Source: Acidobacteriota bacterium (lineage in GTDB: Bacteria; Acidobacteriota; Vicinamibacteria; Vicinamibacterales; UBA2999). Taken from it: DNA of 64,000 nucleotides. The position numbers and the translations under genes are program-made. Location of the stretch: positions 22,501 through 86,500 of the forward strand of contig JAKFYH010000009.1 of assembly GCA_021730945.1 (NCBI GenBank). Reading direction: 5' to 3'. Under the pieces are notes generated by a model, which searched no databases, was not told the origin of the DNA, and was given only the letters and a program-made list of their open reading frames with translations. This document shows positions 1 to 64,000 of the stretch, piece by piece; within the stretch, counting starts at the first letter, position 1; every line of letters begins with the position of its first letter.

Positions 1-1521
<1,521 letters not shown>

Positions 1522-1816
1522 TTATTCACTTCTTTTGATTGTGAATGTGTGGTCAAAAAAACTAGTCATTGCAGAATATTCAGGTCCGCCTTCGCCGCTC
1601 ACGCGGCTACGGCGGGCCAGCTTGATGTTTCGATTGAGCGAATTGCTTAGGAATTCTAGGTAGCGATCGAACGATTGAAACGTCAAGTCACAATATGCTC
1701 TGGGACGATCCTCCCTCGCGCCTGTCCGCCTCCACCCTTCGGGGCTTCGGCGAGACAAGCTGGCGCCGGCCACATAGGCCGTCAGCGCAACGGGCGAGGA
1801 ATCCCAGGCACCAAGT
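1522..1816 (+). other. 23S-5S internal transcribed spacer with two palindromic repeats
   Basis: About 295 bases with no gene and no tRNA that I can fold. It holds two imperfect hairpin elements that share the opening GTCCGCC: 1583-1618 (outer stem GGTCCGCC/GGCGGGCC with an inner GCCGC/GCGGC) and 1723-1757 (ends TGTC/GACA, with a possible CCC-TTCG-GGG tetraloop hairpin). Both look like copies of a dispersed palindromic repeat. A spacer this long between 23S and 5S is somewhat unusual. Confidence 0.6.
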
Positions 1817-1936
<120 letters not shown>

Positions 1937-1949
1937 TTAATTTAGCTAG

Positions 1950-1990
1950 TCGGCCCTCCGGGCCGACGGTCGCAACGCAAGCGTTGCGAC
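1950..1990 (+). repeat. Two tandem perfect hairpins downstream of 5S
   Basis: TCGGCCC (1950-1956) pairs with GGGCCGA (1960-1966) across a 3-nt loop, and GTCGCAACGC (1969-1978) is followed after AA by its exact reverse complement (1981-1990). Neither has a T-run. They may stabilise or help process the 3' end of the rRNA transcript, or reinforce the terminator that follows. Confidence 0.6.
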
Positions 1991-1995
1991 GCCTG

Positions 1996-2029
1996 AGCCC
2001 AAGTCCGAAAAGACTTGGGCTTTATCTTT
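1996..2029 (+). terminator. Rho-independent terminator of the rRNA operon
   Basis: Perfect 10-bp stem AGCCCAAGTC (1996-2005) / GACTTGGGCT (2012-2021) with a 6-nt loop, followed by TTATCTTT. It ends about 20 bases before the next start codon, so that gene needs its own promoter. Confidence 0.85.
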
Positions 2030-2050
2030 GTACGCCGAAACCCGCCTAGA

Positions 2051-5029
2051 ATGATGGCAGTGTTGACAGCGCCAGTGACGGCCGCGCGGTATCTGATCGT
2101 TGGCCTGACCATCAGCCTCCTATTCGCTGCGCCAACCCGACTCCGCGCCCTTGATCCAGCCCGGGCGATCACCCAGTACACACACAACGTCTGGCAAACC
2201 AAGGACGGCCTGCCGCAAAACACCATCACCGCTGTCGCCCAAACACCCGACGGCTATCTCTGGCTCGGCTCTCGAGAAGGCCTCATCCGCTTCGATGGCA
2301 CCAGGTTCACGGTCTTCGATTCGCGAACCACTCCAGAAATCACGCAGGACCAGGTGCTCAGCCTCCTAGCCGACCGGCGCGGCCGCCTGTGGATCGGCAC
2401 CTGGGGCGGCGGGCTGGTTCGCTTCGAAGCGGGCAAGTTCACGCGCTATTCCGGTGAAGACGGACTTCCCGGCGAGTTGATCTCGGCCCTGCATGAAGAC
2501 CGGCTCGGCCGCCTCTGGGTGGGCACGGATGGCGGCGGCCTTGCGCGCGCCGAGTCCGGCAACAACGGCAACCCCGAGATGGGCAAGCCGCAACATTTCA
2601 TTGCCGAGCCCTCGCGAGGCGCGCTCGGTCTTAGTATTCGCGCCATTACCGATGACGAGAGCGGACTATGGGTGGCGACCGAGGCCGGCCTGGCCCACCT
2701 TGGCTCCGGCGGTGAACTCATTTCCTACGGGACGGCCCAGGGGCTATCACGAACCAGCGTGCGATCCTTACTGCGCGATCGCAGCGGCTCACTCTGGGTT
2801 GGAACCGACCTCGGCCTCAACCGCTACCGCGACGGCAAGTTCACCGTCCTGACCCGTGCCCATGGGCTTTCGAGCAACGTCATCGTCTCGCTCGTTGAAG
2901 ACCGCCACGGCAATATCTGGATTGGCACCGACGGCGGCGGCGTCAATCGGTGGCGCGACGGCTCGCTCACTTCATTCACCTCCAAGCAAGGCCTCTCGAA
3001 CGATTCGATCCTCGCCATGCTCGAGGACCACGAAGGCAGTCTGTGGATCGGCACCAATCTTGGCGGGCTGAACCAGCTCAAGACCGGACGGTTTACGCCC
3101 TTCGGCGTTCCCGAGGGCCTGTCGCAAGACTACATCCGCGCCATCCATGAGGACCGCCAGGGGACGCTCTGGATCGGCACCGAGGGCGGCGGCCTCAATC
3201 GCGTTCGCGATGGCCAGATCACCACATTCACCACCAGGAACGGGCTTTCGAACGACATCGTGTTTGCCATCGCCGAGGATCGCGACGGAAGCCTCTGGAT
3301 TGGCACTGACAACGGACTCACCCGCCTGCGCAACGGCCGGTTCGAGCAGTTCCACGCCGAGATGGGCATGTCGAATGACAGCGTCCTGGCGCTGCACCAG
3401 GATCGCGCCGGCGCGTTGTGGATTGGCACCTACGCCGGTGGTCTCAACCGCTATGAGAACGGCCGGTTCACGGCGTTCACCACCAAGGAAGGCTTGTCCC
3501 ACGACACCGTCAACGTCATCACCGAAGACCGTGACGGCAACCTCTGGATCGGCACCCGCGGTGGCGGCCTGAATCGCTACCGTGACGGCAAATTCACCGC
3601 GTTCACGACCCGGGACGGCCTCTCAGACGACCTGGTGTTCGCCTTGCACGAAGACGCAGAGGGCGCCCTCTGGATTGGCACTTACGGCGGCGGCCTCACC
3701 CGTTACAAGGGCGGCCAATTTACCGTCGTCTCCGAACGCCAGGGCCTCTTCGACAACGTCGTCCACCGAATCATCGCAGACGGCCGCGGCGATCTGTGGA
3801 TGAGCAGCAACAAGGGCATCTTTCGGGTGGCCAAGCGCGAGCTCGATGAGGTCGCCGACAACACTCGCGCCTCGGTGACGTCGGTCAGCTACGGCCTTGC
3901 CGACGGCCTGCGCAACGTCGAATGCAACGGCGGTGCGAACGCCGGCACGATTACCCAGGCTGGCATCGTGTGGTTTCCCACGATCGCCGGTGCAGTCGCC
4001 ATCGACCCGGCCAACCTGGTCGTGAACACGGTCCCGCCGCCGGTTCTGGTTGAAGAGGTGCTGGTCGACGGCCGGCAGGTTGCCGGCGACCCCGTCATTC
4101 GCATCCCGGCCGCGGCACAAACGCTCGAAGTTCACTTCACCGCGCTCAGCCTGAGTGCGCCGGCAGCGGTCCGCTTTCGCTATCGGCTCGAAGGACTTGA
4201 GGACGAGTGGGTGCAAGCAGAGGGACGCCGGACCGCCTACTACTCGAAGCTGCCGCCAGGCAGTTACCGGTTTCACGTCATTGCGGCCAACAACGACGGC
4301 TTGTGGAACGAGGAAGGGGCGGCCATTACCATTTCCGTGGCGCCACGCCTGCTGGAGACGATTTGGTTTCGCGGGATGGTGGGCGTGTTCTTGCTGCTGG
4401 CGGGCCCTTTGTTCTACCGCTATCGGGTCCGACGGCTGACCGCTCAGAAGGTTGATCTCGAGCGGATCGTCGCCGAGCGCACGGCCTTGCTCGAGGCGGC
4501 CAACGCGCGTCTTGAGCAACTGGCTCGCGAGGACGGCCTGACCGGGCTGCTCAACCGTCGCGCCTTTGACCGGGCGCTCGAAGAGGAGTGCCGCCGGGCC
4601 AGCCGCCTGCACTCGCCGCTGTCCCTCATGTTGATCGACCTCGACGCGTTCAAGGCCTACAACGATCATTTCGGACATCAGGCCGGCGACGCCTGCCTTC
4701 GCGAGGTGTCGCGAACGGTGGCGGAAGCCAGCCGTCGGGCAGGCGAACTGGTGGCGCGGTATGGTGGAGAAGAGTTGGCCGTCATTATCCCAGGCGACTC
4801 GCCCGACAGCGTGACCCGACAGGCCGAACAATTGCGGGCCAGGATTCAGGAACTGGCCATGCCTCACCCCGGCTCAAAGGCTGGCGTGGTCACTGTCAGC
4901 ATTGGCGTTGCCATTGGCCCGGTTGGCGGTGACGTGACCCCGAACGCCATTATCGCCTGCGCTGACCGGGCCCTTTATCTGGCCAAGGAACGCGGCCGCA
5001 ATCGCATTGAGATCGATCGCATGCCCTAG
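2051..5029 (+). CDS. Propeller-sensor diguanylate cyclase (Reg_prop, Y_Y_Y, GGDEF)
   Basis: A membrane sensor that should make c-di-GMP. After a signal/anchor segment (first 30 residues) there are 13 copies of the regulator-propeller motif LW[IV]GT-x-GGGL-R, which fits two seven-bladed beta-propellers outside the membrane. A Y_Y_Y-type beta domain, one transmembrane helix (around GVFLLLAGPLFY), a short coiled coil and a C-terminal GGDEF domain follow. The signature is YGGEEL, compatible with activity; the inhibitory I-site looks degenerate (RAGE instead of RxxD). The frame is open back to TTG 2015, inside the rRNA terminator, so ATG 2051 is preferred. A TAGAAT at 2047-2052 could instead give a leaderless GTG start at 2060. 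Convergent with the next gene, with a 4-bp overlap. Confidence 0.9.
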   Translation: MMAVLTAPVTAARYLIVGLTISLLFAAPTRLRALDPARAITQYTHNVWQTKDGLPQNTITAVAQTPDGYLWLGSREGLIRFDGTRFTVFDSRTTPEITQDQVLSLLADRRGRLWIGTWGGGLVRFEAGKFTRYSGEDGLPGELISALHEDRLGRLWVGTDGGGLARAESGNNGNPEMGKPQHFIAEPSRGALGLSIRAITDDESGLWVATEAGLAHLGSGGELISYGTAQGLSRTSVRSLLRDRSGSLWVGTDLGLNRYRDGKFTVLTRAHGLSSNVIVSLVEDRHGNIWIGTDGGGVNRWRDGSLTSFTSKQGLSNDSILAMLEDHEGSLWIGTNLGGLNQLKTGRFTPFGVPEGLSQDYIRAIHEDRQGTLWIGTEGGGLNRVRDGQITTFTTRNGLSNDIVFAIAEDRDGSLWIGTDNGLTRLRNGRFEQFHAEMGMSNDSVLALHQDRAGALWIGTYAGGLNRYENGRFTAFTTKEGLSHDTVNVITEDRDGNLWIGTRGGGLNRYRDGKFTAFTTRDGLSDDLVFALHEDAEGALWIGTYGGGLTRYKGGQFTVVSERQGLFDNVVHRIIADGRGDLWMSSNKGIFRVAKRELDEVADNTRASVTSVSYGLADGLRNVECNGGANAGTITQAGIVWFPTIAGAVAIDPANLVVNTVPPPVLVEEVLVDGRQVAGDPVIRIPAAAQTLEVHFTALSLSAPAAVRFRYRLEGLEDEWVQAEGRRTAYYSKLPPGSYRFHVIAANNDGLWNEEGAAITISVAPRLLETIWFRGMVGVFLLLAGPLFYRYRVRRLTAQKVDLERIVAERTALLEAANARLEQLAREDGLTGLLNRRAFDRALEEECRRASRLHSPLSLMLIDLDAFKAYNDHFGHQAGDACLREVSRTVAEASRRAGELVARYGGEELAVIIPGDSPDSVTRQAEQLRARIQELAMPHPGSKAGVVTVSIGVAIGPVGGDVTPNAIIACADRALYLAKERGRNRIEIDRMP

Positions 5030-5979
5030 GCCGGGCCGTCGATCCTCTTTCGCATCATTACGCGCCGGCCCTCCTCGGAGAACTCCACCGTGTCCATCAG
5101 CTCGTTGATGAGGAACACACCGCGGCCGCTGGCCTTTAACACATTATCGCCAACCAGTGGATTCGGGACTGCCTCCACATTGAAGCCGGGCCCGGGATCG
5201 CGAATGACGATCACCACTTCGCCGGCCGTGTCGAAGGTCACCGAGCATTGGACTTTCTTGGTAGGGTCGTTCTTGCAGCCGTGACGAATGGCGTTGGCGA
5301 GCCCCTCCTGTAGTGCCAGCTCCACCTTCATCACTTCATCTTCGGGCCATCCCTTGTTGGTCAGCAACTCCGTGACACCTTCGCCAACCGTGGTCATGGC
5401 CGCCGGATCGGCGGGAATGGTGATGTTGAGCGCACACGTGGAGCAATACGGGAGCAGGCCGCCAAGCTTCTCCAGTCCATCGATGGCTACCCGCAACTCG
5501 TCGAGCTTGCGCCGCAGCTCCAGTTGCGATTCGGCCTGGCGCCGCAGCGCCTTCAGAGCCTCCTCCTGTCCCGCGGTCAGCGTTCGCGGCCGGTTGTCGA
5601 CGACGCAGATGGTGCCGAGCGGGTCTCCGTCGCGGGTCAGCAACGGCGCCCCGGCGTAGAACCGTATGTGCGGATCGTTTACCACCATCGGGTTGTCGCG
5701 AAAGCGGCCGTCGGTCAGCGTGTCGGTCACGACGAACAGGCCGGGTTGCTCGATCGCGTGTGAGCAGAACGAAATGTTTCGGGCGGTTTCCTTGACGTCG
5801 ATGCCGACCTTCGACTTGAACCACTGACGGTTCTCGTCGACCAGGGTAATCAAGGCGATCGGTGTGCCGCACACCTGCGACGCCAGGAGCGTCAGGTCGT
5901 CGAAGGCCTGTTCCGGGTCGGTATCAAGGATGTGATACGCGTGGAGGGCCTTGAGCCTGCCGGCTTCATTCGCGATCAT
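5026..5979 (-). CDS. GAF domain plus RsbW-type HATPase protein
   Basis: 317 residues: an N-terminal GAF domain (about 20-155; FCSHAI and AGAPLLT segments are typical), a short coiled linker with a GLLPYCSTC motif, and a C-terminal HATPase_c of the anti-sigma-factor kinase type (about 185-315). The N-box EGLANAIRHG, G1 box DPGPGF and G2 box GRGVFLI are intact. There is no HisKA dimerisation/phosphoacceptor domain, so this is probably an RsbW-like Ser kinase or switch protein rather than a classical histidine kinase. Eight bases separate it from the upstream deacetylase gene, so the two are probably co-transcribed. No anti-sigma-factor antagonist (STAS) gene lies nearby. Confidence 0.8.
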   Translation of the reverse strand: MIANEAGRLKALHAYHILDTDPEQAFDDLTLLASQVCGTPIALITLVDENRQWFKSKVGIDVKETARNISFCSHAIEQPGLFVVTDTLTDGRFRDNPMVVNDPHIRFYAGAPLLTRDGDPLGTICVVDNRPRTLTAGQEEALKALRRQAESQLELRRKLDELRVAIDGLEKLGGLLPYCSTCALNITIPADPAAMTTVGEGVTELLTNKGWPEDEVMKVELALQEGLANAIRHGCKNDPTKKVQCSVTFDTAGEVVIVIRDPGPGFNVEAVPNPLVGDNVLKASGRGVFLINELMDTVEFSEEGRRVMMRKRIDGPA

Positions 5980-5987
5980 TGCGTGCC

Positions 5988-7028
5988 TCACTTTGCCGCC
6001 ATCAGGGGCTTGACGTGGTTGGCAATCTGTTCGTGGGTCGCGAACCACACCCCGGGCTTGCTCTTGATGTATTGGACGAGTTTCTCGAGCATGGCGGTCC
6101 GGGATCGGTGTCCCATCAGGTGTGGATGCATGGTCAACAGGAACAGCCCGCCTTCGCCGTACGCGACATCAAACTCGGACTGGAACACCTCGAAGACATC
6201 CCCCACGGAGGGGTTTGAGCCGTCGGCGTTGCTGCCGAAGTAGGGTGCATCGTCCAGGATGCGTTCGATCGGCAGCTCAACGACTCCGGTGGGCGCGCCA
6301 TCCAGCAGGAGTTCGTAGGCATCGTCGCTGGCCATCAGGCTGCTGTCGTAGAGGAAGCCGGCCGCCTTCACCTGGCCCATGGTCCAGGCGCTGAACTTCC
6401 ACGATGGCGCGCGGTAGCCGACCGGCCGTTTGCCAGTCATCTTGGTCAGGGTGTCGATTGAGAGGTCGAGGAGGCGCTGCTCCTCGTGCTCGTCGTTCAG
6501 CAGCGGCAGGCGTTCGTGAATCCACCCATGGACACCGATTTCGTGGGCCACAGATGACACAGATGACGGAGTTACCGGGGCCGCAGATGACGCAGACGAC
6601 ACCGATGACGCAGATCCGGTGCCCATGATCTGCTGAATCATCTCCGGATGCAGGACGGCGCTGGCGGCCGGGATGAAGAACGAGGCCGGAACGCCCTGGC
6701 GGTCCAGCATTCGCAGGATGCGTGGCAGGCCGTCGATCGCGCCGTATTCGCCGCGCGACAGAATTTCGGAGTCCAGGTTTCCGGTCGAGAGGGTGGCGGT
6801 GGCATTGTCGACGTCGAACGACAGCCCGACGGCGACGCGGGCGCCGTTGGGCCAGGCTCCCTTCAGGCGCCGGCCGGCGCTGACGTGAAACATCTGGCTT
6901 TTGAGCTGATTCACGGACAGTTGGGTGCCAGGCAGTGGGTGAAGCCGGGTGATGTCGTTGGCGGCATGGGGAGGCGCTGGTGCGCACGCGGCCAGCAGGA
7001 TGAGCGCCGCGATCGGCAATCGGGTCAT
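5988..7028 (-). CDS. Polysaccharide deacetylase (NodB-like) lipoprotein with in-frame repeat insertion
   Basis: 346 residues with a lipoprotein-like signal (LLAACAP). NodB motifs are present: FDVDN (about 71-75) and HEIGVHGWIHE (about 162-172) with the metal-binding histidines, RAPSWKFS, and a late LTMHPHLMGH. It probably removes N- or O-acetyl groups from an envelope glycan or is a PuuE-like amidohydrolase. Residues about 139-161 are a Ser/Ala/Val-rich stretch encoded by a CAGATGAC-type DNA repeat (about 6549-6625), inserted just before the HEIG motif without breaking the frame. A TAGACT hexamer 5 nt before the ATG suggests a leaderless mRNA. Confidence 0.85.
   Translation of the reverse strand: MTRLPIAALILLAACAPAPPHAANDITRLHPLPGTQLSVNQLKSQMFHVSAGRRLKGAWPNGARVAVGLSFDVDNATATLSTGNLDSEILSRGEYGAIDGLPRILRMLDRQGVPASFFIPAASAVLHPEMIQQIMGTGSASSVSSASSAAPVTPSSVSSVAHEIGVHGWIHERLPLLNDEHEEQRLLDLSIDTLTKMTGKRPVGYRAPSWKFSAWTMGQVKAAGFLYDSSLMASDDAYELLLDGAPTGVVELPIERILDDAPYFGSNADGSNPSVGDVFEVFQSEFDVAYGEGGLFLLTMHPHLMGHRSRTAMLEKLVQYIKSKPGVWFATHEQIANHVKPLMAAK
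6549..6625. repeat. CAGATGAC dispersed repeat inside the deacetylase gene
   Basis: Repeated units CAGATGACACAGATGACG, then CCGCAGATGACGCAGACGAC and CGATGACGCAGATCC. The same unit occurs in intergenic copies at about 7427-7471 and 45822-45854. Here it lies inside a coding region in frame and encodes a low-complexity Ser/Ala/Val loop. Confidence 0.75.
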
Positions 7029-7033
7029 GGGGC

Positions 7034-7039
7034 AGTCTA
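7034..7039 (-). promoter_or_regulatory. -10-like TAGACT, leaderless promoter of the deacetylase
   Basis: TAGACT on the minus strand ends 5 nt before the ATG at 7028. No Shine-Dalgarno sequence lies between. No clear -35. Confidence 0.4.
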
Positions 7040-7081
7040 ACCCGGCCGAGGGAACTTCGGCTGGACACGCATCGTATGAAT

Positions 7082-7102
7082 AGGCATAGTTATACTATGC
7101 CT
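7082..7102 (+). promoter_or_regulatory. Perfect dyad, probable PadR operator
   Basis: AGGCATAGT-TAT-ACTATGCCT is a perfect 9-bp inverted repeat with a 3-nt centre. It covers the ATG of the padR-like gene and a TATACT hexamer (7091-7096). PadR proteins bind such dyads and usually repress their own promoter, so autoregulation of padR and the downstream permease is likely. Confidence 0.7.
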
Positions 7103-7426
7103 AAGCACGCCGGCCTGCCTCCTGGCACCCTCGTCATGTTGATTCTGCGAGTCTTGCGCCCGGCGCCGCTGCACGGCTACGCGATTGCCCAGCGAATCCG
7201 CCAGCTTTCGAGCGAACAGCTGAGCGTAGAGGAGGGCTCGTTGTATCCAGCCCTTCAGAAGCTCCTGGTCAATGGTTGGGTGAAGGCCGACTGGACCACT
7301 TCCGAATCCGGTCGAGAGGTGCGTAGCTACAAGATCACGGCAAAGGGGCTTAAGCAACTCGACGCGGAACGAGACGACTACCAGCGCATGGCCGCCGCGA
7401 TCGCCGCGATTCTCGGATCAGCCTAG
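7097..7426 (+). CDS. PadR family transcriptional regulator
   Basis: 109 residues with the PadR winged-helix signature: GTLVMLILRVL, PLHGYAIAQRI, VEEGSLYPALQKLLVNGWV and the basic wing around SGREVRSYKITAKGLKQL. It is of the short PadR type without a long C-terminal dimerisation domain. ATG 7097 lies inside the operator dyad; an in-frame ATG at 7076 is the alternative. The adjacent downstream gene is an ADOP permease, the usual partner of PadR in Acidobacteria, so it probably controls that transporter. Confidence 0.9.
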   Translation: MPKHAGLPPGTLVMLILRVLRPAPLHGYAIAQRIRQLSSEQLSVEEGSLYPALQKLLVNGWVKADWTTSESGREVRSYKITAKGLKQLDAERDDYQRMAAAIAAILGSA

Positions 7427-7471
7427 GCCGCAGATGCCACAGCCGCAGATTACACGGATGACGCAGAGGGG
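7427..7471. repeat. CAGATGAC-type dispersed repeat after padR stop codon
   Basis: Begins directly after the TAG stop of the PadR gene (GCCGCAGATGCC, CCGCAGATTACACGGATGAC) and fills most of the padR-permease gap. Related to the copies at about 6549-6625 and 45822-45854; the latter also starts with GCCGCAGATG directly after a TAG stop. Confidence 0.7.
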
Positions 7472-7486
7472 TAGTGGGAGCCGGGC

Positions 7487-10045
7487 ATGAGTATCACGTG
7501 GTGGCGTCGGTTGTGGCACTTGCTGAATCGCCGGCGATTCGAGCGCGATCTGACGCGCGAGATGCGGGAGCACCGCGATGCCATGCCGGACCCGGCGACC
7601 TTCGGCGATCCGCATCGGCTTCTCGAGTATTCCAGGGACGCGTGGGGTTGGAACTGGCTCGACGATGGGTGGCAGGATTTCAAGGCCGGGATGCGTGCGC
7701 TGCGGCGCTCGCCGGCGTTCACCGTCACGGCGATTCTGATCCTGTCCTTCGGCATTGGCCTCAACCTGACTCTCTACCAGCTGGCGAATGTCGTCGTACT
7801 CCGTCCGCCCGCCGTCAGGCAGCCGGAAACGCTTGCCCGACTATATCGGCAGTCGCCGCGTTGGAATCACACCGACTTTCCGTACGTGGCGTCGCAAGTG
7901 GTCGCGCGTGACAACACGGCGCTATCGGCGGTGTTGCTCGAAGCCTGGACGCCGGTGGTCTGGGGTGAAGCGAACGGACTGGCCGCCTCGTTCGTGTCGG
8001 CCAACTGGTTCAGTGAGCTCGGCTACGGGCCGTTTCTTGGCCGCGTCTTCGCTCCCGAGCTCGACGGCCTCGCCGGTGCCGCGGCGACCGTCGTGGTCAG
8101 TCACGAGTTCTGGCGAGCGGATTTGGGATCCGATCCGGCCGTGATCGGAACCACCGTGCTGATCAACAAGCGCCCGGCCACGCTGATTGGCGTCATGCCG
8201 GCCACGTTTCCCGGCATCGATCGCGACCAGACAGCCGTTTGGCTTCCGATTAGCCAGCGCGAACACTACTTTCCAGACAGTCCGTTCTTGCGCGCCTGGG
8301 ACTCGGCCAACACCACCATCTATGGACGCCTCAAGGACGGTGTCTCGCCGCAGGCAGCGCGCGAGATGTTGAGGTCGACCATGGCCGCGATTCACCGGGA
8401 ACAGCCTGAGCACTTTGCTGCCGATGAATGGCTCGAGCCGGCCATGGGCACGGCGAACTTCATGCTCCCTGCCGAGCGCCTGCAGATGCTCGGCGTCATG
8501 TCGCTGTTGGGAGCGCTCAGCAGCCTGGTGCTCCTGGTGGCGGCGGCCAACCTCGGCAACCTGGTTCTATCGAGAGCCACGGTTCGCGCCCGCGAACTGG
8601 GCGTGCGAATCGCCCTCGGCGCCCGGCGTTCGCGCATCGTCAGGCAACTGCTGATTGAGACCATGCCGCTGGGCCTGGCCGGGGCCGTGTGCGGATTGAT
8701 CTTCGCGAACTGGGCGGCGAACCTGGTTGCCTTGCTGGCGGATCTGCCGCCGTACCTCGACTTCGGTCCAGACTGGCAAGTGGTGCTGGTCGGCCTCGGC
8801 CTGGGCGCTTTGGCCCTGGCGGTGGCAGGGGCGCTGCCGGCGTGGAAGGTCGCTCAGCAGGAATTGGCCGTGGCTATCAAGGACGGTGGCCAGCAGGTGT
8901 CGATGCGGCTTGACCGCGCGAACTTGCGACGGCTGATGGTCGCGATCCAGGTGGCCGGCAGTTGTGTGCTGCTGGTCGTGGCGGCGATGACGGCCCGTGG
9001 TCTGCAACAGGTGCTGACCTCCGATCTGGGGTTCAAGTACGAGCAGAGTGCGGCGTTGGCCGCGGGTCTCGGCGGCCACGGCATCACCGGCGATGCGGCT
9101 CGCGCGTACTGGGCGACGGTAAAGGAGCGGGTGCGAGCAAACCCAGAGACACTGGAGGCGGCCTTGGTGCTGGCGCCGCCGCTCGGTGGCCGTGTACACG
9201 AGACGGGTTACGGCGATGCGCCGGGCTTAAGAGTGATCGCCAACCATGTCGAGCCCGTGTTCTTTTCGCTGATGGAGATTCCGTTGCTGGCGGGACGGAC
9301 CTTCGATGCGACCGACTCCGCCGCCACCGCCGTGATCATCAGTCGCAGGTTGGCCGAACAGATGTATGGCAGCCTCGATGTGCTGGGGAAGGGATTTCCC
9401 AGGACCGAGCCCACCGACACCATCATCGGCGTCGCTGGTGACGCGGCGTCCATCCGGCTCGGTGCCACTGGTGTCGCAGAGCTCTACCGGCCATTGGCCG
9501 ACGCAGACTACGAGGACGTTGTGCTGATCGCCAGGGCTCGAAGTGATCCGGCGCGGTTGCTGCCGGTGTTACGCGCGGCTGCGGTCGCCGACCCGCGAGT
9601 ATTCCCCGAGGCCCGGCTCTTGCGGGACGACTTCGAACGCCAGGTCTTCGGCACCCGCATGGCCAGCGGCATCGCCGTATCGGTTGGCCTGCTCACACTC
9701 GGGCTCGCCTGCATCGGGATCTTCGGTGTGGTGTCGTACGGCGTCGCGCTCCGTACCAAGGAGATCGGCATTCACCTCGCGCTGGGCGCCCGCCGAAGCG
9801 CCGTGTTTCTGCTGGTGATGCGTCAGGTGGTCTCGCCGGTGTCCCTTGGCATGCTTGCGGGCATCGCCGCTGCTGCGCCGATCGGGATGGCCCTGGCCCG
9901 CAGTCCGCTTCAGGTGCAATCGACCGACCCGTTGGCCTACCTTACCGGGCTCCTGGTGTTTGTGATGGCCGCGGCCATTGCCGCGATCGTGCCGGCGATG
10001 CGGGCGCTCAAGGCCGATCCCCTTCGCTCGCTGCGATACGAGTAG
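7487..10045 (+). CDS. ADOP family ABC transporter permease
   Basis: 852 residues of the acidobacterial duplicated orphan permease type. A short cytoplasmic N-terminus (about 1-70) is followed by two MacB-periplasmic-core/FtsX units. The first starts with TM1 around FTVTAILILSFGIGLNLTL; FtsX helices with the RARELGVRIALGARR motif sit near residues 360-380, and the second unit repeats it as LRTKEIGIHLALGARRSAVF near 760-780. No ATPase gene is adjacent, as is usual for orphan ADOPs. Role probably export of a peptide or antibiotic, or envelope stress handling; substrate unknown. Expected to be controlled by the PadR encoded upstream. Confidence 0.9.
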   Translation: MSITWWRRLWHLLNRRRFERDLTREMREHRDAMPDPATFGDPHRLLEYSRDAWGWNWLDDGWQDFKAGMRALRRSPAFTVTAILILSFGIGLNLTLYQLANVVVLRPPAVRQPETLARLYRQSPRWNHTDFPYVASQVVARDNTALSAVLLEAWTPVVWGEANGLAASFVSANWFSELGYGPFLGRVFAPELDGLAGAAATVVVSHEFWRADLGSDPAVIGTTVLINKRPATLIGVMPATFPGIDRDQTAVWLPISQREHYFPDSPFLRAWDSANTTIYGRLKDGVSPQAAREMLRSTMAAIHREQPEHFAADEWLEPAMGTANFMLPAERLQMLGVMSLLGALSSLVLLVAAANLGNLVLSRATVRARELGVRIALGARRSRIVRQLLIETMPLGLAGAVCGLIFANWAANLVALLADLPPYLDFGPDWQVVLVGLGLGALALAVAGALPAWKVAQQELAVAIKDGGQQVSMRLDRANLRRLMVAIQVAGSCVLLVVAAMTARGLQQVLTSDLGFKYEQSAALAAGLGGHGITGDAARAYWATVKERVRANPETLEAALVLAPPLGGRVHETGYGDAPGLRVIANHVEPVFFSLMEIPLLAGRTFDATDSAATAVIISRRLAEQMYGSLDVLGKGFPRTEPTDTIIGVAGDAASIRLGATGVAELYRPLADADYEDVVLIARARSDPARLLPVLRAAAVADPRVFPEARLLRDDFERQVFGTRMASGIAVSVGLLTLGLACIGIFGVVSYGVALRTKEIGIHLALGARRSAVFLLVMRQVVSPVSLGMLAGIAAAAPIGMALARSPLQVQSTDPLAYLTGLLVFVMAAAIAAIVPAMRALKADPLRSLRYE

Positions 10046-10166
10046 GTCAAGGTCTCGCGCAAGCGCATTCGGGCCGGGGTCCACGAGAGCGGGTATGGCG
10101 CTGCCGTTCGTCCCAGCAATCTCATGACAGCGCGCCGCCGGGCATGCCACTGGCATGGCGTCCCGC

Positions 10167-10172
10167 TATCCT
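10167..10172 (+). promoter_or_regulatory. -10-like TATCCT, leaderless promoter of LytS-type kinase
   Basis: TATCCT ends 6 nt before an in-frame GTG at 10179. This supports GTG 10179 over the upstream ATG 10155. No clear -35. Confidence 0.4.
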
Positions 10173-10178
10173 GACCGG

Positions 10179-11234
10179 GTGGCCGGCAGTCCCTCGGGAG
10201 TAGAGGATGGCATCGCCCGACTAGTGCTGACACCACTGGTCGGCGTGACCGTGCCGAACCTGGCTGGGATGATCGATCATTCGTCCCACTCCGCGGCCGG
10301 CCTGCTCGGCGCCTATCTCTGGTTCATCGCCGTTGCCTTTGTTACCTGGGAAGGCAACCTCCGGCTCTATTTGCGTTTCCAGGATCGCACAGCGTGGCTG
10401 AACCAGCCGTGGCACCGGGTGCGGTTGCTGGTTGGGTTGATCTTGCTGTTCACGATTCCGCTGACGGTATCGGCGCTGTGGGGCTGGGCGGCGATCAGCA
10501 ACGATCCAAACGCGAATTGGCGATCGATCGGCACGGCGGTGCTGGCCATCGTGGCCGCCGTCACCTTCATCACCCATGTCTACGAGACCCTGTTTCTGGT
10601 TCGCGAGTGGGAAGGTGACCGCCGGCGCAGCGAGCACCTGCAGCGTTTGAATCTGGAAGCCGAGTTACTGGCACTGAAGAGCGAGGTGAGCCCTCACACA
10701 TTGTTCAACAATCTCAATGCGCTCAGCCACCTCGTCGAGCAACGCAATCCACGGGCGTCGGCATTTGTCGGCGCGCTGGCCGGCAGTTACCGATCGCTGT
10801 TGCGGAGCGGGTCGAAGCGCCTGGTCCCATTGGCCGACGAACTGGCCTTGCTCGAACAGTTTCTGTCCCTGGTGACCATTCGCTACGCGAATGGCCTCAG
10901 TGTGACGGTGCACGTGGATGCGCAGGCCGTCCAGCGATGGCAGTTGCCCCCCGTCGTGTTACCGGAATTGCTCGAAAATGCAGTGAAGCACAACGAGTTT
11001 TCGGCCGATAACCCGCTGCAGATCGAGATTCGGCTGGAGGGCGACCGATTGACGGTTTCTCACGATAAACGGCCGCGGCCGGCCGGGGCGTCGTCCACTG
11101 GGGTTGGCCTCGAGAACCTGGCGCAGCGGTTTCGGCTGACGATTGGGGTTGCCGCGCGTTGGGCCGACTCAGGCGGTCGGTTCATCGTGACTCTTCCGCT
11201 ACTGGCGGCCGACGGCTCAAACATTGCACAATAG
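10179..11234 (+). CDS. LytS/YehU-type sensor histidine kinase
   Basis: About 351 residues. The N-terminal half has three or four hydrophobic segments (LGAYLWFIAVAFV, LLVGLILLFTIPLTVSALWG, AVLAIVAAVTFI). The C-terminal half carries the His_kinase signature LKSEVSPHTLFNNLNALSHL, with the phosphoacceptor His in SPH, and a HATPase domain with N-box LPELLENAVKHN and a late GVGLENLAQRF. These kinases normally pair with a LytTR response regulator, but none is adjacent. Start chosen at GTG 10179 because a TATCCT hexamer lies 6 nt upstream; ATG 10155 is the alternative. Confidence 0.8.
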   Translation: MAGSPSGVEDGIARLVLTPLVGVTVPNLAGMIDHSSHSAAGLLGAYLWFIAVAFVTWEGNLRLYLRFQDRTAWLNQPWHRVRLLVGLILLFTIPLTVSALWGWAAISNDPNANWRSIGTAVLAIVAAVTFITHVYETLFLVREWEGDRRRSEHLQRLNLEAELLALKSEVSPHTLFNNLNALSHLVEQRNPRASAFVGALAGSYRSLLRSGSKRLVPLADELALLEQFLSLVTIRYANGLSVTVHVDAQAVQRWQLPPVVLPELLENAVKHNEFSADNPLQIEIRLEGDRLTVSHDKRPRPAGASSTGVGLENLAQRFRLTIGVAARWADSGGRFIVTLPLLAADGSNIAQ

Positions 11235-11250
11235 GTGATTCGGGTAGCCA

Positions 11251-12546
11251 ATGCAGCGGATTTTGTCCTCAATCGCGCTCACTTGCGTGCTGCTATGTCC
11301 CTTGACGGCGGCAGCGCAGACCGGGCCCAGTAATTGCTCGGTCCCATCGCAGAATCTGTATGTCCGGGACGTCCTCAACTCTTACTACTACTGGTATCAG
11401 CAACTACCGGCGGGCGTGAGCCCGACCTCGTTCTCGTCGCCTGAAGCCTACCTGGAGGCGGTTCGCTTCCGTCCCATCGACAACAGCTACAGCTACATCA
11501 CCTCGGCGGCGGCCAGCGATGCTTTCTACAGCGACAGCCAGTTCATTGGTTATGGGTTGTCGACACAGACCGGCAGCACCGACTTGCGGATCTTGCAGGT
11601 GTTCGATGACAGCCCGGCGCTCGAGGCCGGCCTCGAGCGGGGCGACCGCATCACGCACGTCAATGGCCAGTCGGTAGCGGCCCTGGTGGCCGCCGGCACG
11701 ATCGGTGGCGCCTTTGGCGCGTCGGAAATCGGGGTGGTGGCGGACATCACCTTCGACAAGCCCAGCGGCGATCGCCGCACGGCGCGCATGGTCAAGCGGC
11801 TGGTGACCATCCCGACGGTTTCGCTGACCAGGGTCGTCGACCTTGATGGGCGCCGGGTTGGGTACTTGTTCTTCCGCAATTTCGTGCGGCCGTCCGAGGC
11901 AGCGCTGAACGACGCGTTCGCGGCGCTTAAGGCGGCCGGGGCGACCGAGTTGGTGTTGGACCTGCGATACAACGGCGGCGGCCTGGTCGATATTGCCGTC
12001 CACCTCTCGAGCCTGATCGGCGGGGCGCGCACCAGCGGCCAGGTGCTGCTGAACTACGTGCACAACGATCGGGTTGGCCCCGCGCTGGACAAGAGCACAC
12101 GCTTTGCCAATCCCGAACAGGCGCTGAATCTCTCACGGCTGGTCGTGATCACGACCCGGTCCTCGGCGTCGGCGAGCGAGTTGGTGATCAATGCGCTTCG
12201 TCCGTACATGCCGGTTGCGGTGATTGGCGACACCACTTACGGCAAGCCGGTTGGGCAGTACGGGTTTACCTTTTGCGAGAAAGTGCTGGCGGCTGTGTCG
12301 TTCTCCATCAAGAACGTCAACAACGAGGGTGACTTCTTTGATGGCATTCCGCCTACCTGCGTCGCCGCCGACGACAGCACACACCAGTTGGGCGACGCAG
12401 CCGAGGGTTCGTTTGCCGAGGCCTTGAACTACCTGCGGACCGGCGCGTGCAGCGCAACCGCCGAGGCAGCCAGCCGCAGTCAAAGGCGCCTGGCCTTCGA
12501 CCATCCGCCAGCGTCGGCCTGGCAATCGCTACTGAACGCGTGGTAG
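11251..12546 (+). CDS. S41 family C-terminal processing-type peptidase
   Basis: 431 residues with a Sec signal peptide ending near TAAAQ, so secreted or periplasmic. A PDZ-like region (about residues 95-165, DDSPALEAGLERGDRITHVNGQSV split over the fold) precedes the S41 catalytic domain. The motif RSSASASELV (about 303-312) holds the expected Ser nucleophile and TYGKPVGQ carries the expected Lys. The C-terminus has a pair of cysteines (GIPPTC, TGAC) that may form a disulfide. It follows the kinase gene by 16 bases and abuts mutM directly. Confidence 0.85.
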   Translation: MQRILSSIALTCVLLCPLTAAAQTGPSNCSVPSQNLYVRDVLNSYYYWYQQLPAGVSPTSFSSPEAYLEAVRFRPIDNSYSYITSAAASDAFYSDSQFIGYGLSTQTGSTDLRILQVFDDSPALEAGLERGDRITHVNGQSVAALVAAGTIGGAFGASEIGVVADITFDKPSGDRRTARMVKRLVTIPTVSLTRVVDLDGRRVGYLFFRNFVRPSEAALNDAFAALKAAGATELVLDLRYNGGGLVDIAVHLSSLIGGARTSGQVLLNYVHNDRVGPALDKSTRFANPEQALNLSRLVVITTRSSASASELVINALRPYMPVAVIGDTTYGKPVGQYGFTFCEKVLAAVSFSIKNVNNEGDFFDGIPPTCVAADDSTHQLGDAAEGSFAEALNYLRTGACSATAEAASRSQRRLAFDHPPASAWQSLLNAW

Positions 12547-13500
12547 GTGCCCGAACTTCCTGATATCGAGCTCTACCTGCACGCGCTGCGGCCACGGCTG
12601 GTCGGCCGGCCGCTGCAGCGCATCCGCCTGGCGAGTCCATTCCTTGTCCGTTCCGTCGACCCCCCCGTTTCAAGTGCAGCCGGCAAGCACGTTACTGGCC
12701 TGCGCCGGCTGGGCAAGCGCATCGTCGTGGCGATGGAGGATGAGTTGTTCCTCGTCATCCACCTGATGATTGCGGGCCGCTTCAAGTGGGCCGCCGCCAC
12801 CGTTGCGGCAGATGCCGCAGATCAAGGTCGGCCCAAGATTCCTGGCAAGGTTGGGCTGGCAGCCTTGGATTTTCCCAACGGCACGTTGATGCTGACCGAG
12901 GCGGGCTCACAGCGGCGTGCCTCGTTGCATTTGGTTCGCGGCGAGCCGGCGCTCGCAAAAATGGATCCCGGCGGGCTTGAAATGCTGGGCTCGACGCGGG
13001 CGGACTTTGCGAGCGTGCTGACGCGAGAGAATCACACCCTGAAGCGCTCGTTGACCGACCCGCACTTCTTCAGCGGCATCGGCAATGCCTACTCCGACGA
13101 GATTCTGCACGCGGCGAAATTGTCGCCGATCCAGCTGACGAGCCGGCTCACACCGGAACAGATCGAGACGCTGCACGGCTGCGTCGTGAGCGTCCTGACC
13201 GAGTGGCGCGACACCCTGATCGCCGAAGCGGGCGACCGGTTTCCAGAGAAGGTGACCGCCTTTCGTGACGGGATGGCGGCCCACGGCAAGTTCGGGAAGC
13301 CGTGCCCCGCGTGTGGCACGCCGATTCAGCGCATCAAGTACGCCTCGAACGAGTCCAACTATTGCCCCTCGTGCCAGACCGGCGGCAAGCTGCTGGCCGA
13401 CCGCGGGCTGTCGCGGTTACTCAAGGGCGACTGGCCGAGAACACTGGAAGACCTTTACAAGAGAACTGAAGATCAGAAGAACCTGTTCAAGAAGTCCTGA
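12547..13500 (+). CDS. mutM: Formamidopyrimidine-DNA glycosylase family (MutM/Nei-like)
   Basis: 317 residues starting at GTG with MPELPDIELY, the N-terminal Pro-Glu catalytic motif of Fpg/Nei base-excision enzymes. The H2TH region (LTDPHFFSGIGNAYSDEIL) and a C-terminal zinc finger with Cys253, Cys256, Cys273 and Cys276 are present. The protein is about 40 residues longer than typical MutM. One extra part is an Ala/Asp loop (about 82-96) encoded by GGCAGATGCCGCAGATC, which resembles the CAGATGAC repeat of this region. The usual HMRMTGR is HLMIAGRFKW, so this is a divergent Fpg subfamily. Start is immediately after the S41 stop codon. Confidence 0.85.
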   Translation: MPELPDIELYLHALRPRLVGRPLQRIRLASPFLVRSVDPPVSSAAGKHVTGLRRLGKRIVVAMEDELFLVIHLMIAGRFKWAAATVAADAADQGRPKIPGKVGLAALDFPNGTLMLTEAGSQRRASLHLVRGEPALAKMDPGGLEMLGSTRADFASVLTRENHTLKRSLTDPHFFSGIGNAYSDEILHAAKLSPIQLTSRLTPEQIETLHGCVVSVLTEWRDTLIAEAGDRFPEKVTAFRDGMAAHGKFGKPCPACGTPIQRIKYASNESNYCPSCQTGGKLLADRGLSRLLKGDWPRTLEDLYKRTEDQKNLFKKS

Positions 13501-13520
13501 ACTCTCGTCCTGACCTCCTG

Positions 13521-14624
13521 TCAGCCCTCGGTTTCGACCAGCTCGGGATCGCGGTCGCGGTCACGTCCGCGCGATTCGACAATCACCGGTTCGGGCGCCT
13601 GGGCCGGATCGACCTCGCGATCGTTCACCAGGCACTCGGTCAGGTAGTCGAGTGCCGCGCCGTCCGGCCGGGCCAGGAACGCCTCCAGTGGCGATCGCGC
13701 GTTGGTCTCCTGCTCGCGGGTCTGCAGTCCTGGAAAGGTGCCGTCGGGGCGCTGGCGCACGTAGCGATGCCAGAAGTCGGCATGCCAGCGCGTGAACTGC
13801 GTGACTCGCTCCAGCCCGTAGGCGTCGGCGCCCCAGTGTTGCTTGGCGAGCGCCACGTAGCGGCGATAGATGGCGACCCGTTCCTCGCCCGTCAGGTCCA
13901 GGTAGCCGTCGGTCACTTCGCGGAACAACCACGGCTTGATCAGAACGCCGCGCGCGCTCATGACGGCCGCGCAACCCGATCGCGCGCGGGCGGTCTCGAT
14001 GTCTTGCGGAAACAGCAGGTCGCCGTTGCCAATGACCGGCACCGATACCGCGGCGACGACCGTGCCGATGGCATCCCAGTCGGCGGCAAACCGGTAGCGC
14101 GCGTTCCGCGTGCGGCCGTGAACGAAGATGGCATCGGCGCCGCCATCGACCGCGGCTCTCGCCTGGTCGAGCACGTTGCGATCGTCATCGTTCCAGCCCA
14201 GGCGCAGCTTCACCGTCACCGGTGTCGTGGACACGGCCTTCTTCATCGACTCGACGATGCGGCGGATGCGCGCGGGCTGACGGCCCAGCGCCGCGCCCAG
14301 GCCCTTGTGGGTGAAGTGATCGATTGGGCAGCCGCAGTTGAGGTCCACCAGGTCGGCGCCCCGCGACTCGACGAGTGCCGCCGCCCAGCCCATCTCCTCC
14401 GGATTGGTGCCGGCCAATTGCACGCCGAAGAACGGTTCGCCATCGAACTTGCGGATCAGCGCGAACTCGCCCTTCTTGCGTTGCTTGAGCCGCCGCGCCA
14501 CCGTCATCTCGCTGATCGTGACGCGCGCGCCCAATTCCACGCACAGGCGTCGATACGGCAGGTTGGACCCCTTGGTCATCGGGGCCATTACCACCGCCCC
14601 AGTCAGCACTTCGCGAAGGTCCAT
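13521..14624 (-). CDS. tRNA-dihydrouridine synthase, DUS3-like
   Basis: FMN-dependent reductase that forms dihydrouridine in tRNA. The (beta/alpha)8 barrel starts at LTGAVVMAPMTKGSN; the catalytic Cys is in DLNCGCPIDHFTHKG, and the FMN-binding motifs VKLRLGW, VHGRTR and VIGNGDL follow. The CGCPID segment with the following KG-GAAL is closer to eukaryotic DUS3 than to E. coli DusA/B/C. The C-terminus is an acidic/arginine-rich tail (RGRDRDRDPE). ATG 14624 is preferred because TAACAT lies 7 nt upstream; ATG 14633 is an alternative. Convergent with mutM. Confidence 0.85.
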   Translation of the reverse strand: MDLREVLTGAVVMAPMTKGSNLPYRRLCVELGARVTISEMTVARRLKQRKKGEFALIRKFDGEPFFGVQLAGTNPEEMGWAAALVESRGADLVDLNCGCPIDHFTHKGLGAALGRQPARIRRIVESMKKAVSTTPVTVKLRLGWNDDDRNVLDQARAAVDGGADAIFVHGRTRNARYRFAADWDAIGTVVAAVSVPVIGNGDLLFPQDIETARARSGCAAVMSARGVLIKPWLFREVTDGYLDLTGEERVAIYRRYVALAKQHWGADAYGLERVTQFTRWHADFWHRYVRQRPDGTFPGLQTREQETNARSPLEAFLARPDGAALDYLTECLVNDREVDPAQAPEPVIVESRGRDRDRDPELVETEG

Positions 14625-14631
14625 CCTCACC

Positions 14632-14641
14632 ATGTTAGCCT
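14632..14641. promoter_or_regulatory. Overlapping divergent -10 hexamers (dus / traB-like)
   Basis: TAACAT on the minus strand (14637-14632) lies 7 nt before dus ATG 14624, and TAGCCT on the plus strand (14636-14641) lies 5 nt before ATG 14647. The two hexamers overlap, so the two promoters could not be open at once. Confidence 0.4.
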
Positions 14642-14646
14642 TTGGG

Positions 14647-15522
14647 ATGCTCCGACGACGAATGCTGGTGGCGGTGGTCGCAGTGGTGCTCGGTGCGGCG
14701 ACTGCGTCGGCGCAGGGCAAGCACTTCCTGTGGAAGGTCGAGGGGGCCGGGGGATCGGTAGCCTACCTGCTCGGTTCGCTCCATGTGCTGACGCCCGAGT
14801 ACTACCCGCTCAGCGCCACCATCAACCAGGCTTTTGCCGCGTCGAAGACGCTCGTTGAGGAGGTCGACTTCGACGAGATGAACGATCCGGTGCAGATGAT
14901 GAACGCGCTTGGCAGGGCGATGCTGACCGATGGCCGCACGCTCGACCAGATTGTGGCGCCATCCACTTTTGCCGAGGTGTCACGCCGCGCCGGGGCGACC
15001 GGCCTGCCCATGCTGGCCCTGCAGCGCATGAAGCCCTGGCTCGTGGCCATCACGCTGATGGCGCCGACACTGGAGGCGGCCGGCTTCAAGGCCGAGCTCG
15101 GGGTTGACAAGCACTTCTTCGATCGCGCCAAGGCGGCGGGACTTCAGCGCCAGGCGCTCGAGACCCTTGTCTATCAGATCGATCGCTTCGACCAGCTGTC
15201 ACCGAAACTGCAGGAAGAGATGCTGGTGTCCGGCATGAAGGACCTCGACTCGCAAGTCGGCAACGTCAAGGAGATGGCGCAGCAGTGGGCCGCGGGAGAC
15301 GTCAAGTCGCTGGAGAAGGCGTTACTGGCGTCGTTTGAAGAGTCACCCGAGCTCTACGATCGGCTCCTGGTCGAGCGCAATCGCAACTGGGTCCCGCAGG
15401 TGGAGGCGTGCCTCACGAACAAGAGCGCCTGCTTCGTCGTGGTGGGCGCGGCGCACCTGGTCGGGCCAGACGGTCTGCCGGCCCTGCTCTTGAAGAAGGG
15501 CTACCAGGTCACGCAGCAGTAA
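14647..15522 (+). CDS. TraB/GumN family protein
   Basis: 291 residues with a signal peptide (LVAVVAVVLGAATASAQG). The TraB/GumN family signature is clear: FLWKVEG, AYLLGSLHVL near the N-terminus, VEEVDFDE, and the C-terminal NWVPQVEACL with FVVVGAAHLVGPDGLPALL. These proteins are related to Tiki-type metalloproteases, and the conserved GSLH histidine and GAAH histidine may bind metal. Secreted or periplasmic; the substrate is unknown. The open frame extends upstream to 14338 across the dus gene, but the signal peptide fixes the start here. Confidence 0.85.
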   Translation: MLRRRMLVAVVAVVLGAATASAQGKHFLWKVEGAGGSVAYLLGSLHVLTPEYYPLSATINQAFAASKTLVEEVDFDEMNDPVQMMNALGRAMLTDGRTLDQIVAPSTFAEVSRRAGATGLPMLALQRMKPWLVAITLMAPTLEAAGFKAELGVDKHFFDRAKAAGLQRQALETLVYQIDRFDQLSPKLQEEMLVSGMKDLDSQVGNVKEMAQQWAAGDVKSLEKALLASFEESPELYDRLLVERNRNWVPQVEACLTNKSACFVVVGAAHLVGPDGLPALLLKKGYQVTQQ

Positions 15523-15543
15523 CTGCCGCGACTGGCGACGACT

Positions 15544-16140
15544 CTAACGCGGTCGCTTGAGCTTGACCCGCGCCCGCTCGACCTCGGCCCTCACCTCGCA
15601 GTCGTGCAGGTGGTCGTTGACCAGCCCCATCGCCTGCATGAAAGCATAACTGGTGGTCGGGCCGACGAAGGACCAACCTCGCTTCTTCAGATCCTTTGAC
15701 ATGGCGATCGACTGCCGGGAGGTCGTCAACTTCTTCAGCTCCGCCGGCGTCATCCGCTGTGGGCGATCGGCGGCCGGCGGCTCCCACGACCAGAAGTAGG
15801 CCGCGAGTGAGCCCTTCTCTTCCATCAGGGCCAGTGCGCGCTTCGCGTTGTTGATGGTCGACTCGATCTTGCCGCGGTGCCGCACGATGCCCTCGTCTTT
15901 GAGCAGCCGCTGCACGTCTTTCGGACCGAACCGTGCCACCGCTGCCGGGTCGAATCCCGTAAACGCTTTGCGGAAGTTCTCGCGTTTGCGCAGGATGGTG
16001 ATCCAACTGAGGCCGGCCTGGAAGCCCTCCAGGCAGATCTTCTCGAACAGCCGCGTGTCGTCGGTGACCGGCCGTCCCCACTCCTCATCGTGGTAACGCA
16101 CATAGAGAGGGTCTTCGCCCGGCCATGCGCAGCGCTTCAC
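15544..16140 (-). CDS. tag: DNA-3-methyladenine glycosylase I
   Basis: 198 residues, GTG start overlapping the PPK2 stop by GTGA. The Tag signature is complete: RCAWPGEDPLYVRYHDEEWG with the zinc-binding Cys and His, EGFQAGLSWITILRKRE, FVGPTTSYAFMQAMGLVNDH and the C-terminal HLHDC that supplies the other zinc ligands. It removes 3-methyladenine from alkylated DNA. Coupled translation with ppk2 suggests a stress-linked operon. Confidence 0.93.
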   Translation of the reverse strand: MKRCAWPGEDPLYVRYHDEEWGRPVTDDTRLFEKICLEGFQAGLSWITILRKRENFRKAFTGFDPAAVARFGPKDVQRLLKDEGIVRHRGKIESTINNAKRALALMEEKGSLAAYFWSWEPPAADRPQRMTPAELKKLTTSRQSIAMSKDLKKRGWSFVGPTTSYAFMQAMGLVNDHLHDCEVRAEVERARVKLKRPR

Positions 16141-17060
16141 TTCTTGCGGCTCCTGGCCGCGGCCTTGCCAGCTTTCACTTCGGCCTCCAGTGCCGTTTTC
16201 ACCTTGTTGAGCTCCGCTTTCACCTTCGGATCGGCCGACGGGAACCGCGGGTCGAGGGTTTCGATGGTGTTGACGATGGCGGCGGCCACGGCCAGGCGGG
16301 TGAACCACTTGCGATCGGCGGGAATCACGTGCCACGGCGCCCATGCCGTTGAGGTGCAGCGAATCGTGTCTTCGTAGGCCCGCATGTACTCTGCGAAATG
16401 CGCGCGCTCGCCGACGTCGGCCAGCGAGAACTTCCAGTGCTTGTCGGCTTCATCGAGCCGCTGGATGAAGCGACGCCGCTGTTCCTCCTTCGACACGTGC
16501 AGGAAGAACTTGCGAATCACGACGCCCTGGCGTGACAGGTATCGTTCGTAGGCATTGATGTCTTCGAAGCGTTCGCGCCAGATGTTTCGCGTGACCAGGG
16601 CCGGCGGCAGCTGCTGACGGGCCAGGATGCTCTGGTGAACCCGCACGATCAGCGTCTCTTCGTAGTACGACCGGTTGAAGATGCCGATATGGCCGCGCCG
16701 TGGCAGCTGGCGGGTGGTGCGCCAGAGAAAGTCGTGATCGAGCTCTTCGCTGGAGGGTGCCTTGAAGGCGTGCACCTCGCAGCCCTGTGGATTGACGCCG
16801 GACATCACGTGCTTGATCGTGCTGTCCTTGCCCGCCGCATCCATCGCCTGGAACACCAGCAGGATCGACCAGCGATCCTGGGCGTAGAGTCGCTCCTGCA
16901 GGTCGGACAGCCGCTTGACGCCATCCGACAGCAGGCTCTTGGCGTTGGATTTAAGCGACTTGCCCCAGGGGTCGGCCGGGTCGATCTCGGCGAGCCGGAA
17001 GCGGGCGCCATCGGTCACTCGATAGCGGGCGGCAATCTGGTCGAGGGAGGGAACGCTCAC
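16137..17060 (-). CDS. Polyphosphate kinase 2 family (polyP:nucleotide phosphotransferase)
   Basis: 307 residues of the PPK2 family, which uses polyphosphate to phosphorylate nucleoside mono- or diphosphates. Walker A is QAMDAAGKDST; GVNPQGCEVHAFK, RRGHIGIFNRSYYEE and the lid LHVSKEEQRRRF follow in family order. The C-terminus is Lys/Ala-rich. Whether it acts on AMP or ADP cannot be read from the sequence. TATACC lies 8 nt before the GTG, consistent with a leaderless start. Overlaps tag by 4 bases. Confidence 0.9.
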   Translation of the reverse strand: MSVPSLDQIAARYRVTDGARFRLAEIDPADPWGKSLKSNAKSLLSDGVKRLSDLQERLYAQDRWSILLVFQAMDAAGKDSTIKHVMSGVNPQGCEVHAFKAPSSEELDHDFLWRTTRQLPRRGHIGIFNRSYYEETLIVRVHQSILARQQLPPALVTRNIWRERFEDINAYERYLSRQGVVIRKFFLHVSKEEQRRRFIQRLDEADKHWKFSLADVGERAHFAEYMRAYEDTIRCTSTAWAPWHVIPADRKWFTRLAVAAAIVNTIETLDPRFPSADPKVKAELNKVKTALEAEVKAGKAAARSRKK

Positions 17061-17068
17061 CCGGCGAT

Positions 17069-17074
17069 GGTATA
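17069..17074 (-). promoter_or_regulatory. -10-like TATACC, leaderless promoter of ppk2-tag
   Basis: TATACC on the minus strand ends 8 nt before GTG 17060 with no Shine-Dalgarno sequence between. Confidence 0.4.
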
Positions 17075-17130
17075 GCAGGTGCCGGCACGGATGGGCCTCG
17101 AGCGCGGTCGCTGACGTCGAGTGAGGGATA

Positions 17131-18453
17131 ATGCCGCGCGACGTGTCGTTGAGAGACTTCTACATTCGTACATTCTGGGGCGATCGGTTCTACCGATCGC
17201 TGCTGCAGCCTTGCGACCGGTATCTGGTGGCGCCGTGTCCCTCAGCCAGCTTCGATGGCGCAGAGGTGCCCCTCAATAAAGTGTGCCGGGTCGCCGACGC
17301 CCGTCACCCGGCGTGGCGTCGAGGCTACGACGACTTGGGCTTTCCGGCGAACCCGGAAGTGTTCCACCGCAAGATTTGGGAGTTTAACCAGGCCCTCTTC
17401 GGGCTGCGAACACTGCGCCGCCTGGCGCCCGGCGCGGCTGCGCTCGGCATCGGGTGCGGACACGAAGAGCTGATGTACTTCCTCGCCAACCGCGTCCAGC
17501 GCGTGGTGGCCACCGATCTCTACGAGGGCCGATGGATCGGCGGCGAGAGCGACGCCGACGTGCTGGAGCATCCGGCGAAGTACGCGCCATTCAGGTACCG
17601 CGAGGACCACCTACAGGTCCGACGGATGGACGCGTTGGCGCTCGACGCCGCCGCCGCCACGTTCGACTTCCTGTTCTGCCTGTCGTCGATCGAACACTTC
17701 GGCCGGCTCGATGACAAGCGGACCTCCCTGCGCGAGATGTTCCGGGTGCTCAAGCCGGGCGGCGTCGCGGTGCTCACCACCGAGGTGGTGCTCAACCGCT
17801 TGGGCCGCGGGGTGCAGTACTTCCCGATCGCAACCTTGCTCAGCCTGGTGCGTGAGGCCGGGTTCACCCTGGACGGCGTCCCCGATCTGCAAGTGGAGTC
17901 GGAGTTTGCGGCCGCCCCCCTGGCCCTGCCCATGGATACGTTCGTCTCGCCGCACGTGATTCTGCGCAACTTCAACACGATCTACACCTCGATCGCGCTG
18001 TTCCTGATGAAGCCCCCGGACGGGTCGATCAGCCAGGCGATTGTCGGCGACGAGATAGCGGCACCGCTCGAACGGTTTCGTTACGGCGCGAGCATCGCTC
18101 TCAATGGGGCGCCGCCCGCCGTGCCGGCCGGCGGCAACTTCGCGGTGAGCCTGAGCTTTCGGAACACGGGTGACGCCACCTGGTTCGCCGACGGTTCAAC
18201 CAGCCACATCGTGAGGATCGGGGCGTGGTTCCAGGCCTCCGACGGGCGCAACGTGACCGGGGAGCCGCAACGGTTTGCCCTGCCCGGGCACGTGCGGCCC
18301 GGCGAAGCGTTCACAATTTCGCTGCCGCTCATGCGTCCAGGTGAACCGGCAGACGTCGGCGTGGAGCTGCACGTGGGCCTGGTCAAGGAGTCGTATTTCT
18401 GGTTCCGCGACAAGGGGATCGCCGACTGCGTGATCCCGCTCGCGTCTGACTGA
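17131..18453 (+). CDS. SAM methyltransferase fused to Ig-like (NBR1-FW-like) domain
   Basis: 440 residues. The first 270 or so form a class I methyltransferase: motif I is the degenerate ALGIGCGHEEL (GxGxG is incomplete), motif II VVATDLYEG, motif IV FDFLFCLSSIEHFG, and FRVLKPGGVAVLTTE. A C-terminal beta-sandwich (about 325-435) has the NTGDATWFADG and VRIGAWF pattern of NBR1/FW-type Ig domains, found in bacterial glycan-related proteins. No signal peptide. It may modify a cell-surface or lipid-linked glycan, but no glycosyltransferase is adjacent. A GATAAT at 17127-17132 overlaps the ATG, so GTG 17143 could be the true start. Confidence 0.7.
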   Translation: MPRDVSLRDFYIRTFWGDRFYRSLLQPCDRYLVAPCPSASFDGAEVPLNKVCRVADARHPAWRRGYDDLGFPANPEVFHRKIWEFNQALFGLRTLRRLAPGAAALGIGCGHEELMYFLANRVQRVVATDLYEGRWIGGESDADVLEHPAKYAPFRYREDHLQVRRMDALALDAAAATFDFLFCLSSIEHFGRLDDKRTSLREMFRVLKPGGVAVLTTEVVLNRLGRGVQYFPIATLLSLVREAGFTLDGVPDLQVESEFAAAPLALPMDTFVSPHVILRNFNTIYTSIALFLMKPPDGSISQAIVGDEIAAPLERFRYGASIALNGAPPAVPAGGNFAVSLSFRNTGDATWFADGSTSHIVRIGAWFQASDGRNVTGEPQRFALPGHVRPGEAFTISLPLMRPGEPADVGVELHVGLVKESYFWFRDKGIADCVIPLASD

Positions 18454-18467
18454 CCATCGGCGATCGG

Positions 18468-18803
18468 TTACGGTGTCGCCGGAGCCGGGGCGAGTACGGC
18501 GAGCACCAGCAGGCGCGTCGCGCCGGTATTGCGGACGCCGTGGGCCACGCCCTCGGGTGCAATCAGCAGGTCGCCGGCGGCCATCGGCAGTTCGCGGCCC
18601 TCGAGCAGGAACTGCCCCTCGCCTTCAACCACCAGGTAAAGCTTGTCCTGTCCGGCGTGGGCGTGCAGCTTGTGCACTTGCCCCGGTTCGAAGGCATTGA
18701 GGCCGACGAGCAATCGTCCCGACTCGAACAGCGTGGTCTTGCCCATCTTCTCTGCGGCGTAGACGGCATGGTCGCGGGGGCGAATCACAGAAGGGTGTGT
18801 CAT
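18468..18803 (-). CDS. Cupin domain protein
   Basis: 111 residues, a single-domain cupin. Motif 1 (HKLHAHAGQDKLYLVVEGEG) and motif 2 (GDLLIAPEGVAHGVRNTG) supply the His/Glu metal ligands. The function cannot be read from the sequence; small cupins act as isomerases, dioxygenases or sensors. It overlaps the upstream methyltransferase gene by ATGA, so the two are translationally coupled. Confidence 0.85.
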   Translation of the reverse strand: MTHPSVIRPRDHAVYAAEKMGKTTLFESGRLLVGLNAFEPGQVHKLHAHAGQDKLYLVVEGEGQFLLEGRELPMAAGDLLIAPEGVAHGVRNTGATRLLVLAVLAPAPATP

Positions 18804-19579
18804 GGCTTGCTTGCGGCGATGTTGAGGCGCCAGTAATCGAGCGTGAACGGCGGGTCCTCGCGTGCGGAGAGTTCCGTGACGCGATCGATAAAAGCCTGCT
18901 TCAGTCCAGGGTCGGGCAGTCGTGCCAGGTGAGGGTGGTAGATCACCGTGGTGACGAACTCCCGATAGTCCGCCTCGGATGCCAGCGTCGTCGGCGCCTC
19001 TTCGAGGCCGCAGTCGATGGCGGCAAACCCCGAGCGATGCAGGCGTTCGGCCGTGATCTCGGCGTTGGCGAACTCCCAGGGACCGGGCCAGTCGCCGAAA
19101 TACGGCGCGAATGGTTCGGCCTGCATCAGTAGTTCGGCCAGCGCGTGCGCCCGCGCCAGGTTGGGACCGCCCCCGCACTGCGCCACCAACCGGCCACCGG
19201 ACCGCAACGCGGCGAGGATGTTGTCAAACAACGACTGGTGATCCTTGATCCAGTGAAATGTCGCGGTGCTGAACACCAGGTCGGCCCAATTCGAGATGGG
19301 AAGGTCCGGCAGCGCCACCTGGACGAACGAGACCTGCCCGCCGAAGGACGGTCTCAGATTGGCGCGTGCCGTCATCAGCATGTTCCATGAGCGATCGATG
19401 GCGACCAGCCGGCCCTGTGGCAGTCGCTCCAGCAACTCGCCGGTGAGGCGGCCGCTGCCACACCCGGCATCGATCGCCCGCTCATCGCCGCGGACCGACA
19501 GGCGCGAGAGGACCTTGTGACCCCACCTGGTCTGCGGACCCGACACCTTGTGATATGACGCGGCGTTCCACTCGGTCAT
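18800..19579 (-). CDS. Class I SAM methyltransferase, trans-aconitate methyltransferase-like
   Basis: 259 residues. It opens with TEWNAASYHKVSGPQTRWG, the N-terminal pattern of Tam-like enzymes, followed by AIDAGCGSGRLT (motif I), LVAIDRSWNML (motif II), DLVFSTATFHWIKDH (motif IV) and SGGRLVAQCGGG (motif V). It may methylate small carboxylates, but the substrate is an inference. Overlaps the cupin gene by 4 bases. Confidence 0.85.
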   Translation of the reverse strand: MTEWNAASYHKVSGPQTRWGHKVLSRLSVRGDERAIDAGCGSGRLTGELLERLPQGRLVAIDRSWNMLMTARANLRPSFGGQVSFVQVALPDLPISNWADLVFSTATFHWIKDHQSLFDNILAALRSGGRLVAQCGGGPNLARAHALAELLMQAEPFAPYFGDWPGPWEFANAEITAERLHRSGFAAIDCGLEEAPTTLASEADYREFVTTVIYHPHLARLPDPGLKQAFIDRVTELSAREDPPFTLDYWRLNIAASKP

Positions 19580-19588
19580 TGGGCGAGG

Positions 19589-19640
19589 AGAGTTGAAAGT
19601 TGAAACTTGAAAGTTGAAAGTGTCAGTTGAGAGTTACAGT
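19589..19640. repeat. AGTTGAAA satellite-like repeat
   Basis: Runs of GAGAGTTGAAAGTTGAAAC and TTGAAAGTTGAAAG separate the divergent methyltransferase and sigma-factor genes. A reverse-complement copy lies at 24031-24064. Confidence 0.75.
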
Positions 19641-19646
19641 TAGGCT
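19641..19646 (+). promoter_or_regulatory. -10-like TAGGCT before the ECF sigma gene
   Basis: TAGGCT ends 8 nt before the ATG at 19655 and no Shine-Dalgarno sequence is present, matching the leaderless pattern of this region. Confidence 0.35.
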
Positions 19647-19654
19647 ACTCCACG

Positions 19655-20395
19655 ATGCCTTTTCCCGCCACGCGTCTCTCGGTGGTCGAACGCACGCGCA
19701 GTGGCGATGAGGAGACCCGGCGTCTCGCCTGGGCCACGATCATTGAGGCGTACTGGAAGCCGGTCTACAAGTACCTCCGGCTGAAATGGTCGCTCGATCC
19801 CGACGCGGCCGCCGACCTGACCCAGGAGTTCTTCACGACGACCCTTGAGAAAGAGATCGTCGAGCGCTTCGATCCCACCCGGGCCCGATTTCGCACCTAC
19901 TTGCGGATTTGTCTCGACGGATTCGCTTCTAACGCGAGAAAAGCCGAGCGCCGCCAAAAGCGTGGCGGCGATGTCGTGCAGGTGCCGCTGGATTTCCGCA
20001 CCGCCGAAGGCGAAATGGCCAGGCACGAAGGTTCGGTGCCTGCCGACGTCGACGACCTGTTCTATCGGGAGTGGGTAAGGGCCCTGTTGGCGCGAGGTGT
20101 CGCCGACTTGAGGCTGTGGGCCGAGCAGTCGGGCCGGCTGTCCATGTTCGAGGTGTTCGCTCGCTACGACCTGGCCGACGATGGTGAGGGGCGGCCGACT
20201 TATGCCGCCCTGGCGCGCGATCTCGGCCTGACGACGGCGACGGTCACCAACCATCTGGCCGCGATCCGGCGTCAGTTCCGGCAACTCCTCCTCGAGCAGC
20301 TGCGTGAACTGACCGCGAGCGACCAGGAGTTTGAATCCGAAGCGGCGCGCTTGTTCGGCAGCCGCGCACTCGACGCGGGTGACGACCGGCGATGA
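19655..20395 (+). CDS. ECF-type RNA polymerase sigma factor (kinase-linked)
   Basis: 246 residues. A region 2-like segment (about 20-90, with DLTQEFFTTTLEKEIVERFD and RFRTYLRICLDGF) and a region 4-like helix-turn-helix (about 185-225, TYAALARDLGLTTATVTNHL) are visible. It lies upstream of, and overlaps by ATGA, a Ser/Thr kinase gene, the organisation of ECF groups regulated by phosphorylation instead of an anti-sigma factor. The encoded kinase may thus activate it. Confidence 0.8.
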   Translation: MPFPATRLSVVERTRSGDEETRRLAWATIIEAYWKPVYKYLRLKWSLDPDAAADLTQEFFTTTLEKEIVERFDPTRARFRTYLRICLDGFASNARKAERRQKRGGDVVQVPLDFRTAEGEMARHEGSVPADVDDLFYREWVRALLARGVADLRLWAEQSGRLSMFEVFARYDLADDGEGRPTYAALARDLGLTTATVTNHLAAIRRQFRQLLLEQLRELTASDQEFESEAARLFGSRALDAGDDRR

Positions 20396-21282
20396 GCTGG
20401 ATCTCTGACCGCGCCATCGATCAGTTGCGCGCCGCGGCCGCGTGGCCCGAGCTTGACGACCGTTACGTAATTACCGGCGTGGCGGGTGGCGGCGGCATGG
20501 GCACCGTCTACATCGCCCACGATCAGGTGTTGGATCGCGACGTGGCCGTCAAAGTGTCGAACGTCGCCGACCAACGCGGCAGGCCCGACCGCCTCACGCG
20601 CGAAGCCCATATCCTGTCGCGCCTCGACCATCCCGGCATCGTGCCCGTCCACGACGCCGGCCTGCTGCCCGACGGCCGCCGGTTTTACGTCATGAAGCTG
20701 GTGCGGGGGCGTCGCCTCGACCAGGTGATGTCGCAACCCGTTCCCGAAGCGATCCGTCTCGATCTGTTTTCGCGCGTGCTCGAAGCCGTGGCGTTCGCCC
20801 ATGCCCATGGTGTCGTCCATCGCGACTTGAAACCCGAGAACATCATGGCTGGCGGTTTCGGCGAGGTGTTCGTGATGGATTGGGGCGTGGCGCAGGACGG
20901 CTTGCCCGATCCCGACTCGGCGATCGTCGGCACGCCAGGTTTCATGCCCCCGGAGCAGGAAGACGCCGCACCGGTCGATGCCCGGGCCGACATCTTCGCC
21001 CTGGGGGCGGTGCTGGCGCAGCTCATGGGTGATCATCCATCGCGGGCCTTGGCCGCGATTGCGGCGAAGGCGCGACACCACGATCCGCAAAGGCGATATC
21101 AAACCGTGGAGCAGTTGGCCGCTGACGTCTCCCGCTTCCGCCACCGCGAACCGGTCACCGCCTACCGTGAGACGTGGACAGAGCGAACGGTCCGGGTTTA
21201 TCGGCGCTACGAGTTGCCCATTCTGCTGGTGCTGGCGTACGTGATCATGCGTTTCGTGCTGCTGGCGGCACTTGGCGTGTGA
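20392..21282 (+). CDS. Membrane Ser/Thr protein kinase (Hanks type)
   Basis: 296 residues. Kinase motifs in order: Gly-rich loop GVAGGGGMGTVY, VAVK (catalytic Lys), HRDLKPEN (catalytic Asp) and DWG in place of DFG, followed by GTPGFMPPEQ. A single TM helix ends the protein (LPILLVLAYVIMRFVLLAAL), with no extracellular sensor domain after it. DWG is common in bacterial kinases of this group and is compatible with activity. Coupled to the ECF gene upstream, so it probably phosphorylates that sigma factor or a partner. Confidence 0.9.
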   Translation: MSWISDRAIDQLRAAAAWPELDDRYVITGVAGGGGMGTVYIAHDQVLDRDVAVKVSNVADQRGRPDRLTREAHILSRLDHPGIVPVHDAGLLPDGRRFYVMKLVRGRRLDQVMSQPVPEAIRLDLFSRVLEAVAFAHAHGVVHRDLKPENIMAGGFGEVFVMDWGVAQDGLPDPDSAIVGTPGFMPPEQEDAAPVDARADIFALGAVLAQLMGDHPSRALAAIAAKARHHDPQRRYQTVEQLAADVSRFRHREPVTAYRETWTERTVRVYRRYELPILLVLAYVIMRFVLLAALGV

Positions 21283-21331
21283 CCGTACAGGATCGCGCCG
21301 CGACGTTGAACAAGGCCTTCAAGGAGGAACG

Positions 21332-21667
21332 ATGAAGAAACCGGTGTTCGCAATGCTGCTTGGCGGCTTCCTGGGGGTGTTCGACGGGTTGAGCGCGCTG
21401 CTTTCAGCGCCGCAAGAGGCGCCGAACATCGTCGGTATCGTGATCGGCTCGACGTTCAAGGGGGTGATTGCTGGCGCAATCATCGGCCTGGTGGCCCAGC
21501 GAACGCAGTCACTGGCGATCACGGTGTCAGTAGGTGTGGCGGTTGGCACGTTGCTCGCCTATCTGATCACGATCGGCAGCCCGTATCTCTGGGAAATCGT
21601 GCTGCCCGGTGCAGTCGTTGGCCTGATCGTCGGGTTCGCGACGGCAAAGTATCGAGGCCCGGCCTAG
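21332..21667 (+). CDS. Small hydrophobic membrane protein
   Basis: 111 residues, three or four TM helices rich in Gly/Val/Ile (LLGGFLGVFDGLSALL, GVIAGAIIGLVAQ, LPGAVVGLIVGFATA). ATG 21332 is chosen because AAGGAGG lies 8 nt upstream, a rare clear Shine-Dalgarno site here. No family recognised. The stop overlaps the convergent serine hydrolase stop by 3-4 bases. Confidence 0.7.
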   Translation: MKKPVFAMLLGGFLGVFDGLSALLSAPQEAPNIVGIVIGSTFKGVIAGAIIGLVAQRTQSLAITVSVGVAVGTLLAYLITIGSPYLWEIVLPGAVVGLIVGFATAKYRGPA

Positions 21668-23523
21668 AAGGCCCACGGGCGGAAGGCGATCACACCCCAG
21701 TAGGTGAGGTATGCCGTCAACGCGCACGCACAGATTGACACGGCCAGCGCATAGGCCCGCAGCCAGGGACCGGCGCCGCGCCGCCAGGCGTCAACTGAGA
21801 ATGCCAGGGCCATAACCGCCGCCGCCGGTTGAAGCACCGTGCCGAAGAAGATGGCAGCCGTCCACAGATTCTGCGTCCCGAGCGTGGTGTCCGAGACGTT
21901 CATGATGCCGGCGATCGGCAGGAGCAAGGCCAGGCTGCCGAGGAGCAACGTGCTCTTGGTCCACCAGAATGCTGAAGGGTAGGCCCGGTTGGTGTGGATG
22001 GCCCACGGCACGAGCAAGACGATCGGCGTCAGCGCCAGCCCGAAGGACAACAGCACGGTCCAGCGGACCAGTTCGATGGGCCATCGCGACCGCCGCTCGG
22101 CGTACTGGAACCCGCCGGTCAGCACCATCGTGCCGAGGTCGTCCTCCGCGAAAACCCTGGTCGCTTCGGCGTCGGCGTCCACCCGGAACTGGTTGTCAGC
22201 GACCGCGATCAGTTCGACGGTGTTGCCAAACACCGGATTGACACGCAGGCCGTCGGCGGTCGGCGAGACGGTGCTGCCGGCGAGCAGCCACTCGATGAAC
22301 TCCAGCGCCTGATTCCTCGGATTGGCGGCGTGGTAGTAGCCGGCGTAGCGGTTCAGGCTCGCGGCCGACAGTGTGGTCCTGGGCCTGGCCGGCGGCTCGA
22401 CGTCGGCCTTCAGGTAACGGACCGCCAGTTGCGAAATGCGCCGCATGGCGTCGGGTGAATGGGTCGAGTTGAGCAGGACCACGTAGCCGACATCGCGGGC
22501 GGCCGAGTAGGCGTAGAGCGACGAGAAGCCGTCGATGCCGCCACCGTGACCGAGCATGGGGAACCCTTCGGTCGTTGACGCGGCGATGGCCGATCCGTAC
22601 CCGACCCTCAGGCCGGCCGCCGATGCCAGCGAGCTGCGCGGGTGTTCCATGTTGCTGAGGTACTCGGGATCGATCACCAGGTGTTCGGGCGTCTCGCCCC
22701 AGTTGAGCAGCACGTGGACGAACTTGCCCAGCTCGAGCGGCGAGGTATGGAGGTTGCCGGCCGGCCGCAGGTAGATTTGCGGATAGCCGACCGGCGGTCC
22801 GGTGGCAGCGCGGTAGCCCTTGGCCAACAGCGCCTCGTCGGCGCGGGTCAGGCGGAAGCTGCTGGTGGCCATGCCGATCGGCTCGAAGGTACGTTCGGCG
22901 ATGAAGTCCTCGTACGGCTGGCCGGTAATCTTCTCGACCAGGTAGCCGGCGACGGCAAACCCCGGGTTCGAGTACGAGACGTGGGTGCCGGGACGCCAGC
23001 GCACGTTACGCGCCTGCGGGTTGCGGCGCAGGACGTCGAGCAACGGCATGTCGGCTTCATCCTGCAGGTTGTAGACCTCATTGAAGTGCATGTCGTCGAA
23101 ACCAGCGGTGTGCTGCAACAGGTGGATGACTCGCACCGGGTCGCCGGCTTCCCACGGGTTGTTGAATGGCACTTCGGAGGCGAGCTCGGCGATTGGGGTG
23201 TCAAGGTCGAGGTCGCCGTCTTCGGACAGCTGCACCAGTGCCATGGCGACGAAGGTCTTGCTGATCGAGCCGGCGCGGAAGTGGGTGTCGGCGGTGACCG
23301 GCGTCTTGCGATCGCGGTCGGCGAGGCCGACGCCACCGGCCCACTCGACGCCGCTCTGGCGCACCAGCGCCAGGCCGGCGCCCGGCACACCGGTGTCGGC
23401 CAGCACCCGCTGCACGGCCGCGCGGAACTCGTCCACCGTTCTGGGCCACGGATCAACCGGCGCTTGCGCCGCAACGCAGGCGCACCACGCCGCCACCACC
23501 GCCAGGCCGACCAACGCTCTCAT
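21664..23523 (-). CDS. Serine hydrolase (beta-lactamase/PBP4* family) with C-terminal membrane region
   Basis: 619 residues. A signal peptide (MRALVGLAVVAAWCACVAAQ) leads to a class C beta-lactamase-like domain: SISK with the nucleophilic Ser and general-base Lys (AGSISKTFVAM), YSN (HVSYSNPGFAVAG) and a late HGGGIDG in place of KTG. After about residue 480 come four predicted TM helices. Probably a D-aminopeptidase, esterase or peptidoglycan-acting hydrolase. TAGAAT 6 nt before the ATG fits a leaderless start, and the promoter region is shared with a divergent thioesterase gene. Confidence 0.87.
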   Translation of the reverse strand: MRALVGLAVVAAWCACVAAQAPVDPWPRTVDEFRAAVQRVLADTGVPGAGLALVRQSGVEWAGGVGLADRDRKTPVTADTHFRAGSISKTFVAMALVQLSEDGDLDLDTPIAELASEVPFNNPWEAGDPVRVIHLLQHTAGFDDMHFNEVYNLQDEADMPLLDVLRRNPQARNVRWRPGTHVSYSNPGFAVAGYLVEKITGQPYEDFIAERTFEPIGMATSSFRLTRADEALLAKGYRAATGPPVGYPQIYLRPAGNLHTSPLELGKFVHVLLNWGETPEHLVIDPEYLSNMEHPRSSLASAAGLRVGYGSAIAASTTEGFPMLGHGGGIDGFSSLYAYSAARDVGYVVLLNSTHSPDAMRRISQLAVRYLKADVEPPARPRTTLSAASLNRYAGYYHAANPRNQALEFIEWLLAGSTVSPTADGLRVNPVFGNTVELIAVADNQFRVDADAEATRVFAEDDLGTMVLTGGFQYAERRSRWPIELVRWTVLLSFGLALTPIVLLVPWAIHTNRAYPSAFWWTKSTLLLGSLALLLPIAGIMNVSDTTLGTQNLWTAAIFFGTVLQPAAAVMALAFSVDAWRRGAGPWLRAYALAVSICACALTAYLTYWGVIAFRPWAF

Positions 23524-23529
23524 GCCTGG

Positions 23530-23559
23530 ATTCTAAGGGACTTGGCCCTCCGCTATACT
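23530..23559. promoter_or_regulatory. Divergent leaderless promoters (serine hydrolase / thioesterase)
   Basis: Minus strand: TAGAAT (23535-23530) ends 6 nt before ATG 23523. Plus strand: TATACT (23554-23559) ends 6 nt before GTG 23566. The two hexamers have identical spacing to their start codons. Confidence 0.45.
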
Positions 23560-23565
23560 CCTGAT

Positions 23566-24027
23566 GTGCCGAGCTTTTTTCAGATCCGCAAGAAGGTCCA
23601 CTGGTCCGACACTGACGCGGCCGGCGTCGTGTGGTTTCCCAACTTCCTGGGGTGGTTCGAGGATGCCGAAGAGGAACTGTTTGCGTCGCTCGGCCGCTCG
23701 CGACAGTCGTTGCTCGACTCGCATCAGTTCGGCATGCCTCGCGTGGAAGTGAGCTCGAAATTTCGGGCGCCGGCCCGCGCCGGCCAGGTTGTCCGCGTGG
23801 GCATCGCCACCACTGTCGAGAACCCGCGTCGCCTGCATCACGCGTTCGAGATTCGTGACGATCAGTCGGGACAGTTGCTGGCCGAGGGTTTTGTGCGGGT
23901 CGCCTGTGTCGATTCGGCCACCTGGTCGGCGCGCGATCTCCCGGACGACGTCTTGCGCCTGGTGTCGGGTCTGCCCGATCTGGCCGAACGCCAGGCGCGC
24001 GGCGCCGTGGAGCTGCCATGGACCTAG
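23566..24027 (+). CDS. Acyl-CoA thioesterase (4HBT hot-dog family)
   Basis: 153 residues, GTG start. The 4-hydroxybenzoyl-CoA thioesterase signature VHWSDTDAAGVVWFPNFLGWFEDA is split here as HWSDTDAAGVVWF and PNFLGWFEDA; the Asp in SDTD is the expected catalytic residue. RVEVSSKFRAPARAG and a beta-rich C-terminal half complete the hot-dog fold. Likely hydrolyses acyl- or aryl-CoA. TATACT ends 6 nt before GTG, supporting this start. The frame continues upstream for 300 codons across the serine hydrolase, but that part is an antisense shadow. Confidence 0.85.
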   Translation: MPSFFQIRKKVHWSDTDAAGVVWFPNFLGWFEDAEEELFASLGRSRQSLLDSHQFGMPRVEVSSKFRAPARAGQVVRVGIATTVENPRRLHHAFEIRDDQSGQLLAEGFVRVACVDSATWSARDLPDDVLRLVSGLPDLAERQARGAVELPWT

Positions 24028-24030
24028 TCG

Positions 24031-24064
24031 CCTCAACTTTCAACTTTCAACTTTCAACTCTCCA
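24031..24064. repeat. AGTTGAAA repeat (reverse-complement copy)
   Basis: CTCAACTTTCAACTTTCAAC followed by TTTCAACTC, directly after the thioesterase stop. Reverse complement of the repeat at 19589-19640. Confidence 0.75.
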
Positions 24065-24073
24065 CTTCTTCTG

Positions 24074-24862
24074 ATGGAGGGCTGGCACGGCTGGGACGAG
24101 TACGCGGCATATTACGACTGGGAGAATGCCCAGACGGTGGGCCGGCGCGACCTTGCGTTCTGGTCGGCATTTGCCCGGGGCGCGACGACAGGACAAGTGG
24201 CTGGTGACGGGCCGATCCTCGAACTGGGTTGCGGCACCGGGCGGGTTGCCCTGCCGTTGGCGCGGGACGGGGCGCGAGTGGTTGGCATCGATCGGTCGGC
24301 GCCGATGCTTGAGCGGGCCCGCAAGCGGGTGAAGCGCGCCCGCCTGCAGTCATTGGTGCAACTGGTGCGCGGCGACATTCGCCATCTGCCGTTTCCAGAC
24401 AAGTCGTTCCCGTTGGTGATGGCGCCGTACGGCATCCTCCAGTCGCTGTTGGTGGAACGCGACCTCACCCGGACCCTGGCGGCCGTGTCGCGAGTACTCA
24501 CCCGCAAGGGGACGTTCGGTCTCGAGCTGGTGCCCGACCTTCCGGCGTGGGAGGAGTATTCCAGGCGGGTCAGCCTGCGGGGCAAGCGCGGACCGACCGG
24601 CAAGTCGATTACCCTGGTCGAGTCGGTGATCCAGGACCGCGCCCGGAAGATCACCCGCTTCGAGCAGGAGTTCGTCGAAGGCCGGGGCAAGAGCGCCGTG
24701 CGGAGGAAGTTTGGCCTGGCCTTTCGGACCCTGACGGTGCCCCAGATGGTCCGGCGGCTCGAGAAAGCCGGCCTGACGGTGTCAGCGGTGCTTGGCGACT
24801 ACGAAGGCGGGCCCTGGGACCTCGGCGCCGAAGTGTGGATCATCCTGGCCCGGCGAGGGTAA
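24074..24862 (+). CDS. Class I SAM-dependent methyltransferase
   Basis: 262 residues. Motif I ILELGCGTGRVALPLA, motif II VVGIDRSAPML, motif III LVRGDIRHLPF, motif IV FPLVMAPYGILQSL and a motif V region VLTRKGTFGLELV are present. The substrate is unknown. ATG 24074 follows the AGTTGAAA repeat; the frame is open upstream but that part is the shadow of the thioesterase gene. Confidence 0.85.
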   Translation: MEGWHGWDEYAAYYDWENAQTVGRRDLAFWSAFARGATTGQVAGDGPILELGCGTGRVALPLARDGARVVGIDRSAPMLERARKRVKRARLQSLVQLVRGDIRHLPFPDKSFPLVMAPYGILQSLLVERDLTRTLAAVSRVLTRKGTFGLELVPDLPAWEEYSRRVSLRGKRGPTGKSITLVESVIQDRARKITRFEQEFVEGRGKSAVRRKFGLAFRTLTVPQMVRRLEKAGLTVSAVLGDYEGGPWDLGAEVWIILARRG

Positions 24863-24867
24863 AATGC
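24862..24867 (+). promoter_or_regulatory. -10-like TAAAAT upstream of yebC
   Basis: TAAAAT overlaps the end of the methyltransferase gene. Transcription from it would begin around 24874 and place the 24884-24904 hairpin in the yebC leader. Confidence 0.35.
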
Positions 24868-24883
24868 CAGTTTGCCATTTCGG

Positions 24884-24904
24884 ACAAACCTAAGGTTTGT
24901 CCTC
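24884..24904 (+). promoter_or_regulatory. GGACAA/TTGTCC hairpin in the yebC leader
   Basis: GGACAAACC-TAA-GGTTTGTCC is a perfect 9-bp inverted repeat 21 nt before the yebC ATG and just before its Shine-Dalgarno sequence CAGGAG. A related dyad (GGACAAGC/GCTTGTCC) lies at the same place before the PPIase gene at 50564. Confidence 0.55.
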
Positions 24905-24925
24905 ACAGTTTCCAGGAGCAACCTC

Positions 24926-25675
24926 ATGTCCGGCCATTCGAAGTGGCACACGATCAAGCACAAGAAGGGCGCGGCCGACGCCAAGCGCGGCAAGATTTTC
25001 ACGCGCCTGATCAAGGAACTCACGGTGGCGGCCCGCAACGGCGGCGGCGACCCCGGGATGAATCCACGCCTGCGGACGATCATTGCGGCGGCCAAGGAAG
25101 TGAACATGCCGGCCGACAACATCAAGAAGGCGATCCAGCGCGGCACCGGCGAGTTGCCGGGCATCGTCTACGAAGAGATTACCTACGAGGCGTACGGCCC
25201 CGGCGGGTCGGCCCTGATCATCGAGACGCTGACCGACAACAAGAACCGCACTGTCGGTGAGCTGCGCCACATGCTCGAGAAGCACAGCGGCAACCTGGGC
25301 GCCACCAACTCGGTGGCCTGGATGTTCTCGAAGAAGGGCCTGATCGTGGTCGAGAAGGCCAAGGCCGACGAAGAGAAGCTCCTCAACATCGCCCTTGAGG
25401 CGGGTGCGGATGACGTGCAGGACGAGGGGGACAGCTGGGAAGTGCTGAGCGAACCCTCGGCGTTCGAGGCCGTGCGCGACGCGGTCAAGGAATCGGGCGT
25501 CGAGCCGTCCAGCGCGCAAGTGGCCATGCTGCCGGCGAACTACGTGAAACTGACCGGCGCGCCCGCCAACCAGATGATCCGGTTGATGGACGCACTCGAC
25601 GATCACGAAGACGTCAAGCAGGTCTGGTCCAATTTCGACATCGAGGAAAAGGAGATCGAGGCTTCGCTGGCGTGA
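24926..25675 (+). CDS. yebC: YebC/PmpR family protein
   Basis: 249 residues, start MSGHSKWHTIKHKKGAADA, the family signature, then KIFTRLIKELTVAARNGGGDP and the C-terminal TVGELRHMLEKHSGNLG. YebC proteins are annotated as DNA-binding regulators and have more recently been linked to translation elongation at proline-rich sequences. Heads an operon with ruvCAB, an arrangement seen in many bacteria. CAGGAG lies 9 nt before the ATG. Confidence 0.96.
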   Translation: MSGHSKWHTIKHKKGAADAKRGKIFTRLIKELTVAARNGGGDPGMNPRLRTIIAAAKEVNMPADNIKKAIQRGTGELPGIVYEEITYEAYGPGGSALIIETLTDNKNRTVGELRHMLEKHSGNLGATNSVAWMFSKKGLIVVEKAKADEEKLLNIALEAGADDVQDEGDSWEVLSEPSAFEAVRDAVKESGVEPSSAQVAMLPANYVKLTGAPANQMIRLMDALDDHEDVKQVWSNFDIEEKEIEASLA

Positions 25676-26235
25676 GAGTGTTCGGCATCGATCCCGGCTC
25701 CGAGCGCACGGGCTACGGTTGCGTCGACAGCGACGGCCGCCGCCACCAGTTGGTGCTTTGTGGAGCCGTTCGCGCCGGGATTGCCGCCTCCTTTCCAGCG
25801 CAGCTCTCGATCATCTACCGCGAACTGTCCGCGTTGATTGCCGCACATCGTCCCGATTGTGTGGCCATTGAGAACATCTTTCACGCCGTGAACGCGCGCA
25901 GTGCACTCAAGCTGGGCCACGCGCGCGGCGTGGCCATGCTGGCCGCGACTGAGGCCGGCATCACCGTGGTCGAGTACACACCGGCCGAGATCAAGCGTGC
26001 GGTGGTCGGGTATGGCCGCGCCGAGAAGGCGCAGGTCGGGCAAATGGTGAAGCTGCTGCTCGGGCTCGACGTGGTGCCAACGCCTCACGATGCCGCCGAT
26101 GCCCTCGCCGTGGCGATTTGCCACCTGCACCACGGCAAGAAGGTGCCCCCTGCCGAGCGCACCGGAAAAACCGCGGCGGCCGGCGCGCCGAAGTCCTGGC
26201 GGCAATACAAGCCGTCCGCGCGGGCGTCGCGATGA
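25672..26235 (+). CDS. ruvC: Crossover junction endodeoxyribonuclease RuvC
   Basis: 187 residues, GTG start overlapping yebC stop (GTGA). Catalytic acidic residues are in FGIDPGSERTGYG, VAIENIFHAVNARSALKLGHARG and PHDAADALAVAICH. It cleaves Holliday junctions with RuvAB. The C-terminal tail of about 25 residues (KKVPPAERTGKTAAAGAPKS) is longer and more basic than usual. Confidence 0.95.
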   Translation: MRVFGIDPGSERTGYGCVDSDGRRHQLVLCGAVRAGIAASFPAQLSIIYRELSALIAAHRPDCVAIENIFHAVNARSALKLGHARGVAMLAATEAGITVVEYTPAEIKRAVVGYGRAEKAQVGQMVKLLLGLDVVPTPHDAADALAVAICHLHHGKKVPPAERTGKTAAAGAPKSWRQYKPSARASR

Positions 26236-26825
26236 TTGCCCACCTGCGCGGTGCCGTGCTCGAGAAGCATCCAAACCGCCTGATCGTGGACGTCGCCGGC
26301 GTCGGCTACGACGTCCAGGTGCCGCTCTCAACGTTCTATACCGCGGGCGAGCCGGGCGCCGCGATCGCCCTTCGGATTCACACCCACGTTCGCGAAGACC
26401 AGTTGTCGCTCTACGGCTTTGCCACGGCCCTCGAACTCGCGATGTTCGAGCGGCTGATCGCGGTGAGTGGCATCGGCCCGAAGCTGGCGCTCTCGGTGTT
26501 GTCGGGGATTGAGGCGCGCGATCTGGCCGGCGCGATTCAGCGTAACGACCTGGCCCGGCTCACGGCCATTCCCGGCGTTGGCAGGAAGACCGCGGAGCGG
26601 ATGTGCGTGGAACTGCGCGATCGCATGCCGAAGGCCCTGGTCGGCGGCGACGTGCCGTCCTCGCCGGGCGATGCTCTGCGCGACGACCTGGTGTCGGCGC
26701 TGATCAATCTCGGCTACCATCGGCAGGCCATCGACAAGTCACTCGACAAACTCGTGACCACCGCCGCCGACCAGCGCTTCGAGGACGTGCTGCGCGCCGC
26801 GCTGAAGGACCTTTCGCGTGCCTGA
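26232..26825 (+). CDS. ruvA: Holliday junction branch migration protein RuvA
   Basis: 197 residues: the OB-fold domain ([28 protein letters not shown]), two helix-hairpin-helix motifs ([15 protein letters not shown] and [18 protein letters not shown]) and the C-terminal RuvB-binding domain ([20 protein letters not shown]). Start overlaps the ruvC stop by ATGA, and the stop overlaps ruvB by 8 bases. Confidence 0.96.
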
Positions 26826-27831
26826 CCAGCGCCTGACCACGCCGTCGCGCGTCGCCGAGGACGCGCAGGAAGAGGCCGGGCTCCGGCCTCGCCGGCTGGA
26901 CGAGTACATCGGCCAGGACCGTGTGCGCGAGCAGCTGCACGTGTCGATCACCGCGGCGCGGCAGCGCGGTGAGCACCTCGATCACGCGCTGCTGTATGGC
27001 CCACCAGGTCTGGGCAAGACGACGCTGGCCTACGTGATTGCCAACGAACTGGGCGTGCCGATCCGGGCGACGTCCGGGCCGGTGATTGAGAAGCCCGGCG
27101 ACCTGGCCGGCATTCTCTCGAACCTGCAACCTCGCGAAGTCCTGTTCATTGACGAGATTCACCGGATGTCGCCGGCGATCGAAGAGATCTTGTATCCGGC
27201 GATGGAGGACTTCGAGCTCGACATCGTGATCGGCCAGGGTCCTGGTGCCCGCTCAGTCAAGGTGCCAGTCGAGCCCTTCACGTTGATTGGCGCCACCACC
27301 CGGGCGGGGCTGCTGACCTCACCCCTGCGGGCGCGCTTTGGTATCGTTCACCGGCTGGATTTCTACGATGCCCGTGACATCGAGGAGATTGTCCGGCGCT
27401 CCGCGCGCATTCTCAACGTGCCGATGGACGATGCGGCGGCCGGTGAGATTGCCGGCCGGTCGCGCGGCACGCCGCGGATCGTCAACCGGCTGCTGCGGCG
27501 CGTGCGCGACTATGCGCAGGTGCGGGCCGACGGGCGGATCACGGTGGAAGTGGCGCGGGCGGCGATGACGCTGCTTGACGTCGACCAATACGGATTCGAC
27601 GAGAGCGACCGCCGGCTGGTGCTGACGATCATCGAGAAGTTCAATGGCGGCCCGGTCGGACTGGGCAGCCTCGCCGCGGCGCTCAGCGAGGAGGCCGACG
27701 CGATCGAGGACATGTACGAGCCGTATCTGATCCAGATCGGCTTTTTGGAACGCACACCGCGCGGCCGTGTTGCCACGGCGCGCGCCTATGAGTATTTCGG
27801 GCGCACCATGCCCGGGAGGGGGTTGTTTTGA
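26818..27831 (+). CDS. ruvB: Holliday junction branch migration helicase RuvB
   Basis: 337 residues, GTG start. AAA+ motor: Walker [10 protein letters not shown], Walker B LFIDEIHR, sensor I IGATTRAG and sensor II/arginine region [17 protein letters not shown], then the C-terminal winged helix ([20 protein letters not shown]). Overlaps ruvA by 8 bases and fabH by TTGA. Confidence 0.97.
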
Positions 27832-28823
27832 ACGTCCGCCGAGTAGAGATCAAGAGCCTGGCCACCTATGTGCCGCCACGGCTGCTGACCAATGCCGATC
27901 TCGAGAAGATGGTCGACACGACCGACGAGTGGATCATGCAGCGCACCGGCATTCGCCAGCGCCACATTGTCGATCCCGGGGTGGCGACCAGCGACCTGGC
28001 CGCGGAGGCGGGGAAAGAGGCCATTCGGCGGGCGGGCCTGAAGCCGGAAGACATCGACCTGATCATCGTCGGCACGGTGACCCCCGACATGCTGTTTCCG
28101 AGCACCGCGTGCCTGGTCCAGCACAAGGTCGGCGCGAATCGGGCCTGGGGTTTCGATTTGTCAGCCGCGTGTTCGGCGTTTACCTATGCGCTGACCGTCG
28201 GCAGCCAACTGGTGGCGGCCGGCAACGTCAAGAATGCTTTGGTGATCGGCGCCGATGTGATGTCGAGCATCATCGACTATACCGACCGTGCGACCTGCGT
28301 GCTGTTTGGTGACGGTGCCGGGGCGGTGGTGTTGGCGCCGTCGACCGATCCCAATGTCGGGATCCTCGACTTCGAGCACATGATCGACGGCGGCGGCGGC
28401 GCGGCGTTGTGCATGCCGGCCGGCGGCAGCCGCATGCCGGCTTCACACGAGACGGTCGATCAGCGTTTGCACTATGTGAAGCAGGATGGTCAGACGGTGT
28501 TCAAGTTCGCGGTTCGCAACACCGGCGAGATCTGCGAGCGGCTGCTCGCGCGCAACCAACTCACCGGTCATGACCTGGACCTGTTCGTGTCCCACCAGGC
28601 CAACAAGCGGATCATCATGTCAGCCGCGGATCGAATCGGCATGCCCGAAGAGAAGGTCGTGATCAACATCGATCGATTCGGCAATACCACCGCGGCGACC
28701 ATTCCCCTGGCACTCAATGACGCCGTGGAAAGCGGCCGGCTCCGCAAGGGCCACCTCATCATGTTGACCTCGGTGGGGGCCGGATTTACCGTCGGTTCGG
28801 TGCTGGTGCGTTGGGGTATTTAG
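27828..28823 (+). CDS. fabH: Beta-ketoacyl-ACP synthase III
   Basis: 331 residues, TTG start overlapping the ruvB stop. The Cys-His-Asn triad is visible: [13 protein letters not shown] (nucleophilic Cys), HQANKRII (His) and [13 protein letters not shown] (Asn). [14 protein letters not shown] is a FabH signature. It condenses an acyl-CoA primer with malonyl-ACP to start fatty-acid synthesis. Its place after ruvB is a common loose association. Confidence 0.95.
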
Positions 28824-29008
28824 ACGCGCGATGTAAAATTTCTTGGTCCCTCTGATGTGCCGCAACGGCACAAGAACAGAGAGAAATGCTTGGCTACAGA
28901 CTGTAACTAGTTGATTTTAGGCATGTTGGTGACAGTGTTCTCTTTGCGATTACCAGATTGCTGGCACGAAACAAGTCAGATCATGCCAAATGCAATGTTT
29001 GCAGCATG
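28824..29008 (+). other. Intergenic region with an imperfect hairpin
   Basis: No gene. It is more AT-rich than its surroundings. Between 28838 and 28887 an imperfect hairpin can form: ATTTCT/AGAAAT, then CTCTG/CAGAG, then GTGCCG/CGGCAC with a 3-nt loop. There is no T-run, so it is a poor terminator. A TAAAAT hexamer at 28834-28839 could drive transcription through it. The role is unknown. Confidence 0.4.
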
Positions 29009-29037
29009 TTGCCAGCCTGTATTAGGTCAAATATAAT
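29009..29037 (+). promoter_or_regulatory. Near-consensus sigma-70 promoter of the subtilase operon
   Basis: TTGCCA (29009-29014), a 17-bp spacer and TATAAT (29032-29037), the best promoter match in the window. Transcription would start at about 29043, giving a leader of about 150 nt. Confidence 0.75.
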
Positions 29038-29042
29038 AGGAA

Positions 29043-29191
29043 ATGCGTCACATCGGCACACGGCCACTACTGCACACATCTGGTCTCACTGATGTGGTAC
29101 TTGGCCCCCTGGGTGCTAAACTCGCGCGAGTCCAAGAGGTTGGTCGCTCGACCAGCGGTGGTCGTTTGATCGGTCTCGGCGACACGTAATC
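29043..29191 (+). promoter_or_regulatory. Long structured 5' leader of the subtilase gene
   Basis: The leader can form CTTGG (29100-29104)/CCAAG (29132-29136) enclosing ACTCG/CGAGT (29120-29131). CGACCA (29149-29154) can pair with TGGTCG upstream (29141-29146) or downstream (29159-29164, 4-nt loop), a mutually exclusive arrangement that could act as a switch. No known riboswitch class was recognised and no Shine-Dalgarno sequence precedes the ATG. Confidence 0.4.
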
Positions 29192-31258
29192 ATGCTCAAG
29201 ATCAAATTTCGTTTCATCGTGACGACCGTTCTGACGGTGCTGCTTGGCGCCGCCGGAACCGCGTCGGCTCCTCAGGACAAACTCGATCGCGCACTGCGTG
29301 AAGGCCTTGGGCTTGGCCAGGCGCAGCGCGTTCTCGTCAAGGCCCAGCCGGGTGCCGACGGTAGGGTGCGCGAGTTGTTGGCGAGCCGTGGGGCCAGCAT
29401 CGAAGCTGAGTTGCGGCTGGTTGGCGCGATGACCGTCACGCTGTCGGCCAGCGATTTGATTGCGGTGTGCGAACAGAGCCCGGCCGTGCGCTCGTGCTCG
29501 ATCGACGGCGAGGTCACGTCGCTCAACACCGACTTCAACCGCGTGCAGAGCCGATTCAATCGCGGCCAGCGGAAGGGGCCGGCGACCTCCGCCGCCTCGG
29601 CGAGCACGCTGCTCGGTACTCTGGGTCTGCCGTACGGCGGTCCCGGCCAGGGCACGACCGGCGGAAAGGGCGTCACGGTTGCCCTCATCGACTCAGGTAT
29701 TGACGCCGGGTCCTTTGGCAGCCGCGTCACCGGGTTTTACGACTTCACGAAGGGCAACCATAGCCCGGCAGCGTCGGCTCCGCTCGACGAGTATGGTCAC
29801 GGCACGCACCTGGCCGGCCTGATCGGCGGCAGTCAGAAGATGCTCGACGCGGCGTATCAAGGCGTCGCGCCGGGCGTGAACTTCGTCGCGCTGAGGGTGC
29901 TCGATCACGAAGGCAAGGGTTTCACCACCGACGTGATTGCCGCGATCGAGTTCGCGATCCAGAACAAGGCTGCGCTGGGCATCGACATTATCAACCTGTC
30001 GCTCGGCCACCCCATCTACGCTCCCGCCGCCCAGGACCTGCTGGTGCAGGCGGTCGAGCAGGCGTCGAAGGCCGGCATCATCGTGGTCGTGTCGGCCGGA
30101 AACTACGGCGCCGACCCCAAGGGCAAGCTCGGCTACGCCGGCATCACCTCGCCCGGAAACGCTCCCTCGGCGATCACCGTTGGCGCGGTGGATCACAAGG
30201 GCACGGTGACCATTGCCGACAACCGGGTGGCCGACTACAGCTCGAGCGGCCCGACTTGGTACGACGGCCTCGCCAAGCCCGATGTGGTAGCGCCTGGCCA
30301 CTACCTGGCGTCGGAGCTGGCGGCCGCCAGCACACTCGCCACGACTCATCCGGAATTGGTCGTCACCGGTCCGTCGGGCAAGAAGTTCCTCCACCTTTCC
30401 GGCACTTCGCTGTCCACCGCGGTCACGACCGGCGTGGTGGCGTTGCTGAAGGAGAAGCGGCCCGACCTCACGCCGAACTTGTCGAAGGGCCTGGTGCAGT
30501 ACACCGCCATCCCCTTGAAGAATGATCGGGGCAGGGTTTACAGCCGGCTTCGCCAGGGCACCGGTGAAGTGAACGCTGAGGGCGCTCTGGTGTTGGCCGG
30601 CGCGATCAGGACCAACGTTCCGACGCTCGATCCGCTCGAGGCCAACGCGCAGGCCACGTACTGGGGCCCGAGTCGGAGGTCGTCACTGACTCAAGCGACG
30701 CAAATCGGGCGACGCACCTACGCGTGGGCCGGCAACATCGTCTGGGGCGACAACATCGTCTGGGGCGAATCGGTCCTCTATAACCTGCCGATCTGGGGCC
30801 TCAACATTGTGTGGGGCAACAACATCGTGTGGGGTGACAACATTGTCTGGGGCGACGGCCTGACAGTGGGTCACAACATCGTGTGGGGCAACAACATTGT
30901 CTGGGGCAATAACATCGTTTGGGGTAACCGGCTGGTCTGGGCGAAGAACATCGTCTGGGGCGAAGGCCTGATCGGCGTCAAGAAAGTGTCGTCGGCCGAC
31001 GACGAGAACATTGTCTGGGGCAACTTCGACGACGAGAACATCGTCTGGGGTAACTTCGACGACGAGAACATCGTCTGGGGCAACTTCGACGACGAGAATA
31101 TTGTCTGGGGTAACTTCAGCGACGACAACATCGTGTGGGGCAACCTGTTCGACGACAACATCGTGTGGGGCAACTCGGACGACAACATCGTTTGGGGCAA
31201 CGACGACAATATTGTCTGGGGCAACTCGGTCCTGACGAGCGGGAAGGGAGGCAAGTAA
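29192..31258 (+). CDS. Secreted subtilisin-like (S8) peptidase with C-terminal NIVWG repeats
   Basis: 688 residues. A signal peptide (TTVLTVLLGAAGTASA) and an I9-like propeptide (about 30-110) precede the S8 domain. The triad is Asp167 (VALIDSGID), His203 (YGHGTHLAG) and Ser406 (LSGTSLSTA), with oxyanion Asn304 (SAGNYG). The domain ends near residue 475. Residues 514-678 contain 17 exact NIVWG pentapeptides plus degenerate PIWG and LVWA copies. The first part is spaced as back-to-back NIVWG[ND] hexapeptides; the later part has acidic spacers (FDDE, SDD), giving 10-residue repeats. The tail may be a repetitive beta structure for surface attachment or assembly. Stop and the next start overlap as TAATG. 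Confidence 0.9.
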   Translation: MLKIKFRFIVTTVLTVLLGAAGTASAPQDKLDRALREGLGLGQAQRVLVKAQPGADGRVRELLASRGASIEAELRLVGAMTVTLSASDLIAVCEQSPAVRSCSIDGEVTSLNTDFNRVQSRFNRGQRKGPATSAASASTLLGTLGLPYGGPGQGTTGGKGVTVALIDSGIDAGSFGSRVTGFYDFTKGNHSPAASAPLDEYGHGTHLAGLIGGSQKMLDAAYQGVAPGVNFVALRVLDHEGKGFTTDVIAAIEFAIQNKAALGIDIINLSLGHPIYAPAAQDLLVQAVEQASKAGIIVVVSAGNYGADPKGKLGYAGITSPGNAPSAITVGAVDHKGTVTIADNRVADYSSSGPTWYDGLAKPDVVAPGHYLASELAAASTLATTHPELVVTGPSGKKFLHLSGTSLSTAVTTGVVALLKEKRPDLTPNLSKGLVQYTAIPLKNDRGRVYSRLRQGTGEVNAEGALVLAGAIRTNVPTLDPLEANAQATYWGPSRRSSLTQATQIGRRTYAWAGNIVWGDNIVWGESVLYNLPIWGLNIVWGNNIVWGDNIVWGDGLTVGHNIVWGNNIVWGNNIVWGNRLVWAKNIVWGEGLIGVKKVSSADDENIVWGNFDDENIVWGNFDDENIVWGNFDDENIVWGNFSDDNIVWGNLFDDNIVWGNSDDNIVWGNDDNIVWGNSVLTSGKGGK
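30731..31225 (+). repeat. Coding repeat array (NIVWG units)
   Basis: DNA units of the form AACAT(C/T)GT(C/G)TGGGG recur 17 times, with 18-bp period in the first half and 30-bp period around 31003-31130. Third-position differences between copies preserve the amino acids, pointing to selection on the protein. Confidence 0.85.
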
Positions 31259-31914
31259 TGGAGAAGATGCCTTACCAGCCCGACCTCGACCGCACCACGG
31301 CATCGGCCGCGTCTGCCACCGTCGCGACCACGACAGACTGGCGTGCCGGCCTGCCGGTGATGGCGGGCTCCAACTTCACCCTCCGGGAGCTGCGCGCCGC
31401 CGACGCCGCGTCGCTGCTGGCGATGCTGACGACCGAGGAAGTGTCGCGCTTCATTTCGCCGCCGCCGACCACCCTCGATGGATTCGAGCGGTTCATCGCC
31501 TGGACGCATCGCGAACGCCTGACCGGCAACTACATTTGCTTTGGCATCGTTCCCGAAGGCATGGAGCACGCGGTTGGGCTCTTCCAACTTCGCTCGCTCG
31601 AGCCTGGCTTTGCCTCATGTGAATGGGGCTTTGCGATGGGGTCGTCGTTCTGGGGAACCGGCGTGTTCGCCGAAGGCGCACGCCTGGTGGTGAATTTTGC
31701 GGTCGACGTGGTTGGGGCGCAGCGCCTCGAGGCGCGTGCGGCCGTGGCAAACGGTCGCGGTAATGGAGCCCTGCGCAAGATTGGCGCCGTCCAGGAAGGC
31801 GTGTTGCGCCGTTCGTTCCTTCGCGATGGCCAGTATCACGACCAGGTGTTGTGGTCGATCCTCGCCGAAGATTGGCGCCTGCAGCGGATGGGCGTCGCGG
31901 CGATCGTCCACTAG
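31258..31914 (+). CDS. GNAT N-acetyltransferase (RimJ/RimL type)
   Basis: 218 residues. The GNAT core starts at FTLRELRAADAASLLAML; the family motifs SCEWGFAMGSSFWGTGVFAEGA (split over motif B/A) and ARAAVANGRGNGALRKIGAVQEGVLR match RimJ/RimL-type enzymes that acetylate protein N-termini or other amines. No signal peptide, so cytoplasmic. Its ATG overlaps the subtilase stop (TAATG) and GGGAGG lies about 8 nt upstream, so it is co-translated with the protease. The functional link is unknown. Confidence 0.87.
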   Translation: MEKMPYQPDLDRTTASAASATVATTTDWRAGLPVMAGSNFTLRELRAADAASLLAMLTTEEVSRFISPPPTTLDGFERFIAWTHRERLTGNYICFGIVPEGMEHAVGLFQLRSLEPGFASCEWGFAMGSSFWGTGVFAEGARLVVNFAVDVVGAQRLEARAAVANGRGNGALRKIGAVQEGVLRRSFLRDGQYHDQVLWSILAEDWRLQRMGVAAIVH

Positions 31915-31940
31915 GGATTTCGTCGCTCAATCTCAGTTGC

Positions 31941-31980
31941 GGCCCGGACGCCTCCAGGGGGTGTTCGGGCCATTTTTTTT
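31941..31980 (+). terminator. Strong terminator between the GNAT gene and queA
   Basis: GGCCCGGACGCC (31941-31952) pairs with GGTGTTCGGGCC (31960-31971) with G-U wobbles, followed by eight T (31973-31980). Only 8 nt separate the T-run from the queA start, so it could also act as an attenuator for queA. Confidence 0.85.
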
Positions 31981-31988
31981 GGTCCCAC

Positions 31989-33038
31989 GTGAACGTCAGT
32001 GATTTCGACTTCGACCTGCCGGACGACCTGATCGCGCAGGATCCGCCAGCCATCCGCGGTAGCTCGCGGTTACTGGCGCTCGGTCGTGACAGCGGCCGCG
32101 TCAGTCATCATCAGTTTGCCGACTTGCCCTCATTGCTGCGCGCCGGTGACCTGCTTGTGGTGAACGACACGCGGGTCTTCCCGGCGCGCCTGATTGGGCA
32201 GCGGTTGCCCGGCGGCGGCGCGGCGGAATGCTTCCTGGTTCGCCCCACCGGCGCCGGAGACGAGTGGGTGGCCCTGGTCCATCCCGGACAGCGGTTGCGC
32301 GAAGGCGCGCGCATGGTGTTTGCCTCCGGCGACGTCCGGCTGAACGCCGAGGTCGTCAGCCTTCACTACCATGGCCGGCGGACGGTCCGCCTGTGGACCG
32401 ATGATGGTTCAAGCGTCCGGGATGCGGTTGATGCGATTGGCCACATTCCACTGCCGCCCTACATCAAGCGCGACGATGCGGAGGCCGACCGCGAGCGTTA
32501 CCAGACCGTCTTCGCCCAAACGCGTGGGTCGATTGCGGCGCCGACGGCTGGACTGCACTTCACGCCGGAGTTGCTGGCTGCGCTCGACGACCAGGGCGTA
32601 GCGCGCGCGGCAGTGACCCTGCACGTGGGCTACGGCACGTTCCAGCCGGTTCGAGTCGATCGGGTGGAGGACCACCAGATGGAGTCCGAGCACTACGAGG
32701 TGCCGGCCGCTACCGCCGCGGCCCTGACCACCGCGCGGCGGGAGGGCCGGCGAATCATCACCGTCGGTACCACTTCGACGCGGACCGTTGAGTCGCTGGT
32801 GATCGACGGCGATGGCGTGGTCCAACCCGGGCGCGGCGAGACCGCGCTCTTCATTCATCCCGGCCACCGGTTCCAACTGGCGGCGGGGATGGTGACGAAC
32901 TTTCACCTGCCACGCTCGTCGCTGATCATGCTGGTGTCAGCCCTGGCGGGGCGAGACCGCGTCCTGGCGGCGTACGGGGTGGCGGTCAGGGAGCGCTATC
33001 GGTTCTATAGTTACGGAGACGCGATGCTGGTTCTCTGA
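31989..33038 (+). CDS. queA: tRNA preQ1(34) S-adenosylmethionine ribosyltransferase-isomerase
   Basis: 349 residues, GTG start 8 nt after a terminator T-run. Typical QueA: FDLPDDLIAQDP, SRLLALGRDSG, LVVNDTRVFPARL, GRGSIAAPTAGLHFT pattern (TRGSIAAPTAGLHFTPELL), VTLHVGYGTFQPV and TNFHLPRSSLIMLVSALAG. It converts preQ1 in tRNA anticodons to epoxyqueuosine. queE and queC lie about 20 kb downstream. The frame is open back to 31851 but the earlier part crosses the terminator. Confidence 0.95.
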   Translation: MNVSDFDFDLPDDLIAQDPPAIRGSSRLLALGRDSGRVSHHQFADLPSLLRAGDLLVVNDTRVFPARLIGQRLPGGGAAECFLVRPTGAGDEWVALVHPGQRLREGARMVFASGDVRLNAEVVSLHYHGRRTVRLWTDDGSSVRDAVDAIGHIPLPPYIKRDDAEADRERYQTVFAQTRGSIAAPTAGLHFTPELLAALDDQGVARAAVTLHVGYGTFQPVRVDRVEDHQMESEHYEVPAATAAALTTARREGRRIITVGTTSTRTVESLVIDGDGVVQPGRGETALFIHPGHRFQLAAGMVTNFHLPRSSLIMLVSALAGRDRVLAAYGVAVRERYRFYSYGDAMLVL

Positions 33039-33096
33039 CGGGAGGGCACCACCTGCCGGGAGGGCATCACTTGTCGGGAGGGTACCTCCCGTCGGG
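33039..33096 (+). repeat. Three 18-bp tandem repeats before the DHS-like gene
   Basis: CGGGAGGGCACCACCTGC, CGGGAGGGCATCACTTGT and CGGGAGGGTACCTCCCGT run back to back from the queA stop (33039-33092), then CGGG. Each carries a Shine-Dalgarno-like GGGAGG. The third copy is itself a hairpin: CGGGAGG/CCTCCCG (33075-33091). Confidence 0.8.
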
Positions 33097-33105
33097 ATCC
33101 AAGTC

Positions 33106-34050
33106 ATGAAACTGCCATACGAAGAATTCGACCTGTCTGGCGTGAAGACCTACCCGCTGGGTTCTCGGGCGAGCAAGGTCACGACGACCCAGTTTGCGAC
33201 GCCATATGCGAAGGGCGCCGGCGTTGACGGCCTCATCAAGGCGCTACCCACGCTGCTGGCGGCGAACGACTTTGCTGCGGTGGTGCAGGCCATGCTGGCT
33301 GCCCGCCGCGGCGGCCGGCCGATCATCTGGGGGCTCGGCGCTCATGTCTTGAAGACCGGTTTGTCGCCGGTGATCGTGGACTTGATGGAGCGTGGTTTGG
33401 TATCGGCGATCGCGACCAACGGTGCCGGCATCATTCACGACTTTGAGATCGCACTGTCGGGCGCGACCTCCGAGGACGTGGATGCCACGCTGGGCCCGGG
33501 CACGTTTGGAATGGCCGAGGAAACCGGCACCCGGCTGAATCAGGCGATTATCGACGGCGCGGCCGTGGGCTTGGGACTGGGGCAGTCGGTCGGTCGATAC
33601 CTGATTGAATCCGGCGCGCCCTTTGCACAGGTAAGTATCGCCGCCACGGCCCATCGGCTGGGCATTCCACTTACCGCACACGTGGCGATTGGCACCGACA
33701 TCATCCACATGCATCCGCGCGCGTCCGGCGCGGCGATCGGCGAGGCCAGCCTCCGCGATTTCAGGTATTTCACCTCGGCGGTGGCGCAGCTTGAAGGCGG
33801 CGTGTTCCTTAATTGCGGGTCGGCGGTGGTGCTGCCCGAGGTGTTCCTGAAGGCGGTCGCGATTGTGCGCAACGACGGCCGGTCGCTCGACGGCCTGACG
33901 ACCGTGAACCTGGATTTTCTCAGGCACTACCGGGCGTTGACCAATGTGGTGTCCAGGCCGACGGCAGGAATCGGCCGGGGATATTCGCTGACCGGCCACC
34001 ACGAAATCATGTTGCCCCTGCTGGCGGCGGCGTTAATCGAAGGCGAGTGA
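33106..34050 (+). CDS. Deoxyhypusine synthase-like protein of unknown function
   Basis: 314 residues, soluble, no signal peptide. The core GLGAHVLKTGLSPVIVDLM, ERGLVSAIATNGAGIIHDFE and ALSGATSEDVDATLGPGTFG resembles the nucleotide-binding part of deoxyhypusine synthase-type Rossmann proteins. The C-terminal catalytic lysine motif of true deoxyhypusine synthases (a short segment ending in a WGK-like triad) is not seen; the C-terminus is GHHEIMLPLLAAALIEG. Bacteria lack hypusinated eIF5A, so another reaction is likely. It follows queA, but the three 18-bp repeats lie between. Confidence 0.5.
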   Translation: MKLPYEEFDLSGVKTYPLGSRASKVTTTQFATPYAKGAGVDGLIKALPTLLAANDFAAVVQAMLAARRGGRPIIWGLGAHVLKTGLSPVIVDLMERGLVSAIATNGAGIIHDFEIALSGATSEDVDATLGPGTFGMAEETGTRLNQAIIDGAAVGLGLGQSVGRYLIESGAPFAQVSIAATAHRLGIPLTAHVAIGTDIIHMHPRASGAAIGEASLRDFRYFTSAVAQLEGGVFLNCGSAVVLPEVFLKAVAIVRNDGRSLDGLTTVNLDFLRHYRALTNVVSRPTAGIGRGYSLTGHHEIMLPLLAAALIEGE

Positions 34051-34109
34051 GGGACGCGAAGCCAGATCTTGCCGGGCTTGGCGGGCCTGAAGTACCATCA
34101 AAGATTCGT

Positions 34110-34186
34110 GCCGGAGTAGCTCAGTCGGTTAGAGCACGCGTCTCATAAGCGCGGGGTCGGCAGTTCGAGTCTGCCCTCCGGCACCA
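34110..34186 (+). tRNA. tRNA-Met (CAT), elongator type
   Basis: 77 nt including an encoded CCA. Acceptor stem GCCGGAG (34110-34116) pairs with CTCCGGC (34176-34182), then A and CCA. D arm GCTCAGTCGGTTAGAGC, anticodon loop CTCATAA with CAT at 34144-34146, and T loop TTCGAGT. The G1-C72 pair excludes the initiator tRNA. It resembles elongator Met more than the lysidine-modified Ile(CAT) tRNA, but the latter is not excluded; the lysidine synthetase gene tilS is 1.1 kb downstream. Confidence 0.93.
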
Positions 34187-34193
34187 CCTTCAC

Positions 34194-35249
34194 CTACCTC
34201 AGGGTCACGGCGTAAGTCGTTGACCCCGTCCCCGGCACAAATCCTGATCCAGGGCTCTCGATCCGTAGCGCGTGCGCCAGCGTCCCCGTGATCGAGTCGC
34301 CGGACAAGGTTCCGGTAAAGATCAATTCGTTGGTGACAAGTCCGCCGCGCGGCTCGGCGGCCGACGGTGGCACCGTGACCACTTCTCTCGAATTAAACGC
34401 TACCGCGCCGCCCGACCCGGTGACGCCGGCCGGCGGCATGCCCAGGGTTCCCGGGCTGCCTGCCTGCGGTCCGTTTGGGCAGTTCGTGGTTCCCACGACC
34501 ATGCGGCCTTCAAGGGTGGCGGTGCCATTAACGACCCCGTTCTGGCTCGGTTCCATGATGATCTTCAGTGTGCCGGTATAGGTCTCGGGCCGCGTGCACG
34601 CGGAAAAAGTCAAAATCATGGTGCCGCTAAAGGCACCGCTGAACGTGCGGCGGTTGTCGGCCGGCTCGCTGCCACCACCACCGACCTGCGTGGCCACAAG
34701 GGCGCCGCCGCCGACCGCAGCGCCGACGATGCCGATGGTGGTGGCGGACAGGCCGCCACCACCGCCCGCTGCCGCCCCTCCGGCGGTGGCTCCGCTGCCA
34801 CTGCCCGCGCCACCGGTGGCGCCGGTGGCCCCGGCTGCCCCAGCCGCTTGTGCCGCCGTGAGCACGTTGGTCTGGGTAATTGTGGCGACCGCAGTCTGCC
34901 CCTGGAAGACTGCGGCGGCGTTGATTTGAACGGCGCCGGCCGCCGTTGGCGTCAGCCCTACCGCCGCGGCTTGCCCGGCCGCGTTGGTGGTCACGGTGAG
35001 CGTGGACAGCCCGCCGAACGAGGCGCTCTGGCTGCCAACCGTGAAAGTGACGGCCACTCCCGGGACCGGCAGGTTGTTGCGATCGCGCACTTCGATCAGC
35101 GGCGCGACCGCCGTCTTCTGTTGGATGATATTGACGGCGTCCTCGCCTTCCAGAACGACGATCCGCAGGCTTGGCGATTGCGCGGCAATGGCCGCCGACA
35201 CGGCCAGCAGCAGGCCGGCCAGGGCTGGGGTTCGATTGGGACGCGGCAT
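34194..35249 (-). CDS. Secreted protein with Big_1-like domain and glycine-rich linker
   Basis: 351 residues. Signal peptide (LLLAVSAAIAAQ), then an Ig-like Big_1-type domain (about 30-125; VEVRDRNNLPVPGVAVTF pattern and TVTTNAAGQAAAVGL), a low-complexity linker of Gly/Ala/Thr (GAAGATGATGGAG, AAAGGGGG), a short hydrophobic segment (TTIGIVGAAVGGGALVA), and a beta-rich C-terminal domain with two cysteines. Probably envelope-exposed. The opposite strand has a 353-codon open frame, rejected as a shadow because this strand has the signal peptide and the domain. Confidence 0.7.
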   Translation of the reverse strand: MPRPNRTPALAGLLLAVSAAIAAQSPSLRIVVLEGEDAVNIIQQKTAVAPLIEVRDRNNLPVPGVAVTFTVGSQSASFGGLSTLTVTTNAAGQAAAVGLTPTAAGAVQINAAAVFQGQTAVATITQTNVLTAAQAAGAAGATGATGGAGSGSGATAGGAAAGGGGGLSATTIGIVGAAVGGGALVATQVGGGGSEPADNRRTFSGAFSGTMILTFSACTRPETYTGTLKIIMEPSQNGVVNGTATLEGRMVVGTTNCPNGPQAGSPGTLGMPPAGVTGSGGAVAFNSREVVTVPPSAAEPRGGLVTNELIFTGTLSGDSITGTLAHALRIESPGSGFVPGTGSTTYAVTLR

Positions 35250-35305
35250 AGGGGGCTCGCTGGTGGCTGGGGTGTAGGGGCGATCGGGCACCGGCATCGT
35301 ATGCA

Positions 35306-35311
35306 TATGAT
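35306..35311 (+). promoter_or_regulatory. -10-like TATGAT upstream of tilS
   Basis: TATGAT lies 21 nt before the tilS ATG, inside the 83-bp divergent gap between the Big_1 protein and tilS. No convincing -35. Confidence 0.3.
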
Positions 35312-35332
35312 CTTGGACGGTCAAGAACGCTG

Positions 35333-36751
35333 ATGTCGCAGTTAATTGAGAGAGTTCGCCGCTATGCCGGCCTGCATGCGCTGTGGTCAGCCGAGACCCG
35401 TGTCGTCGCGGCGGTCTCAGGAGGGTCGGATTCGGTCGCGCTGCTCTTCCTGCTGCAGGCCCTGGCGTCTCGCGGCGACTGCCGCCTGGCCGGGCTCGTG
35501 CACCTGCACCACAAGATTCGCGGTGTGGACGCGGATCGCGATGCCGCCTTTTGTCGCGCGCTGGCCGGGCGGATGGGGGTCGCCGCGGTGATGCGGGAGG
35601 CCGACGTGCCCGCGCTGGCGCGCAGCGCCGGCGTATCGCTCGAAGTCGCCGGCCGCGAGGCTCGCCAACGGTGTTATGCCGAGGCGGTCGCCGCGCTTGA
35701 CGCGGCGTGCGTGGCGGTGGCGCACACGCGGGATGATCAGGCTGAAACTGTCCTGTTGCGGCTGGCGCGCGGGGCTGGTCCGGCGGGACTGTCGGGTATC
35801 GCGCCGCGCCGTGGCCACCTGGTGCGTCCCCTTCTCGACATTTCGCGGACAGACCTGCAGGCCTACCTGGGCGAAATCGGTGAGGGGTGGCATGAGGATG
35901 CCACCAATGCCGACCGTGGCATTGCGCGCAATCGGGTCCGCCATGAGGTGCTCCCGCACCTGCGGGTGGTGAACGCGCAAGCTGACGCCGCGCTGGCGAG
36001 GGCGGCCGACATCTTCAGGGCGGACGCCGCGTTTCTCGACGAGCTTGCCAACGAAGCGGCCGCCCGGCTCGTCAGACTGGAAGCGGCCACGACGGCCGGG
36101 GCGGTTCGCGTGGCGATTGCGGCCGCTGAGCTTGGCCGGCTGGCGCCCGCGCTCAGGCGGCGGGTGGCGATCCTGGCGCTCGAAACCGCCAACCCGTCGC
36201 GATCGTATGGCTTAGAAGAGGCGCAACTACTCTGCGAGGCGGCGGCCAGCGGTGCTGGCGCCAGCCTCGCGGGCCTCGACATGGAACGTTTCGGCGCCGA
36301 TGTTGTCTTACTAGGCAGGCAGGTGCCTCGGGAGCCTGGGGTAGCGACGGTGCCTGAGGGGCCGTTCGAACTCCAGCTCGAGATTCCCGGTGCTGCTGAC
36401 GCGCCGCATGGGCGGTGGTCGCTTTGTGCCGCCGGACCGCTGCCAAGTCGCGAAGCCCCGGCCGCGGCCCCCGGCCTGGTGGTGGTGGACGCCAGCACAT
36501 TAGGCGACGGCCTGGTGGTGCGGTCGCGCCGGCCCGGCGATCGCCTGCAACCGCTCGGGGCACCGGGTCACCGAAAGGTGCAGGACATTCTTGTCGACCG
36601 GAAAATCCCCCGGGACGATCGTGATCGTGAGCCGATCGTGACCGACAGAATCGGCCGCATTATTTGGGTGGCGGGACGGGTGTTGGCCGCGCCCTTTCGG
36701 GTGACCCCGCTCACGACGACCGTGGTAGTCTTGACCCTGAGGCGCCAGTAG
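35333..36751 (+). CDS. tilS: tRNA(Ile)-lysidine synthetase
   Basis: 472 residues. PP-loop ATPase motif SGGSDSVALL near residue 30, HLHHKIRG, VAHTRDDQAETVLLRLARG, the arginine segment NADRGIARNRVRHEVLPHL and the C-terminal TilS domain ending QPLGAPGHRKVQDILVDRKIPR. It makes lysidine at position 34 of tRNA-Ile(CAU). Length is at the upper end of the family. First gene of the long train to nth. Confidence 0.93.
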   Translation: MSQLIERVRRYAGLHALWSAETRVVAAVSGGSDSVALLFLLQALASRGDCRLAGLVHLHHKIRGVDADRDAAFCRALAGRMGVAAVMREADVPALARSAGVSLEVAGREARQRCYAEAVAALDAACVAVAHTRDDQAETVLLRLARGAGPAGLSGIAPRRGHLVRPLLDISRTDLQAYLGEIGEGWHEDATNADRGIARNRVRHEVLPHLRVVNAQADAALARAADIFRADAAFLDELANEAAARLVRLEAATTAGAVRVAIAAAELGRLAPALRRRVAILALETANPSRSYGLEEAQLLCEAAASGAGASLAGLDMERFGADVVLLGRQVPREPGVATVPEGPFELQLEIPGAADAPHGRWSLCAAGPLPSREAPAAAPGLVVVDASTLGDGLVVRSRRPGDRLQPLGAPGHRKVQDILVDRKIPRDDRDREPIVTDRIGRIIWVAGRVLAAPFRVTPLTTTVVVLTLRRQ

Positions 36752-36766
36752 CGCCTGGAGGAAGTG

Positions 36767-38673
<1,907 letters not shown>

Positions 38674-38677
<4 letters not shown>

Positions 38678-39546
38678 TCGCGGCGCCGCGTCGATCGTAT
38701 TCGGTTCCTCTCACGGGCCGGGCACCACTGGTGCTCGGCCCGCGTACTTTGGTGATGGGCGTCATCAACGTCACGCCCGATTCCTTCTCCGACGGCGGTG
38801 CCGCCCTCGATCCCGCCCAGGCCGCTGACCTCGCGCTGGCGATGGAAGCCGGCGGTGCCGACCTGATCGACATCGGCGCCGAATCCACCCGGCCCGGCGC
38901 CACACCGGTGGGCGCCGCCGACGAGATGGCCCGCGTGGGTCCGGTGCTCCGAGCCGTGGGGCGGCAGTTGCGCGTGCCGATCTCCATCGACACCTACAAG
39001 TGCGCGGTTGCCGAACTGGCGCTGGGGGAAGGCGCCTCAATCGTCAACGACATCAGCGGACTGCAGTACGATTCCCGGCTGGCGCCCCTGGTGGCCGCCC
39101 AGGGCGCGGCGATTGTCCTCATGCACACCCGGGGGCGGCCCGAGCAGATGTATGCGCATGCGGCCTACGGCGATGTCGTGGACGAGGTGGCGTCGGACTT
39201 GCGCGCTGCGATCGATCGGGCGCTGGCGGCCGGCATTGCCGGCCCAAGCATTCTGGTCGACCCCGGCCTCGGCTTTGCCAAGCATGCCGGGCAAAGCCTG
39301 ACGATGCTGGCCGGACTGGACCGGCTGGCGGTGCTCGGGTATCCGCTCCTGGTCGGGCCGTCCCGCAAGTCGTTCATGGCCGCAGCGACCGGGCCGCTCG
39401 ATCCCGAAGCGCGCGACTGGCCGACCGCCGCCGCCGTGACCGCGGCCATCCTGGGGGGGGCGCATATCGTCCGCGTGCACCGCGTGGCCGAAATGGTGCA
39501 TGTGGCACGGGTCGCCGACGCCATTCGCGACGCGTCGGGGGCCTGA
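38674..39546 (+). CDS. folP: Dihydropteroate synthase
   Basis: 290 residues, GTG start. DHPS motifs: [16 protein letters not shown] (pterin site), [29 protein letters not shown] and VGPSRKSFM. It condenses p-aminobenzoate with the pterin diphosphate to make folate, the target of sulfonamides. folP next to cdaA-glmM is a recurring arrangement. Confidence 0.95.
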
Positions 39547-39569
39547 CGCACTAAACTACCAGTGCGGCC

Positions 39570-40388
39570 ATGTCCTACCTGACCGAACTGCTCCGGCGTC
39601 CGCCCGTCACCTGGTGGGACGTGCTCGACATCCTGATCGTGTCGATCATGGTGTACGAGCTGCTCAAGCTGATTCGCGGCACCCGGGCCGTGCAAATGGC
39701 CGTGGGGATTGCGTCGATCGTCGCGCTGTTCTATGTCTCGCGGGGCTTTCAGCTCGAGACCGTCAACTGGCTGATCCGCAATATCGTCGGCTACGTGGTC
39801 TTTGCCGCCATCGTGCTGTTGCAGGCCGATATCCGGCGCGCGCTGGTCCACCTCGGCCGGGGGCGGTTGTTTCGCCGCCTCAACCGCAAGGTGAGCGACG
39901 ACGACACGATCGAGGAGCTGGTGGTGGCCGCCTCCAGCCTGTCGTCGAAGAAGACCGGGGCGATCATCGTGATCGAGCGGGCGATCGGCTTGCGCAATTA
40001 CATCGAGAGCGGCATTCCCCTCGATGCGAAATTGACTTACGACCTGCTGGTCAGCATTTTCCAGCCGACCTCGCCGCTGCATGACGGCGCGGTGATTGTG
40101 CAGCGCGACCGCGCGGCGGCGGCGGCCTGCTTCCTGCCGCTGACCATCAATCCCCGCCTCAACCGCGAGTTCGGGTCGCGGCATCGCGCGGCCATTGGCA
40201 TCACCGAAGAGAACGATGCCGTGGCGATCGTCGTGTCCGAGGAAACCGGTCGCATTTCGCTGGTCGAGGATGGCGACCTCGAACATGGTCTCGACGCCGA
40301 CCGCCTGCGCGTGCGGCTCAAGGCGCTTGTGACCCTGCGCCCGGCATTGACCGGCAAGCCGCGCCAGGCGGGATACTCACTCAACTGA
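39570..40388 (+). CDS. cdaA: Diadenylate cyclase CdaA
   Basis: 272 residues with three N-terminal TM helices (DVLDILIVSIMVYELL, VQMAVGIASIVALFYV, IVGYVVFAAIVLLQ) and the DAC domain: the DGA motif in PLHDGAVIVQ and the RHR motif in GSRHRAAIGITEE. It makes c-di-AMP, so this organism likely uses c-di-AMP as well as c-di-GMP. Followed by its usual partners, a YbbR protein and glmM. Overlaps the next gene by 1 base (TGATG). Confidence 0.96.
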   Translation: MSYLTELLRRPPVTWWDVLDILIVSIMVYELLKLIRGTRAVQMAVGIASIVALFYVSRGFQLETVNWLIRNIVGYVVFAAIVLLQADIRRALVHLGRGRLFRRLNRKVSDDDTIEELVVAASSLSSKKTGAIIVIERAIGLRNYIESGIPLDAKLTYDLLVSIFQPTSPLHDGAVIVQRDRAAAAACFLPLTINPRLNREFGSRHRAAIGITEENDAVAIVVSEETGRISLVEDGDLEHGLDADRLRVRLKALVTLRPALTGKPRQAGYSLN

Positions 40389-41038
40389 TGGCCTACCATC
40401 CTTTTCGCAACCTCGGACTCAAGTTCCTGTCGACCTGTATTGCCGCGCTCTTGTGGCTGGTGGTTGCCGGCGAGCGGGTGGTCGAGCGGGTGTTGCGGGC
40501 GCCGGTGGAGTTTCAGAATCTGCCGGACAGCCTCGAGTTGGTCGGCAACCTGCCCGAGACGGTGGAGGTGCGACTGCGCGGCTCGTCCGGGGCGCTGACC
40601 CGGATGGGCGCGGGTGACCTGTCGGCGGTGCTCGACCTGCGGACGGCGCGTCCGGGGCGCCGGCTGTTCCACCTGACGCCGGCCCAGGTGTCGGTGCCCT
40701 ATGGCATCAACGTCGTGCAGGTCGGACCGTCGACCGTGATGATGGAGTTTGAGACCTCCGGTCTACGGATCGTGCCGGTGGAGCCCGACATCGAGGGCCG
40801 TCCCGCGCCGGGATTTGAGGTCACCGCCGTGACGAGCGATCCGCCAACCGTGGAGGTCGCGGGTCCGGAGAGTGCATTGCAGCGGCTTGATGCCGCCGTG
40901 ACCGAACCTGTGTCTGTCACCAACGAAGCCCGTTCGGTGAGCGAGGTGGTGACCATTGGCGTGCAGGATGCCAGCCTCAGGTTGTCGAAGCCGCAGACCG
41001 CCGTGGTGACCGTGACGATTTCCCCCAGGAAGCCATGA
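40388..41038 (+). CDS. YbbR-domain protein, CdaR-like regulator of CdaA
   Basis: 216 residues: one N-terminal TM helix (FLSTCIAALLWLVVAG) and extracytoplasmic YbbR-like beta repeats (two recognisable, about 40-115 and 125-210). In Firmicutes the homologous CdaR controls CdaA. Gene order cdaA-ybbR-glmM is conserved. Only two repeats are seen here, fewer than in many CdaR proteins. Confidence 0.85.
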   Translation: MAYHPFRNLGLKFLSTCIAALLWLVVAGERVVERVLRAPVEFQNLPDSLELVGNLPETVEVRLRGSSGALTRMGAGDLSAVLDLRTARPGRRLFHLTPAQVSVPYGINVVQVGPSTVMMEFETSGLRIVPVEPDIEGRPAPGFEVTAVTSDPPTVEVAGPESALQRLDAAVTEPVSVTNEARSVSEVVTIGVQDASLRLSKPQTAVVTVTISPRKP

Positions 41039-42366
41039 AGCTGTTTGGTACCGATGGCATTCGCGGCAAGGCTGGCGTGTCGCCGCTCGAACCGGCGATC
41101 GTCGCCCGCGTGGGCGCGGCGCTGGTCCGTTCGTTGCCGCAGGGAGCATCGCCGCATCGGTTCGTGATTGGCCGCGACACCCGTGAGTCCGGCGGCTGGA
41201 TCGAGAACGAGCTGGCGCGAGGGCTGACCAGCCAGGGCGCGACAGTGATCAGCGCCGGCGTGGTGCCGACACCGGCGATTGCCTATCTGGCTCGCCGCGG
41301 GGGCTTTGACGCCGGCCTGGTCATTTCCGCGTCGCACAATCCGTTCGAGGACAACGGCATCAAGGTGTTCGGCGGCTCCGGGGTGAAGCTGACCGCGGCG
41401 CTCGAAGGCTCGGTCGAGGCATTGGTCGCCGACTCGTCATGGACCGTGCCGGTGGCGGCCGGGGTCATCGATCGCCAGGATCTATCGGCCCCGTACCTGG
41501 CGCACCTCACGCACATTCTCGATGCGGCCGGCCCGCTGGCGGGCGCGCCGATCGTGGTGGACTGCGCCAATGGCGCGACCGCCGCGCTGGCGCCGGCGTT
41601 TCTGTCGTCGCTCGGATTCAACCTCACGACGATTGGCGCTTCACCGGATGGCCGCAACATCAACCTGGACTGCGGGTCGACGCACCTGGATGGTCTCGCG
41701 CGTGAAGTGGTGACCAGCGGAGCGAGCCTCGGCATCGCCTTTGATGGTGACGGCGATCGCGCGCTGTTTGTTGATGCCGCCGGGTCCGTAGTGGATGGCG
41801 ACGCCGTGTTGCTGATTGCCGCGCTACAGCTCCAGCGCGAGGGCCGGCTGCCGGGCAATGCCGTGGTCGCGACCGTGATGAGCAATATCGGTCTCGAACT
41901 GGCGTTGCGCGACCGCGGCATCACGCTGGTTCGCACCGCCGTGGGTGACAAGTACGTGATGGAAGAGATGGTCAAGCGCGGCGCCGCGTTGGGTGGCGAG
42001 CAGTCGGGGCACATCATTTTCGCCGACCATCTGTCGACCGGTGACGGCCTGGCCACGGCGCTGCACCTGCTTCGCATCATGGCGTTGACCGGCCGCTCGC
42101 TGGCGGATCTGGCGGGCGATCTGGTGACGTATCCCCAGGTGCTGGTCAACGTGCGGGTCCGGCAGCGGTCCGACTACCTGCTGGTGCCGGCGATTGCCTC
42201 GGCAATCGCCCGTGTCGAGGCGGGACTGGAGGGCCATGGCCGCCTGTTGATCCGTTATTCGGGCACCGAGCCGTTGCTGCGAATCATGTTGGAAGGCAAG
42301 GACCACGCCGAGATCAGCGGCTGGGCCGATGAGATCGCCGCCGTGGTGAAGGAGCAGCTTGCCTAA
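41035..42366 (+). CDS. glmM: Phosphoglucosamine mutase
   Basis: 443 residues, start MKLFGTDGIRGKAG. Phosphoserine loop VISASHNPFEDNGIK, metal-binding loop DGDGDRALF, sugar loop GGEQSGH and phosphate loop RYSGTEPLLRIM. Converts glucosamine-6-P to glucosamine-1-P for peptidoglycan. In other bacteria GlmM binds and inhibits CdaA, which gives this operon a regulatory sense. ATGA overlap with the YbbR gene. Confidence 0.96.
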   Translation: MKLFGTDGIRGKAGVSPLEPAIVARVGAALVRSLPQGASPHRFVIGRDTRESGGWIENELARGLTSQGATVISAGVVPTPAIAYLARRGGFDAGLVISASHNPFEDNGIKVFGGSGVKLTAALEGSVEALVADSSWTVPVAAGVIDRQDLSAPYLAHLTHILDAAGPLAGAPIVVDCANGATAALAPAFLSSLGFNLTTIGASPDGRNINLDCGSTHLDGLAREVVTSGASLGIAFDGDGDRALFVDAAGSVVDGDAVLLIAALQLQREGRLPGNAVVATVMSNIGLELALRDRGITLVRTAVGDKYVMEEMVKRGAALGGEQSGHIIFADHLSTGDGLATALHLLRIMALTGRSLADLAGDLVTYPQVLVNVRVRQRSDYLLVPAIASAIARVEAGLEGHGRLLIRYSGTEPLLRIMLEGKDHAEISGWADEIAAVVKEQLA

Positions 42367-43090
42367 GCTTTCGGTCAACGTCAACAAGGTGGCGACCGTG
42401 CGCAACTCGCGCGGCGGCCGGTTGCCGTCGGTGATTGAGGCGGTGCGCACCTGCGTCGACGCCGGGGCACCTGGGATCACCGTGCACCCGCGAGCCGACG
42501 CGCGCCACATCACGACCACCGACGTTTACGAGATCGCCGGCGAGCTGGCGCCGCTCAAGGGACGGGTCGAGTTCAATATCGAAGGCGACCCGCGACCGGA
42601 TTTGATCGCGCTGGTCCTGGACGTGAAGCCGGACCAGTGCACGCTGGTGCCGGTGTTTCCCGGGGAGATTACCAGCCAGGCGGGCTGGCCAGCCGACACG
42701 CCGCGCGACACGCTGGCCGGGATCATTGCCGCGATGAAAGCCGCCGGCGTGCGGGTGAGCCTGTTTGTCGATCCGGAGCCGGCAGCGATTCGCTGGGCCA
42801 AGGACATGGGAGCCGATCGCGTCGAGCTGTACACCGAGCCGTTCGCGAAAGCGTTTGACAGCGGTCCGGCGGATGCGGCCGAGAGCTTTGCCCGCTACGT
42901 GACGGCGTCGACGCTGGCCCACCAGTTGGGCGTTGGCGTGAATGCCGGCCACGACCTCGACCTGAGGAACCTGACCTTGTTCCGCACCTTGCCCCATCTG
43001 GACGAAGTGTCGATTGGCCACGCGTTGATTGGCCGTGCCATCTTCGTGGGCCTGGAGCGCGTGGTCAAAGAGTATCTGGCGGCGCTATGA
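42359..43090 (+). CDS. pdxJ: Pyridoxine 5'-phosphate synthase
   Basis: 243 residues, TTG start overlapping glmM by 8 bases. PdxJ motifs: LSVNVNKVATVRNSRGG, GITVHPRADARHIT, EFNIEGDP, VPVFPGEITSQAGW and GVNAGHDLDLRNL, SIGHALIGRAIF. The last step of the DXP-dependent vitamin B6 pathway. Fully typical. Confidence 0.95.
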   Translation: MPKLSVNVNKVATVRNSRGGRLPSVIEAVRTCVDAGAPGITVHPRADARHITTTDVYEIAGELAPLKGRVEFNIEGDPRPDLIALVLDVKPDQCTLVPVFPGEITSQAGWPADTPRDTLAGIIAAMKAAGVRVSLFVDPEPAAIRWAKDMGADRVELYTEPFAKAFDSGPADAAESFARYVTASTLAHQLGVGVNAGHDLDLRNLTLFRTLPHLDEVSIGHALIGRAIFVGLERVVKEYLAAL

Positions 43091-43794
43091 AGGTGTCAGG
43101 GGCCATCATCGTCGTCATCGCCGGGGTACTGACGGCCTCTGTTGCCGAGGCCTCGGGCCGGAGTGTCAGCTTCCCGTCTCTCGACGGGACGCAGCTTGCC
43201 GGGGAGTTGTTCGAGAGTTCGGCGCGGCCGGCGCCAGCGGTGGTGCTGGTACACATGCTCACGCGATCCAGCGACGACTGGGGCAGCCTGCCCGATCGGA
43301 TCCAGGATGCCGGCATCACCGCGCTGACGATTGATCTGCGCGGCCACGGCGGGTCGGCCGGCTCGTCGCAGGACCTGTCCGCCATGGTCGAGGATGTGCG
43401 GGCGGCCGTGCAGTGGCTGTCGGCCCGGCAAGGTGTGCGCACCGGCTCGGTCGGCCTGGTGGGCGCCTCGTTGGGGGCCAGCCTGTCGCTGCTGGCGGCG
43501 GTTGAACTGCCGATGATTCGCGCCATTGCCCTGCTGTCGCCGTCGCTCGATTATCGCGGCCTGCGCACGGACGCGAACCTGGTTAAGAGGCTGGGTGCCC
43601 GGTCGTTGTGGCTGGCCGCCAGCGCCGAGGATCCACTGGCGCTCCGGACCGTGCGCGACTTTGTCACCGAGACGTCCGGCCCGCGTGAGCAGATGCTTTC
43701 CAACACCGTTGCGCACGGCACCGGGCTGCTGGAGCGCGACGCCGACGTCGGCCGCGCGCTGGTGGACTGGCTACGTCGCTCGTTGCTATCCTGA
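43087..43794 (+). CDS. Secreted alpha/beta hydrolase
   Basis: 235 residues with a signal peptide (AIIVVIAGVLTASVAEA). Alpha/beta fold: oxyanion strand VVLVHMLTRSS, LTIDLRGHGGSAGS, nucleophile elbow GASLGAS (GxSxG), SAEDP for the acid and AHGTG for the catalytic His. Substrate unknown. ATGA overlap with pdxJ. Confidence 0.85.
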   Translation: MKVSGAIIVVIAGVLTASVAEASGRSVSFPSLDGTQLAGELFESSARPAPAVVLVHMLTRSSDDWGSLPDRIQDAGITALTIDLRGHGGSAGSSQDLSAMVEDVRAAVQWLSARQGVRTGSVGLVGASLGASLSLLAAVELPMIRAIALLSPSLDYRGLRTDANLVKRLGARSLWLAASAEDPLALRTVRDFVTETSGPREQMLSNTVAHGTGLLERDADVGRALVDWLRRSLLS

Positions 43795-43804
43795 GGGTTC
43801 CCTA

Positions 43805-44404
43805 ATGAGAGCGGATGCAATCGTCTTCGGCATTGCCGGATCACTGTTCGGCTTGATTATCGGCTGGGTGCTGGGCACCCAGAACGCCACCGGCACGTCG
43901 CGGGTGGCGGCGCCGGTGGCGCAGGCGGCCCCGGCCGCGGCGCCGTCGGCGCAGCCACCGGCCCCGCTCGACCAGACGCGGGTGCAGGCACTGCAGACGG
44001 TGGCCGAGAAGGACCCCAAGAACGTCGAGTCGCGGGTGCAGCTCGGCAACATGTTCTTCGACGCCGAGCAGTATCCGCAGGCGATCGGGTGGTACGAGCA
44101 GGCGTTCGCGCTCAACCCAGCCGACCCCAACGTGTCGACCGACCTCGGCGTGGCCTACTACTACACCAACCAGCCCGATCGCGCGCTGGCGCAGTTCGAC
44201 AAGTCGCTGGCCACCGACTCCAAGCACATCAAGACGCTGCTCAACGTGGGCATCGTCCGCGCCTTCGGCAAGAACGATCTGGCCGGCGCCGCCAAGGCCT
44301 GGGAGGCGGTGGTCGCGCTGGCGCCGGACTCTCCGGAGGGCCAGGCCGCCAAGAAGGGGCTCGAGGGCGTGAGAAACGCCGGTGCCGCCGCCCCGGGGAA
44401 ATAG
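43805..44404 (+). CDS. Membrane-anchored TPR protein
   Basis: 199 residues. An N-terminal TM helix (IVFGIAGSLFGLIIGWVLG), an Ala/Pro-rich linker and two or three TPR units (about 75-185; VQLGNMFFDAEQYPQAIGWYEQAF and DLGVAYYYTNQPDRALAQFD). Probably a scaffold at the cytoplasmic membrane. Leads directly into the TRASH/aldolase/BMC genes. Confidence 0.85.
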   Translation: MRADAIVFGIAGSLFGLIIGWVLGTQNATGTSRVAAPVAQAAPAAAPSAQPPAPLDQTRVQALQTVAEKDPKNVESRVQLGNMFFDAEQYPQAIGWYEQAFALNPADPNVSTDLGVAYYYTNQPDRALAQFDKSLATDSKHIKTLLNVGIVRAFGKNDLAGAAKAWEAVVALAPDSPEGQAAKKGLEGVRNAGAAAPGK

Positions 44405-44407
44405 GCC

Positions 44408-44671
44408 GTGTTACGCCTGCTGCTGCTGTTCATCCTGTTCTGGGTGATCGCCCGCGTCTTCTGGCGGTTCATTGACGGCGTGGTGCGCGGCGTCTCTACG
44501 CCGCCGGCCGGGAGCGCCCGCCGCAGCAGTGGTCCCTCGCCGGTCAAGATGCAGCCTTGTGCGGTCTGCGGCACCTACGTGGTGCCCGGCAAGTCCATCA
44601 GTACCGTCAGCCACGGCGCGACGGTGCATTTCTGCAGCGAGAAGTGCCGCCGCGAGTATGTCGCGCCATGA
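44408..44671 (+). CDS. Small membrane protein with TRASH/YHS-like metal-binding motif
   Basis: 87 residues, GTG start. N-terminal TM helix (LLLLFILFWVIARVFWRF), then CAVCGTYVVP and HFCSEKCRREY, a C-x2-C...C-x3-C arrangement like TRASH/YHS treble-clef metal sensors. Possible metal delivery or sensing role. Overlaps the aldolase gene by ATGA, so it is translationally coupled to the BMC cluster. Confidence 0.75.
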   Translation: MLRLLLLFILFWVIARVFWRFIDGVVRGVSTPPAGSARRSSGPSPVKMQPCAVCGTYVVPGKSISTVSHGATVHFCSEKCRREYVAP

Positions 44672-45513
44672 ATGCCGAAGAACAGGCCCGCGCCGACATC
44701 GTCGAGGTGGGCCGCCGGCTGTGGCAACGCGGCTACGTCGCCTCGAATGACGGCAACATCAGCGTCCGCCTGGACGAGCACCGGCTGATCACCACGCCGA
44801 AGAGCGTGTCGAAGGGGTTCATGACCCCGGACATGATGGTGGTGACCGACCTGGATGGGACGCGCATCGCCGGCGAGCGTGAGCCTTCGTCCGAACTCAA
44901 GATGCACCTCGAGGTGTATCGCAATCGTCCTGACGCCCGGGCTGTCGTCCACGCCCATCCGCCGACGGCGACCGGGTTTGCCGTAGCCGGCATCGCGCTC
45001 GACCGCGCCGTGCTGGCCGAGGTGATCACCACGCTCGGCAGCATTCCGATCGCCGAATACGCCACGCCATCGACTGAGGAGTTGCCGGCGGCGGTTCGCA
45101 AGTATGTGAAGGCGCATGATGGCCTTCTGCTTGCCAATCACGGCGCGCTGGCGCTGGCCGGCGACGTCATGTCGGCGTATTACCGCATGGAGACCATCGA
45201 ACACTTCGCGAAGATCAGCCTGGTGGCCCGCAGCCTCGGTCGCGAGAACTTGTTGTCGCGCGGCGAGGTGGATCGCCTGCAGGGCCTGCGCGGGATGTAC
45301 GGCATCGCCTCGCCGGCGCCGATTTGCACCGACGAGTCGAACCCGACGACGGCGGGGCAGTTGGACTGCCAGGTGGTGCAGGCGCCCGAGTCGGCTGAGC
45401 GGCTGGTGCTCCAGAATTTGGGGCCTTCGGCGACCGGCACGGACGGGGAAATTCGGCTAACATACCGCGAGCTGACCGCCCTGATTGAGGATGCGGTCAG
45501 GCAGCTCAAATAA
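44668..45513 (+). CDS. Class II aldolase/adducin domain protein, BMC-associated
   Basis: 281 residues. The zinc-dependent class II aldolase fold (fuculose-phosphate aldolase type): [40 protein letters not shown] with two zinc His, and [13 protein letters not shown] with the third. About 60 residues follow the core, ending in an amphipathic helix ([16 protein letters not shown]) after a Gly/Ser/Thr linker, which resembles a microcompartment encapsulation peptide. Likely cleaves a sugar phosphate to an aldehyde and DHAP. The next gene is a BMC shell protein. Confidence 0.85.
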
Positions 45514-45530
45514 GGTTTTGGAGGCAGTCA

Positions 45531-45821
45531 ATGGGTGAAGCGCTCGGCATGATCGAAACCAAGGGCCTGGTCGCGATGATTGAAGCGGCCGACGCCATGG
45601 TGAAGGCTGCCAAGGTGACGCTGGTAGGCTGGGAAAAGATTGGCGCCGGCTACGTGACCGCGGTGGTGCGTGGCGATGTGGCCGCCGTGAAGGCCGCCAC
45701 TGATGCGGGTGCCGCCGCGGCGCGCCGGGTCGGCGAGCTGGTGTCGGTCCACGTCATCCCTCGGCCCCACGCCAACCTGGAAGACGTCCTGCCCATCGGC
45801 AAAGCCAACGCCAAGGGCTAG
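45531..45821 (+). CDS. Microcompartment shell protein, BMC-H (PduA/EutM type)
   Basis: 96 residues, a single BMC domain: [22 protein letters not shown], the pore loop in [17 protein letters not shown] and [17 protein letters not shown]. Forms hexameric shell tiles. It is the only hexamer gene here, and no trimer (BMC-T) gene is present. SD TTTTGGAGG about 7 nt upstream. The CAGATGAC repeat begins right after the stop. Confidence 0.95.
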
Positions 45822-45854
45822 GCCGCAGATGACGCAGACGACGCTTTAGGCGCC
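45822..45854. repeat. CAGATGAC-type repeat inside the BMC operon
   Basis: GCCGCAGATGACGCAGACGA immediately follows the BMC-H stop codon and fills the 33-bp gap to the first vertex protein. Matches the start of the copy at 7427. Confidence 0.7.
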
Positions 45855-46124
45855 ATGCTTCTCGCGCGCATCGTCGGCACCGTGGTCGCGACCCGGAAGG
45901 ATCCGCGCCTGGTCAGCAGCAAGCTGCTGCTGGCCCGCGCGGTGGATCCCAAAGGCAAGGCCGAGGGCAACTACCTCGTCGCGATTGATACCGTCGATGC
46001 CGGCGTCGGTGAAACCGTCCTGATCGTCAGCGGCAGCTCGGCGCGGCTGGCGGTGGGCATGAAGGACGTGCCGGTTGACGCCGCCGTGGTCGGCATCGTC
46101 GATGCCGTCGACGTGGCCGAGTGA
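45855..46124 (+). CDS. BMC vertex protein, EutN/CcmL family (1)
   Basis: 89 residues with the pentameric vertex pattern: LLARIVGTVVATRKDPRL at the N-terminus, AIDTVDAGVGETVLIVSG and the C-terminal DAAVVGIVDAVDV. Caps the twelve corners of a shell. First of three tandem paralogues, 4 nt from the next. Confidence 0.95.
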   Translation: MLLARIVGTVVATRKDPRLVSSKLLLARAVDPKGKAEGNYLVAIDTVDAGVGETVLIVSGSSARLAVGMKDVPVDAAVVGIVDAVDVAE

Positions 46125-46128
46125 TCTC

Positions 46129-46401
46129 ATGCAACTCGCCCGCGTAATCGGGGACGTCGTCGCCACGCGCAAGGACCCCGGCTTCGACAGCATCAAGCTT
46201 CTCCTCATCCAGCCGATCTCGGCCGACGGCCGGCCCGCGGGACGCACGCTGGTGGCTGTGGACTCGGTCGGCGCCGGTGTCGGCGAGACCGTGTTCTTCG
46301 TTCGCGGCAAAGAGGCCAGTTTTCCGTTTCATCCCACCGAGATGCCGGCCGATGCCGGTATCGTCGGCATTGTCGACCAGCCCCAGGCTTTCATCGGCTA
46401 G
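46129..46401 (+). CDS. BMC vertex protein, EutN/CcmL family (2)
   Basis: 90 residues: LARVIGDVVATRKDPGFDS, VAVDSVGAGVGETVFFVRG and the C-terminal DAGIVGIVDQPQ. It differs from copy 1 mostly in the loop around residues 65-75, so the two are diverged paralogues that may form distinct or mixed pentamers. Confidence 0.95.
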   Translation: MQLARVIGDVVATRKDPGFDSIKLLLIQPISADGRPAGRTLVAVDSVGAGVGETVFFVRGKEASFPFHPTEMPADAGIVGIVDQPQAFIG

Positions 46402-46406
46402 GCCCA

Positions 46407-46679
46407 ATGATTCTCGGCCGCATCGTGGGCACCGTCGTCTCGAGCCAGAAGCGCCCCCAGTTCGAGGGCGCCAAACTGTTGCTGGTACAGCCGGAGACGC
46501 CACAGGGCGTGGCGATTGGCGCCACATTGCTCGCCATTGACTCGGTCGGCGCCGGCGTGAGCGAACGGGTCATCGTGGTGCTAGAGGGCCGGGCCGCCGG
46601 CGAAGCGTTGGGGAAGCGACACGCCCCTGTCGACGCCGCGATCGTCGGCATCGTCGATCAGCTGGAGTTTGTCGAATGA
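46407..46679 (+). CDS. BMC vertex protein, EutN/CcmL family (3)
   Basis: 90 residues: ILGRIVGTVVSSQKRPQF, AIDSVGAGVSERVIVVLEG and DAAIVGIVDQLEFVE. The third tandem vertex gene. Three BMC-P genes beside one BMC-H gene is a pattern also known from PVM-type loci. Confidence 0.95.
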   Translation: MILGRIVGTVVSSQKRPQFEGAKLLLVQPETPQGVAIGATLLAIDSVGAGVSERVIVVLEGRAAGEALGKRHAPVDAAIVGIVDQLEFVE

Positions 46680-46707
46680 CGACGCGGAATGCGGAGGGTC
46701 AAGAGCC

Positions 46708-46944
46708 GTGACCGACGACGAAATTCGATCGCTCGTGCGGGTGGCAATCCAGAAGCATCTGGGAACACCTGATGGCGGTGTGCCGATGGATCGGCCTGCC
46801 GCCGCGAGTGCCCCCTCATCGCCAGTACTCTCGATCAGTTTTGGCCGCTACGCCCTGCCGCGGGCGGCCGACGACACCATGTGCATCATCGAACCTGCGG
46901 TGACGTGCAATCACTGCGGCTATTGTCAATGCCACGGGCACTGA
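46708..46944 (+). CDS. Small BMC-linked protein with N-terminal helix and Cys/His cluster
   Basis: 78 residues from GTG 46708 (GGAGGGTC lies about 10 nt upstream); a longer frame to TTG 46669 overlaps the previous gene and is less likely. The N-terminus TDDEIRSLVRVAIQKHLG is an amphipathic helix like an encapsulation peptide. A Pro/Ala/Ser linker follows, and the C-terminus CNHCGYCQCHGH has four Cys and two His in 12 residues, a likely metal or Fe-S site. No family recognised. Codons and position in the operon support a real gene. Confidence 0.65.
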   Translation: MTDDEIRSLVRVAIQKHLGTPDGGVPMDRPAAASAPSSPVLSISFGRYALPRAADDTMCIIEPAVTCNHCGYCQCHGH

Positions 46945-46947
46945 AGA

Positions 46948-46990
46948 AGGTGCTTAGGGTGCGTACGGTGCCTAACGGTGCCTAGGGGTT
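46948..46990. repeat. GGTGCNTA short repeat
   Basis: GGTGCTTA, GGTGCGTA, GGTGCCTA and GGTGCCTA at 9-10 nt spacing between the miniprotein stop and the dehydrogenase start, a third kind of short satellite-like filler in this window. Confidence 0.6.
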
Positions 46991-46997
46991 AGTGCTT

Positions 46998-47945
46998 GTG
47001 AAACCGACAGTGCTGGTGACCCGAAGACTGCCGTCTTCGGTGATCGCTCGACTTGAAGAGGTGTGCGAGGTTGATCTCTACACCGGCCAGACCGCGATTT
47101 CGCGCGACGAGCTCCTGCAGCGAGTGGCCGGCAAGCACGCGCTGGTATGTCTGCTCACCGACACGGTGGACGCGGCCGTGCTCGAGGCGGCGGGACCGTC
47201 GCTGAAGATCGTCGCCAACGTCGCGGTGGGCTACAACAACATCGACGTGCCCGCCTGCCGCGCTCGCGGCGTGGCGGTGACCAACACGCCCGACGTGCTG
47301 ACCAACGCCTGCGCGGACTTCACGTGGGCCCTGATTCTGGCGGTGACCCGGCGCCTTGGTGAAGGCGAGCGGGTCGTGCGGGCCGGCGCCTGGGCCGGAT
47401 GGGCGCTCGATTACATGCTGGGCATGGAGCTGCGGGGCAAGCAACTCGGCCTGGTCGGCCTTGGCCGCATCGGCCGGGCGGTGGCCGAGAAGGCCCCGGC
47501 CTTTGGCATGTCGGTGGCCTACGCGACGCGGACGCCGGCCGACCTCCCCGGGGCGACCCACCTGCCGCTCGATCGCCTGCTGGCGACTTCGGACATTGTG
47601 TCGCTGCACTGCCCGATGACGCCTGAGACCAGGCATCTGATCGACCAGAAGGCGCTGACCAAGATGAAGCGCTCGGCCTACCTGATCAACACGTCGCGTG
47701 GGCCGGTGGTTGACGAGGGCGCGCTGGCCTGGGCGCTCAAGGAGCGGCTGATCGCCGGTGCCGCGCTGGACGTGTACGAGAAGGAGCCCGAGATCCATCC
47801 GGGCTTGATGACGCTTGAGAACGTCTTGCTGATTCCACACCTTGCGAGCGCGACGACGGAAACGCGTACCGGTATGGCCGACCTTGCGGTCTCCAACGCG
47901 ATCGCCGTCGTCAGCGGCCGGCCGCCGCTCACCCCGGTGCCGTGA
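46998..47945 (+). CDS. D-isomer-specific 2-hydroxyacid dehydrogenase (glyoxylate/hydroxypyruvate reductase type)
   Basis: 315 residues from GTG 46998 (GTG 46992 is also possible). Rossmann motif GLVGLGRIGRAVAEKA, active-site Arg in NTSRGPVVDEGAL, Glu in DVYEKEPEIHP and His in LIPHLASAT. NAD(P)H-dependent reduction of a 2-keto acid such as glyoxylate or hydroxypyruvate. The position in the BMC cluster suggests a role in the compartment pathway or in recycling NADH. nth overlaps its stop. Confidence 0.9.
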   Translation: MKPTVLVTRRLPSSVIARLEEVCEVDLYTGQTAISRDELLQRVAGKHALVCLLTDTVDAAVLEAAGPSLKIVANVAVGYNNIDVPACRARGVAVTNTPDVLTNACADFTWALILAVTRRLGEGERVVRAGAWAGWALDYMLGMELRGKQLGLVGLGRIGRAVAEKAPAFGMSVAYATRTPADLPGATHLPLDRLLATSDIVSLHCPMTPETRHLIDQKALTKMKRSAYLINTSRGPVVDEGALAWALKERLIAGAALDVYEKEPEIHPGLMTLENVLLIPHLASATTETRTGMADLAVSNAIAVVSGRPPLTPVP

Positions 47946-48640
47946 CGCGGCCGAGCGACGCGGCCGTCGAGCGTGTCATGCGGATCGTGGCGCGCAAGAT
48001 CGACGGCATGGAACTGCCTGCGATCGAGAAGATTTCCCAAAGCCAGCAAGACGCGCCGTTTCAGATTCTGATCGCGACCCTGCTTTCGGCGCGAACCAAG
48101 GATGCCACGACGCTCGCGGCGTCAACGCGGCTGTTCGCGAAGGCCGCTACGCCGCAAGCGGTGTCGGCGCTGACGGTGACGCAGATCGAGAAGCTGATCT
48201 TTCCGGTCGGTTTCTATCGCAACAAGGCGGTGTTTGTCAGGGCGGCCAGCAAGATGCTGATGGCCAGGTTTGGCGGGCGCGTGCCATCGACCCTCGATGA
48301 ACTGCTGTTGCTGCCCGGGGTTGGCCGCAAGACGGCCAACCTGGTGCTGATTCTGGCCTTCCAGAGCCAGACCAGTATTTGTGTCGATATCCACGTCCAT
48401 CGGATTGCCAATCGGCTGGGCTGGGTCCGGACGCGAGACCCCGAGCAAACCGAGCAGGAACTCTACCGGGTGGTCGCTTCCCGCTGGTGGCCGGTCATCA
48501 ACCTCCACCTGGTCACTTGGGGCCAGAACGTGTGCCGGCCGGTCGCTCCGCGCTGCGGCGCGTGCGCTATTTCGAGCGAGTGCCGGCGCGTGGGTGTCGG
48601 GCGCGTGGGCCGGCCGGCGGCGTCGTCAAAGCGGGTCTAG
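47942..48640 (+). CDS. nth: Endonuclease III
   Basis: 232 residues, GTG start overlapping the dehydrogenase stop by 4 bases. HhH motif [13 protein letters not shown], catalytic Lys in IFPVGFYRNKA, catalytic Asp in CVDIHVHRIANRLG and a [4Fe-4S] loop CRPVAPRCGACAISSEC (C-x6-C-x2-C-x5-C). Bifunctional glycosylase/AP lyase for oxidised pyrimidines. Last gene of the long train. Confidence 0.95.
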   Translation: MTRPSDAAVERVMRIVARKIDGMELPAIEKISQSQQDAPFQILIATLLSARTKDATTLAASTRLFAKAATPQAVSALTVTQIEKLIFPVGFYRNKAVFVRAASKMLMARFGGRVPSTLDELLLLPGVGRKTANLVLILAFQSQTSICVDIHVHRIANRLGWVRTRDPEQTEQELYRVVASRWWPVINLHLVTWGQNVCRPVAPRCGACAISSECRRVGVGRVGRPAASSKRV

Positions 48641-48656
48641 GCGGCCGAAGTTGCGC

Positions 48657-48662
48657 TACACT
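48657..48662 (+). promoter_or_regulatory. -10-like TACACT before the ParA-like gene
   Basis: TACACT ends 8 nt before ATG 48671 with no Shine-Dalgarno sequence; no obvious -35. Confidence 0.4.
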
Positions 48663-48670
48663 GCCTGCAA

Positions 48671-49492
48671 ATGCGCAGGTTGGCTGTAGTCAACATGAAG
48701 GGCGGTGTGGGCAAGACCACGACTTCCGTTCACCTGGCGGCCGGGTTTGCCGCGCAGGGGCAGCGCACTCTCCTGGTGGACGCCGATCCGCAGGGTAATG
48801 TCGGTCACATTCTCGGAGTCACCGCCAACGCCACGATTCGCGAAGTGCTGCTGGGAGAGGTTCCCGCCGCCGCCGCGGTGGTGGCCGATGTGCGTCCCGG
48901 CTTGTCGGTGATGGTGTCGACGCCGGCGGCATTCGCTCTCGACACGATGCTGGCCGGCACCGTACAGCGCGAGACCCTGATGGCGCGGCGGCTGCAGGCC
49001 CTCGAGGATTTCGACGTGATCGTGGTCGACTCGTCGCCGGCGATGAGCCTGTTGACCTACAACGCGCTGCTGTTCGCCGAGGAGTTGGTGGTGCCGGTCG
49101 GCATGGACGCCATGGCCATCGTCGGTGCGAGGCAGACGCTCGATGGGGTGCGCGAGATCCGCAGCTTGTGGCCCGACCGGCGGCTTGCGCTGACGGCGGT
49201 GTTGCCGGTTTGCGTGAACCTGCAGACGTATGCGAGTCGCGCCGCGCTTGACGCGCTGCGCCAGGACGCCGAGATGGCACCCAAGCTGTTCGAGCCCGGC
49301 ATCCGCCAGTGCCTCGACCTGACCTATGCGGCGGCGGCCCACCAGACCATCTGGGAGTACGCGCCCAGGAGCCGCGCCGCCGACGACTACGACGGGTTGA
49401 TTCGATGGCTGTCGCGTGGCGGTGACGATCACCAGGAGTTAAACCAGGATGGCGAAGAAGTCCCGGCCGGCATTCAGCGCGCCGTCCACTAG
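48671..49492 (+). CDS. ParA/MinD family ATPase, orphan
   Basis: 273 residues. Deviant Walker A KGGVGKTTTSVHLA, VDADPQGN (Walker A') and IVVDSSPAMS (Walker B). ParA/Soj-type fold. No parB gene is adjacent; the next two genes encode a small TM protein and a TMEM175-like channel. It may position something other than the chromosome. Its 3' end overlaps the next gene by 44 bases. Confidence 0.9.
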   Translation: MRRLAVVNMKGGVGKTTTSVHLAAGFAAQGQRTLLVDADPQGNVGHILGVTANATIREVLLGEVPAAAAVVADVRPGLSVMVSTPAAFALDTMLAGTVQRETLMARRLQALEDFDVIVVDSSPAMSLLTYNALLFAEELVVPVGMDAMAIVGARQTLDGVREIRSLWPDRRLALTAVLPVCVNLQTYASRAALDALRQDAEMAPKLFEPGIRQCLDLTYAAAAHQTIWEYAPRSRAADDYDGLIRWLSRGGDDHQELNQDGEEVPAGIQRAVH

Positions 49493-49781
49493 CGAGCGGA
49501 AGGCGCCGGCGCCGGCGTGGGTCTATCGCTCGGAACCGGAGCCAAAACCCCGCGTTGCGACCCGTCGACCGCCGGCGGCCGCGCCGGCCAAGCTGCCCGG
49601 TCGCACGACCAGAACGGCCAGGGCGCTCCCCGAAGGGCGGTCCGCCGGAGTGGTGGTATCCAGTCTGGCGCTGCTGATGTATCCGTGCGCGGCCGTCGCG
49701 GTCTTCGTCGGCGCGCCGATCGAGCGCTGGTGGCGAACTCGGGGCCACGTGCCGTCGACGGCACCGCATGAATCAGCCTGA
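49449..49781 (+). CDS. Small basic protein with one TM helix
   Basis: 110 residues: a Pro/Ala/Arg-rich N-terminus (pI clearly basic) followed by one TM segment (GVVVSSLALLMYPCAAVAVFVG) and a short tail. No family recognised. It overlaps the ParA-like gene by 44 bases and the channel gene by 14 bases in different frames, so it is probably translated as part of that operon. It may be a membrane anchor for the ATPase. Confidence 0.6.
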   Translation: MAKKSRPAFSAPSTSERKAPAPAWVYRSEPEPKPRVATRRPPAAAPAKLPGRTTRTARALPEGRSAGVVVSSLALLMYPCAAVAVFVGAPIERWWRTRGHVPSTAPHESA

Positions 49782-50412
49782 ACCACTGGCGGAGGCCGGC
49801 CGCGACGAAATCATCGCTGTTCACCGCGTCGCCGGCCTGTCCGACGCGGTCTTCGCGATCGCGATGACGCTGCTCGTCCTCGAACTGCGCGTCCCCGAGA
49901 TGCCGCGCAACGTCGCAGAAGGTGAGCTGCTGGGCGCTTTGCTCGAACTGGCGCCGGTCGCTACGGCCTTTGTCTGGACGTTCTTGCTGTCGTCGCTGTT
50001 CTGGTATCTGCAAGCCCGCCAGCTCCAGTTGATCGCACGGCTTGAGCGTCCGATGGTGGTGGTCAACCTGGTCACGCTGATGATGGTGGCGCTGTTGCCA
50101 TTTTCGGCGGCGCTCCAGGGTCGCCATCCGGAGAACGCGGTCGCGGGCATGGCGTATTTTGGCAACATGGCGGCCATATCCTTAGCCTTGCTGATTCACT
50201 GGCGGATGGCCCTTAACTACGGCGCCCTCGAGAAGGCGGAAGACCACCCCGATGTCGTGCGCCTCTCGAACACGATGCCGGTCTATCCATTGGCCAGCAT
50301 CGTGGCGTTGCTGGCCGCCCTGATCGGTCCGGTGGCTTCGACGATAGCCTTTATTGGCACAATCGGTGTGTTCTCGACCTGGCAACGGTTCCGCTCTCGA
50401 AGGGCGGCCTAA
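49768..50412 (+). CDS. TMEM175 (DUF1211) family potassium channel-like protein
   Basis: 214 residues, six predicted TM helices. The family signature is RVAGLSDAVFAIAMTLLVLELRVPEM (given here as GLSDAVFAIAMTLLVL), equivalent to the FSD-containing first helix of TMEM175 channels. Likely mediates K+ leakage. It overlaps the upstream small gene by 14 bases. Confidence 0.85.
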   Translation: MNQPEPLAEAGRDEIIAVHRVAGLSDAVFAIAMTLLVLELRVPEMPRNVAEGELLGALLELAPVATAFVWTFLLSSLFWYLQARQLQLIARLERPMVVVNLVTLMMVALLPFSAALQGRHPENAVAGMAYFGNMAAISLALLIHWRMALNYGALEKAEDHPDVVRLSNTMPVYPLASIVALLAALIGPVASTIAFIGTIGVFSTWQRFRSRRAA

Positions 50413-50438
50413 GCATCGGCCGGGGTTTCCGCCCGGTG

Positions 50439-50444
50439 TATCCT
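50439..50444 (+). promoter_or_regulatory. -10-like TATCCT for the PPIase gene
   Basis: TATCCT within the 150-bp gap after the channel gene. Transcription from it would give a leader of about 110 nt containing the 50525-50545 hairpin. Confidence 0.3.
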
Positions 50445-50524
50445 CGGAGTGGCGCTGTGAGCCACCGCTTCGAGTGTGCGTGAAGTGCCAGGCTGTGCTT
50501 GCGCGCGTCGATTTCAATCGTGAT

Positions 50525-50545
50525 GGACAAGCCCGGCGCTTGTCC
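50525..50545 (+). promoter_or_regulatory. GGACAA/TTGTCC hairpin in the PPIase leader
   Basis: GGACAAGC-CCGGC-GCTTGTCC, a perfect 8-bp inverted repeat 18 nt before the ATG at 50564 and just upstream of the GGGAGG ribosome binding site. Shares half-sites and placement with the yebC leader dyad. Confidence 0.55.
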
Positions 50546-50563
50546 CCATAGGGAGGCAACTCG

Positions 50564-51169
50564 ATGTCCGTTCGGATCCTGACGTTCGTCTTTGCAAGCG
50601 TGCTCGCAGGCGTGGTGGCCGCGGGCGCCCAGACGTCCCCGGCCAAACCGGCCCCGGCCAAGGTCCCGGCTGCCGCGGCCAAGCCAGGCCAGACCTCGCC
50701 GGGTGCGGGTCCGGTGGTGGTTGTGGAAACCGAGAAGGGGACGTTCGAGTTTGAGACCTATCCCAACGAGGCGCCCAAGACGGTGGCGCATATTCTCGGC
50801 CTGATCAACAAGCGCTTCTACAACGGGCAGCGCGTCCATCGTGTAGTACCTGGTTTTGTGATCCAGATGGGCGATCCGGCCACCCGCGACATGACCAAGC
50901 AGGCCATGTGGGGGTCGGGCGGCAGTGGCACGTCGATCGGCGTGGCTGAGATTTCGAAGACCCGCACGCATGTGCGCGGCGCGGTTGCGATGGCGCACGC
51001 GGGTGACGCGGCCAAGGCCGACAGCCAGTTCTACGTCACGCTGGCCGAGGTGCATCGTCTCGACCCCGACTACACCGTGTTCGGGAAGATCATTTCCGGC
51101 ATGGACGTGGTGATGAAGATCGCCCAGACCGATCGCATTGTCAGAGTAACCGTGCGCGGGGCAAAGTAG
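50564..51169 (+). CDS. Periplasmic cyclophilin-type peptidyl-prolyl isomerase
   Basis: 201 residues: signal peptide (ILTFVFASVLAGVVAAGAQ), an Ala/Pro/Lys linker and a cyclophilin domain (about 50-200): VVVETEKGTFEFETYPNEAPKTV, FYNGQRVHRVVPGFVIQMGDP with the catalytic Arg, AHAGDAAKADSQFYVTL and FGKIISGMDVV. GGGAGG lies 8 nt upstream of the ATG. Its 3' end overlaps the convergent DUF72 gene by 29 bases. Confidence 0.9.
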   Translation: MSVRILTFVFASVLAGVVAAGAQTSPAKPAPAKVPAAAAKPGQTSPGAGPVVVVETEKGTFEFETYPNEAPKTVAHILGLINKRFYNGQRVHRVVPGFVIQMGDPATRDMTKQAMWGSGGSGTSIGVAEISKTRTHVRGAVAMAHAGDAAKADSQFYVTLAEVHRLDPDYTVFGKIISGMDVVMKIAQTDRIVRVTVRGAK

Positions 51170-52049
51170 CGACGCCGGCCAGTTCGGGATAGCGCTCGAC
51201 GAGCTCGGCCGGCAGTGGCGCCGTGACGGGCTCGTCGAGCATGCGTTTGAGCGTCGTCGCATTGGCCACCGCCTGCGCCGAGAAGTGATTGTTCAGCAGC
51301 AGATACGCCTTCTTGGCGGTGTGCCCTGCCAGCCGAATCGTGGCGGCGATCGGCTCCAGTTCACTGGTTTCGTAGTGGTAGTTATATCGATCCTCGGCCT
51401 GGTCGTGATCCCACCAGTGCTCGGCGTTGCGGCCGTGCAGGCGCAGGTAGAACAGGTCGCCGTGGTGCGGCGACTGATCTTGCCGGATCGACGTGCCGAA
51501 CTTGGGTTCGTCAATCCGCACCCAGGCCGCCGCGCCGGTCTCGAGCACGGCGCGCGTGTCGGCTTCGGCATTACTCCACGACGCGTGACGCAGTTCCACG
51601 GCCATTGAGTACCCCGCGAACGTCCGCAGGAGCCAGCCCAGGTAGGCCGATGCCTCGGGCGAATGGTGGAAACTCGACGGGAACTGCGCGAGGATCGGTC
51701 CGAGTTTTCCCGCCGCTGCCAGCGGATCGATTCCGGCCTTGAACCCATCGACGTCGGCCTGGCCGATCGCCGTCGGGTCGGCTGTCATGCGGGGATGGGT
51801 AAACTTCTGAAACAGCTTCACAGCGAACTCAAAATGGCCCGGCGTCCGCCGCGCCCATCCGAGCGTGACGTTGGCACGTGGCTGGCCGTAGAAGGTGCTG
51901 TTGACCTCGACCACATTGAAGCGTTCGGCGTAGAAGGCGAGTTCGTCGAAGCCCCGCTGGCGGTCCTCCGGCCGTGGATAGAAGATACCGTTCCACGTGC
52001 CCCGGCCCGTGGGGTAGTTCCAGCCTGATGTCCCCACGCGAAGCTCCAT
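51141..52049 (-). CDS. DUF72 family protein
   Basis: 302 residues. The DUF72 TIM-barrel-like pattern is clear: MELRVGTSGWNYP, FNVVEVNSTFYGQP, FAVKLFQKFTH, LAQFPSSFHH, FAGYSMAVELRHASW, WVRIDEP and YLRLHGRN with AYLLLNNHFSAQAV near the end. The family has no settled function. Start ATG 52049 is chosen because TATTAT lies 9 nt upstream. Confidence 0.9.
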   Translation of the reverse strand: MELRVGTSGWNYPTGRGTWNGIFYPRPEDRQRGFDELAFYAERFNVVEVNSTFYGQPRANVTLGWARRTPGHFEFAVKLFQKFTHPRMTADPTAIGQADVDGFKAGIDPLAAAGKLGPILAQFPSSFHHSPEASAYLGWLLRTFAGYSMAVELRHASWSNAEADTRAVLETGAAAWVRIDEPKFGTSIRQDQSPHHGDLFYLRLHGRNAEHWWDHDQAEDRYNYHYETSELEPIAATIRLAGHTAKKAYLLLNNHFSAQAVANATTLKRMLDEPVTAPLPAELVERYPELAGVATLPRARLL

Positions 52050-52054
52050 GGAGC

Positions 52055-52064
52055 TAAAATAATA
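52055..52064. promoter_or_regulatory. Overlapping divergent -10 hexamers (DUF72 / queE)
   Basis: TATTAT on the minus strand (52064-52059) ends 9 nt before DUF72 ATG; TAAAAT on the plus strand (52055-52060) ends 12 nt before queE ATG. The hexamers overlap by two bases in a 23-bp intergenic gap. Confidence 0.4.
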
Positions 52065-52072
52065 GGTTCGGG

Positions 52073-52714
52073 ATGCTGACAATCAACGAGATATTCCACT
52101 CCATCCAGGGCGAGTCGACCCACGCCGGGCGGCCGTGTGTGTTCGTGCGCCTCACGGCCTGCGATCTGCGCTGCCGCTGGTGCGACACGCCGTATGCCTT
52201 CCACGAGGGGCGCAAGATGAGCGTGGACGAAGTGGTGGCGGAGGTTGAGGCCCGAGGCTGCCCGGTGGTGGAAGTGACGGGCGGCGAGCCGCTTCTGCAG
52301 GCCGAGGTGTATCCGCTGATGCAGCGTTTGCTCGAGGCCGGCAAGACCGTGCTGATTGAAACCGGTGGTCACCGCAGCATCGCGCAGGTGCCGGCCGGCG
52401 TCGTTCGCATCATGGACGTGAAATGCCCGGGTTCCGGCGAGGCCGAGGCCAATGACTGGTCGAATCTCGCCTTGCTCACCCACACCGACGAGGTGAAGTT
52501 CGTGATCGCCGATCGCGTGGACTACGAGTACGCGCGTGACATCGTCCATCGCGAACGGCTCACCGGCCGCGTGGCCGCGGTGCTGTTCTCGCCCGTCCAC
52601 GGCGAGCTGGAAGCCAAGCAGCTGGCCGAGTGGGTCATCGCCGATCGCCTCGAGGTTCGGGTGCAGCTCCAGATGCACAAGTTCATCTGGACGCCAGAGA
52701 CGCGCGGTGTCTAG
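52073..52714 (+). CDS. queE: 7-carboxy-7-deazaguanine synthase
   Basis: 213 residues, a radical SAM enzyme of the queuosine pathway. [20 protein letters not shown], the cluster motif CDLRCRWCD (C-x3-C-x2-C), [10 protein letters not shown] and a C-terminal [17 protein letters not shown]. Makes CDG from 6-carboxytetrahydropterin. Its stop overlaps the queC start by 8 bases; queD is not visible. Confidence 0.94.
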
Positions 52715-53429
52715 CGGATCCACTCGGAAGTCGGCGGCGGCGCGGCAGCCGCCGGCCGTGGTGCTGTTAAGCGGGGGACTGGATTCCTATACCGCCGCCG
52801 CCATCGCCAAGCGTGACGGGTTTGCCCTGTTCGCCCTCAGCATCAACTACGGCCAGCGGCACGCCGCGGAGCTCGGCGCCTCGCGGGCCGTCGCCGCCGC
52901 GTTGGGCGTCGAGCGCCACCTCGAACTGGCGCTCGATCTGTCGCAGATTGGCGGGTCGTCGCTCACCTCGGCGGCGATGGCGGTGCCCAAGGATCACCCG
53001 ATCGACTCCAGCGTCATCCCCAATACCTATGTCCCGGCGCGCAATACCATCTTCCTGTCGATGGCCCTCGGCTGGGCCGAAGTGCTGGGTGCGGCCGACA
53101 TCGTGATTGGCGTCAACGCGCTCGACTATTCCGGCTATCCGGACTGCCGGCCCGAATTCATTCAAGGGTTCGAGCAGGTGGCCCGGCTGGCCACCAAGGC
53201 GGGGGTCGAGGGCCGGCCCCTCCACATCCACACGCCGCTCATCAGCCTGTCGAAAGCCGGCATCATCCGTCTGGGGCTGACGCTCGGTCTCGACTACGGC
53301 CTGACCCACAGCTGCTACGACCCACCGCCCTCGGGCCGCCCGTGTGGGCGGTGCGATAGCTGCCGCCTTCGCGCCGCCGGGTTTGCCGAAGTTGGTGCAA
53401 GCGACCCGCTGATCAGGCCAGCGGACTGA
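52707..53429 (+). CDS. queC: 7-cyano-7-deazaguanine synthase
   Basis: 240 residues. ATP-pyrophosphatase loop [44 protein letters not shown] and the C-terminal zinc site ([17 protein letters not shown]). It converts CDG to preQ0. GTG 52707 overlaps queE; about 15 N-terminal residues are a basic extension before the core, so a start further in is possible. Confidence 0.94.
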
Positions 53430-53449
53430 TACCATTCGCCCTGACTCCC

Positions 53450-55264
53450 GTGGCCCAGCCGCTCAGACGCCAGATACTGCTCGTTACCATCGTGATCACC
53501 GTCGTGGTCTACACCGCGATTGGCTATGGCGCCTACCTCACCTACGGCGAGCACGTCCGCCAACTGGCGAACGAGACGGCGACGATGGCGGCCACGGTGG
53601 TGGTGTATGTGAATCGCAATCTCGAGGCGGCTGACGCCGTGGCCGTGACCGCGTCGCGCCACCCGAGCATGCGCGATCTGAATCCCACGGCGGCGGCCGA
53701 GGTGCTGTTGCCGCTGGTCGGCGGGCGCGACCGCTTGCTCAACAACGCCCTGCTGGCTGACACCAACGGCCGGGTGCAAGCCTGGGCGCGGCCACCGGAC
53801 GCCAAGGTCGAGGGCCTGATCGACCCGGCGTGGATCAAGTCGGTCGCCAACAACGGTCGGACGCAGATTAGCCCCATGCTGGGCGGACCAGGCGATACGG
53901 CGCACGCCATTGTGCTCGGCTACCCAATCACGTCGCTTGAGGGTTCGGTGGTTGGTGTGGTCGGTCTCTCGGTCCACCTCGAAGCCATCGAACAGATTCT
54001 CCGGTCGATTCCGCTGCCTGAGGGCTCGGTCGTGACCCTCACCGACAAAGACAGCGTGGTGGTGGCGCGCAGCCTCGACTCGGCCGCCTACGTCGGCCGG
54101 CCGATTGCATCCCGGTCGGAGTTGCTCCAGCCGTCGCAGGTGCCGTCAACCGTGATTCGCACGGGCGTCGATGGCGTCGAGCGCGTGTTTGGCAACGCCG
54201 TGATCGAACGGGGACCCTGGCTCGCCAGTGTCGGCATTCCCACCAGCGTGGCGCGGGCGCGAACGGCGCCCATCTACTGGCGCAATTTCAGTGTCTCGAT
54301 CGTCGCCACCTTGCTCGTCTTCGCGGTGACCTACCTGTTTGGCCGGCGGTGGTTGCAGGCGTTCGATCACCTGGACGCGGCGGCTCATCGCGTCAGCCGC
54401 GGCGATTTGTCGCCGCTTCACGCGCGGCCGATGCCGACCGCCGAGATGGAGCACCTCCAGCAGACGGTGAGCAGCATGATCACCAACCTGCAGAGTGCGC
54501 ACGACGCCATCGCTTCGCAAGTGGACGACGAGCGGCGGATGCGCCAGGAGGTGGAGTCACTGCAGCAGCAGGTGATCCGGCAGGAACGACTGGCAGCGAT
54601 CGGCGTGCTGGTGTCCGGCGTGGCCCACGAGCTGAACAATCCGCTCCAGGCCATTCTCGGGTTCGCCGAGCTGCTGCAGATGCAGAAGGACATGCCAGAG
54701 TCGGCGCGCGCCGACTTGACGCTGATCCAGAAGGAGAGCGCGCGGGCCAGCGCCATCATCCGCAACCTCTCGCGCTTCGGGCGTCAGATGTCGGAGCCAT
54801 CGCCGGTCAAGTTGCGCGACGTGGTCGCCTCGGTCATGGAACTGCGGCAGCGCAAGCTCGAGGAACTCAACATTCGCGTCGAGGTCGACGAGAAGTCGGT
54901 GGCGCAGGTGATGGCGATCTTTACCGAGCTGCAGCAGGTGCTGCTGAACTTTGCCATCAATGCCGAGCAAGCCCTGGTGCAAAGCGGCAACACCCGGCGC
55001 GAGATCGTGGTCCGCACCGGCGATCGCGACGGGTGGGCCTGGGTGGAACTGGAGGACTCCGGACCTGGCGTGCCCCCGGAGCACGAGGCCAAGTTGTTCC
55101 AGCCGTTTTACACGACCAAGCCGGTCGGCGAAGGCACCGGCCTGGGCTTGTCGGTCAGCTACGACATCATCCGTTCGCACGGCGGCCGCATCGGCTATCG
55201 CGGTGCGGCGTCCGGCGGCGCGGTGTTCTACTTCGAGCTGCCGATCGTCCCGGCTGGGCCATGA
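53450..55264 (+). CDS. Sensor histidine kinase with dCache-like sensor, HAMP, HisKA and HATPase
   Basis: 604 residues, GTG start. TM1 (ILLVTIVITVVVYTAIGYGAYL), a dCache-type extracellular domain (about 40-270), TM2 (FSVSIVATLLVFAVTYLF), HAMP (about 300-350), a coiled coil, HisKA with SGVAHELNNPLQAILG, and HATPase_c (N-box FAINAEQAL, G1 DSGPGVP, G2 GTGLGLSVSY). No response regulator is adjacent. It overlaps the editing-protein gene by ATGA. Confidence 0.92.
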   Translation: MAQPLRRQILLVTIVITVVVYTAIGYGAYLTYGEHVRQLANETATMAATVVVYVNRNLEAADAVAVTASRHPSMRDLNPTAAAEVLLPLVGGRDRLLNNALLADTNGRVQAWARPPDAKVEGLIDPAWIKSVANNGRTQISPMLGGPGDTAHAIVLGYPITSLEGSVVGVVGLSVHLEAIEQILRSIPLPEGSVVTLTDKDSVVVARSLDSAAYVGRPIASRSELLQPSQVPSTVIRTGVDGVERVFGNAVIERGPWLASVGIPTSVARARTAPIYWRNFSVSIVATLLVFAVTYLFGRRWLQAFDHLDAAAHRVSRGDLSPLHARPMPTAEMEHLQQTVSSMITNLQSAHDAIASQVDDERRMRQEVESLQQQVIRQERLAAIGVLVSGVAHELNNPLQAILGFAELLQMQKDMPESARADLTLIQKESARASAIIRNLSRFGRQMSEPSPVKLRDVVASVMELRQRKLEELNIRVEVDEKSVAQVMAIFTELQQVLLNFAINAEQALVQSGNTRREIVVRTGDRDGWAWVELEDSGPGVPPEHEAKLFQPFYTTKPVGEGTGLGLSVSYDIIRSHGGRIGYRGAASGGAVFYFELPIVPAGP

Positions 55265-56460
55265 TGACCAGTCGCCTTTACTACACCGAATCGGCTCGCG
55301 CGGAGTTTGACGCGACCGTCGTCGCCACCGAGATCATCGGCGGCCGGTTGCAGGTGACGCTGGACCAGACCGCCTTCTACCCGACCTCCGGCGGCCAGCC
55401 CTTCGACACCGGAACACTCGGCGGCACCGCGGTCACTGAGGTCCTCGACCGCGACGACGGCACTGTCGCGCACGTCGTCGGGGGGACCCTCAAGGTGGGC
55501 GAGGTGGTGCGTGGCGCCATCGACTGGGCGCGGCGTTTCGATCACATGCAGCAGCACACCGGGCAGCACGTGCTGTCGGCGGCATTCGCCCGGCTGTTTG
55601 ATGTGCGTACCGAGAGCTTTCATATGGGCACGCTGTCGGCGACCATCGACCTGGCGCGCGAGGTGACCGCGGCCGAGGTCGCCAGGGCCGAGGACGAGGC
55701 CAATCGCATCGTCTGGGAGGATCGGCCGGTGACCATCCGCTTCGCCTCCGCCGAAGAGGCCGCCAACATGCCGTTGCGCAAGGAGTCGATTCGCACCGGT
55801 CCGTTGCGGCTGATCGATATCGAAGAATTTGACCTGTCGGCCTGTGGTGGCACCCACGTATCGCGCACCGGTGGGATTGGCGTGATCGCGGTCGGCGGGT
55901 GGGAAAAGTTGCGCGGCGGCTCTCGCGTCGAGTTTCTGTGCGGCGGCCGAGCCCTCCATCGCTTCCGCCACTGGCGCGACGCGCTGGCGGCCACGCAGAA
56001 GTTTCTGTCGGTGGCACCAGAGGAGATGGCGGCCGCGGTCGAGCGGATGCAGGCCGACAGCAAAGCCCAGCAGCGAACCCTGCGCGGGTTCCAGGAACGG
56101 CTCGCTACCCACGAGGCGTTCGCCTTGCTGGAGAAGGCGACATCGACTGGCGGTCAACCCGTGATCGTCGAGGCGCTTGAGGGCTGGGACGCCCAGGGGC
56201 TCAAGGCCATCGCCGTGGCCGCGGCGGCGGCCCAGGCGCGGGCCGTCGTGGTGTTGTTCACCACCACGAGTCCGGCGCTGGTGGTGATCGCGCGCGGTAG
56301 CGACGCCGCCATCGATGCGGGGGCGTTACTGAAGCGCCTGGTCGGCCAGTTCGGCGGCAAGGGCGGCGGCAAGCCGGATCTGGCGCAGGGGGGAGGACTC
56401 GCGGCCCCCGTCGCAGCGCTGAAGGCCGCGGCGTTGACGCTGGTGTCGGACCGTCTCTGA
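55261..56460 (+). CDS. Alanyl-tRNA editing protein (AlaX-type, with DHHA1 domain)
   Basis: 399 residues. The N-terminal AlaRS-like beta domain (LDQTAFYPTSGGQPFDTG), the editing site HTGQHVLSAAFARLF and CGGTHVSRTGGIG (zinc His/Cys), and a C-terminal DHHA1 domain (GGGKPDLAQGGG). Long AlaX class; hydrolyses mischarged Ser-tRNA(Ala). ATG 55261 overlaps the kinase stop. Confidence 0.9.
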   Translation: MMTSRLYYTESARAEFDATVVATEIIGGRLQVTLDQTAFYPTSGGQPFDTGTLGGTAVTEVLDRDDGTVAHVVGGTLKVGEVVRGAIDWARRFDHMQQHTGQHVLSAAFARLFDVRTESFHMGTLSATIDLAREVTAAEVARAEDEANRIVWEDRPVTIRFASAEEAANMPLRKESIRTGPLRLIDIEEFDLSACGGTHVSRTGGIGVIAVGGWEKLRGGSRVEFLCGGRALHRFRHWRDALAATQKFLSVAPEEMAAAVERMQADSKAQQRTLRGFQERLATHEAFALLEKATSTGGQPVIVEALEGWDAQGLKAIAVAAAAAQARAVVVLFTTTSPALVVIARGSDAAIDAGALLKRLVGQFGGKGGGKPDLAQGGGLAAPVAALKAAALTLVSDRL

Positions 56461-56502
56461 CCGACTCCCGGCTTAACTGGCGATCACCCGCATCGCCTCT
56501 GG

Positions 56503-56508
56503 TATCGT
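56503..56508 (+). promoter_or_regulatory. -10-like TATCGT before the ALDH7-like gene
   Basis: TATCGT ends 6 nt before ATG 56515; no Shine-Dalgarno sequence. Confidence 0.35.
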
Positions 56509-56514
56509 CAATAG

Positions 56515-58038
56515 ATGCAGTCCCTTCTCACCAAACTCCAAATCGAATCCCTCAACCCCGGCGCCTGCACTGGTCCCGATGGCTGGATCGCCGAGCCCGA
56601 CGGTCACAAGCTGACGTCGTTCAATCCCACCACTGGCGACCCCATTGCCGCGGTCATGCTGTGCAGCACCGCCGCCTACGACCGCGTCGCGGCGGCGGCG
56701 ACCGAGGCCTTTCGTGCCTGGCGCGAGGTGCCGGCGCCCAAGCGCGGAGAGGTCGTCCGCGACCTCGGCGAGGCGTTGCGGGAGTTGAAGGAGCCGCTGG
56801 GCGACCTGGTCTCGCTCGAGATGGGCAAGATTCGCGCGGAAGGCCACGGCGAAGTGCAGGAGATGATCGACATCTGCGAGTTCGCCACCGGCCTGTCGCG
56901 GCAGCTCTACGGCCTGACCATTGCCTCCGAGCGTCCCGGCCATCGCATGATGGAGCAGTGGCATCCGCTGGGGCCGGTCGGCGTGATTTCCGCGTTCAAT
57001 TTTCCGGTGGCGGTGTGGTCGTGGAATGCGGCCATCGCGGCGGTGTGCGGCGACACGGTGATCTGGAAACCAGCCGAGCCCACGCCCTTGACGGCGGTTG
57101 CCGTGCAGCACATCGCCAACCGCGTGATGGCCGATCATGGACTCACCGGCGTCTTCACGCTGGCGGCGGGCTCGGGCCGCACCGTGGGCGAGGCCATGCT
57201 GCACGATGCGCGCCTCCCGCTCATTTCATTCACCGGGTCGACCGCGATTGGGCGCCATGTGGCCGGGACGGTGGCCGGCCGCTTTGGCCGCACCATCCTC
57301 GAGCTGGGTGGCAACAACGCGATCGTGGTGGCTGAAGACGCGAACCTCGAGATGGCGGTGCGCGCGATCCTGTTCGGCGCGGTGGGCACGGCGGGCCAAC
57401 GCTGCACCTCCACGCGGCGAATCATTGCCCACAAGGCGGTCCTGCCGGCACTGGCTGAGCGGCTGCTCAAGGCATACACGCAAGTGCGCATCGGCGATCC
57501 GCTCGCCTCCGGCACCTTGATGGGACCGCTGGTCACCACCAAGGCCCTGACCGACATGGAGGCGGCCATGGCGCAGGCGGTCGCCGAGGGTGGCACGGTG
57601 CTTTGTGGTGGCAAGCGGCGTCCGGACCTCGGACCGCAGTTTGTCGAACCGGCCATCATCCGCATGCCCGCGCAATCGGCGGTCGTTCAGCAGGAGACGT
57701 TCGCGCCGATTCTGTACCTGCTCGAGTACGAACGGTTCGAGGACGCACTGGCCATGCACAACGGGGTGCCACAGGGCCTCTCCAGTGCGGTATTTACCGA
57801 GAGCATGCGCCGGGCGGAGGAGTTCATGTCACCGCGCGGCTCGGACTGCGGCATTGCCAACGTCAACATTGGCACGTCGGGGGCCGAGATCGGCGGTGCG
57901 TTCGGTGGTGAGAAAGAGACCGGCGGCGGCCGCGAGTCGGGGTCCGATGCCTGGAAGGGCTACATGCGCCGGCAGACCAACACCGTGAACTGGTCAACGG
58001 CATTGCCGCTGGCCCAGGGCATCACCTTCGGAGACTGA
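56515..58038 (+). CDS. Aldehyde dehydrogenase, ALDH7 (aminoadipate semialdehyde) type
   Basis: 507 residues. ALDH fold: PVGVISAFNFPVAVWSWN, WKPAEPTPLTA, SFTGSTAIGRHVA, LELGGNNAIVV (general base Glu), GTAGQRCTSTRR (nucleophilic Cys) and the ALDH7-like NIGTSGAEIGGAFGGEKETGGGRESG. Probably oxidises L-aminoadipate-6-semialdehyde/piperideine-6-carboxylate. Could also feed the aldehyde pathway of the BMC, but it lies 9 kb away. Confidence 0.9.
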   Translation: MQSLLTKLQIESLNPGACTGPDGWIAEPDGHKLTSFNPTTGDPIAAVMLCSTAAYDRVAAAATEAFRAWREVPAPKRGEVVRDLGEALRELKEPLGDLVSLEMGKIRAEGHGEVQEMIDICEFATGLSRQLYGLTIASERPGHRMMEQWHPLGPVGVISAFNFPVAVWSWNAAIAAVCGDTVIWKPAEPTPLTAVAVQHIANRVMADHGLTGVFTLAAGSGRTVGEAMLHDARLPLISFTGSTAIGRHVAGTVAGRFGRTILELGGNNAIVVAEDANLEMAVRAILFGAVGTAGQRCTSTRRIIAHKAVLPALAERLLKAYTQVRIGDPLASGTLMGPLVTTKALTDMEAAMAQAVAEGGTVLCGGKRRPDLGPQFVEPAIIRMPAQSAVVQQETFAPILYLLEYERFEDALAMHNGVPQGLSSAVFTESMRRAEEFMSPRGSDCGIANVNIGTSGAEIGGAFGGEKETGGGRESGSDAWKGYMRRQTNTVNWSTALPLAQGITFGD

Positions 58039-58075
58039 GCACCGGCGGATCCGGCAGCGAGCGGGCGACGGATGG

Positions 58076-58774
58076 TCACCTAGCCGGTCTGAGGCGGCTC
58101 ATCGATACACGCTCGCGCACCCGCGGGCGCTGGCCATTGGCGGACAGTGAGCGTGCCCTCGCGATCGTGTCGTCTCCAATCGCGGTGTCGCGCCAGTTCG
58201 CGAGGATGAACTCGCGCAGTTCGTCAATCGAATCGCCGTAGGTGTGGAAGTCGAACTCGACCGTGTCCTCGCGGAGGAAGATGCCCTCGCCGAAGGCAAT
58301 CACCAGGGCGTCCTCTGCCGCCTGGTGGCGCGCCGATCCGGCGGGCGAGTCCACGAAACCGGCGCGTGCCTCACCCACGAATATGGCCGCCGGCTCCGGT
58401 GTCGGATGGATATCGACAACCAGGCCGGTCGGCCTCACGATCCGGTGTGCGTGGCGCAGGGCATGGACCATGCCCTCAGTGGGGATTCATCAAAGCGACC
58501 AGGAAAAGATCGCCACGTCCACGCTGCGTGGCGGCAGGTCGAGCAGGTCGATGCCGACCGCCCGCGCATCCACTTCCGGCATCGCCGCGCGCAGGGCGTC
58601 GATCGAGGCCGCCTTCGGATCAATCGCAACGATCGACGCGGTGCCGGCCGCGTACCGCCGGGTCAGCCGGCCGTCGCCACAGCCGATTTCAAGCACCCGC
58701 AATCCGGCGAAGGACGGCACCATGCGGGCGAGGGCGGTCACCTCGTGCTGTTCGGGATCTTCGTGGATCGCCAT
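58076..58774 (-). CDS. SAM methyltransferase interrupted by in-frame TGA TGA (candidate selenoprotein)
   Basis: A 232-codon frame read on the minus strand from ATG 58774. N-terminal half: VLEIGCGDGRLTRRYA (motif I), SIVAIDPKA (motif II) and VDVAIFSWSL. Codons 95 and 96 (58492-58487) are TGA TGA; the same frame continues as IPTEGMVHALRHAHRIVRPT, GLVVDIHPTPEPAAIF, to the TGA at 58076. The downstream part is normal methyltransferase sequence, so the two halves are one gene. Ten nt after the second TGA comes a perfect 9-bp hairpin (58476-58458) with apical GGUC, like a bacterial SECIS. Either two selenocysteines (equivalent to CC) or a pseudogene. Nine bp downstream of the SDR gene. Confidence 0.65.
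58458..58476 (-). promoter_or_regulatory. SECIS-like hairpin after tandem TGA codons
   Basis: AGGGCATGG-T-CCATGCCCT on the minus strand, a perfect 9-bp inverted repeat. It starts 10 nt after the second TGA; GGU of the apex begins 17 nt after that TGA, close to the 18 nt in E. coli fdhF, whose SECIS loop also carries GGUC. Confidence 0.5.
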
Positions 58775-58783
58775 GTTCGACCC

Positions 58784-59551
58784 CTACCTGGGCGCCATGC
58801 GCAGCGCGCCATCGAGGCGAATCACCTCGCCGTTCAGCATCTCGTTCTCGAGGATGTGGCAGACCAGCGCGCCATACTCGGCCGGGCGGCCGAGGCGCGA
58901 CGGGAACGGCACTTGCTGGCCCAGTGAGACTCGCGCCGCCTCCGGCAAGCCGGCGAGCAGTGGCGTGTCGAAGATGCCCGGAGCGATGGTGACGACGCGA
59001 ATGCCCAGCTGCGCAAACTCGCGAGCGATCGGCAGCGTCATGCCGACAATGGCGCCCTTGGAGGCGGCGTAGGCGGGCTGGCCAATCTGGCCGTCGTAGG
59101 CGGCGATCGACGCCGTGTTCACGATCACGCCACGCTCGCCGTTCCCGGCCGGCGCATTTTGTGAGATGACGGCGGCGGCCAATCGAATCACATTGAAGGT
59201 GCCGACCGCGTTGATCCGCAGCGTCTTCTCGAACAGGTCGAGCGGGTGCGGGCCGTTCCTGCCCAGCACCTTGGCCGCGGGGCCGATGCCGGCCGCATTC
59301 ACGACGCCGTGCAGCCCGCCAAACGCCGAGACGGCGAGATCGACCGCGGCCTTGACCTGTTCCTCGCTGGTTACGTCGGCTTGCGCGAAGCGGGCCGTGG
59401 CGCCCATGGCCTGTTCAGCCGCGCGGCCGGTTTCGGCGTTCACGTCGAGCAACACGGTATTGCCACCTGCGGCGACGATGGCCTCGGCGGTGGCGCGGCC
59501 CAGTCCCGAAGCGCCGCCGGTGACGATGAAGGTCTTTCCAGAAATATCCAT
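58784..59551 (-). CDS. Short-chain dehydrogenase, 3-hydroxyacyl-CoA dehydrogenase type II-like
   Basis: 255 residues. SDR motifs: TGGASGLG cofactor loop, [33 protein letters not shown] (Ser, Tyr, Lys catalytic set) and [10 protein letters not shown]. The pattern matches HSD10/type II 3-hydroxyacyl-CoA dehydrogenases. AGGGAGCAG precedes the ATG, a plausible ribosome binding site. Upstream of the methyltransferase above with 9 bp between. Confidence 0.9.
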
Positions 59552-59598
59552 CTGCTCCCTACCCGCGCACGGAGTGCGCGCAAAAAGAAACTGTAACG

Positions 59599-59604
59599 TA
59601 GAAT
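59599..59604 (+). promoter_or_regulatory. -10-like TAGAAT before the aldehyde dehydrogenase gene
   Basis: TAGAAT ends 9 nt before ATG 59614; no strong Shine-Dalgarno sequence. Confidence 0.4.
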
Positions 59605-59613
59605 TGAAGATTC

Positions 59614-61029
59614 ATGACGTCCTACGACAAGCACTATTACGACGGCGACTGGCAGGCCTCGAGCGGCAGCGACACCGTCGCCGTGATCTCATCGGTCACT
59701 GAGGCCGAGGTGGCGCGTGTGCCCCGTGGCACGGCCGGTGACGTCGACCAGGCGGTGCGGGCGGCCCGCCGCGGCTTCGCGGCCTGGAGCCGGCTGGCGG
59801 TCGAGGACCGGGCGCAATGGCTCGAGAAACTGTCGGCGGCGATGAAGGCGCGGGTGCCGCAGCTGGCGGAGGCGATCACGCACGAAGTGGGCACCGCGCT
59901 CGGCTATGCCACGAAGGTGCAGGTCGAGTTTCCCATCATGATGATCGGGATGAACGCCAAGTTCATCCGCGAGGCCCGGCTCGAAGAGGAACTCGGCAAC
60001 TCGTTGATCATCAAGGAGCCGATCGGCGTGGTCGGCTGCATCACGCCGTGGAATTATCCGCTGCACCAGATCGTCTGCAAGATCGCCCCGGCGCTGGCCG
60101 CCGGGTGCACGGTCGTGCTGAAGCCGGCGGAGATGGCGCCGACGAGCGCCTTCATGCTCGCCGAAGCCGCGCACGAGATCGGCCTGCCGGCCGGCGTGCT
60201 GAACATCGTTTCCGGCTCCGGCCGCATCGTTGGCGAAGCGATCGTGGCGCACCCGGATGTCGATATGGTGAGCTTCACGGGATCGCTGCAGGCCGGGCGC
60301 CGCATTGCCGCGGTGGCCGGTGACGGCATCAAGAAGGTGTGCCTGGAACTGGGCGGCAAGTCGGCGTTCATCGTCCTGGACGATGCGCCGTTCGAGAAGG
60401 CGATTGCCGCCGGCGTCAACAATTGCATGCAGAACGCCGGGCAGACCTGCTCGGCGTGGACGCGCATGTTGGTGCCGCGATCGCGGCACGACGAAGCGGT
60501 GGAACTGGCGAAAGCCCAGCTCGCCAGGCTGACGCTCGGTGACCCCTTCGACAAGAACACGCGGCTTGGGCCGCTGGCGTCGGCGGGACAGCGCGATAGC
60601 GTGCTTGGCTTCATCGAGCAGGGCAAGCAGGAAGGCGCCACGCTCGTGGCCGGCGGCGGCCGTCCGGCCGGACTCGCCACCGGCTTTTATGTGGAGCCGA
60701 CTATCTTCGCCAACGTCGACAACCAGATGAGTGTCGCGCAAGAAGAGATCTTTGGGCCCGTGCTGGTGATCATCCCGTACGACACCGAGGCGGACGCCAT
60801 TCGGATCGCAAATGATTCGCCGTATGGCCTGGCCGGCGGCGTCTGGGCGGCCACGCCTGAACGCGCGCTTGGAGTGGCGAGGCAGTTGCGTACGGGCCAG
60901 GTCGACGTCAACGGCGGGCGGTTCAACGCGCTGGCGCCGTTTGGCGGCTACAAGAAGTCAGGCATCGGCCGCGAGATTGGGCCGCTGGCACTCGACGAGT
61001 TCTTCCAGCTGAAGTCGATTCAGCGCTGA
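59614..61029 (+). CDS. NAD(P)-dependent aldehyde dehydrogenase
   Basis: 471 residues. ALDH motifs in order: [27 protein letters not shown] (given as [14 protein letters not shown]), [36 protein letters not shown] (Glu), [11 protein letters not shown] (Cys) and [11 protein letters not shown]. General-specificity ALDH subgroup. It follows an SDR on the other strand; the two may belong to one aldehyde/fatty acyl pathway. The stop is 17 bases before the next gene. Confidence 0.92.
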
Positions 61030-61046
61030 CACCACGAGCTTCTGAC

Positions 61047-61652
61047 ATGTTTGCCTTTCTCGCGGGAATCGCGGCCGGCCTGCTGCACGTCTTTTCTGGA
61101 CCGGATCACCTTGCCGCGGTGGCCCCGCTGGCGTCTGATCGCGAGCGCGGCCAGTGGCGCACCGGTCTTCAGTGGGGCATCGGTCACACCCTTGGGGTGC
61201 TGTTGATCGCGACGCTGTTGCTGCTGCTCAAGGAGCAGTTGCCGCTCGACGCCATCTCGGCCTACAGCGAGCGGGTGGTGGGTGCCTCGCTGATCGTGCT
61301 GGGCAGCTGGGGCCTGCGCCGCGCATGGCTGCAGAAGCGCTCGGGTACCGACGGGCACTCACATACGCATGGCGGCGCGTCCTTTTCGATGGGCGCCATT
61401 CATGGCCTGGCCGGCAGCTCGCACCTGTTTGGCGTCCTGCCGGCGCTCGCATTCCCGTCGCGGGTATCGTCGGTCCTCTACCTCGCCGGCTTCGGGCTGG
61501 GCGCGATCGCCGGCATGACGGCATTCAGCACCGTCGTGGGCCTGCTGTCGTCACGCCTCAGCCGCCAGCCCTCACGAAGCTACCACGGCCTGCTCTACGC
61601 CTCCTCCGCCATGGCCCTGGTGGTCGGTGGTGTCTGGCTGGTCGGCCAATGA
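61047..61652 (+). CDS. UreH/NicO-like metal permease
   Basis: 201 residues, six TM helices. HVFSGPDHLAAVAPL and GIGHTLGVLLIA hold the His/Asp motifs of NiCoT/UreH-type nickel or cobalt transporters; a His-rich loop (GHSHTHGG) lies between TM3 and TM4, and IHGLAGSSHLFG follows. Probably transports a divalent metal. Its stop overlaps the next start by ATGA. Confidence 0.8.
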   Translation: MFAFLAGIAAGLLHVFSGPDHLAAVAPLASDRERGQWRTGLQWGIGHTLGVLLIATLLLLLKEQLPLDAISAYSERVVGASLIVLGSWGLRRAWLQKRSGTDGHSHTHGGASFSMGAIHGLAGSSHLFGVLPALAFPSRVSSVLYLAGFGLGAIAGMTAFSTVVGLLSSRLSRQPSRSYHGLLYASSAMALVVGGVWLVGQ

Positions 61653-62755
61653 ACAAGCTGCCAGGCGTCGGGGCGGCATTGGTAGTCATGCTCGCGGGCT
61701 TCTGGCTTGCCGATCAGATTGGCCAGGCGATCCTGGCGGCGCAGGGACTGGCGGGCAGCAGCCCGGTGTCGGGCGTGCCGGTGGCCATCGTGCTCGGATT
61801 GCTCCTGCGCAACACGCTGCCGGTGCCGGCCGCGCTGACGCCAGGACTGAAGTTTGCCACCACCACCATCCTTCGCGCCGGCATCGTCCTGGTGGGGATT
61901 CGCCTCAGCCTGTTCGACGTGGTGAAGCTGGGACTGGCCGGACTCCCTGTGGTCGTTGCGGCGATCGCCACCGGACTGGTGTTTGTGACGTGGTTCAACC
62001 GCAAGCTGGGCCTGCCGCCGCGCCTGGGCACGTTGATCGCCGCCGGCACCAGCATCTGCGGCGTGACCGCGATTGTCTCGGTGGCGCCGGCCATCGAGGC
62101 CGACGAGCGCGAGGTGGCCTATGCGGTGGCGAACGTTGTCGCGTTCGGCCTGTTTGGGATGCTGTTCTATCCCTATCTCGCGCACGCCGTGCTCGGGTCG
62201 TCCGAAACCATCGGCTTGTTCCTCGGCACCGCTATTCACGACACGTCGCAGGTGGTTGGCGCGTCGCTCACTTACAAGCAGGTTTACGGAGACGACGTGG
62301 TCCTGCGGGTGGCGACGGTCACCAAGCTGACGCGCAACATCTTCCTGGCGGCGGTCATTCCGTTTCTCACCTGGCAGCACATTCGTTCCTCGCAGAAGAC
62401 CGGCACCGCGAGGAAGAAGACGTCGTGGCAGGCGCTGGTCCCTGGCTTCGTGATCGGATTCCTGGCGATGGCCATCGTGCGATCGGCTGGGGATGCCACC
62501 CTGGGTTCGGGCGGCGCCGCGTTTGGGCTGTGGGATGGTGCGGCATGGACGTCGCTGACCAAGCAGCTCGGCGACTATTGGGCGTCACAGATCCTGCTGG
62601 GCACCGCCATGGCGGCCGTCGGCCTCAACACCAGTTTCGCGGTGTTCAAGGGCGTGGGGCTGAAGCCGTTCGCCGTCGGCATGGCCGGCGCACTCGCCGT
62701 GGGATCCGTCGGCATGACGATGGCGGTGATCTTCGGCCGCTACGTGCATCTGTAA
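61649..62755 (+). CDS. YeiH/UPF0324 family putative sulfate exporter
   Basis: 368 residues, about ten TM helices. PVSGVPVAIVLGLLLRNTLP, the duplicated helix pairs, AGTSICGVTAIVSVAPAI and FLGTAIHDTSQVVGA are the YeiH signature. Homologues are annotated as sulfate exporters; the role is not firm. The open frame continues 165 codons upstream across the permease, but that is a shadow. Confidence 0.88.
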   Translation: MNKLPGVGAALVVMLAGFWLADQIGQAILAAQGLAGSSPVSGVPVAIVLGLLLRNTLPVPAALTPGLKFATTTILRAGIVLVGIRLSLFDVVKLGLAGLPVVVAAIATGLVFVTWFNRKLGLPPRLGTLIAAGTSICGVTAIVSVAPAIEADEREVAYAVANVVAFGLFGMLFYPYLAHAVLGSSETIGLFLGTAIHDTSQVVGASLTYKQVYGDDVVLRVATVTKLTRNIFLAAVIPFLTWQHIRSSQKTGTARKKTSWQALVPGFVIGFLAMAIVRSAGDATLGSGGAAFGLWDGAAWTSLTKQLGDYWASQILLGTAMAAVGLNTSFAVFKGVGLKPFAVGMAGALAVGSVGMTMAVIFGRYVHL

Positions 62756-62822
62756 GACAGGAGCTCAGGAGATCAAGAGAGGGTTGTCAAAACCCTATCT
62801 CTTGATCTCCTTGTCTTCTGTC
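62756..62822. terminator. Bidirectional terminator between convergent genes
   Basis: AGGAGATCAAGAG (62767-62779) pairs perfectly with CTCTTGATCTCCT (62799-62811), extended by GGGTT/AACCC inside and GACAG/CTGTC outside. It spans the stop codon of the minus-strand gene. No T-run, but the long stem can stop transcription both ways. Confidence 0.7.
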
Positions 62823-64000
62823 AGGGAATAGACGCGGCCGCTTTCGTCTTCGTGCTTCAACGGCAGCCCCGACTGTCCGAGCCGCGGCTCGATGCTCGCC
62901 CATTCTTCCGGTGAGTACAGCTCCCGGTGGACCACGACGTAGGTGACGCCGATCTCGCGCAGCCTGGCGACGCTGGTCTCATCCGGGAAGCGTCGCATCA
63001 CCTGGTACAACTGGTCGTGAAACGGCGCGCGGAAGCCACTGTAGCCGTGCACGGTCTTCTGCCAGTGTGCCATCGAGTGCAGCATGGTCATGGTTTGGAA
63101 TCGCTCGAAGCGCCCCGAATCGCGGGGGTCTGGCAGCGGCACTTCGGCGACCACGAACGGCGCGGGTTGTGCGGCCAGCCACCGGTCGACCGCCGGCGAC
63201 GGCAGCGCGTAGTCCGTGCCCAGGAACGGGTAAGCACTGAACTCCATCAGTAACAGCACACCCACGACCACGGTGGCTCCGCGCTGCGTGGTTGAGGCCA
63301 GATGCCGGGTCAGGCGTTCGAATCCGGCAGCGGCCAGGACGGCAAGGCACAGCGTAGTGAGGATCATGAAGCGCGAGGGCGCGCGGATGAAGTTCATTCC
63401 CGGCCACGCGTACACCCACGGCCACAGGCTGAGCGGTCCATCAATGAAGAACAGCACGCTGACGATTGCGAGCAGGCCGTAGAAGGTCAACTGTCGCTGG
63501 CGCGCCCGCCCGGCCCCCGGCGGCAGGAACGCGATCATCGCGAGCACGACCGGCAGGAGGCCGGGAAACAGGTAGGCGCTGGCTTGTTCGTGAAACTTGG
63601 TGTCAGAGAACAGCGAGAGCACGTACTGATGCACGTGCGACGGCGATGCCAGATAACTTTCCGGGGTCACCGTCCAGTTGTCGAGTGTGCGGCGGAGGCC
63701 CATCTCCTGCTGGACGCGGCGGTAGGGCAGCACCATGGCTGCCACCGGCAGCAGCAATGCGAGGCCGCCGGCGCCGACATCGCGCGCGCGTTGTGCCAGC
63801 GCCACTGGCAGGCCGAGGGCCATTCGGTACAGCACCAGAGCCAGGCCGGCGACTCCCAGGAATACCGCGCCGTGGCCGCCGCACAACACTTGCAGCGTGG
63901 CAAAGCCGATGGCCAGCCGCAGGTCGCGCGCCCGATTGGTATCCAGGTAGGAATGCAGGTAGGCCAGGCAGAACGGAATCCATTGCATGGCCACCAGGTG
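62795..64000 (-). CDS. Multi-spanning membrane protein, 5'-truncated
   Basis: At least 399 residues; the N-terminus lies beyond the window. At least seven TM helices (for example LAIGFATLQVLCGGHGAVFLG split as VLCGGHGAVFLGVAG, FYGLLAIVSVLFFI, LTTLCLAVLAAAGF, ATVVVGVLLLMEF) with large loops such as WPWVYAWPGMNFIRAPSRFM, a pattern of GT-C/YfhO-like membrane proteins. A soluble C-terminal domain (about 290-399) follows. Possible polyprenyl-phosphate-sugar transferase; not provable. Confidence 0.7.
   Translation of the reverse strand, partial: HLVAMQWIPFCLAYLHSYLDTNRARDLRLAIGFATLQVLCGGHGAVFLGVAGLALVLYRMALGLPVALAQRARDVGAGGLALLLPVAAMVLPYRRVQQEMGLRRTLDNWTVTPESYLASPSHVHQYVLSLFSDTKFHEQASAYLFPGLLPVVLAMIAFLPPGAGRARQRQLTFYGLLAIVSVLFFIDGPLSLWPWVYAWPGMNFIRAPSRFMILTTLCLAVLAAAGFERLTRHLASTTQRGATVVVGVLLLMEFSAYPFLGTDYALPSPAVDRWLAAQPAPFVVAEVPLPDPRDSGRFERFQTMTMLHSMAHWQKTVHGYSGFRAPFHDQLYQVMRRFPDETSVARLREIGVTYVVVHRELYSPEEWASIEPRLGQSGLPLKHEDESGRVYSLTEDKEIKR

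Follow-up and report, generated by a model that had tools for sequence, protein, structure and literature searches.

The 64-kb window, by which we mean the whole stretch of DNA analysed, contains a polysaccharide deacetylase gene that carries two modules of a repeat; further copies of the repeat lie between genes of the same window (Table 1). The deacetylase scores above cut-off against PF01522 in a profile search (8.4e-11) and matches PDB entry 3rxz both by sequence (1.1e-41) and by fold (4.8e-23); by profile and fold, it qualifies as a PuuE-like member of the NodB/CE4 family. Allantoinase proper (PuuE, TIGR03212) was rejected, since the protein scores far under the TIGR03212 cut-off. Residues D72, D74, H162, H167, H171, R206 and H301, which include the catalytic Asp and the metal-binding His motifs, are invariant across 30 sequences.

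Table 1. Deacetylase, linker and repeat copies in the window
Feature	Window position	Strand	Basis
Polysaccharide deacetylase, NodB/PuuE-like, 346 aa, insert-bearing	5988..7028	-	ORF; PF01522; PDB 3rxz
27-residue linker, MIQQI to HEIGVHG	6546..6626	-	comparison with ~50 homologues
Repeat module 1, two 9-bp units and a diverged tail	6546..6576	+	sequence; exact 17-mer 6551-6567
Repeat module 2, four 9-bp units	6577..6617	+	sequence; 33 nt after module 1
Intergenic copy, between PadR-like regulator and ABC-type permease gene	7427..7469	+	sequence
Short intergenic copy, directly after one small gene, 12 bp before the next	45824..45842	+	sequence

The deacetylase linker

Alignment with relatives shows a recent gain of the repeat in the deacetylase, a conclusion that rests on sequence comparison alone. 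Four same-genus homologues (77–91% identity) have 6 residues at the site of the linker (QSLTVG, QSAKLP, QAGAPG and QGTKQQ), and its length across ~50 homologues is 4–6 residues. The net gain is 21 residues, that is, 63 nt or 7 x 9, directly ahead of HEIGVHG. Repeat-derived DNA spans 6546-6617 on the plus strand and comprises the modules GGCCACAGATGACACAGATGACGGAGTTACC and GGGGCCGCAGATGACGCAGACGACACCGATGACGCAGATCC, with a period of 33 nt. A first-pass annotation of this DNA had proposed a repeat-derived insert of about 23 Ser/Ala/Val residues at 6549-6625; the insert is real, and its proposed size and position come near the measured values. The annotation had also held that its reading would fall if all homologues carried the segment, and none of the ~50 compared, from several families, does. 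That the segment is ancestral and was lost from all relatives is scarcely credible: we found no point in its support, and a single gain is far simpler.

The first-pass annotation was likewise right that the frame is kept and the metal-binding motif intact. An AlphaFold2 model built from 30 sequences (mean pLDDT 82, most of the core >90) matches the fold of 3rxz and of PuuE-type deacetylases. It places the insert in a loop between helix 128-135 and strand 163-167 (the HEIGVH strand), where residues ~137-161 have a pLDDT of ~50-60 and no secondary structure. The model thus supports the annotation's idea of an insert tolerated as a loop, predicted here to be disordered and to lie beside an intact metal-site motif.

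A Ser-rich loop could also have expanded in place by slippage and only resemble the dispersed repeat. The insert does have a tandem structure, and short Ser/Ala loops arise locally: one genus (L032/L066) has ~5 extra residues at this linker without repeat DNA, as in the APSSSARV of L032. Even so, we consider a home-grown expansion very unlikely, because its exact 17-mers recur at dozens of unlinked sites, with none in the control, and because the consensus and the GGGGCC lead-in are the same as in intergenic modules.

Dispersal and in-frame reading of the repeat

Counts across the genome show the repeat to be dispersed. In the window, the 8-mer CAGATGAC alone carries no significance (4 seen vs 2.2 expected), and the 17-mer CAGATGACNCAGATGAC is enriched (6 vs 0.56 expected; 0/100 shuffles). 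In the genome-wide count that the annotation had proposed as a check, 515 matches occur at <=3 mismatches vs 16 for the reversed pattern; the exact 17-mer occurs 159 times, its reversed control never. At <=2 mismatches, this genome (G000) has 349 matches, G036 has 264 and five other relatives have 50-86, the remaining counts being mostly background.

Array locations were surveyed by unbiased sampling of 823 kb of the genome, using a simple codon-usage gene caller made for this analysis. Of the 28 arrays, 20 lie between genes, 3 mostly so, 2 at gene starts and 3 within genes; one of the last is a single 17-mer, taken as chance, as were single in-gene 17-mers with <=3 mismatches (e.g. TDDTDSA). 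Although ~92% of the surveyed sequence was called coding, the arrays thus lie mainly between genes (23/28), where the annotation had put them. The consensus is (CCAGGG)CC[GA]CAGATGAC[AG]CAGATGAC[AG]CAGAT, and arrays run in tandem with periods of 23-75 bp. Ten array pairs face inward, 1 faces outward and 2 share an orientation; the inward inverted pairs are 14-134 bp apart, with a typical spacer of ~100 bp. These inverted pairs, together with single copies and locally amplified tandem arrays, show the repeat to be REPIN-like.

Other repeats are present in the window. A short-period repeat of (AGTTGAA)n type forms a 31-nt inverted pair at 19587-19617 and 24033-24063, 4.4 kb apart, and 18- and 30-nt tandem repeats lie in the coding sequence of one gene (30709-31226).

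Ten internal in-gene arrays were found in the 823 kb and the stretches around the remaining exact copies. Besides the deacetylase, they lie in STT3, a COX1-COX3 linker, DUF1015 and BatA/VWA, which were compared with same-genus proteins, as was the N-terminus of a phosphoribosyltransferase (PRTase). The others, identified by family match, are HupE/UreJ, NuoEF-like, Fdh-alpha-like, ImuB-like (a weak match) and gluconate dehydrogenase subunit 3, where the array lies near the C-terminus. The claim that coding sequence can accept the repeat is strengthened accordingly, to at least nine further genes with internal in-frame arrays, four of them compared with homologues.

The internal arrays show a strong frame bias. 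Five of the six frames of the 9-bp unit are open, and 10/10 internal arrays read the same one of these, S-S-A/V (SSA/SSV); by simple arithmetic, assuming independence and equal frames, the chance of a single frame is ~5e-7. Unit spacings are multiples of 3 in 17/17 cases inside genes vs 36/109 outside. The other frames are confined to gene ends and to short matches of doubtful value. The PRTase (G000:C12:113271) and an HlyD-type protein (G000:C8:20683) take their start codon and N-terminus, MTQMTQ, from the repeat, and relatives of the PRTase lack this N-terminus; an acidic C-terminus is another gene-end reading. A VICVICVIC signal peptide possibly comes from the repeat as well, by inference. 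At L029 (G000:C8:129218-129270), a signal peptide (MRHRPALLARSLRVICVICVICGS...) may owe its hydrophobic core to a repeat copy.

Several of these sites vary between species. The ~51-aa DUF1015 insert is missing from same-genus proteins, and two same-genus DUF1015 proteins have AEGRRQKAE-type tandem residues at its position. The COX1-COX3 linker of G005 and G007 holds a different, GAT-type variant (TCACAGCCGCAGATT), and units closely similar to TCACAGCCGCAGATT flank a GxxExxY gene in G005. At the STT3 site, G002 has RSASSVSSAALL. Different species thus fill these same variable linkers with repeats of their own. For BatA, the difference is slight and the alignment not secure. A ParA-like ATPase (L199:3969-4940) has an insert of DDTDNA plus repeated ADSQPN.

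Repeat-rich sequence confuses assemblers, this draft genome is in 67 contigs, and the homologues come largely from metagenome-assembled genomes, which leaves an assembly artefact to be weighed. We regard one as extremely unlikely: errors would not behave as the arrays do, keeping frame in ten genes with every spacing a multiple of 3, and related inserts recur at these STT3 and COX linkers in independent species.

GxxExxY genes and the proposed source of the repeat

The repeat is one member of a broader class that flanks GxxExxY genes, which the first-pass annotation had missed. The only GxxExxY gene found in G000 (C7:74724-75062; L124) scores over the profile cut-off at 113 bits and 121 bits (PF13366/TIGR04256) and has CAGATGAC-type repeats on both sides, a 6-unit, 58-bp CAGATGAC array on one and a single inverted copy on the other. 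An GCAATCCC octamer run adjoins the same gene. Across the phylum, 50/66 GxxExxY (PF13366) genes have inward-inverted iterated flanks, against 1/84 ordinary small genes, 0/30 locus midpoints and 0/21 RAYT genes in the same motif test. The motif cores were picked after an alignment-based test, partly on the same loci, and the controls weigh more than the exact fraction. Free of motif assumptions, the alignment-based test also shows the association (34/47 GxxExxY genes at score >=40 vs 2/84); it scores RAYT flanks high too, as REPs would, but none has the GxxExxY flank motifs. No flank was recognised for 10/69 GxxExxY genes.

The unit ends have the form AACC(RCRRAD NNA)n, with types GAT, GAG, AAG, AAT and AAA. 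Inverted terminal pairs, a criterion for MITEs, are present both in G000 and around GxxExxY genes. Among seven non-Acidobacteriota plasmid genes, inverted ends are clear by alignment in Bacteroides, Gemmatirosa and Bernardetia and short or unclear in the other four. The Bacteroides finegoldii plasmid gene (L354) has near-perfect 30-bp inverted ends, TTCACCACAGAGGACGCAGAGGACACGGAG, and sits between radA and a FAD-dependent protein gene. A fatty-acid synthesis operon on a Sphingomonas parapaucimobilis plasmid (L357) has a GxxExxY gene between its fabD and fabG; a CACGCGAAG-type end was seen only to the left of it. The GxxExxY gene does not appear to be phage-borne, because none was found in viral contigs.

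Repeat and protein share a history. On the GxxExxY protein tree, repeat type changes 10 times vs 29.4 when shuffled (0/200 shuffles as low) and host family 24 times, which shows that the type of repeat tracks the protein phylogeny. The GAT type forms one clade of 16 from several host families (SH-aLRT 82), a support that is only moderate in a tree of 118 columns with many unresolved forks. Paralogues of different clades within one genome have different flank types (G005, G008, G001, G036, G002). GAT repeats are more abundant in genomes with a GAT-type GxxExxY gene (p 4e-6, flanks counted in); the AAG trend is weaker (p 0.002) and has exceptions. Against the proposed source stands G013, with 50 GAT matches but no GAT-flanked GxxExxY gene found, though it also has an AAG-type gene and ~470 AAG copies. 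One orthologous intergenic site holds a full unit in G002 and G005, a gene-less AAG inverted pair in G001 and GAT repeats only in G007; no unit was found there in G003, G004, G006 or G008, and G006 has a short GCCACGGAG/CTCTGTGGC palindrome. Also at this site, long inner palindromes (~130 bp) lie between the iterated ends and the GxxExxY gene in G005 and G002 (L343, L349).

What moves the repeat is less certain. The first-pass annotation had called it mobile, and for this the support is indirect: the repeat is dispersed, was gained recently at orthologous sites and forms inverted pairs. Neither a transposition event nor an excision was seen. No target-site duplication was apparent by eye at the sites read, and there was no near-identical empty site for comparison. 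RAYT (PF01797) was rejected as mobiliser: 45/60 genomes have 1-12 copies, yet 0/21 loci have the repeat within 500 bp. An apparently active GxxExxY unit in G150, seen as >30 near-identical fragments, was also rejected: it is IS5-like, an element with CTAG at each end that carries GxxExxY as passenger. This element (L324-L340) is ~1.4 kb long and has a truncated GxxExxY unit inside.

The protein itself has features of a nuclease. G, E, Y, D73 and E83 are invariant and K85 is >90% conserved. Its structure model (pLDDT 91) finds Cas4, MGME1, LHK-Exo and other PD-(D/E)XK nucleases as best Foldseek hits, weakly (best E 1e-3); a sequence search of solved structures gave no match. Conserved D/E/K residues and modelled fold meet the description of a PD-(D/E)XK protein, the fold matches being weak and nuclease activity inferred.

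It remains a substantial possibility, though one we would not favour, that the repeat was inserted as described while GxxExxY is a mere passenger. Recombination, slippage or another transposase would then spread the repeat, in which GxxExxY genes merely settle. G000 has a single GxxExxY gene against very many repeat loci, G022 and G033 (both drafts, 92% completeness) have many AAG repeats without a detected GxxExxY gene, no target-site duplication was seen, and the G150 unit does ride in a multicopy IS5-like element. A passenger would not, however, readily account for flank types that track the protein tree rather than the host and differ between same-genome paralogues of different clades, nor for an almost invariant inward orientation.

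Our preferred explanation, which we think probable, is a recent in-frame insertion of two modules from a dispersed repeat, kept as a flexible loop, with the repeat coming from GxxExxY units and GxxExxY as its likely spreader. Two tandem modules entered the deacetylase DNA in frame at a variable loop, as the comparison with homologues shows. The insert would have been kept because its length is a multiple of three and because, on this strand and in this frame, it encodes a flexible Ser/Ala/Val loop; the bias is observed, selection for such a loop inferred. The source would be the inverted, 9-bp-iterated ends of GxxExxY-carrying units, for which association and shared phylogeny are the evidence. 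GxxExxY, with its predicted PD-(D/E)XK fold, would be the likeliest factor to cut at these ends and spread them, an inference without direct demonstration, as is the mobility of the unit. Modules may then have multiplied in place by replication slippage or unequal exchange, again by inference.

More broadly, and as nearly an even call, GxxExxY and its inward 9-bp-iterated ends may be very small mobile elements in several phyla. On this reading the PD-(D/E)XK protein would mobilise the ends of its own unit and leave gene-less copies around the genome, much as RAYTs do with REPINs, and the scattered ends of this lineage would repeatedly enter genes in frame and give linkers, start codons and perhaps signal peptides.

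Comparison with known systems

The literature searched, from which most subscription journals were missing, reports neither a function nor flanking repeats for GxxExxY, and a search for the repeat sequences gave nothing relevant; within those limits, the unit is a possible mobile element without an earlier description. The findings outline a route from intergenic repeat to protein linker in which selection appears to keep the flexible frame. They also give a testable role to a large, widely annotated family of unknown function, and may account for repeats common in Acidobacteriota genomes, CACGAAGGA and CACAGAGRC among them.

That an intergenic repeat can enter genes in frame is already known from Rickettsia palindromic elements (RPEs), intergenic repeats that also lie in frame within unrelated conserved genes (PMC10969869), and our finding is a variation on that. 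The repeat meets the same criterion of in-frame insertion into unrelated genes. RPEs, however, are palindromic, ~150 bp long and encode one conserved peptide, whereas here ~30-bp modules of direct 9-bp iteration amplify in tandem, yield Ser/Ala/Val linkers and have a candidate nuclease partner.

REPINs are extragenic inverted pairs ~100 bp apart, and their cognate RAYT proteins form lineages each with its own repeat type (PMC3116915). Inverted doublets with a short spacer (10 inward, 1 outward), mostly extragenic (23/28 arrays), recall them, but the unit here is a direct 9-bp iteration and not the short palindrome of a REP. The partner is GxxExxY (PD-(D/E)XK) rather than an HUH tyrosine transposase, and RAYT genes in these genomes lack such flanks (0/21 within 500 bp, 0/21 in inverted form). 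MITEs are likewise short non-autonomous units with inverted ends, some having a fuller gene-bearing version; here no target-site duplication was seen by eye at the sites read, and the ends, built of iterated units, grow in tandem. Minisatellites (VNTRs) share the local tandem arrays, with a 23-75 bp period, and differ in that the core of our repeat is dispersed genome-wide in both orientations and in inverted pairs. The GxxExxY proteins themselves are clear members of their family (TIGR04256, PF13366 PDDEXK_3) by model score and conserve its nuclease-like residues; what sets them apart from the family as reported in the literature searched is the repeat that flanks them.

Follow-up and report, generated by a model that had tools for sequence, protein, structure and literature searches.

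S8 subtilases with a C-terminal tail of tandem W-hexads, six-residue units of the form x-h-h-W-[GSAT]-[DEN], constitute a family that occurs throughout the phylum Acidobacteriota, often with several members per genome. One member, a 688-residue protein, is encoded in the window, the stretch of 64,000 nucleotides that was analysed. It is possible, at a little under an even chance in our estimate, that these proteins are exported proteases equipped with a variable-length, β-solenoid-like docking or assembly module. Acidobacteriota are among the commonest soil bacteria and are poorly characterised. The tail matches no model in Pfam or NCBIfam, in agreement with the initial annotation, whose author knew of no characterised domain with this repeat. 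It recurs on secreted-type proteases and can be modelled at once; such a model would annotate many proteins that are now named only 'S8 peptidase'.

The protease and its hexad tail

The Pfam Peptidase_S8 model (PF00082) matches residues 158-458 with an E-value of 7e-49 and 167 bits, against a cut-off of 21.8, and in NCBIfam the 688-residue protein matches S8 families only, all sub-threshold. The Asp/His/Ser triad (D167, H203 and S406) and the oxyanion asparagine (N304) stand in the S8 motif context, which together with the domain score above the curated cut-off places the protein among the S8 subtilases. These four residues are invariant when 24 relatives are aligned, so the catalytic set is intact, as had been noted before. 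The prodomain and the catalytic domain are confidently modelled by AlphaFold; the prodomain region has no Pfam match and is named from its fold order in this model. As judged from its sequence, the protein is probably an intact, exported S8 subtilase. Upstream of the gene, one promoter-like match is observed (0.3 expected in shuffles), no RNA element is found in Rfam, and comparison with the ortholog reveals no clear conserved block.

Table 1. Features of the protease locus, in window coordinates
Feature	Position	Strand	Basis or remark
Sigma-70-like promoter match TTGCCA-17-TATAAT, 11/12	29009..29037	+	~155 nt 5' of the start codon; consensus match only
S8 subtilase with C-terminal W-hexad tail, 688 aa	29192..31258	+	ORF, Pfam, motifs, alignment of relatives
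Probable Sec signal peptide (MLKIKFRFIVTTVLTVLLGAAGTASA)	29192..29269	+	Sequence reading; AlphaFold helix 6-20
Prodomain-like fold, ~aa 31-110, inhibitor-I9-like strand/helix order	29282..29521	+	AlphaFold pLDDT ~90-96
Peptidase_S8 domain, aa 158-458	29663..30565	+	Pfam, motifs, alignment
Catalytic-motif residues D167 / H203 / N304 / S406	29690 / 29798 / 30101 / 30407	+	Motif reading
Tail entry TQIGRR-TYAWAG, a pair of degenerate hexads sharing the phase of the repeats	30698..30733	+	TxIxxx-xYxWAx conserved among relatives; strands predicted, pLDDT 71-89 for the block
Tail part 1: NIVWG[DNE] hexads, 9 NIVWG copies plus degenerate LPIWG and RLVWA	30734..30961	+	Repeat count
Tail part 2: 8 NIVWG copies, acidic spacers between, 10,10,10,10,10,9,8 residues apart	31007..31222	+	Repeat count
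C-terminal SVLTSGKGGK	31226..31255	+	GG near the C-terminus recurs in relatives
RimJ/RimL-type GNAT acetyltransferase, 218 aa	31258..31914	+	Acetyltransf_3 E 4.8e-20; adjacency conserved

The tail holds 17 exact NIVWG copies between residues 515 and 677, accompanied by the degenerate units LPIWG and RLVWA. The spacings between successive copies (6,17,6,6,12,6,6,12,20,10,10,10,10,10,9,8) show hexads first and five 10-residue steps after, with FDDE, FSDD and LFDD spacers, and this confirms the copy number and the order of hexads and 10-residue repeats reported initially. When the tail is shuffled 10,000 times with its composition preserved, no shuffle has more than one NIVWG copy. The DNA of the copies varies only at third codon positions, with 10 distinct 15-mers among the 17, as also observed earlier.

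When relatives are considered, the evolutionarily conserved unit is the W-hexad and not NIVWG, as seen in tails built from NIVWGD, TIIWGD, QALWGD or GILWAD. In the hexads of 94 distinct tailed proteins, each weighted equally, position 0 is Asn in 31%, followed by Gly, Thr, Ser, Arg and others; with Asn in about one-third of the hexads, the reading of Asn as a defining residue in the initial annotation is not supported. Positions 1 and 2 are I/V/L/A and V/I/L/A, respectively, position 3 is Trp because the search pattern demanded it, position 4, where the pattern allowed Gly, Ser, Ala and Thr, is Gly in 70%, then Ser and Ala, and position 5 is Asp in 58%, then Glu, Asn and Gln. Among the 1,017 spacings below 25 residues in the collected tails, 551 are exactly 6, one is shorter and the longer ones spread over 7-24. 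Because the spacings are 6 or longer, with just one shorter, there is a single insertion point in the unit, after the residue that follows the Gly, and the acidic spacers of the window tail are one kind of insertion at this point. Conservation covers the Trp, the small residue that follows and the six-residue pitch; the Asn, the Ile-Val and the acidic spacers are lineage-specific. The latter weakens the proposal that Ca2+ controls the tail via its acidic spacers, which is not supported as a general mechanism, since many members have hexads without spacers. In the collected tails, Trp and acidic residues each account for about 12% and basic residues for 2%. The conserved entry (TxIxxx-xYxWA) and a first loop (NLPxWGL-like) are identically placed in distant relatives, and the GG near the C-terminus is present in 23 of 36 GNAT-linked relatives versus none of 26 HD-GYP-linked ones.

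Comparison with the closest ortholog (genome G005) gives dN 0.14 and dS 0.97 for the catalytic domain, dN 0.09 and dS 0.50 for tail residues 506-600, and dN 0.06 and dS 0.67 for residues 601-688. In this one ortholog comparison, dN/dS is about 0.19 and 0.09 for the two tail parts, versus 0.14 for the catalytic domain; the tail is therefore constrained about as strongly as the enzyme, and the selection suspected in the initial annotation is purifying. The lower dS of the tail hints at some homogenisation or codon bias, and the NIVWG copy number is 17 in the window protein versus 15 in the ortholog. In the HD-GYP-linked paralogs, repeat homogenisation is plain: the TIIWGD array in the genome of the window has 2 variable sites of 18, and its ortholog has QIIWGD in every unit. 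Near-identical DNA units (2-3 variable sites of 18) are seen in some paralogs, and perfect arrays exist (TIIWGD x13, TLVWGD x16). In the single-contig genome G050, a TLVWGD array (near 6897-7057, reverse complement) contains a 2-base deletion, one step being 34 versus 36; this shifts the frame and ends the protein early, with the remaining units continuing in another frame, and could be phase variation or a sequencing error.

Distribution and gene context

At least three more paralogs are encoded in the genome of the window: a pair with NIVWG tails that share a contig, and one whose tail is TIIWGD x13. The whole protein is matched in 57 of 60 relatives, most of them from the order of the window, and a single genome can have as many as 18 matched stretches. 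With the hexads as the only query, matches are found in 33 of 40 relatives and, at E ≤ 1e-8, in 42 of 247 genomes drawn across the phylum. Most of the hexad-matching loci sampled across the phylum encode S8 proteins, among whose tails are QALWGD, GILWAD, SALWSD and SVIWGS, and in the loci checked the tails occur only on S8 proteins. This phylum-wide occurrence is at odds with a recent expansion in a single strain, a possibility that had been raised initially. The deep search covers Acidobacteriota, and other phyla were scanned with six exact peptides only; a scan of 84,980 species gives 25 loci, all Acidobacteriota as far as can be told. Three of these are titled Cyanobacteria or Acidimicrobiia, yet coincide with genomes placed in the genus, family or order of the window; the titles of these three public records look wrong.

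Short repeat ORFs, inspected as candidates for tails on non-protease proteins, are contig ends, frameshifts, remnants or ORFs cut by the fetched stretch. A plasmid or phage origin is rejected, as plasmid and phage records contain no true relatives, the matches being compositional and without Trp; one IMG/VR contig (L274) is a prophage, with a terminase near a truncated tail (near 2900-3140). On another contig (L060:700-1400), an integrase-like ORF runs directly into the last NIVWG repeats. The joints at these two contigs may be mobile elements inserting in tailed genes, or assembly artefacts. In the open-access library searched, NIVWG is mentioned in no paper, related strings occurring by chance only, and none combines subtilase with Acidobacteria and tandem repeat, or HD-GYP with subtilisin-like and Acidobacteria.

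The stop codon of the S8 gene overlaps the start of the GNAT gene (TAATG at 31256-31260). The GNAT has an Acetyltransf_3 domain and its nearest relatives are protein N-acetyltransferases, which makes it a RimJ/RimL-type enzyme; the nearest solved relative is the ribosomal-protein-alanine acetyltransferase TTHA1799 (E 7e-15). It falls below the equivalog cut-offs of the RimJ/RimL models and has no visible secretion signal. The protease would be co-translated with this presumably cytoplasmic enzyme, whose target may be either the protease, prior to its export, or another component of the same response.

The context census comprises 99 relatives with flanks, from which 12 cut by contig ends were left out. 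Among the remaining 87, the downstream partner is a GNAT gene in 36 (on the same strand, no more than 1.8 kb downstream and in most cases immediately adjacent), an HD-GYP gene in 26 and a sigma-54 activator gene in 3; 22 have none of these. Nine HD-GYP-linked relatives were scored tailless in the census only through its narrow pattern (their units being QIIWGD, GIAWSD and the like). Pfam assigns HD_5 with GAF or GGDEF, and Sigma54_activat with HTH_8, to the partner genes. The S8-domain tree groups by context, with 12 changes of the GNAT label versus a shuffled mean of 26.5, and in this quick tree, with SH-aLRT as the only support measure, the window protease lies in a supported all-GNAT clade. 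In its own genome, each of the four best GNAT matches belongs to a tailed-S8 locus; three follow the protease gene immediately, and the fourth is 5 kb downstream, in the HD-GYP cluster. Of the 71 strong GNAT matches in 60 relatives, 51 have a listed S8 or tail match no more than 1.6 kb away; some of the others are at contig ends, and several are beside HD-GYP genes without a protease. In the genomes G039, G043, G047 and G040, the same GNAT family, single or paired, adjoins HD-GYP (and sigma-54 activator) genes without any subtilase, and for this reason the two may constitute a separate unit. In G017 (4800-6830), the ortholog of the window protease is a remnant, an S8 piece and few repeats in separate frames, and the two adjacent GNAT genes look intact.

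Since an HD-GYP gene, often with a sigma-54 activator gene, takes the place of the GNAT gene beside some paralogs, at least these paralogs are probably under surface-lifestyle control, and their HD-GYP neighbour points to regulation through c-di-GMP-type signalling. The conserved partners provide a genetic handle on function. The family is thus far broader than the initial annotation indicated and better anchored in its genomic context, of which the overlapping GNAT gene and the HD-GYP genes had been overlooked.

Predicted structure and possible roles of the tail

In the AlphaFold model of the full protein, pLDDT is 27-52 for most of the tail. In the model of a homologous plain-hexad tail, strands recur every 18 residues, one turn comprising three hexads; the pLDDT is about 40, and with this low-confidence model Foldseek gives a single, non-significant match, to a γ-carbonic anhydrase (E 6.9). 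When the native sequence of the homologous tail is searched against the PDB, 15 of 16 chains are left-handed β-helices, the best being the γ-carbonic anhydrase-like subunit CA3 (E 7.5e-4). Native tails have no Hexapep or Hexapep_2 match in Pfam at an E limit of 10 (HMMER filters apply); on in silico replacement of Trp by Ile, Pfam matches appear, to β-helix families only. The pattern W-[GSAT]-[DEN]-x-h-h can also be overlaid on [LIV]-[GAED]-x-x-[STAV]-x. When all 120 letter orders of the hexad are compared with local left-handed β-helix proteins, however, the native order ranks only 35th or 26th, and the sequence resemblance is therefore not register-specific; a scrambled hexad also weakly matches LpxD. 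This control and the rearranged queries indicate that the resemblance is mostly one of composition and pitch, and membership of the left-handed β-helix class is not claimed. The solenoid proposed in the initial annotation agrees with the six-residue pitch, the loops placed only between hexads and the weak AlphaFold periodicity; the low pLDDT and the permutation control keep it a proposal. A solenoid resembling the left-handed β-helix is plausible for the tail.

In the docking or assembly reading, a zymogen-type S8 subtilase would be exported with its tail, each hexad would form one short β-strand and a turn, and the units would stack into a solenoid-like rod of variable length in which longer loops are tolerated at the turns only. 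The rod might then dock or self-assemble, holding the protease at the cell surface, the envelope or an insoluble substrate. Against this reading stand the low pLDDT, the lack of register specificity, the 22 of 87 relatives with neither partner gene and the GNATs that adjoin HD-GYP genes without a subtilase. In addition, Trp is bulky for the interior of a triangular 18-residue coil.

Alternatively, the tail might have no fold of its own and be a sticky, amyloid-prone low-complexity segment, whose hhW cores stack between molecules into extracellular protease assemblies (functional amyloid, as in curli repeats). The short β-prone Ile-Val-Trp cores, the perfect arrays, the freely varying length and the low AlphaFold confidence of the isolated chain fit such a segment; the fixed register, the single insertion point and the conserved entry and first loop favour a defined fold, and we consider an amyloid-like tail unlikely, though a serious possibility. 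Secreted subtilases commonly carry C-terminal substrate-binding modules, and the tail, rich in Trp and acidic residues and poor in basic ones, could likewise bind an insoluble polymer (polysaccharide or protein) with its Trp side chains as an exposed ladder. As Pfam shows no likeness to carbohydrate-binding, PPC or PKD domains, such a binding module appears rather improbable.

The overlap of the protease and GNAT genes and their conservation together would also suit a peptide reservoir, cut by the protease itself, whose peptides the GNAT would modify or detoxify as in RimL-type peptide-antibiotic immunity. The same tail is found, though, on HD-GYP-linked paralogs that have no GNAT beside them, GNATs of this family occur without a subtilase, and the neighbourhood of the GNAT-linked proteases shows no recurrent transporter or modification enzyme, which leaves this idea very little probability. 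Slimmer still is the chance that the tail is a neutral repeat expansion without function. Homogenisation is indeed seen, both in the near-identical units and in the change from T to Q in every unit between orthologs, but the low dN/dS relative to the ortholog and the persistence of Trp and its small neighbour throughout the phylum, against drift at the other positions, already disfavour neutrality, unless homogenisation explains the selection data. The docking or assembly module is the reading that we prefer. Its boldest form, which we think improbable but worth stating, is a new tandem-repeat fold class: a Trp-hexad β-solenoid of free length, diversified as the C-terminal arm of proteases whose phylum-wide family is genetically tied to a GNAT enzyme and to HD-GYP (c-di-GMP-type) signalling, together making up an undescribed Acidobacteriota surface system.

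Comparison with known proteases and repeats

The window protein shares the catalytic domain, the catalytic residues, the order of prodomain and protease and the secretion signal with other S8 subtilases (PF00082), the closest solved chains being the subtilisin-like serine proteases 9ues and 3afg. It differs by the added W-hexad tail, and no PPC, PKD or P domain is found in it. RTX and pentapeptide-repeat solenoids are likewise built from short tandem stacking repeats, with unit lengths of 9 and 5; the W-hexad tail has no GGxGxD or A(D/N)LXX pattern, and spacers are not required. The RIVW repeat of archaeal and bacterial surface proteins is alike in name and in having Trp after Ile-Val, but is reported to be 42 residues long (PMC2447325), versus the 5-6 residues of the units described here.

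There is also a likeness to the hexapeptide repeat of left-handed β-helices (Hexapep PF00132; LpxD, γ-carbonic anhydrase). Both have the six-residue pitch, loops between hexads, a small residue after the key hydrophobic position and a turn of D/N followed by N/G/T, and there are weak PDB and NCBIfam matches; the W-hexad tail has Trp where the left-handed β-helix has Leu, Ile or Val. The regularity of the hexads makes these tails a test case for the question of whether a hexapeptide β-helix can have Trp in place of its aliphatic core.

Follow-up and report, generated by a model that had tools for sequence, protein, structure and literature searches.

This work describes a bacterial methyltransferase gene that appears to encode two consecutive selenocysteine (Sec) residues. 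The gene lies in the window, the 64,000-nucleotide stretch of Acidobacteriota DNA analyzed here, where the frame of a class I SAM methyltransferase is interrupted by two adjacent TGA codons followed by a SECIS-like hairpin. From the sequence, we infer that each of the two UGAs is decoded as Sec in vivo and that a single hairpin directs both insertions, and we put the probability of this reading, in which the organism's own SelA, tRNA-Sec, and SelB carry out the decoding, at roughly 0.93. According to the proposed mechanism, the hairpin would hold SelB together with Sec-tRNA, which would deliver Sec at UGA 95 and then at UGA 96, and the product would be one class I SAM methyltransferase domain with two vicinal Sec residues, one or the other of which is Cys in some relatives. 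A double-Sec protein had been proposed in the initial annotation of this DNA, and the proposal is supported by relatives with UU, UC, and CU at the site (U for Sec, C for Cys), by covariation in the hairpin, and by the presence of SelA, SelB, and tRNA-Sec in the genome.

As the initial annotation had read it, the frame runs on the minus strand from the ATG at 58774 to the TGA at 58076-58078, and it contains no stops except the TGA at 58492-58490 and the TGA at 58489-58487 (Table 1). Read through, it encodes 232 residues, with the motif SWSL-UU-IPTEGMVHAL at residues 91 to 106. The first 94 residues alone match Pfam Methyltransf_25 at 37 bits (cut-off, 27), and the part from Met 58471 onward, scanned alone, gave no Pfam match.

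Table 1. Features of the read-through gene and its flanks (window coordinates)
Feature	Position	Strand	Evidence
Read-through gene, putative 232-residue class I SAM methyltransferase with Sec95-Sec96	58076..58774	-	Frame reading, Pfam, AlphaFold2
First in-frame TGA, residue 95	58490..58492	-	TGA in 86/94 and Cys codon in 8/94 distinct relatives
Second in-frame TGA, residue 96	58487..58489	-	TGA in 77/94 and Cys codon in 17/94 distinct relatives
SECIS-like hairpin, 8 bp with GUC triloop (core helix, 58475-58470 with 58464-58459)	58458..58476	-	RNAfold, covariation
True terminal stop, also TGA	58076..58078	-	Frame reading
Short-chain dehydrogenase gene, upstream	58784..59551	-	Pfam adh_short
Aldehyde dehydrogenase gene, other flank of the selenoprotein gene	56515-58038		

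A search of 99 related genomes, with residues 95 and 96 of the query masked as X, retrieved four other relatives with two TGAs (34 to 78% identity) amid many ordinary methyltransferases; the TGA-TGA site was read directly in three of them and in an alignment for the fourth. Among the matches listed by a profile search, the double TGA occurs in at least 14 of the 193 genomes of the window's class, its own included (the copy in G063, which ends at a contig edge before the motif, was left out of the counts). In the sample of the window's phylum, 6 of 396 genomes matched at an E value of 1e-20, and five of these, again including its own, have two TGAs; the sixth match, G051, is TGA-free and scores only 75 bits. 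The Chloroflexota sample, which represents the phylum of a carrier labeled Anaerolineales, gave matches in 48 of 400 genomes, 47 of them with one or two TGAs. For the phylum of the Actinomycetota-labeled carrier, 7 of 396 genomes matched, and for that of the Armatimonadetes-labeled carrier, 13 of 43 did, with TGA present in all 7 and all 13. The interrupted gene and its hairpin thus recur across at least four bacterial phyla, which by label are Acidobacteriota, Chloroflexota, Armatimonadota, and Actinomycetota. G225, from the Chloroflexota sample, was rejected as a TGA-free relative, since it really holds a UU-type sequence with a frame changed before the motif: in L241 (G225:C26:112600-114600), the frame shifts just upstream of the motif and leaves TGATGA out of frame, as in a pseudogene or after a sequencing error. 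G466:C113 is a weak TGA-free match of 75 bits in which the motif pattern was not recognized.

For a comparison of the dyad itself, copies sharing the same 120 bases around the motif were merged and scores of at least 130 bits were kept; the relatives' scores leave a gap between 99 and 137 bits, and rows below 130 bits were dropped. The resulting 94 distinct members include L050, which was kept though its C terminus looks frame-shifted, and they were gathered with a family profile built from Sec members with Cys written at the site, which biases the set slightly towards such rows. The initial annotation had suggested checking residues 95 and 96 in homologues, and these are not unrelated: 69 members have TGA-TGA, 17 have TGA-Cys (TGC or TGT), and 8 have Cys-TGA. 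Cys-Cys was found in none of the 94 members, which come from samples of a few phyla, so a selenol seems to be needed for the chemistry. A quick tree of these members requires 14 or more changes of dyad state, which suggests repeated exchange of Sec and Cys at both positions; this tree has many weak forks, and when only its well-supported branches are counted, the minimum is 8 changes for UC and 3 for CU.

The weaker, TGA-free relatives are methyltransferases of other kinds that have His-His, a single Cys, or different residues at the site. Five rows just under the score gap (about 77 to 100 bits) comprise three His-His (L078, L079, and L081) and two single-Cys sequences. The initial annotation's expectation that a normal homologue would carry two Cys residues therefore held only in part: some of the nearest non-Sec relatives have one Cys, but no Cys-Cys form was found and others have His-His. 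In the best 20 BLAST pairs, the His-His enzymes are 29 to 41% identical to Sec members over 109 to 196 residues, and they keep the shape of the motif as SLHHVP or SFHHLP. The family thus appears to have Sec at the site where these loci (L078:4001-4351, L079:4001-4327, and L081:4001-4300) carry His-His, an unusual exchange partner for Sec. Separately, several genomes hold more than one copy: paralogues with differing dyads occur in G194 (L071 and L191, CU and UU), in G585 (L146 and L189, UU and CU), and in G285 (L161 and L196, UU and UC), and one contig of the Chloroflexota sample, G262:C16, carries two UC copies (L141 and L190) ∼5 kb apart.

Only one UGA might be decoded efficiently, the other acting mostly as a stop, with a truncated 94-residue product dominating and the tandem also acting as a selenium-sensing regulatory switch. 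Recoding at one UGA in E. coli is reported to be 30 to 40% efficient (PMC4513850), so a second UGA directly after the first would multiply the loss, and the UC and CU relatives indicate that one Sec can be enough. We nevertheless consider this reading improbable: UU is the commonest state (69 of 94) and is present in every phylum sampled, even though the Actinomycetota-labeled sample has it in only one of seven members and is mostly CU; both positions are Sec or Cys in all 94 members; and the codons downstream of the TGAs are under purifying selection. Relative to a same-genus relative (77 to 78% identical), dN/dS is 0.28 after the TGAs (132 codons) and 0.20 before them (94 codons).

Decoding of both UGAs as Sec would depend on the hairpin, which begins ten bases past the second TGA, with GGU starting 17 bases after that codon, the position given in the initial annotation. 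The hairpin had been described there as a perfect 9-bp stem; RNAfold instead folds the 22-mer into a stem of 8 bp closed by a GUC loop (−12.7 kcal/mol). This 22-mer folds better than most shuffles (z = −2.76; 3 of 200 equally good), and a 51-mer does not stand out (z = −0.49; 56 of 200 equally good). Folding energy was accordingly set aside as unconvincing on its own, and covariation was required. Limits published for bSECIS elements (PMC13188914) place the loop 16 to 37 nt from the UGA and specify a loop of 3 to 9 nt with G in the first two positions, a stem of 4 to 16 bp, and an MFE of −7.5 or lower. Measured against those values, the hairpin of the window lies within the limits for both UGAs, with 8 bp, a GUC loop, and distances of 18 and 21 nt.

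Stronger evidence comes from comparison among relatives. In a set of 75 distinct members, standard pairs fill 99.6% of the cells of the six-pair core, with compensatory changes in all six, a level reached by none of 500 shuffles; the exception among the five covariation measures is the number of further pair types, which 23 of 500 shuffles matched. Sliding the partner strand by 1 to 3 columns lowers pairing to 27 to 58% in the same 75 members. When all 94 members are considered, the six core pairs hold in 562 of 564 cells; an outer pair is formed in 77 members and the innermost one in 67. The hairpin of L040, for instance, folds at −12.3 kcal/mol with both partners replaced in three of its eight pairs. 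At the foot of the stem, the members have codons for nine different amino acids, yet the final base of this codon is G in 92 of 94. Within the hairpin, Gly is written GGC in 73 of 74 cases (versus 47% of 819 flanking Gly codons in these sequences), His is written CAT in 62 of 64 (versus 41% of 369), and Ala is written GCC or GCT in 89 of 90 (versus 46% of 1,813); this near-fixed codon choice points to selection at the RNA level. We regard the hairpin as real because dozens of distant relatives have the TGAs and the hairpin together at this position. That UC and CU forms occur naturally further suggests that the hairpin is functional at either distance (21 or 18 nt from UGA to loop). Two members with atypical apices, L155 (motif at 1789; GGC loop) and L136 (motif at 814; five-base loop on a 5-bp stem), would be useful for probing the loop needs of SelB.

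The hairpin also contains an in-frame ATG, at 58471, which raises the option of a split gene: translation would stop at UGA UGA and restart there to yield two subunits. Although 82 of 94 members have ATG at that codon, the other 12 have GTC, GTA, GCC, or ATC with the hairpin kept, the UC and CU relatives have just one stop with a Cys codon in place of the other, and the structural model forms one compact domain across the site. We therefore judge a restart to be very improbable. A pseudogene or an assembly error is more improbable still: there are two stops within an otherwise ordinary gene, and many of the relatives and carriers are draft genomes, often in hundreds of contigs, but the recurrence of identical TGAs in many genomes of several phyla makes sequencing error implausible, the frame has no other stops, and dN/dS is below 0.3 on both sides. 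An equally negligible chance attaches to a genome-wide change of TGA into a sense codon: translating TGA does leave the frame open, but the organism uses it as a normal stop, with TGA terminating 23 of the 46 window ORFs of at least 200 amino acids (a mechanical list, mostly nonoverlapping) as well as the read-through gene itself, and in relatives the TGA positions swap with Cys codons only.

The genome encodes the machinery that double-Sec decoding would need. SelB was detected at 308 bits, over its cut-off, in a 634-amino-acid frame with SelB-wing domains; SelA scored 522 bits, and tRNA-Sec, with anticodon TCA, scored 61.9 bits, so three of the components that the initial annotation had suggested looking for (selA, selB, and tRNA-Sec) are present. 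Among the 14 carriers of the class, SelB is over the cut-off in 11 and split into two frames in G151; it was not found in G007 and G154, which are MAGs of 80% and 85% completeness. Contig searches of six carriers placed SelB over the cut-off in three and below it in one and did not find it in two. Co-occurrence with SelB was rejected as proof of recoding: since 139 of the 193 genomes of the class have SelB in any case, its presence in 11 of 14 carriers, or 12 with the split G151, is consistent with recoding but not discriminating.

An AlphaFold2 model built from 27 sequences with Cys in place of Sec predicts a single domain (mean pLDDT, 97.0; pTM, 0.92) that most resembles ordinary class I methyltransferases. 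VIA-align gave a Z score of 18.2 against NodS (3ofk), with an rmsd of 2.4 over 170 residues, and many other structures lie within a few Z units. Glycines G31, G33, and G35 of the SAM motif are invariant in the 27 members. In the model, residues 94 to 96 form a short turn between a strand (residues 85 to 91) and a helix (residues 99 to 112). Where the profile alignment has SLCC, RebM (3bus) has SLHHM and TleD (5gm1) has SLCHM, and the RebM pair at the dyad is His140-His141 as counted in that alignment; mutagenesis of RebM is reported to have identified these two histidines as catalytic. The modeled dyad lies in the loop that follows strand beta-4, at the His-His position of related methyltransferases, and this place suggests that the two selenols probably lie beside the SAM methyl group. 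Our leading but tentative suggestion for the function, with the odds somewhat against it, is that the selenol pair might hold or activate a thiophilic acceptor, such as a metal(loid), an organometal, or a chalcogen compound, for methylation. Methyl transfer through Se-methyl-Sec is also possible.

The selenols may instead perform redox or peroxide chemistry, with the methyltransferase fold serving as a scaffold or as a pocket that senses SAM or SAH. Most uncharacterized prokaryotic selenoproteins are thought to be redox proteins (PMC13188914), and a vicinal pair could form a diselenide or a selenylsulfide. The retention of the SAM-motif glycines and the alignment of the pair with SLHHM of the methyltransferase RebM speak against such a role, which we consider unlikely but the main rival to methylation.

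The genomic neighborhood was surveyed for the window and for the family as a whole. In the window, only 9 bases separate the stop of the short-chain dehydrogenase gene from the ATG of the methyltransferase gene on the same strand, and this gene is possibly an operon partner in the window's lineage only. Reading from the letters, a similar dehydrogenase-like frame lies upstream in G007 and L228 as well, and many other relatives have different neighbors. Clustering of 682 flanking frames around the 94 members, 37 of whose loci have less than 4 kb of flank, gave no shared partner gene, and the shared neighbors in these flanks gave no hint of a substrate. The largest clusters touch only 13, 10, 8, and 8 of the 94 members and, as read from the letters, correspond to uracil phosphoribosyltransferase, a zinc alcohol dehydrogenase, a DUF1801-type protein, and a protein kinase.

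In comparisons with known families, the window protein was over no NCBIfam cut-off among the matches listed (best 25 of 28). Its best profile is CpaM (corrinoid protein-associated methyltransferase, NF043040), which matches all 27 aligned members and gives the window protein 44.8 bits, below the cut-off of 180. The context differs as well, with no corrinoid protein among the five neighboring window genes scanned by Pfam. CpaM also gave the best E value (2.2e-21) when 26 relatives were compared with NCBIfam (best 25 of 66 families), and judging from the best E values among those same 25, it is unlikely that any relative passes a curated cut-off. MduS (methyltransferase domain-containing selenoprotein, NF045649) likewise combines a methyltransferase domain with two Sec residues and is a distant relative, matching 23 of the 27 aligned members with a best E value of 1.8e-11. 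Its model has 338 positions and a cut-off of 380 bits, whereas the window protein has 232 residues and scores far below, at 24.2 bits. The motif given for MduS in Table 1 of PMC13188914, which cites Haft and Tolstoy 2025 as the original paper, is CxxU, in contrast to the adjacent UU of the window protein; CxxU is absent there, the residues three before U95 and U96 being Trp92 and Ser93.

Sec-containing ArsM families (ArsM UxxG; ArsM/AhpD, NF041537; ArsM/DUF2284, NF041536; and UXPK-star, NF047649) are also Sec methyltransferases, and their profile similarity to the window protein is weak. It scores below the ArsM-type cut-offs (12.7 versus 510 bits for NF041537; 13.6 versus 460 bits for NF047649), and NF041536 is absent from its best 25 of 28 NCBIfam matches. 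The Sec-ArsM motifs given in PMC13188914 are UxxG and CxxU, neither of which occurs in the window protein, whose UUIPTEG lacks UxxG. Class I methyltransferases with His-His (RebM, 3bus; L078, L079, and L081) share the motif shape S-[LF]-X-X-[VLM]-P, but XX is His-His (CAC CAC or CAC CAT in L078, L079, and L081) rather than Sec-Sec.

Consecutive Sec residues are found in the algal protein PDI_e (GUGUU), a eukaryotic protein disulfide isomerase. Eukaryotic SECIS elements sit in the 3' UTR (PMC8659212), unlike the window hairpin, which follows the codons immediately and is part of a bacterial reading frame. The inventory of 119 prokaryotic selenoprotein families in a 2026 review (PMC13188914, Table 1) gives CU and UxxU motifs but no UU motif, with the proviso that some of its two-Sec rows give one motif or none. 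No bacterial protein with consecutive Sec was found in the literature searched, a body that did not extend to Haft and Tolstoy 2025, and algal PDI_e was the sole consecutive-Sec case in it.

We think it likely that this family, unlisted in the 119-family inventory and spread over at least four phyla, uses one SECIS hairpin for two consecutive Sec residues, carries a vicinal diselenol in place of His-His, and performs chemistry requiring a selenol, for example, methylation of metal(loid)s or chalcogens or a reaction with a Se-methyl-selenocysteine intermediate. Such genes are likely to be overlooked because standard translation ends at residue 94 and no NCBIfam model fitting the window protein was seen. 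A tandem UGA would be a hard setting for decoding, as SelB would have to make two deliveries a single codon step apart, with unwinding of the hairpin imminent. Relatives with UC, CU, and UU and a hairpin at the same place amount to a natural spacing experiment on SECIS function. In all, this is a methyltransferase family that is never selenium-free in the 94 members and that appears to place Sec where its kin have His-His, and its chemistry would be worth finding.
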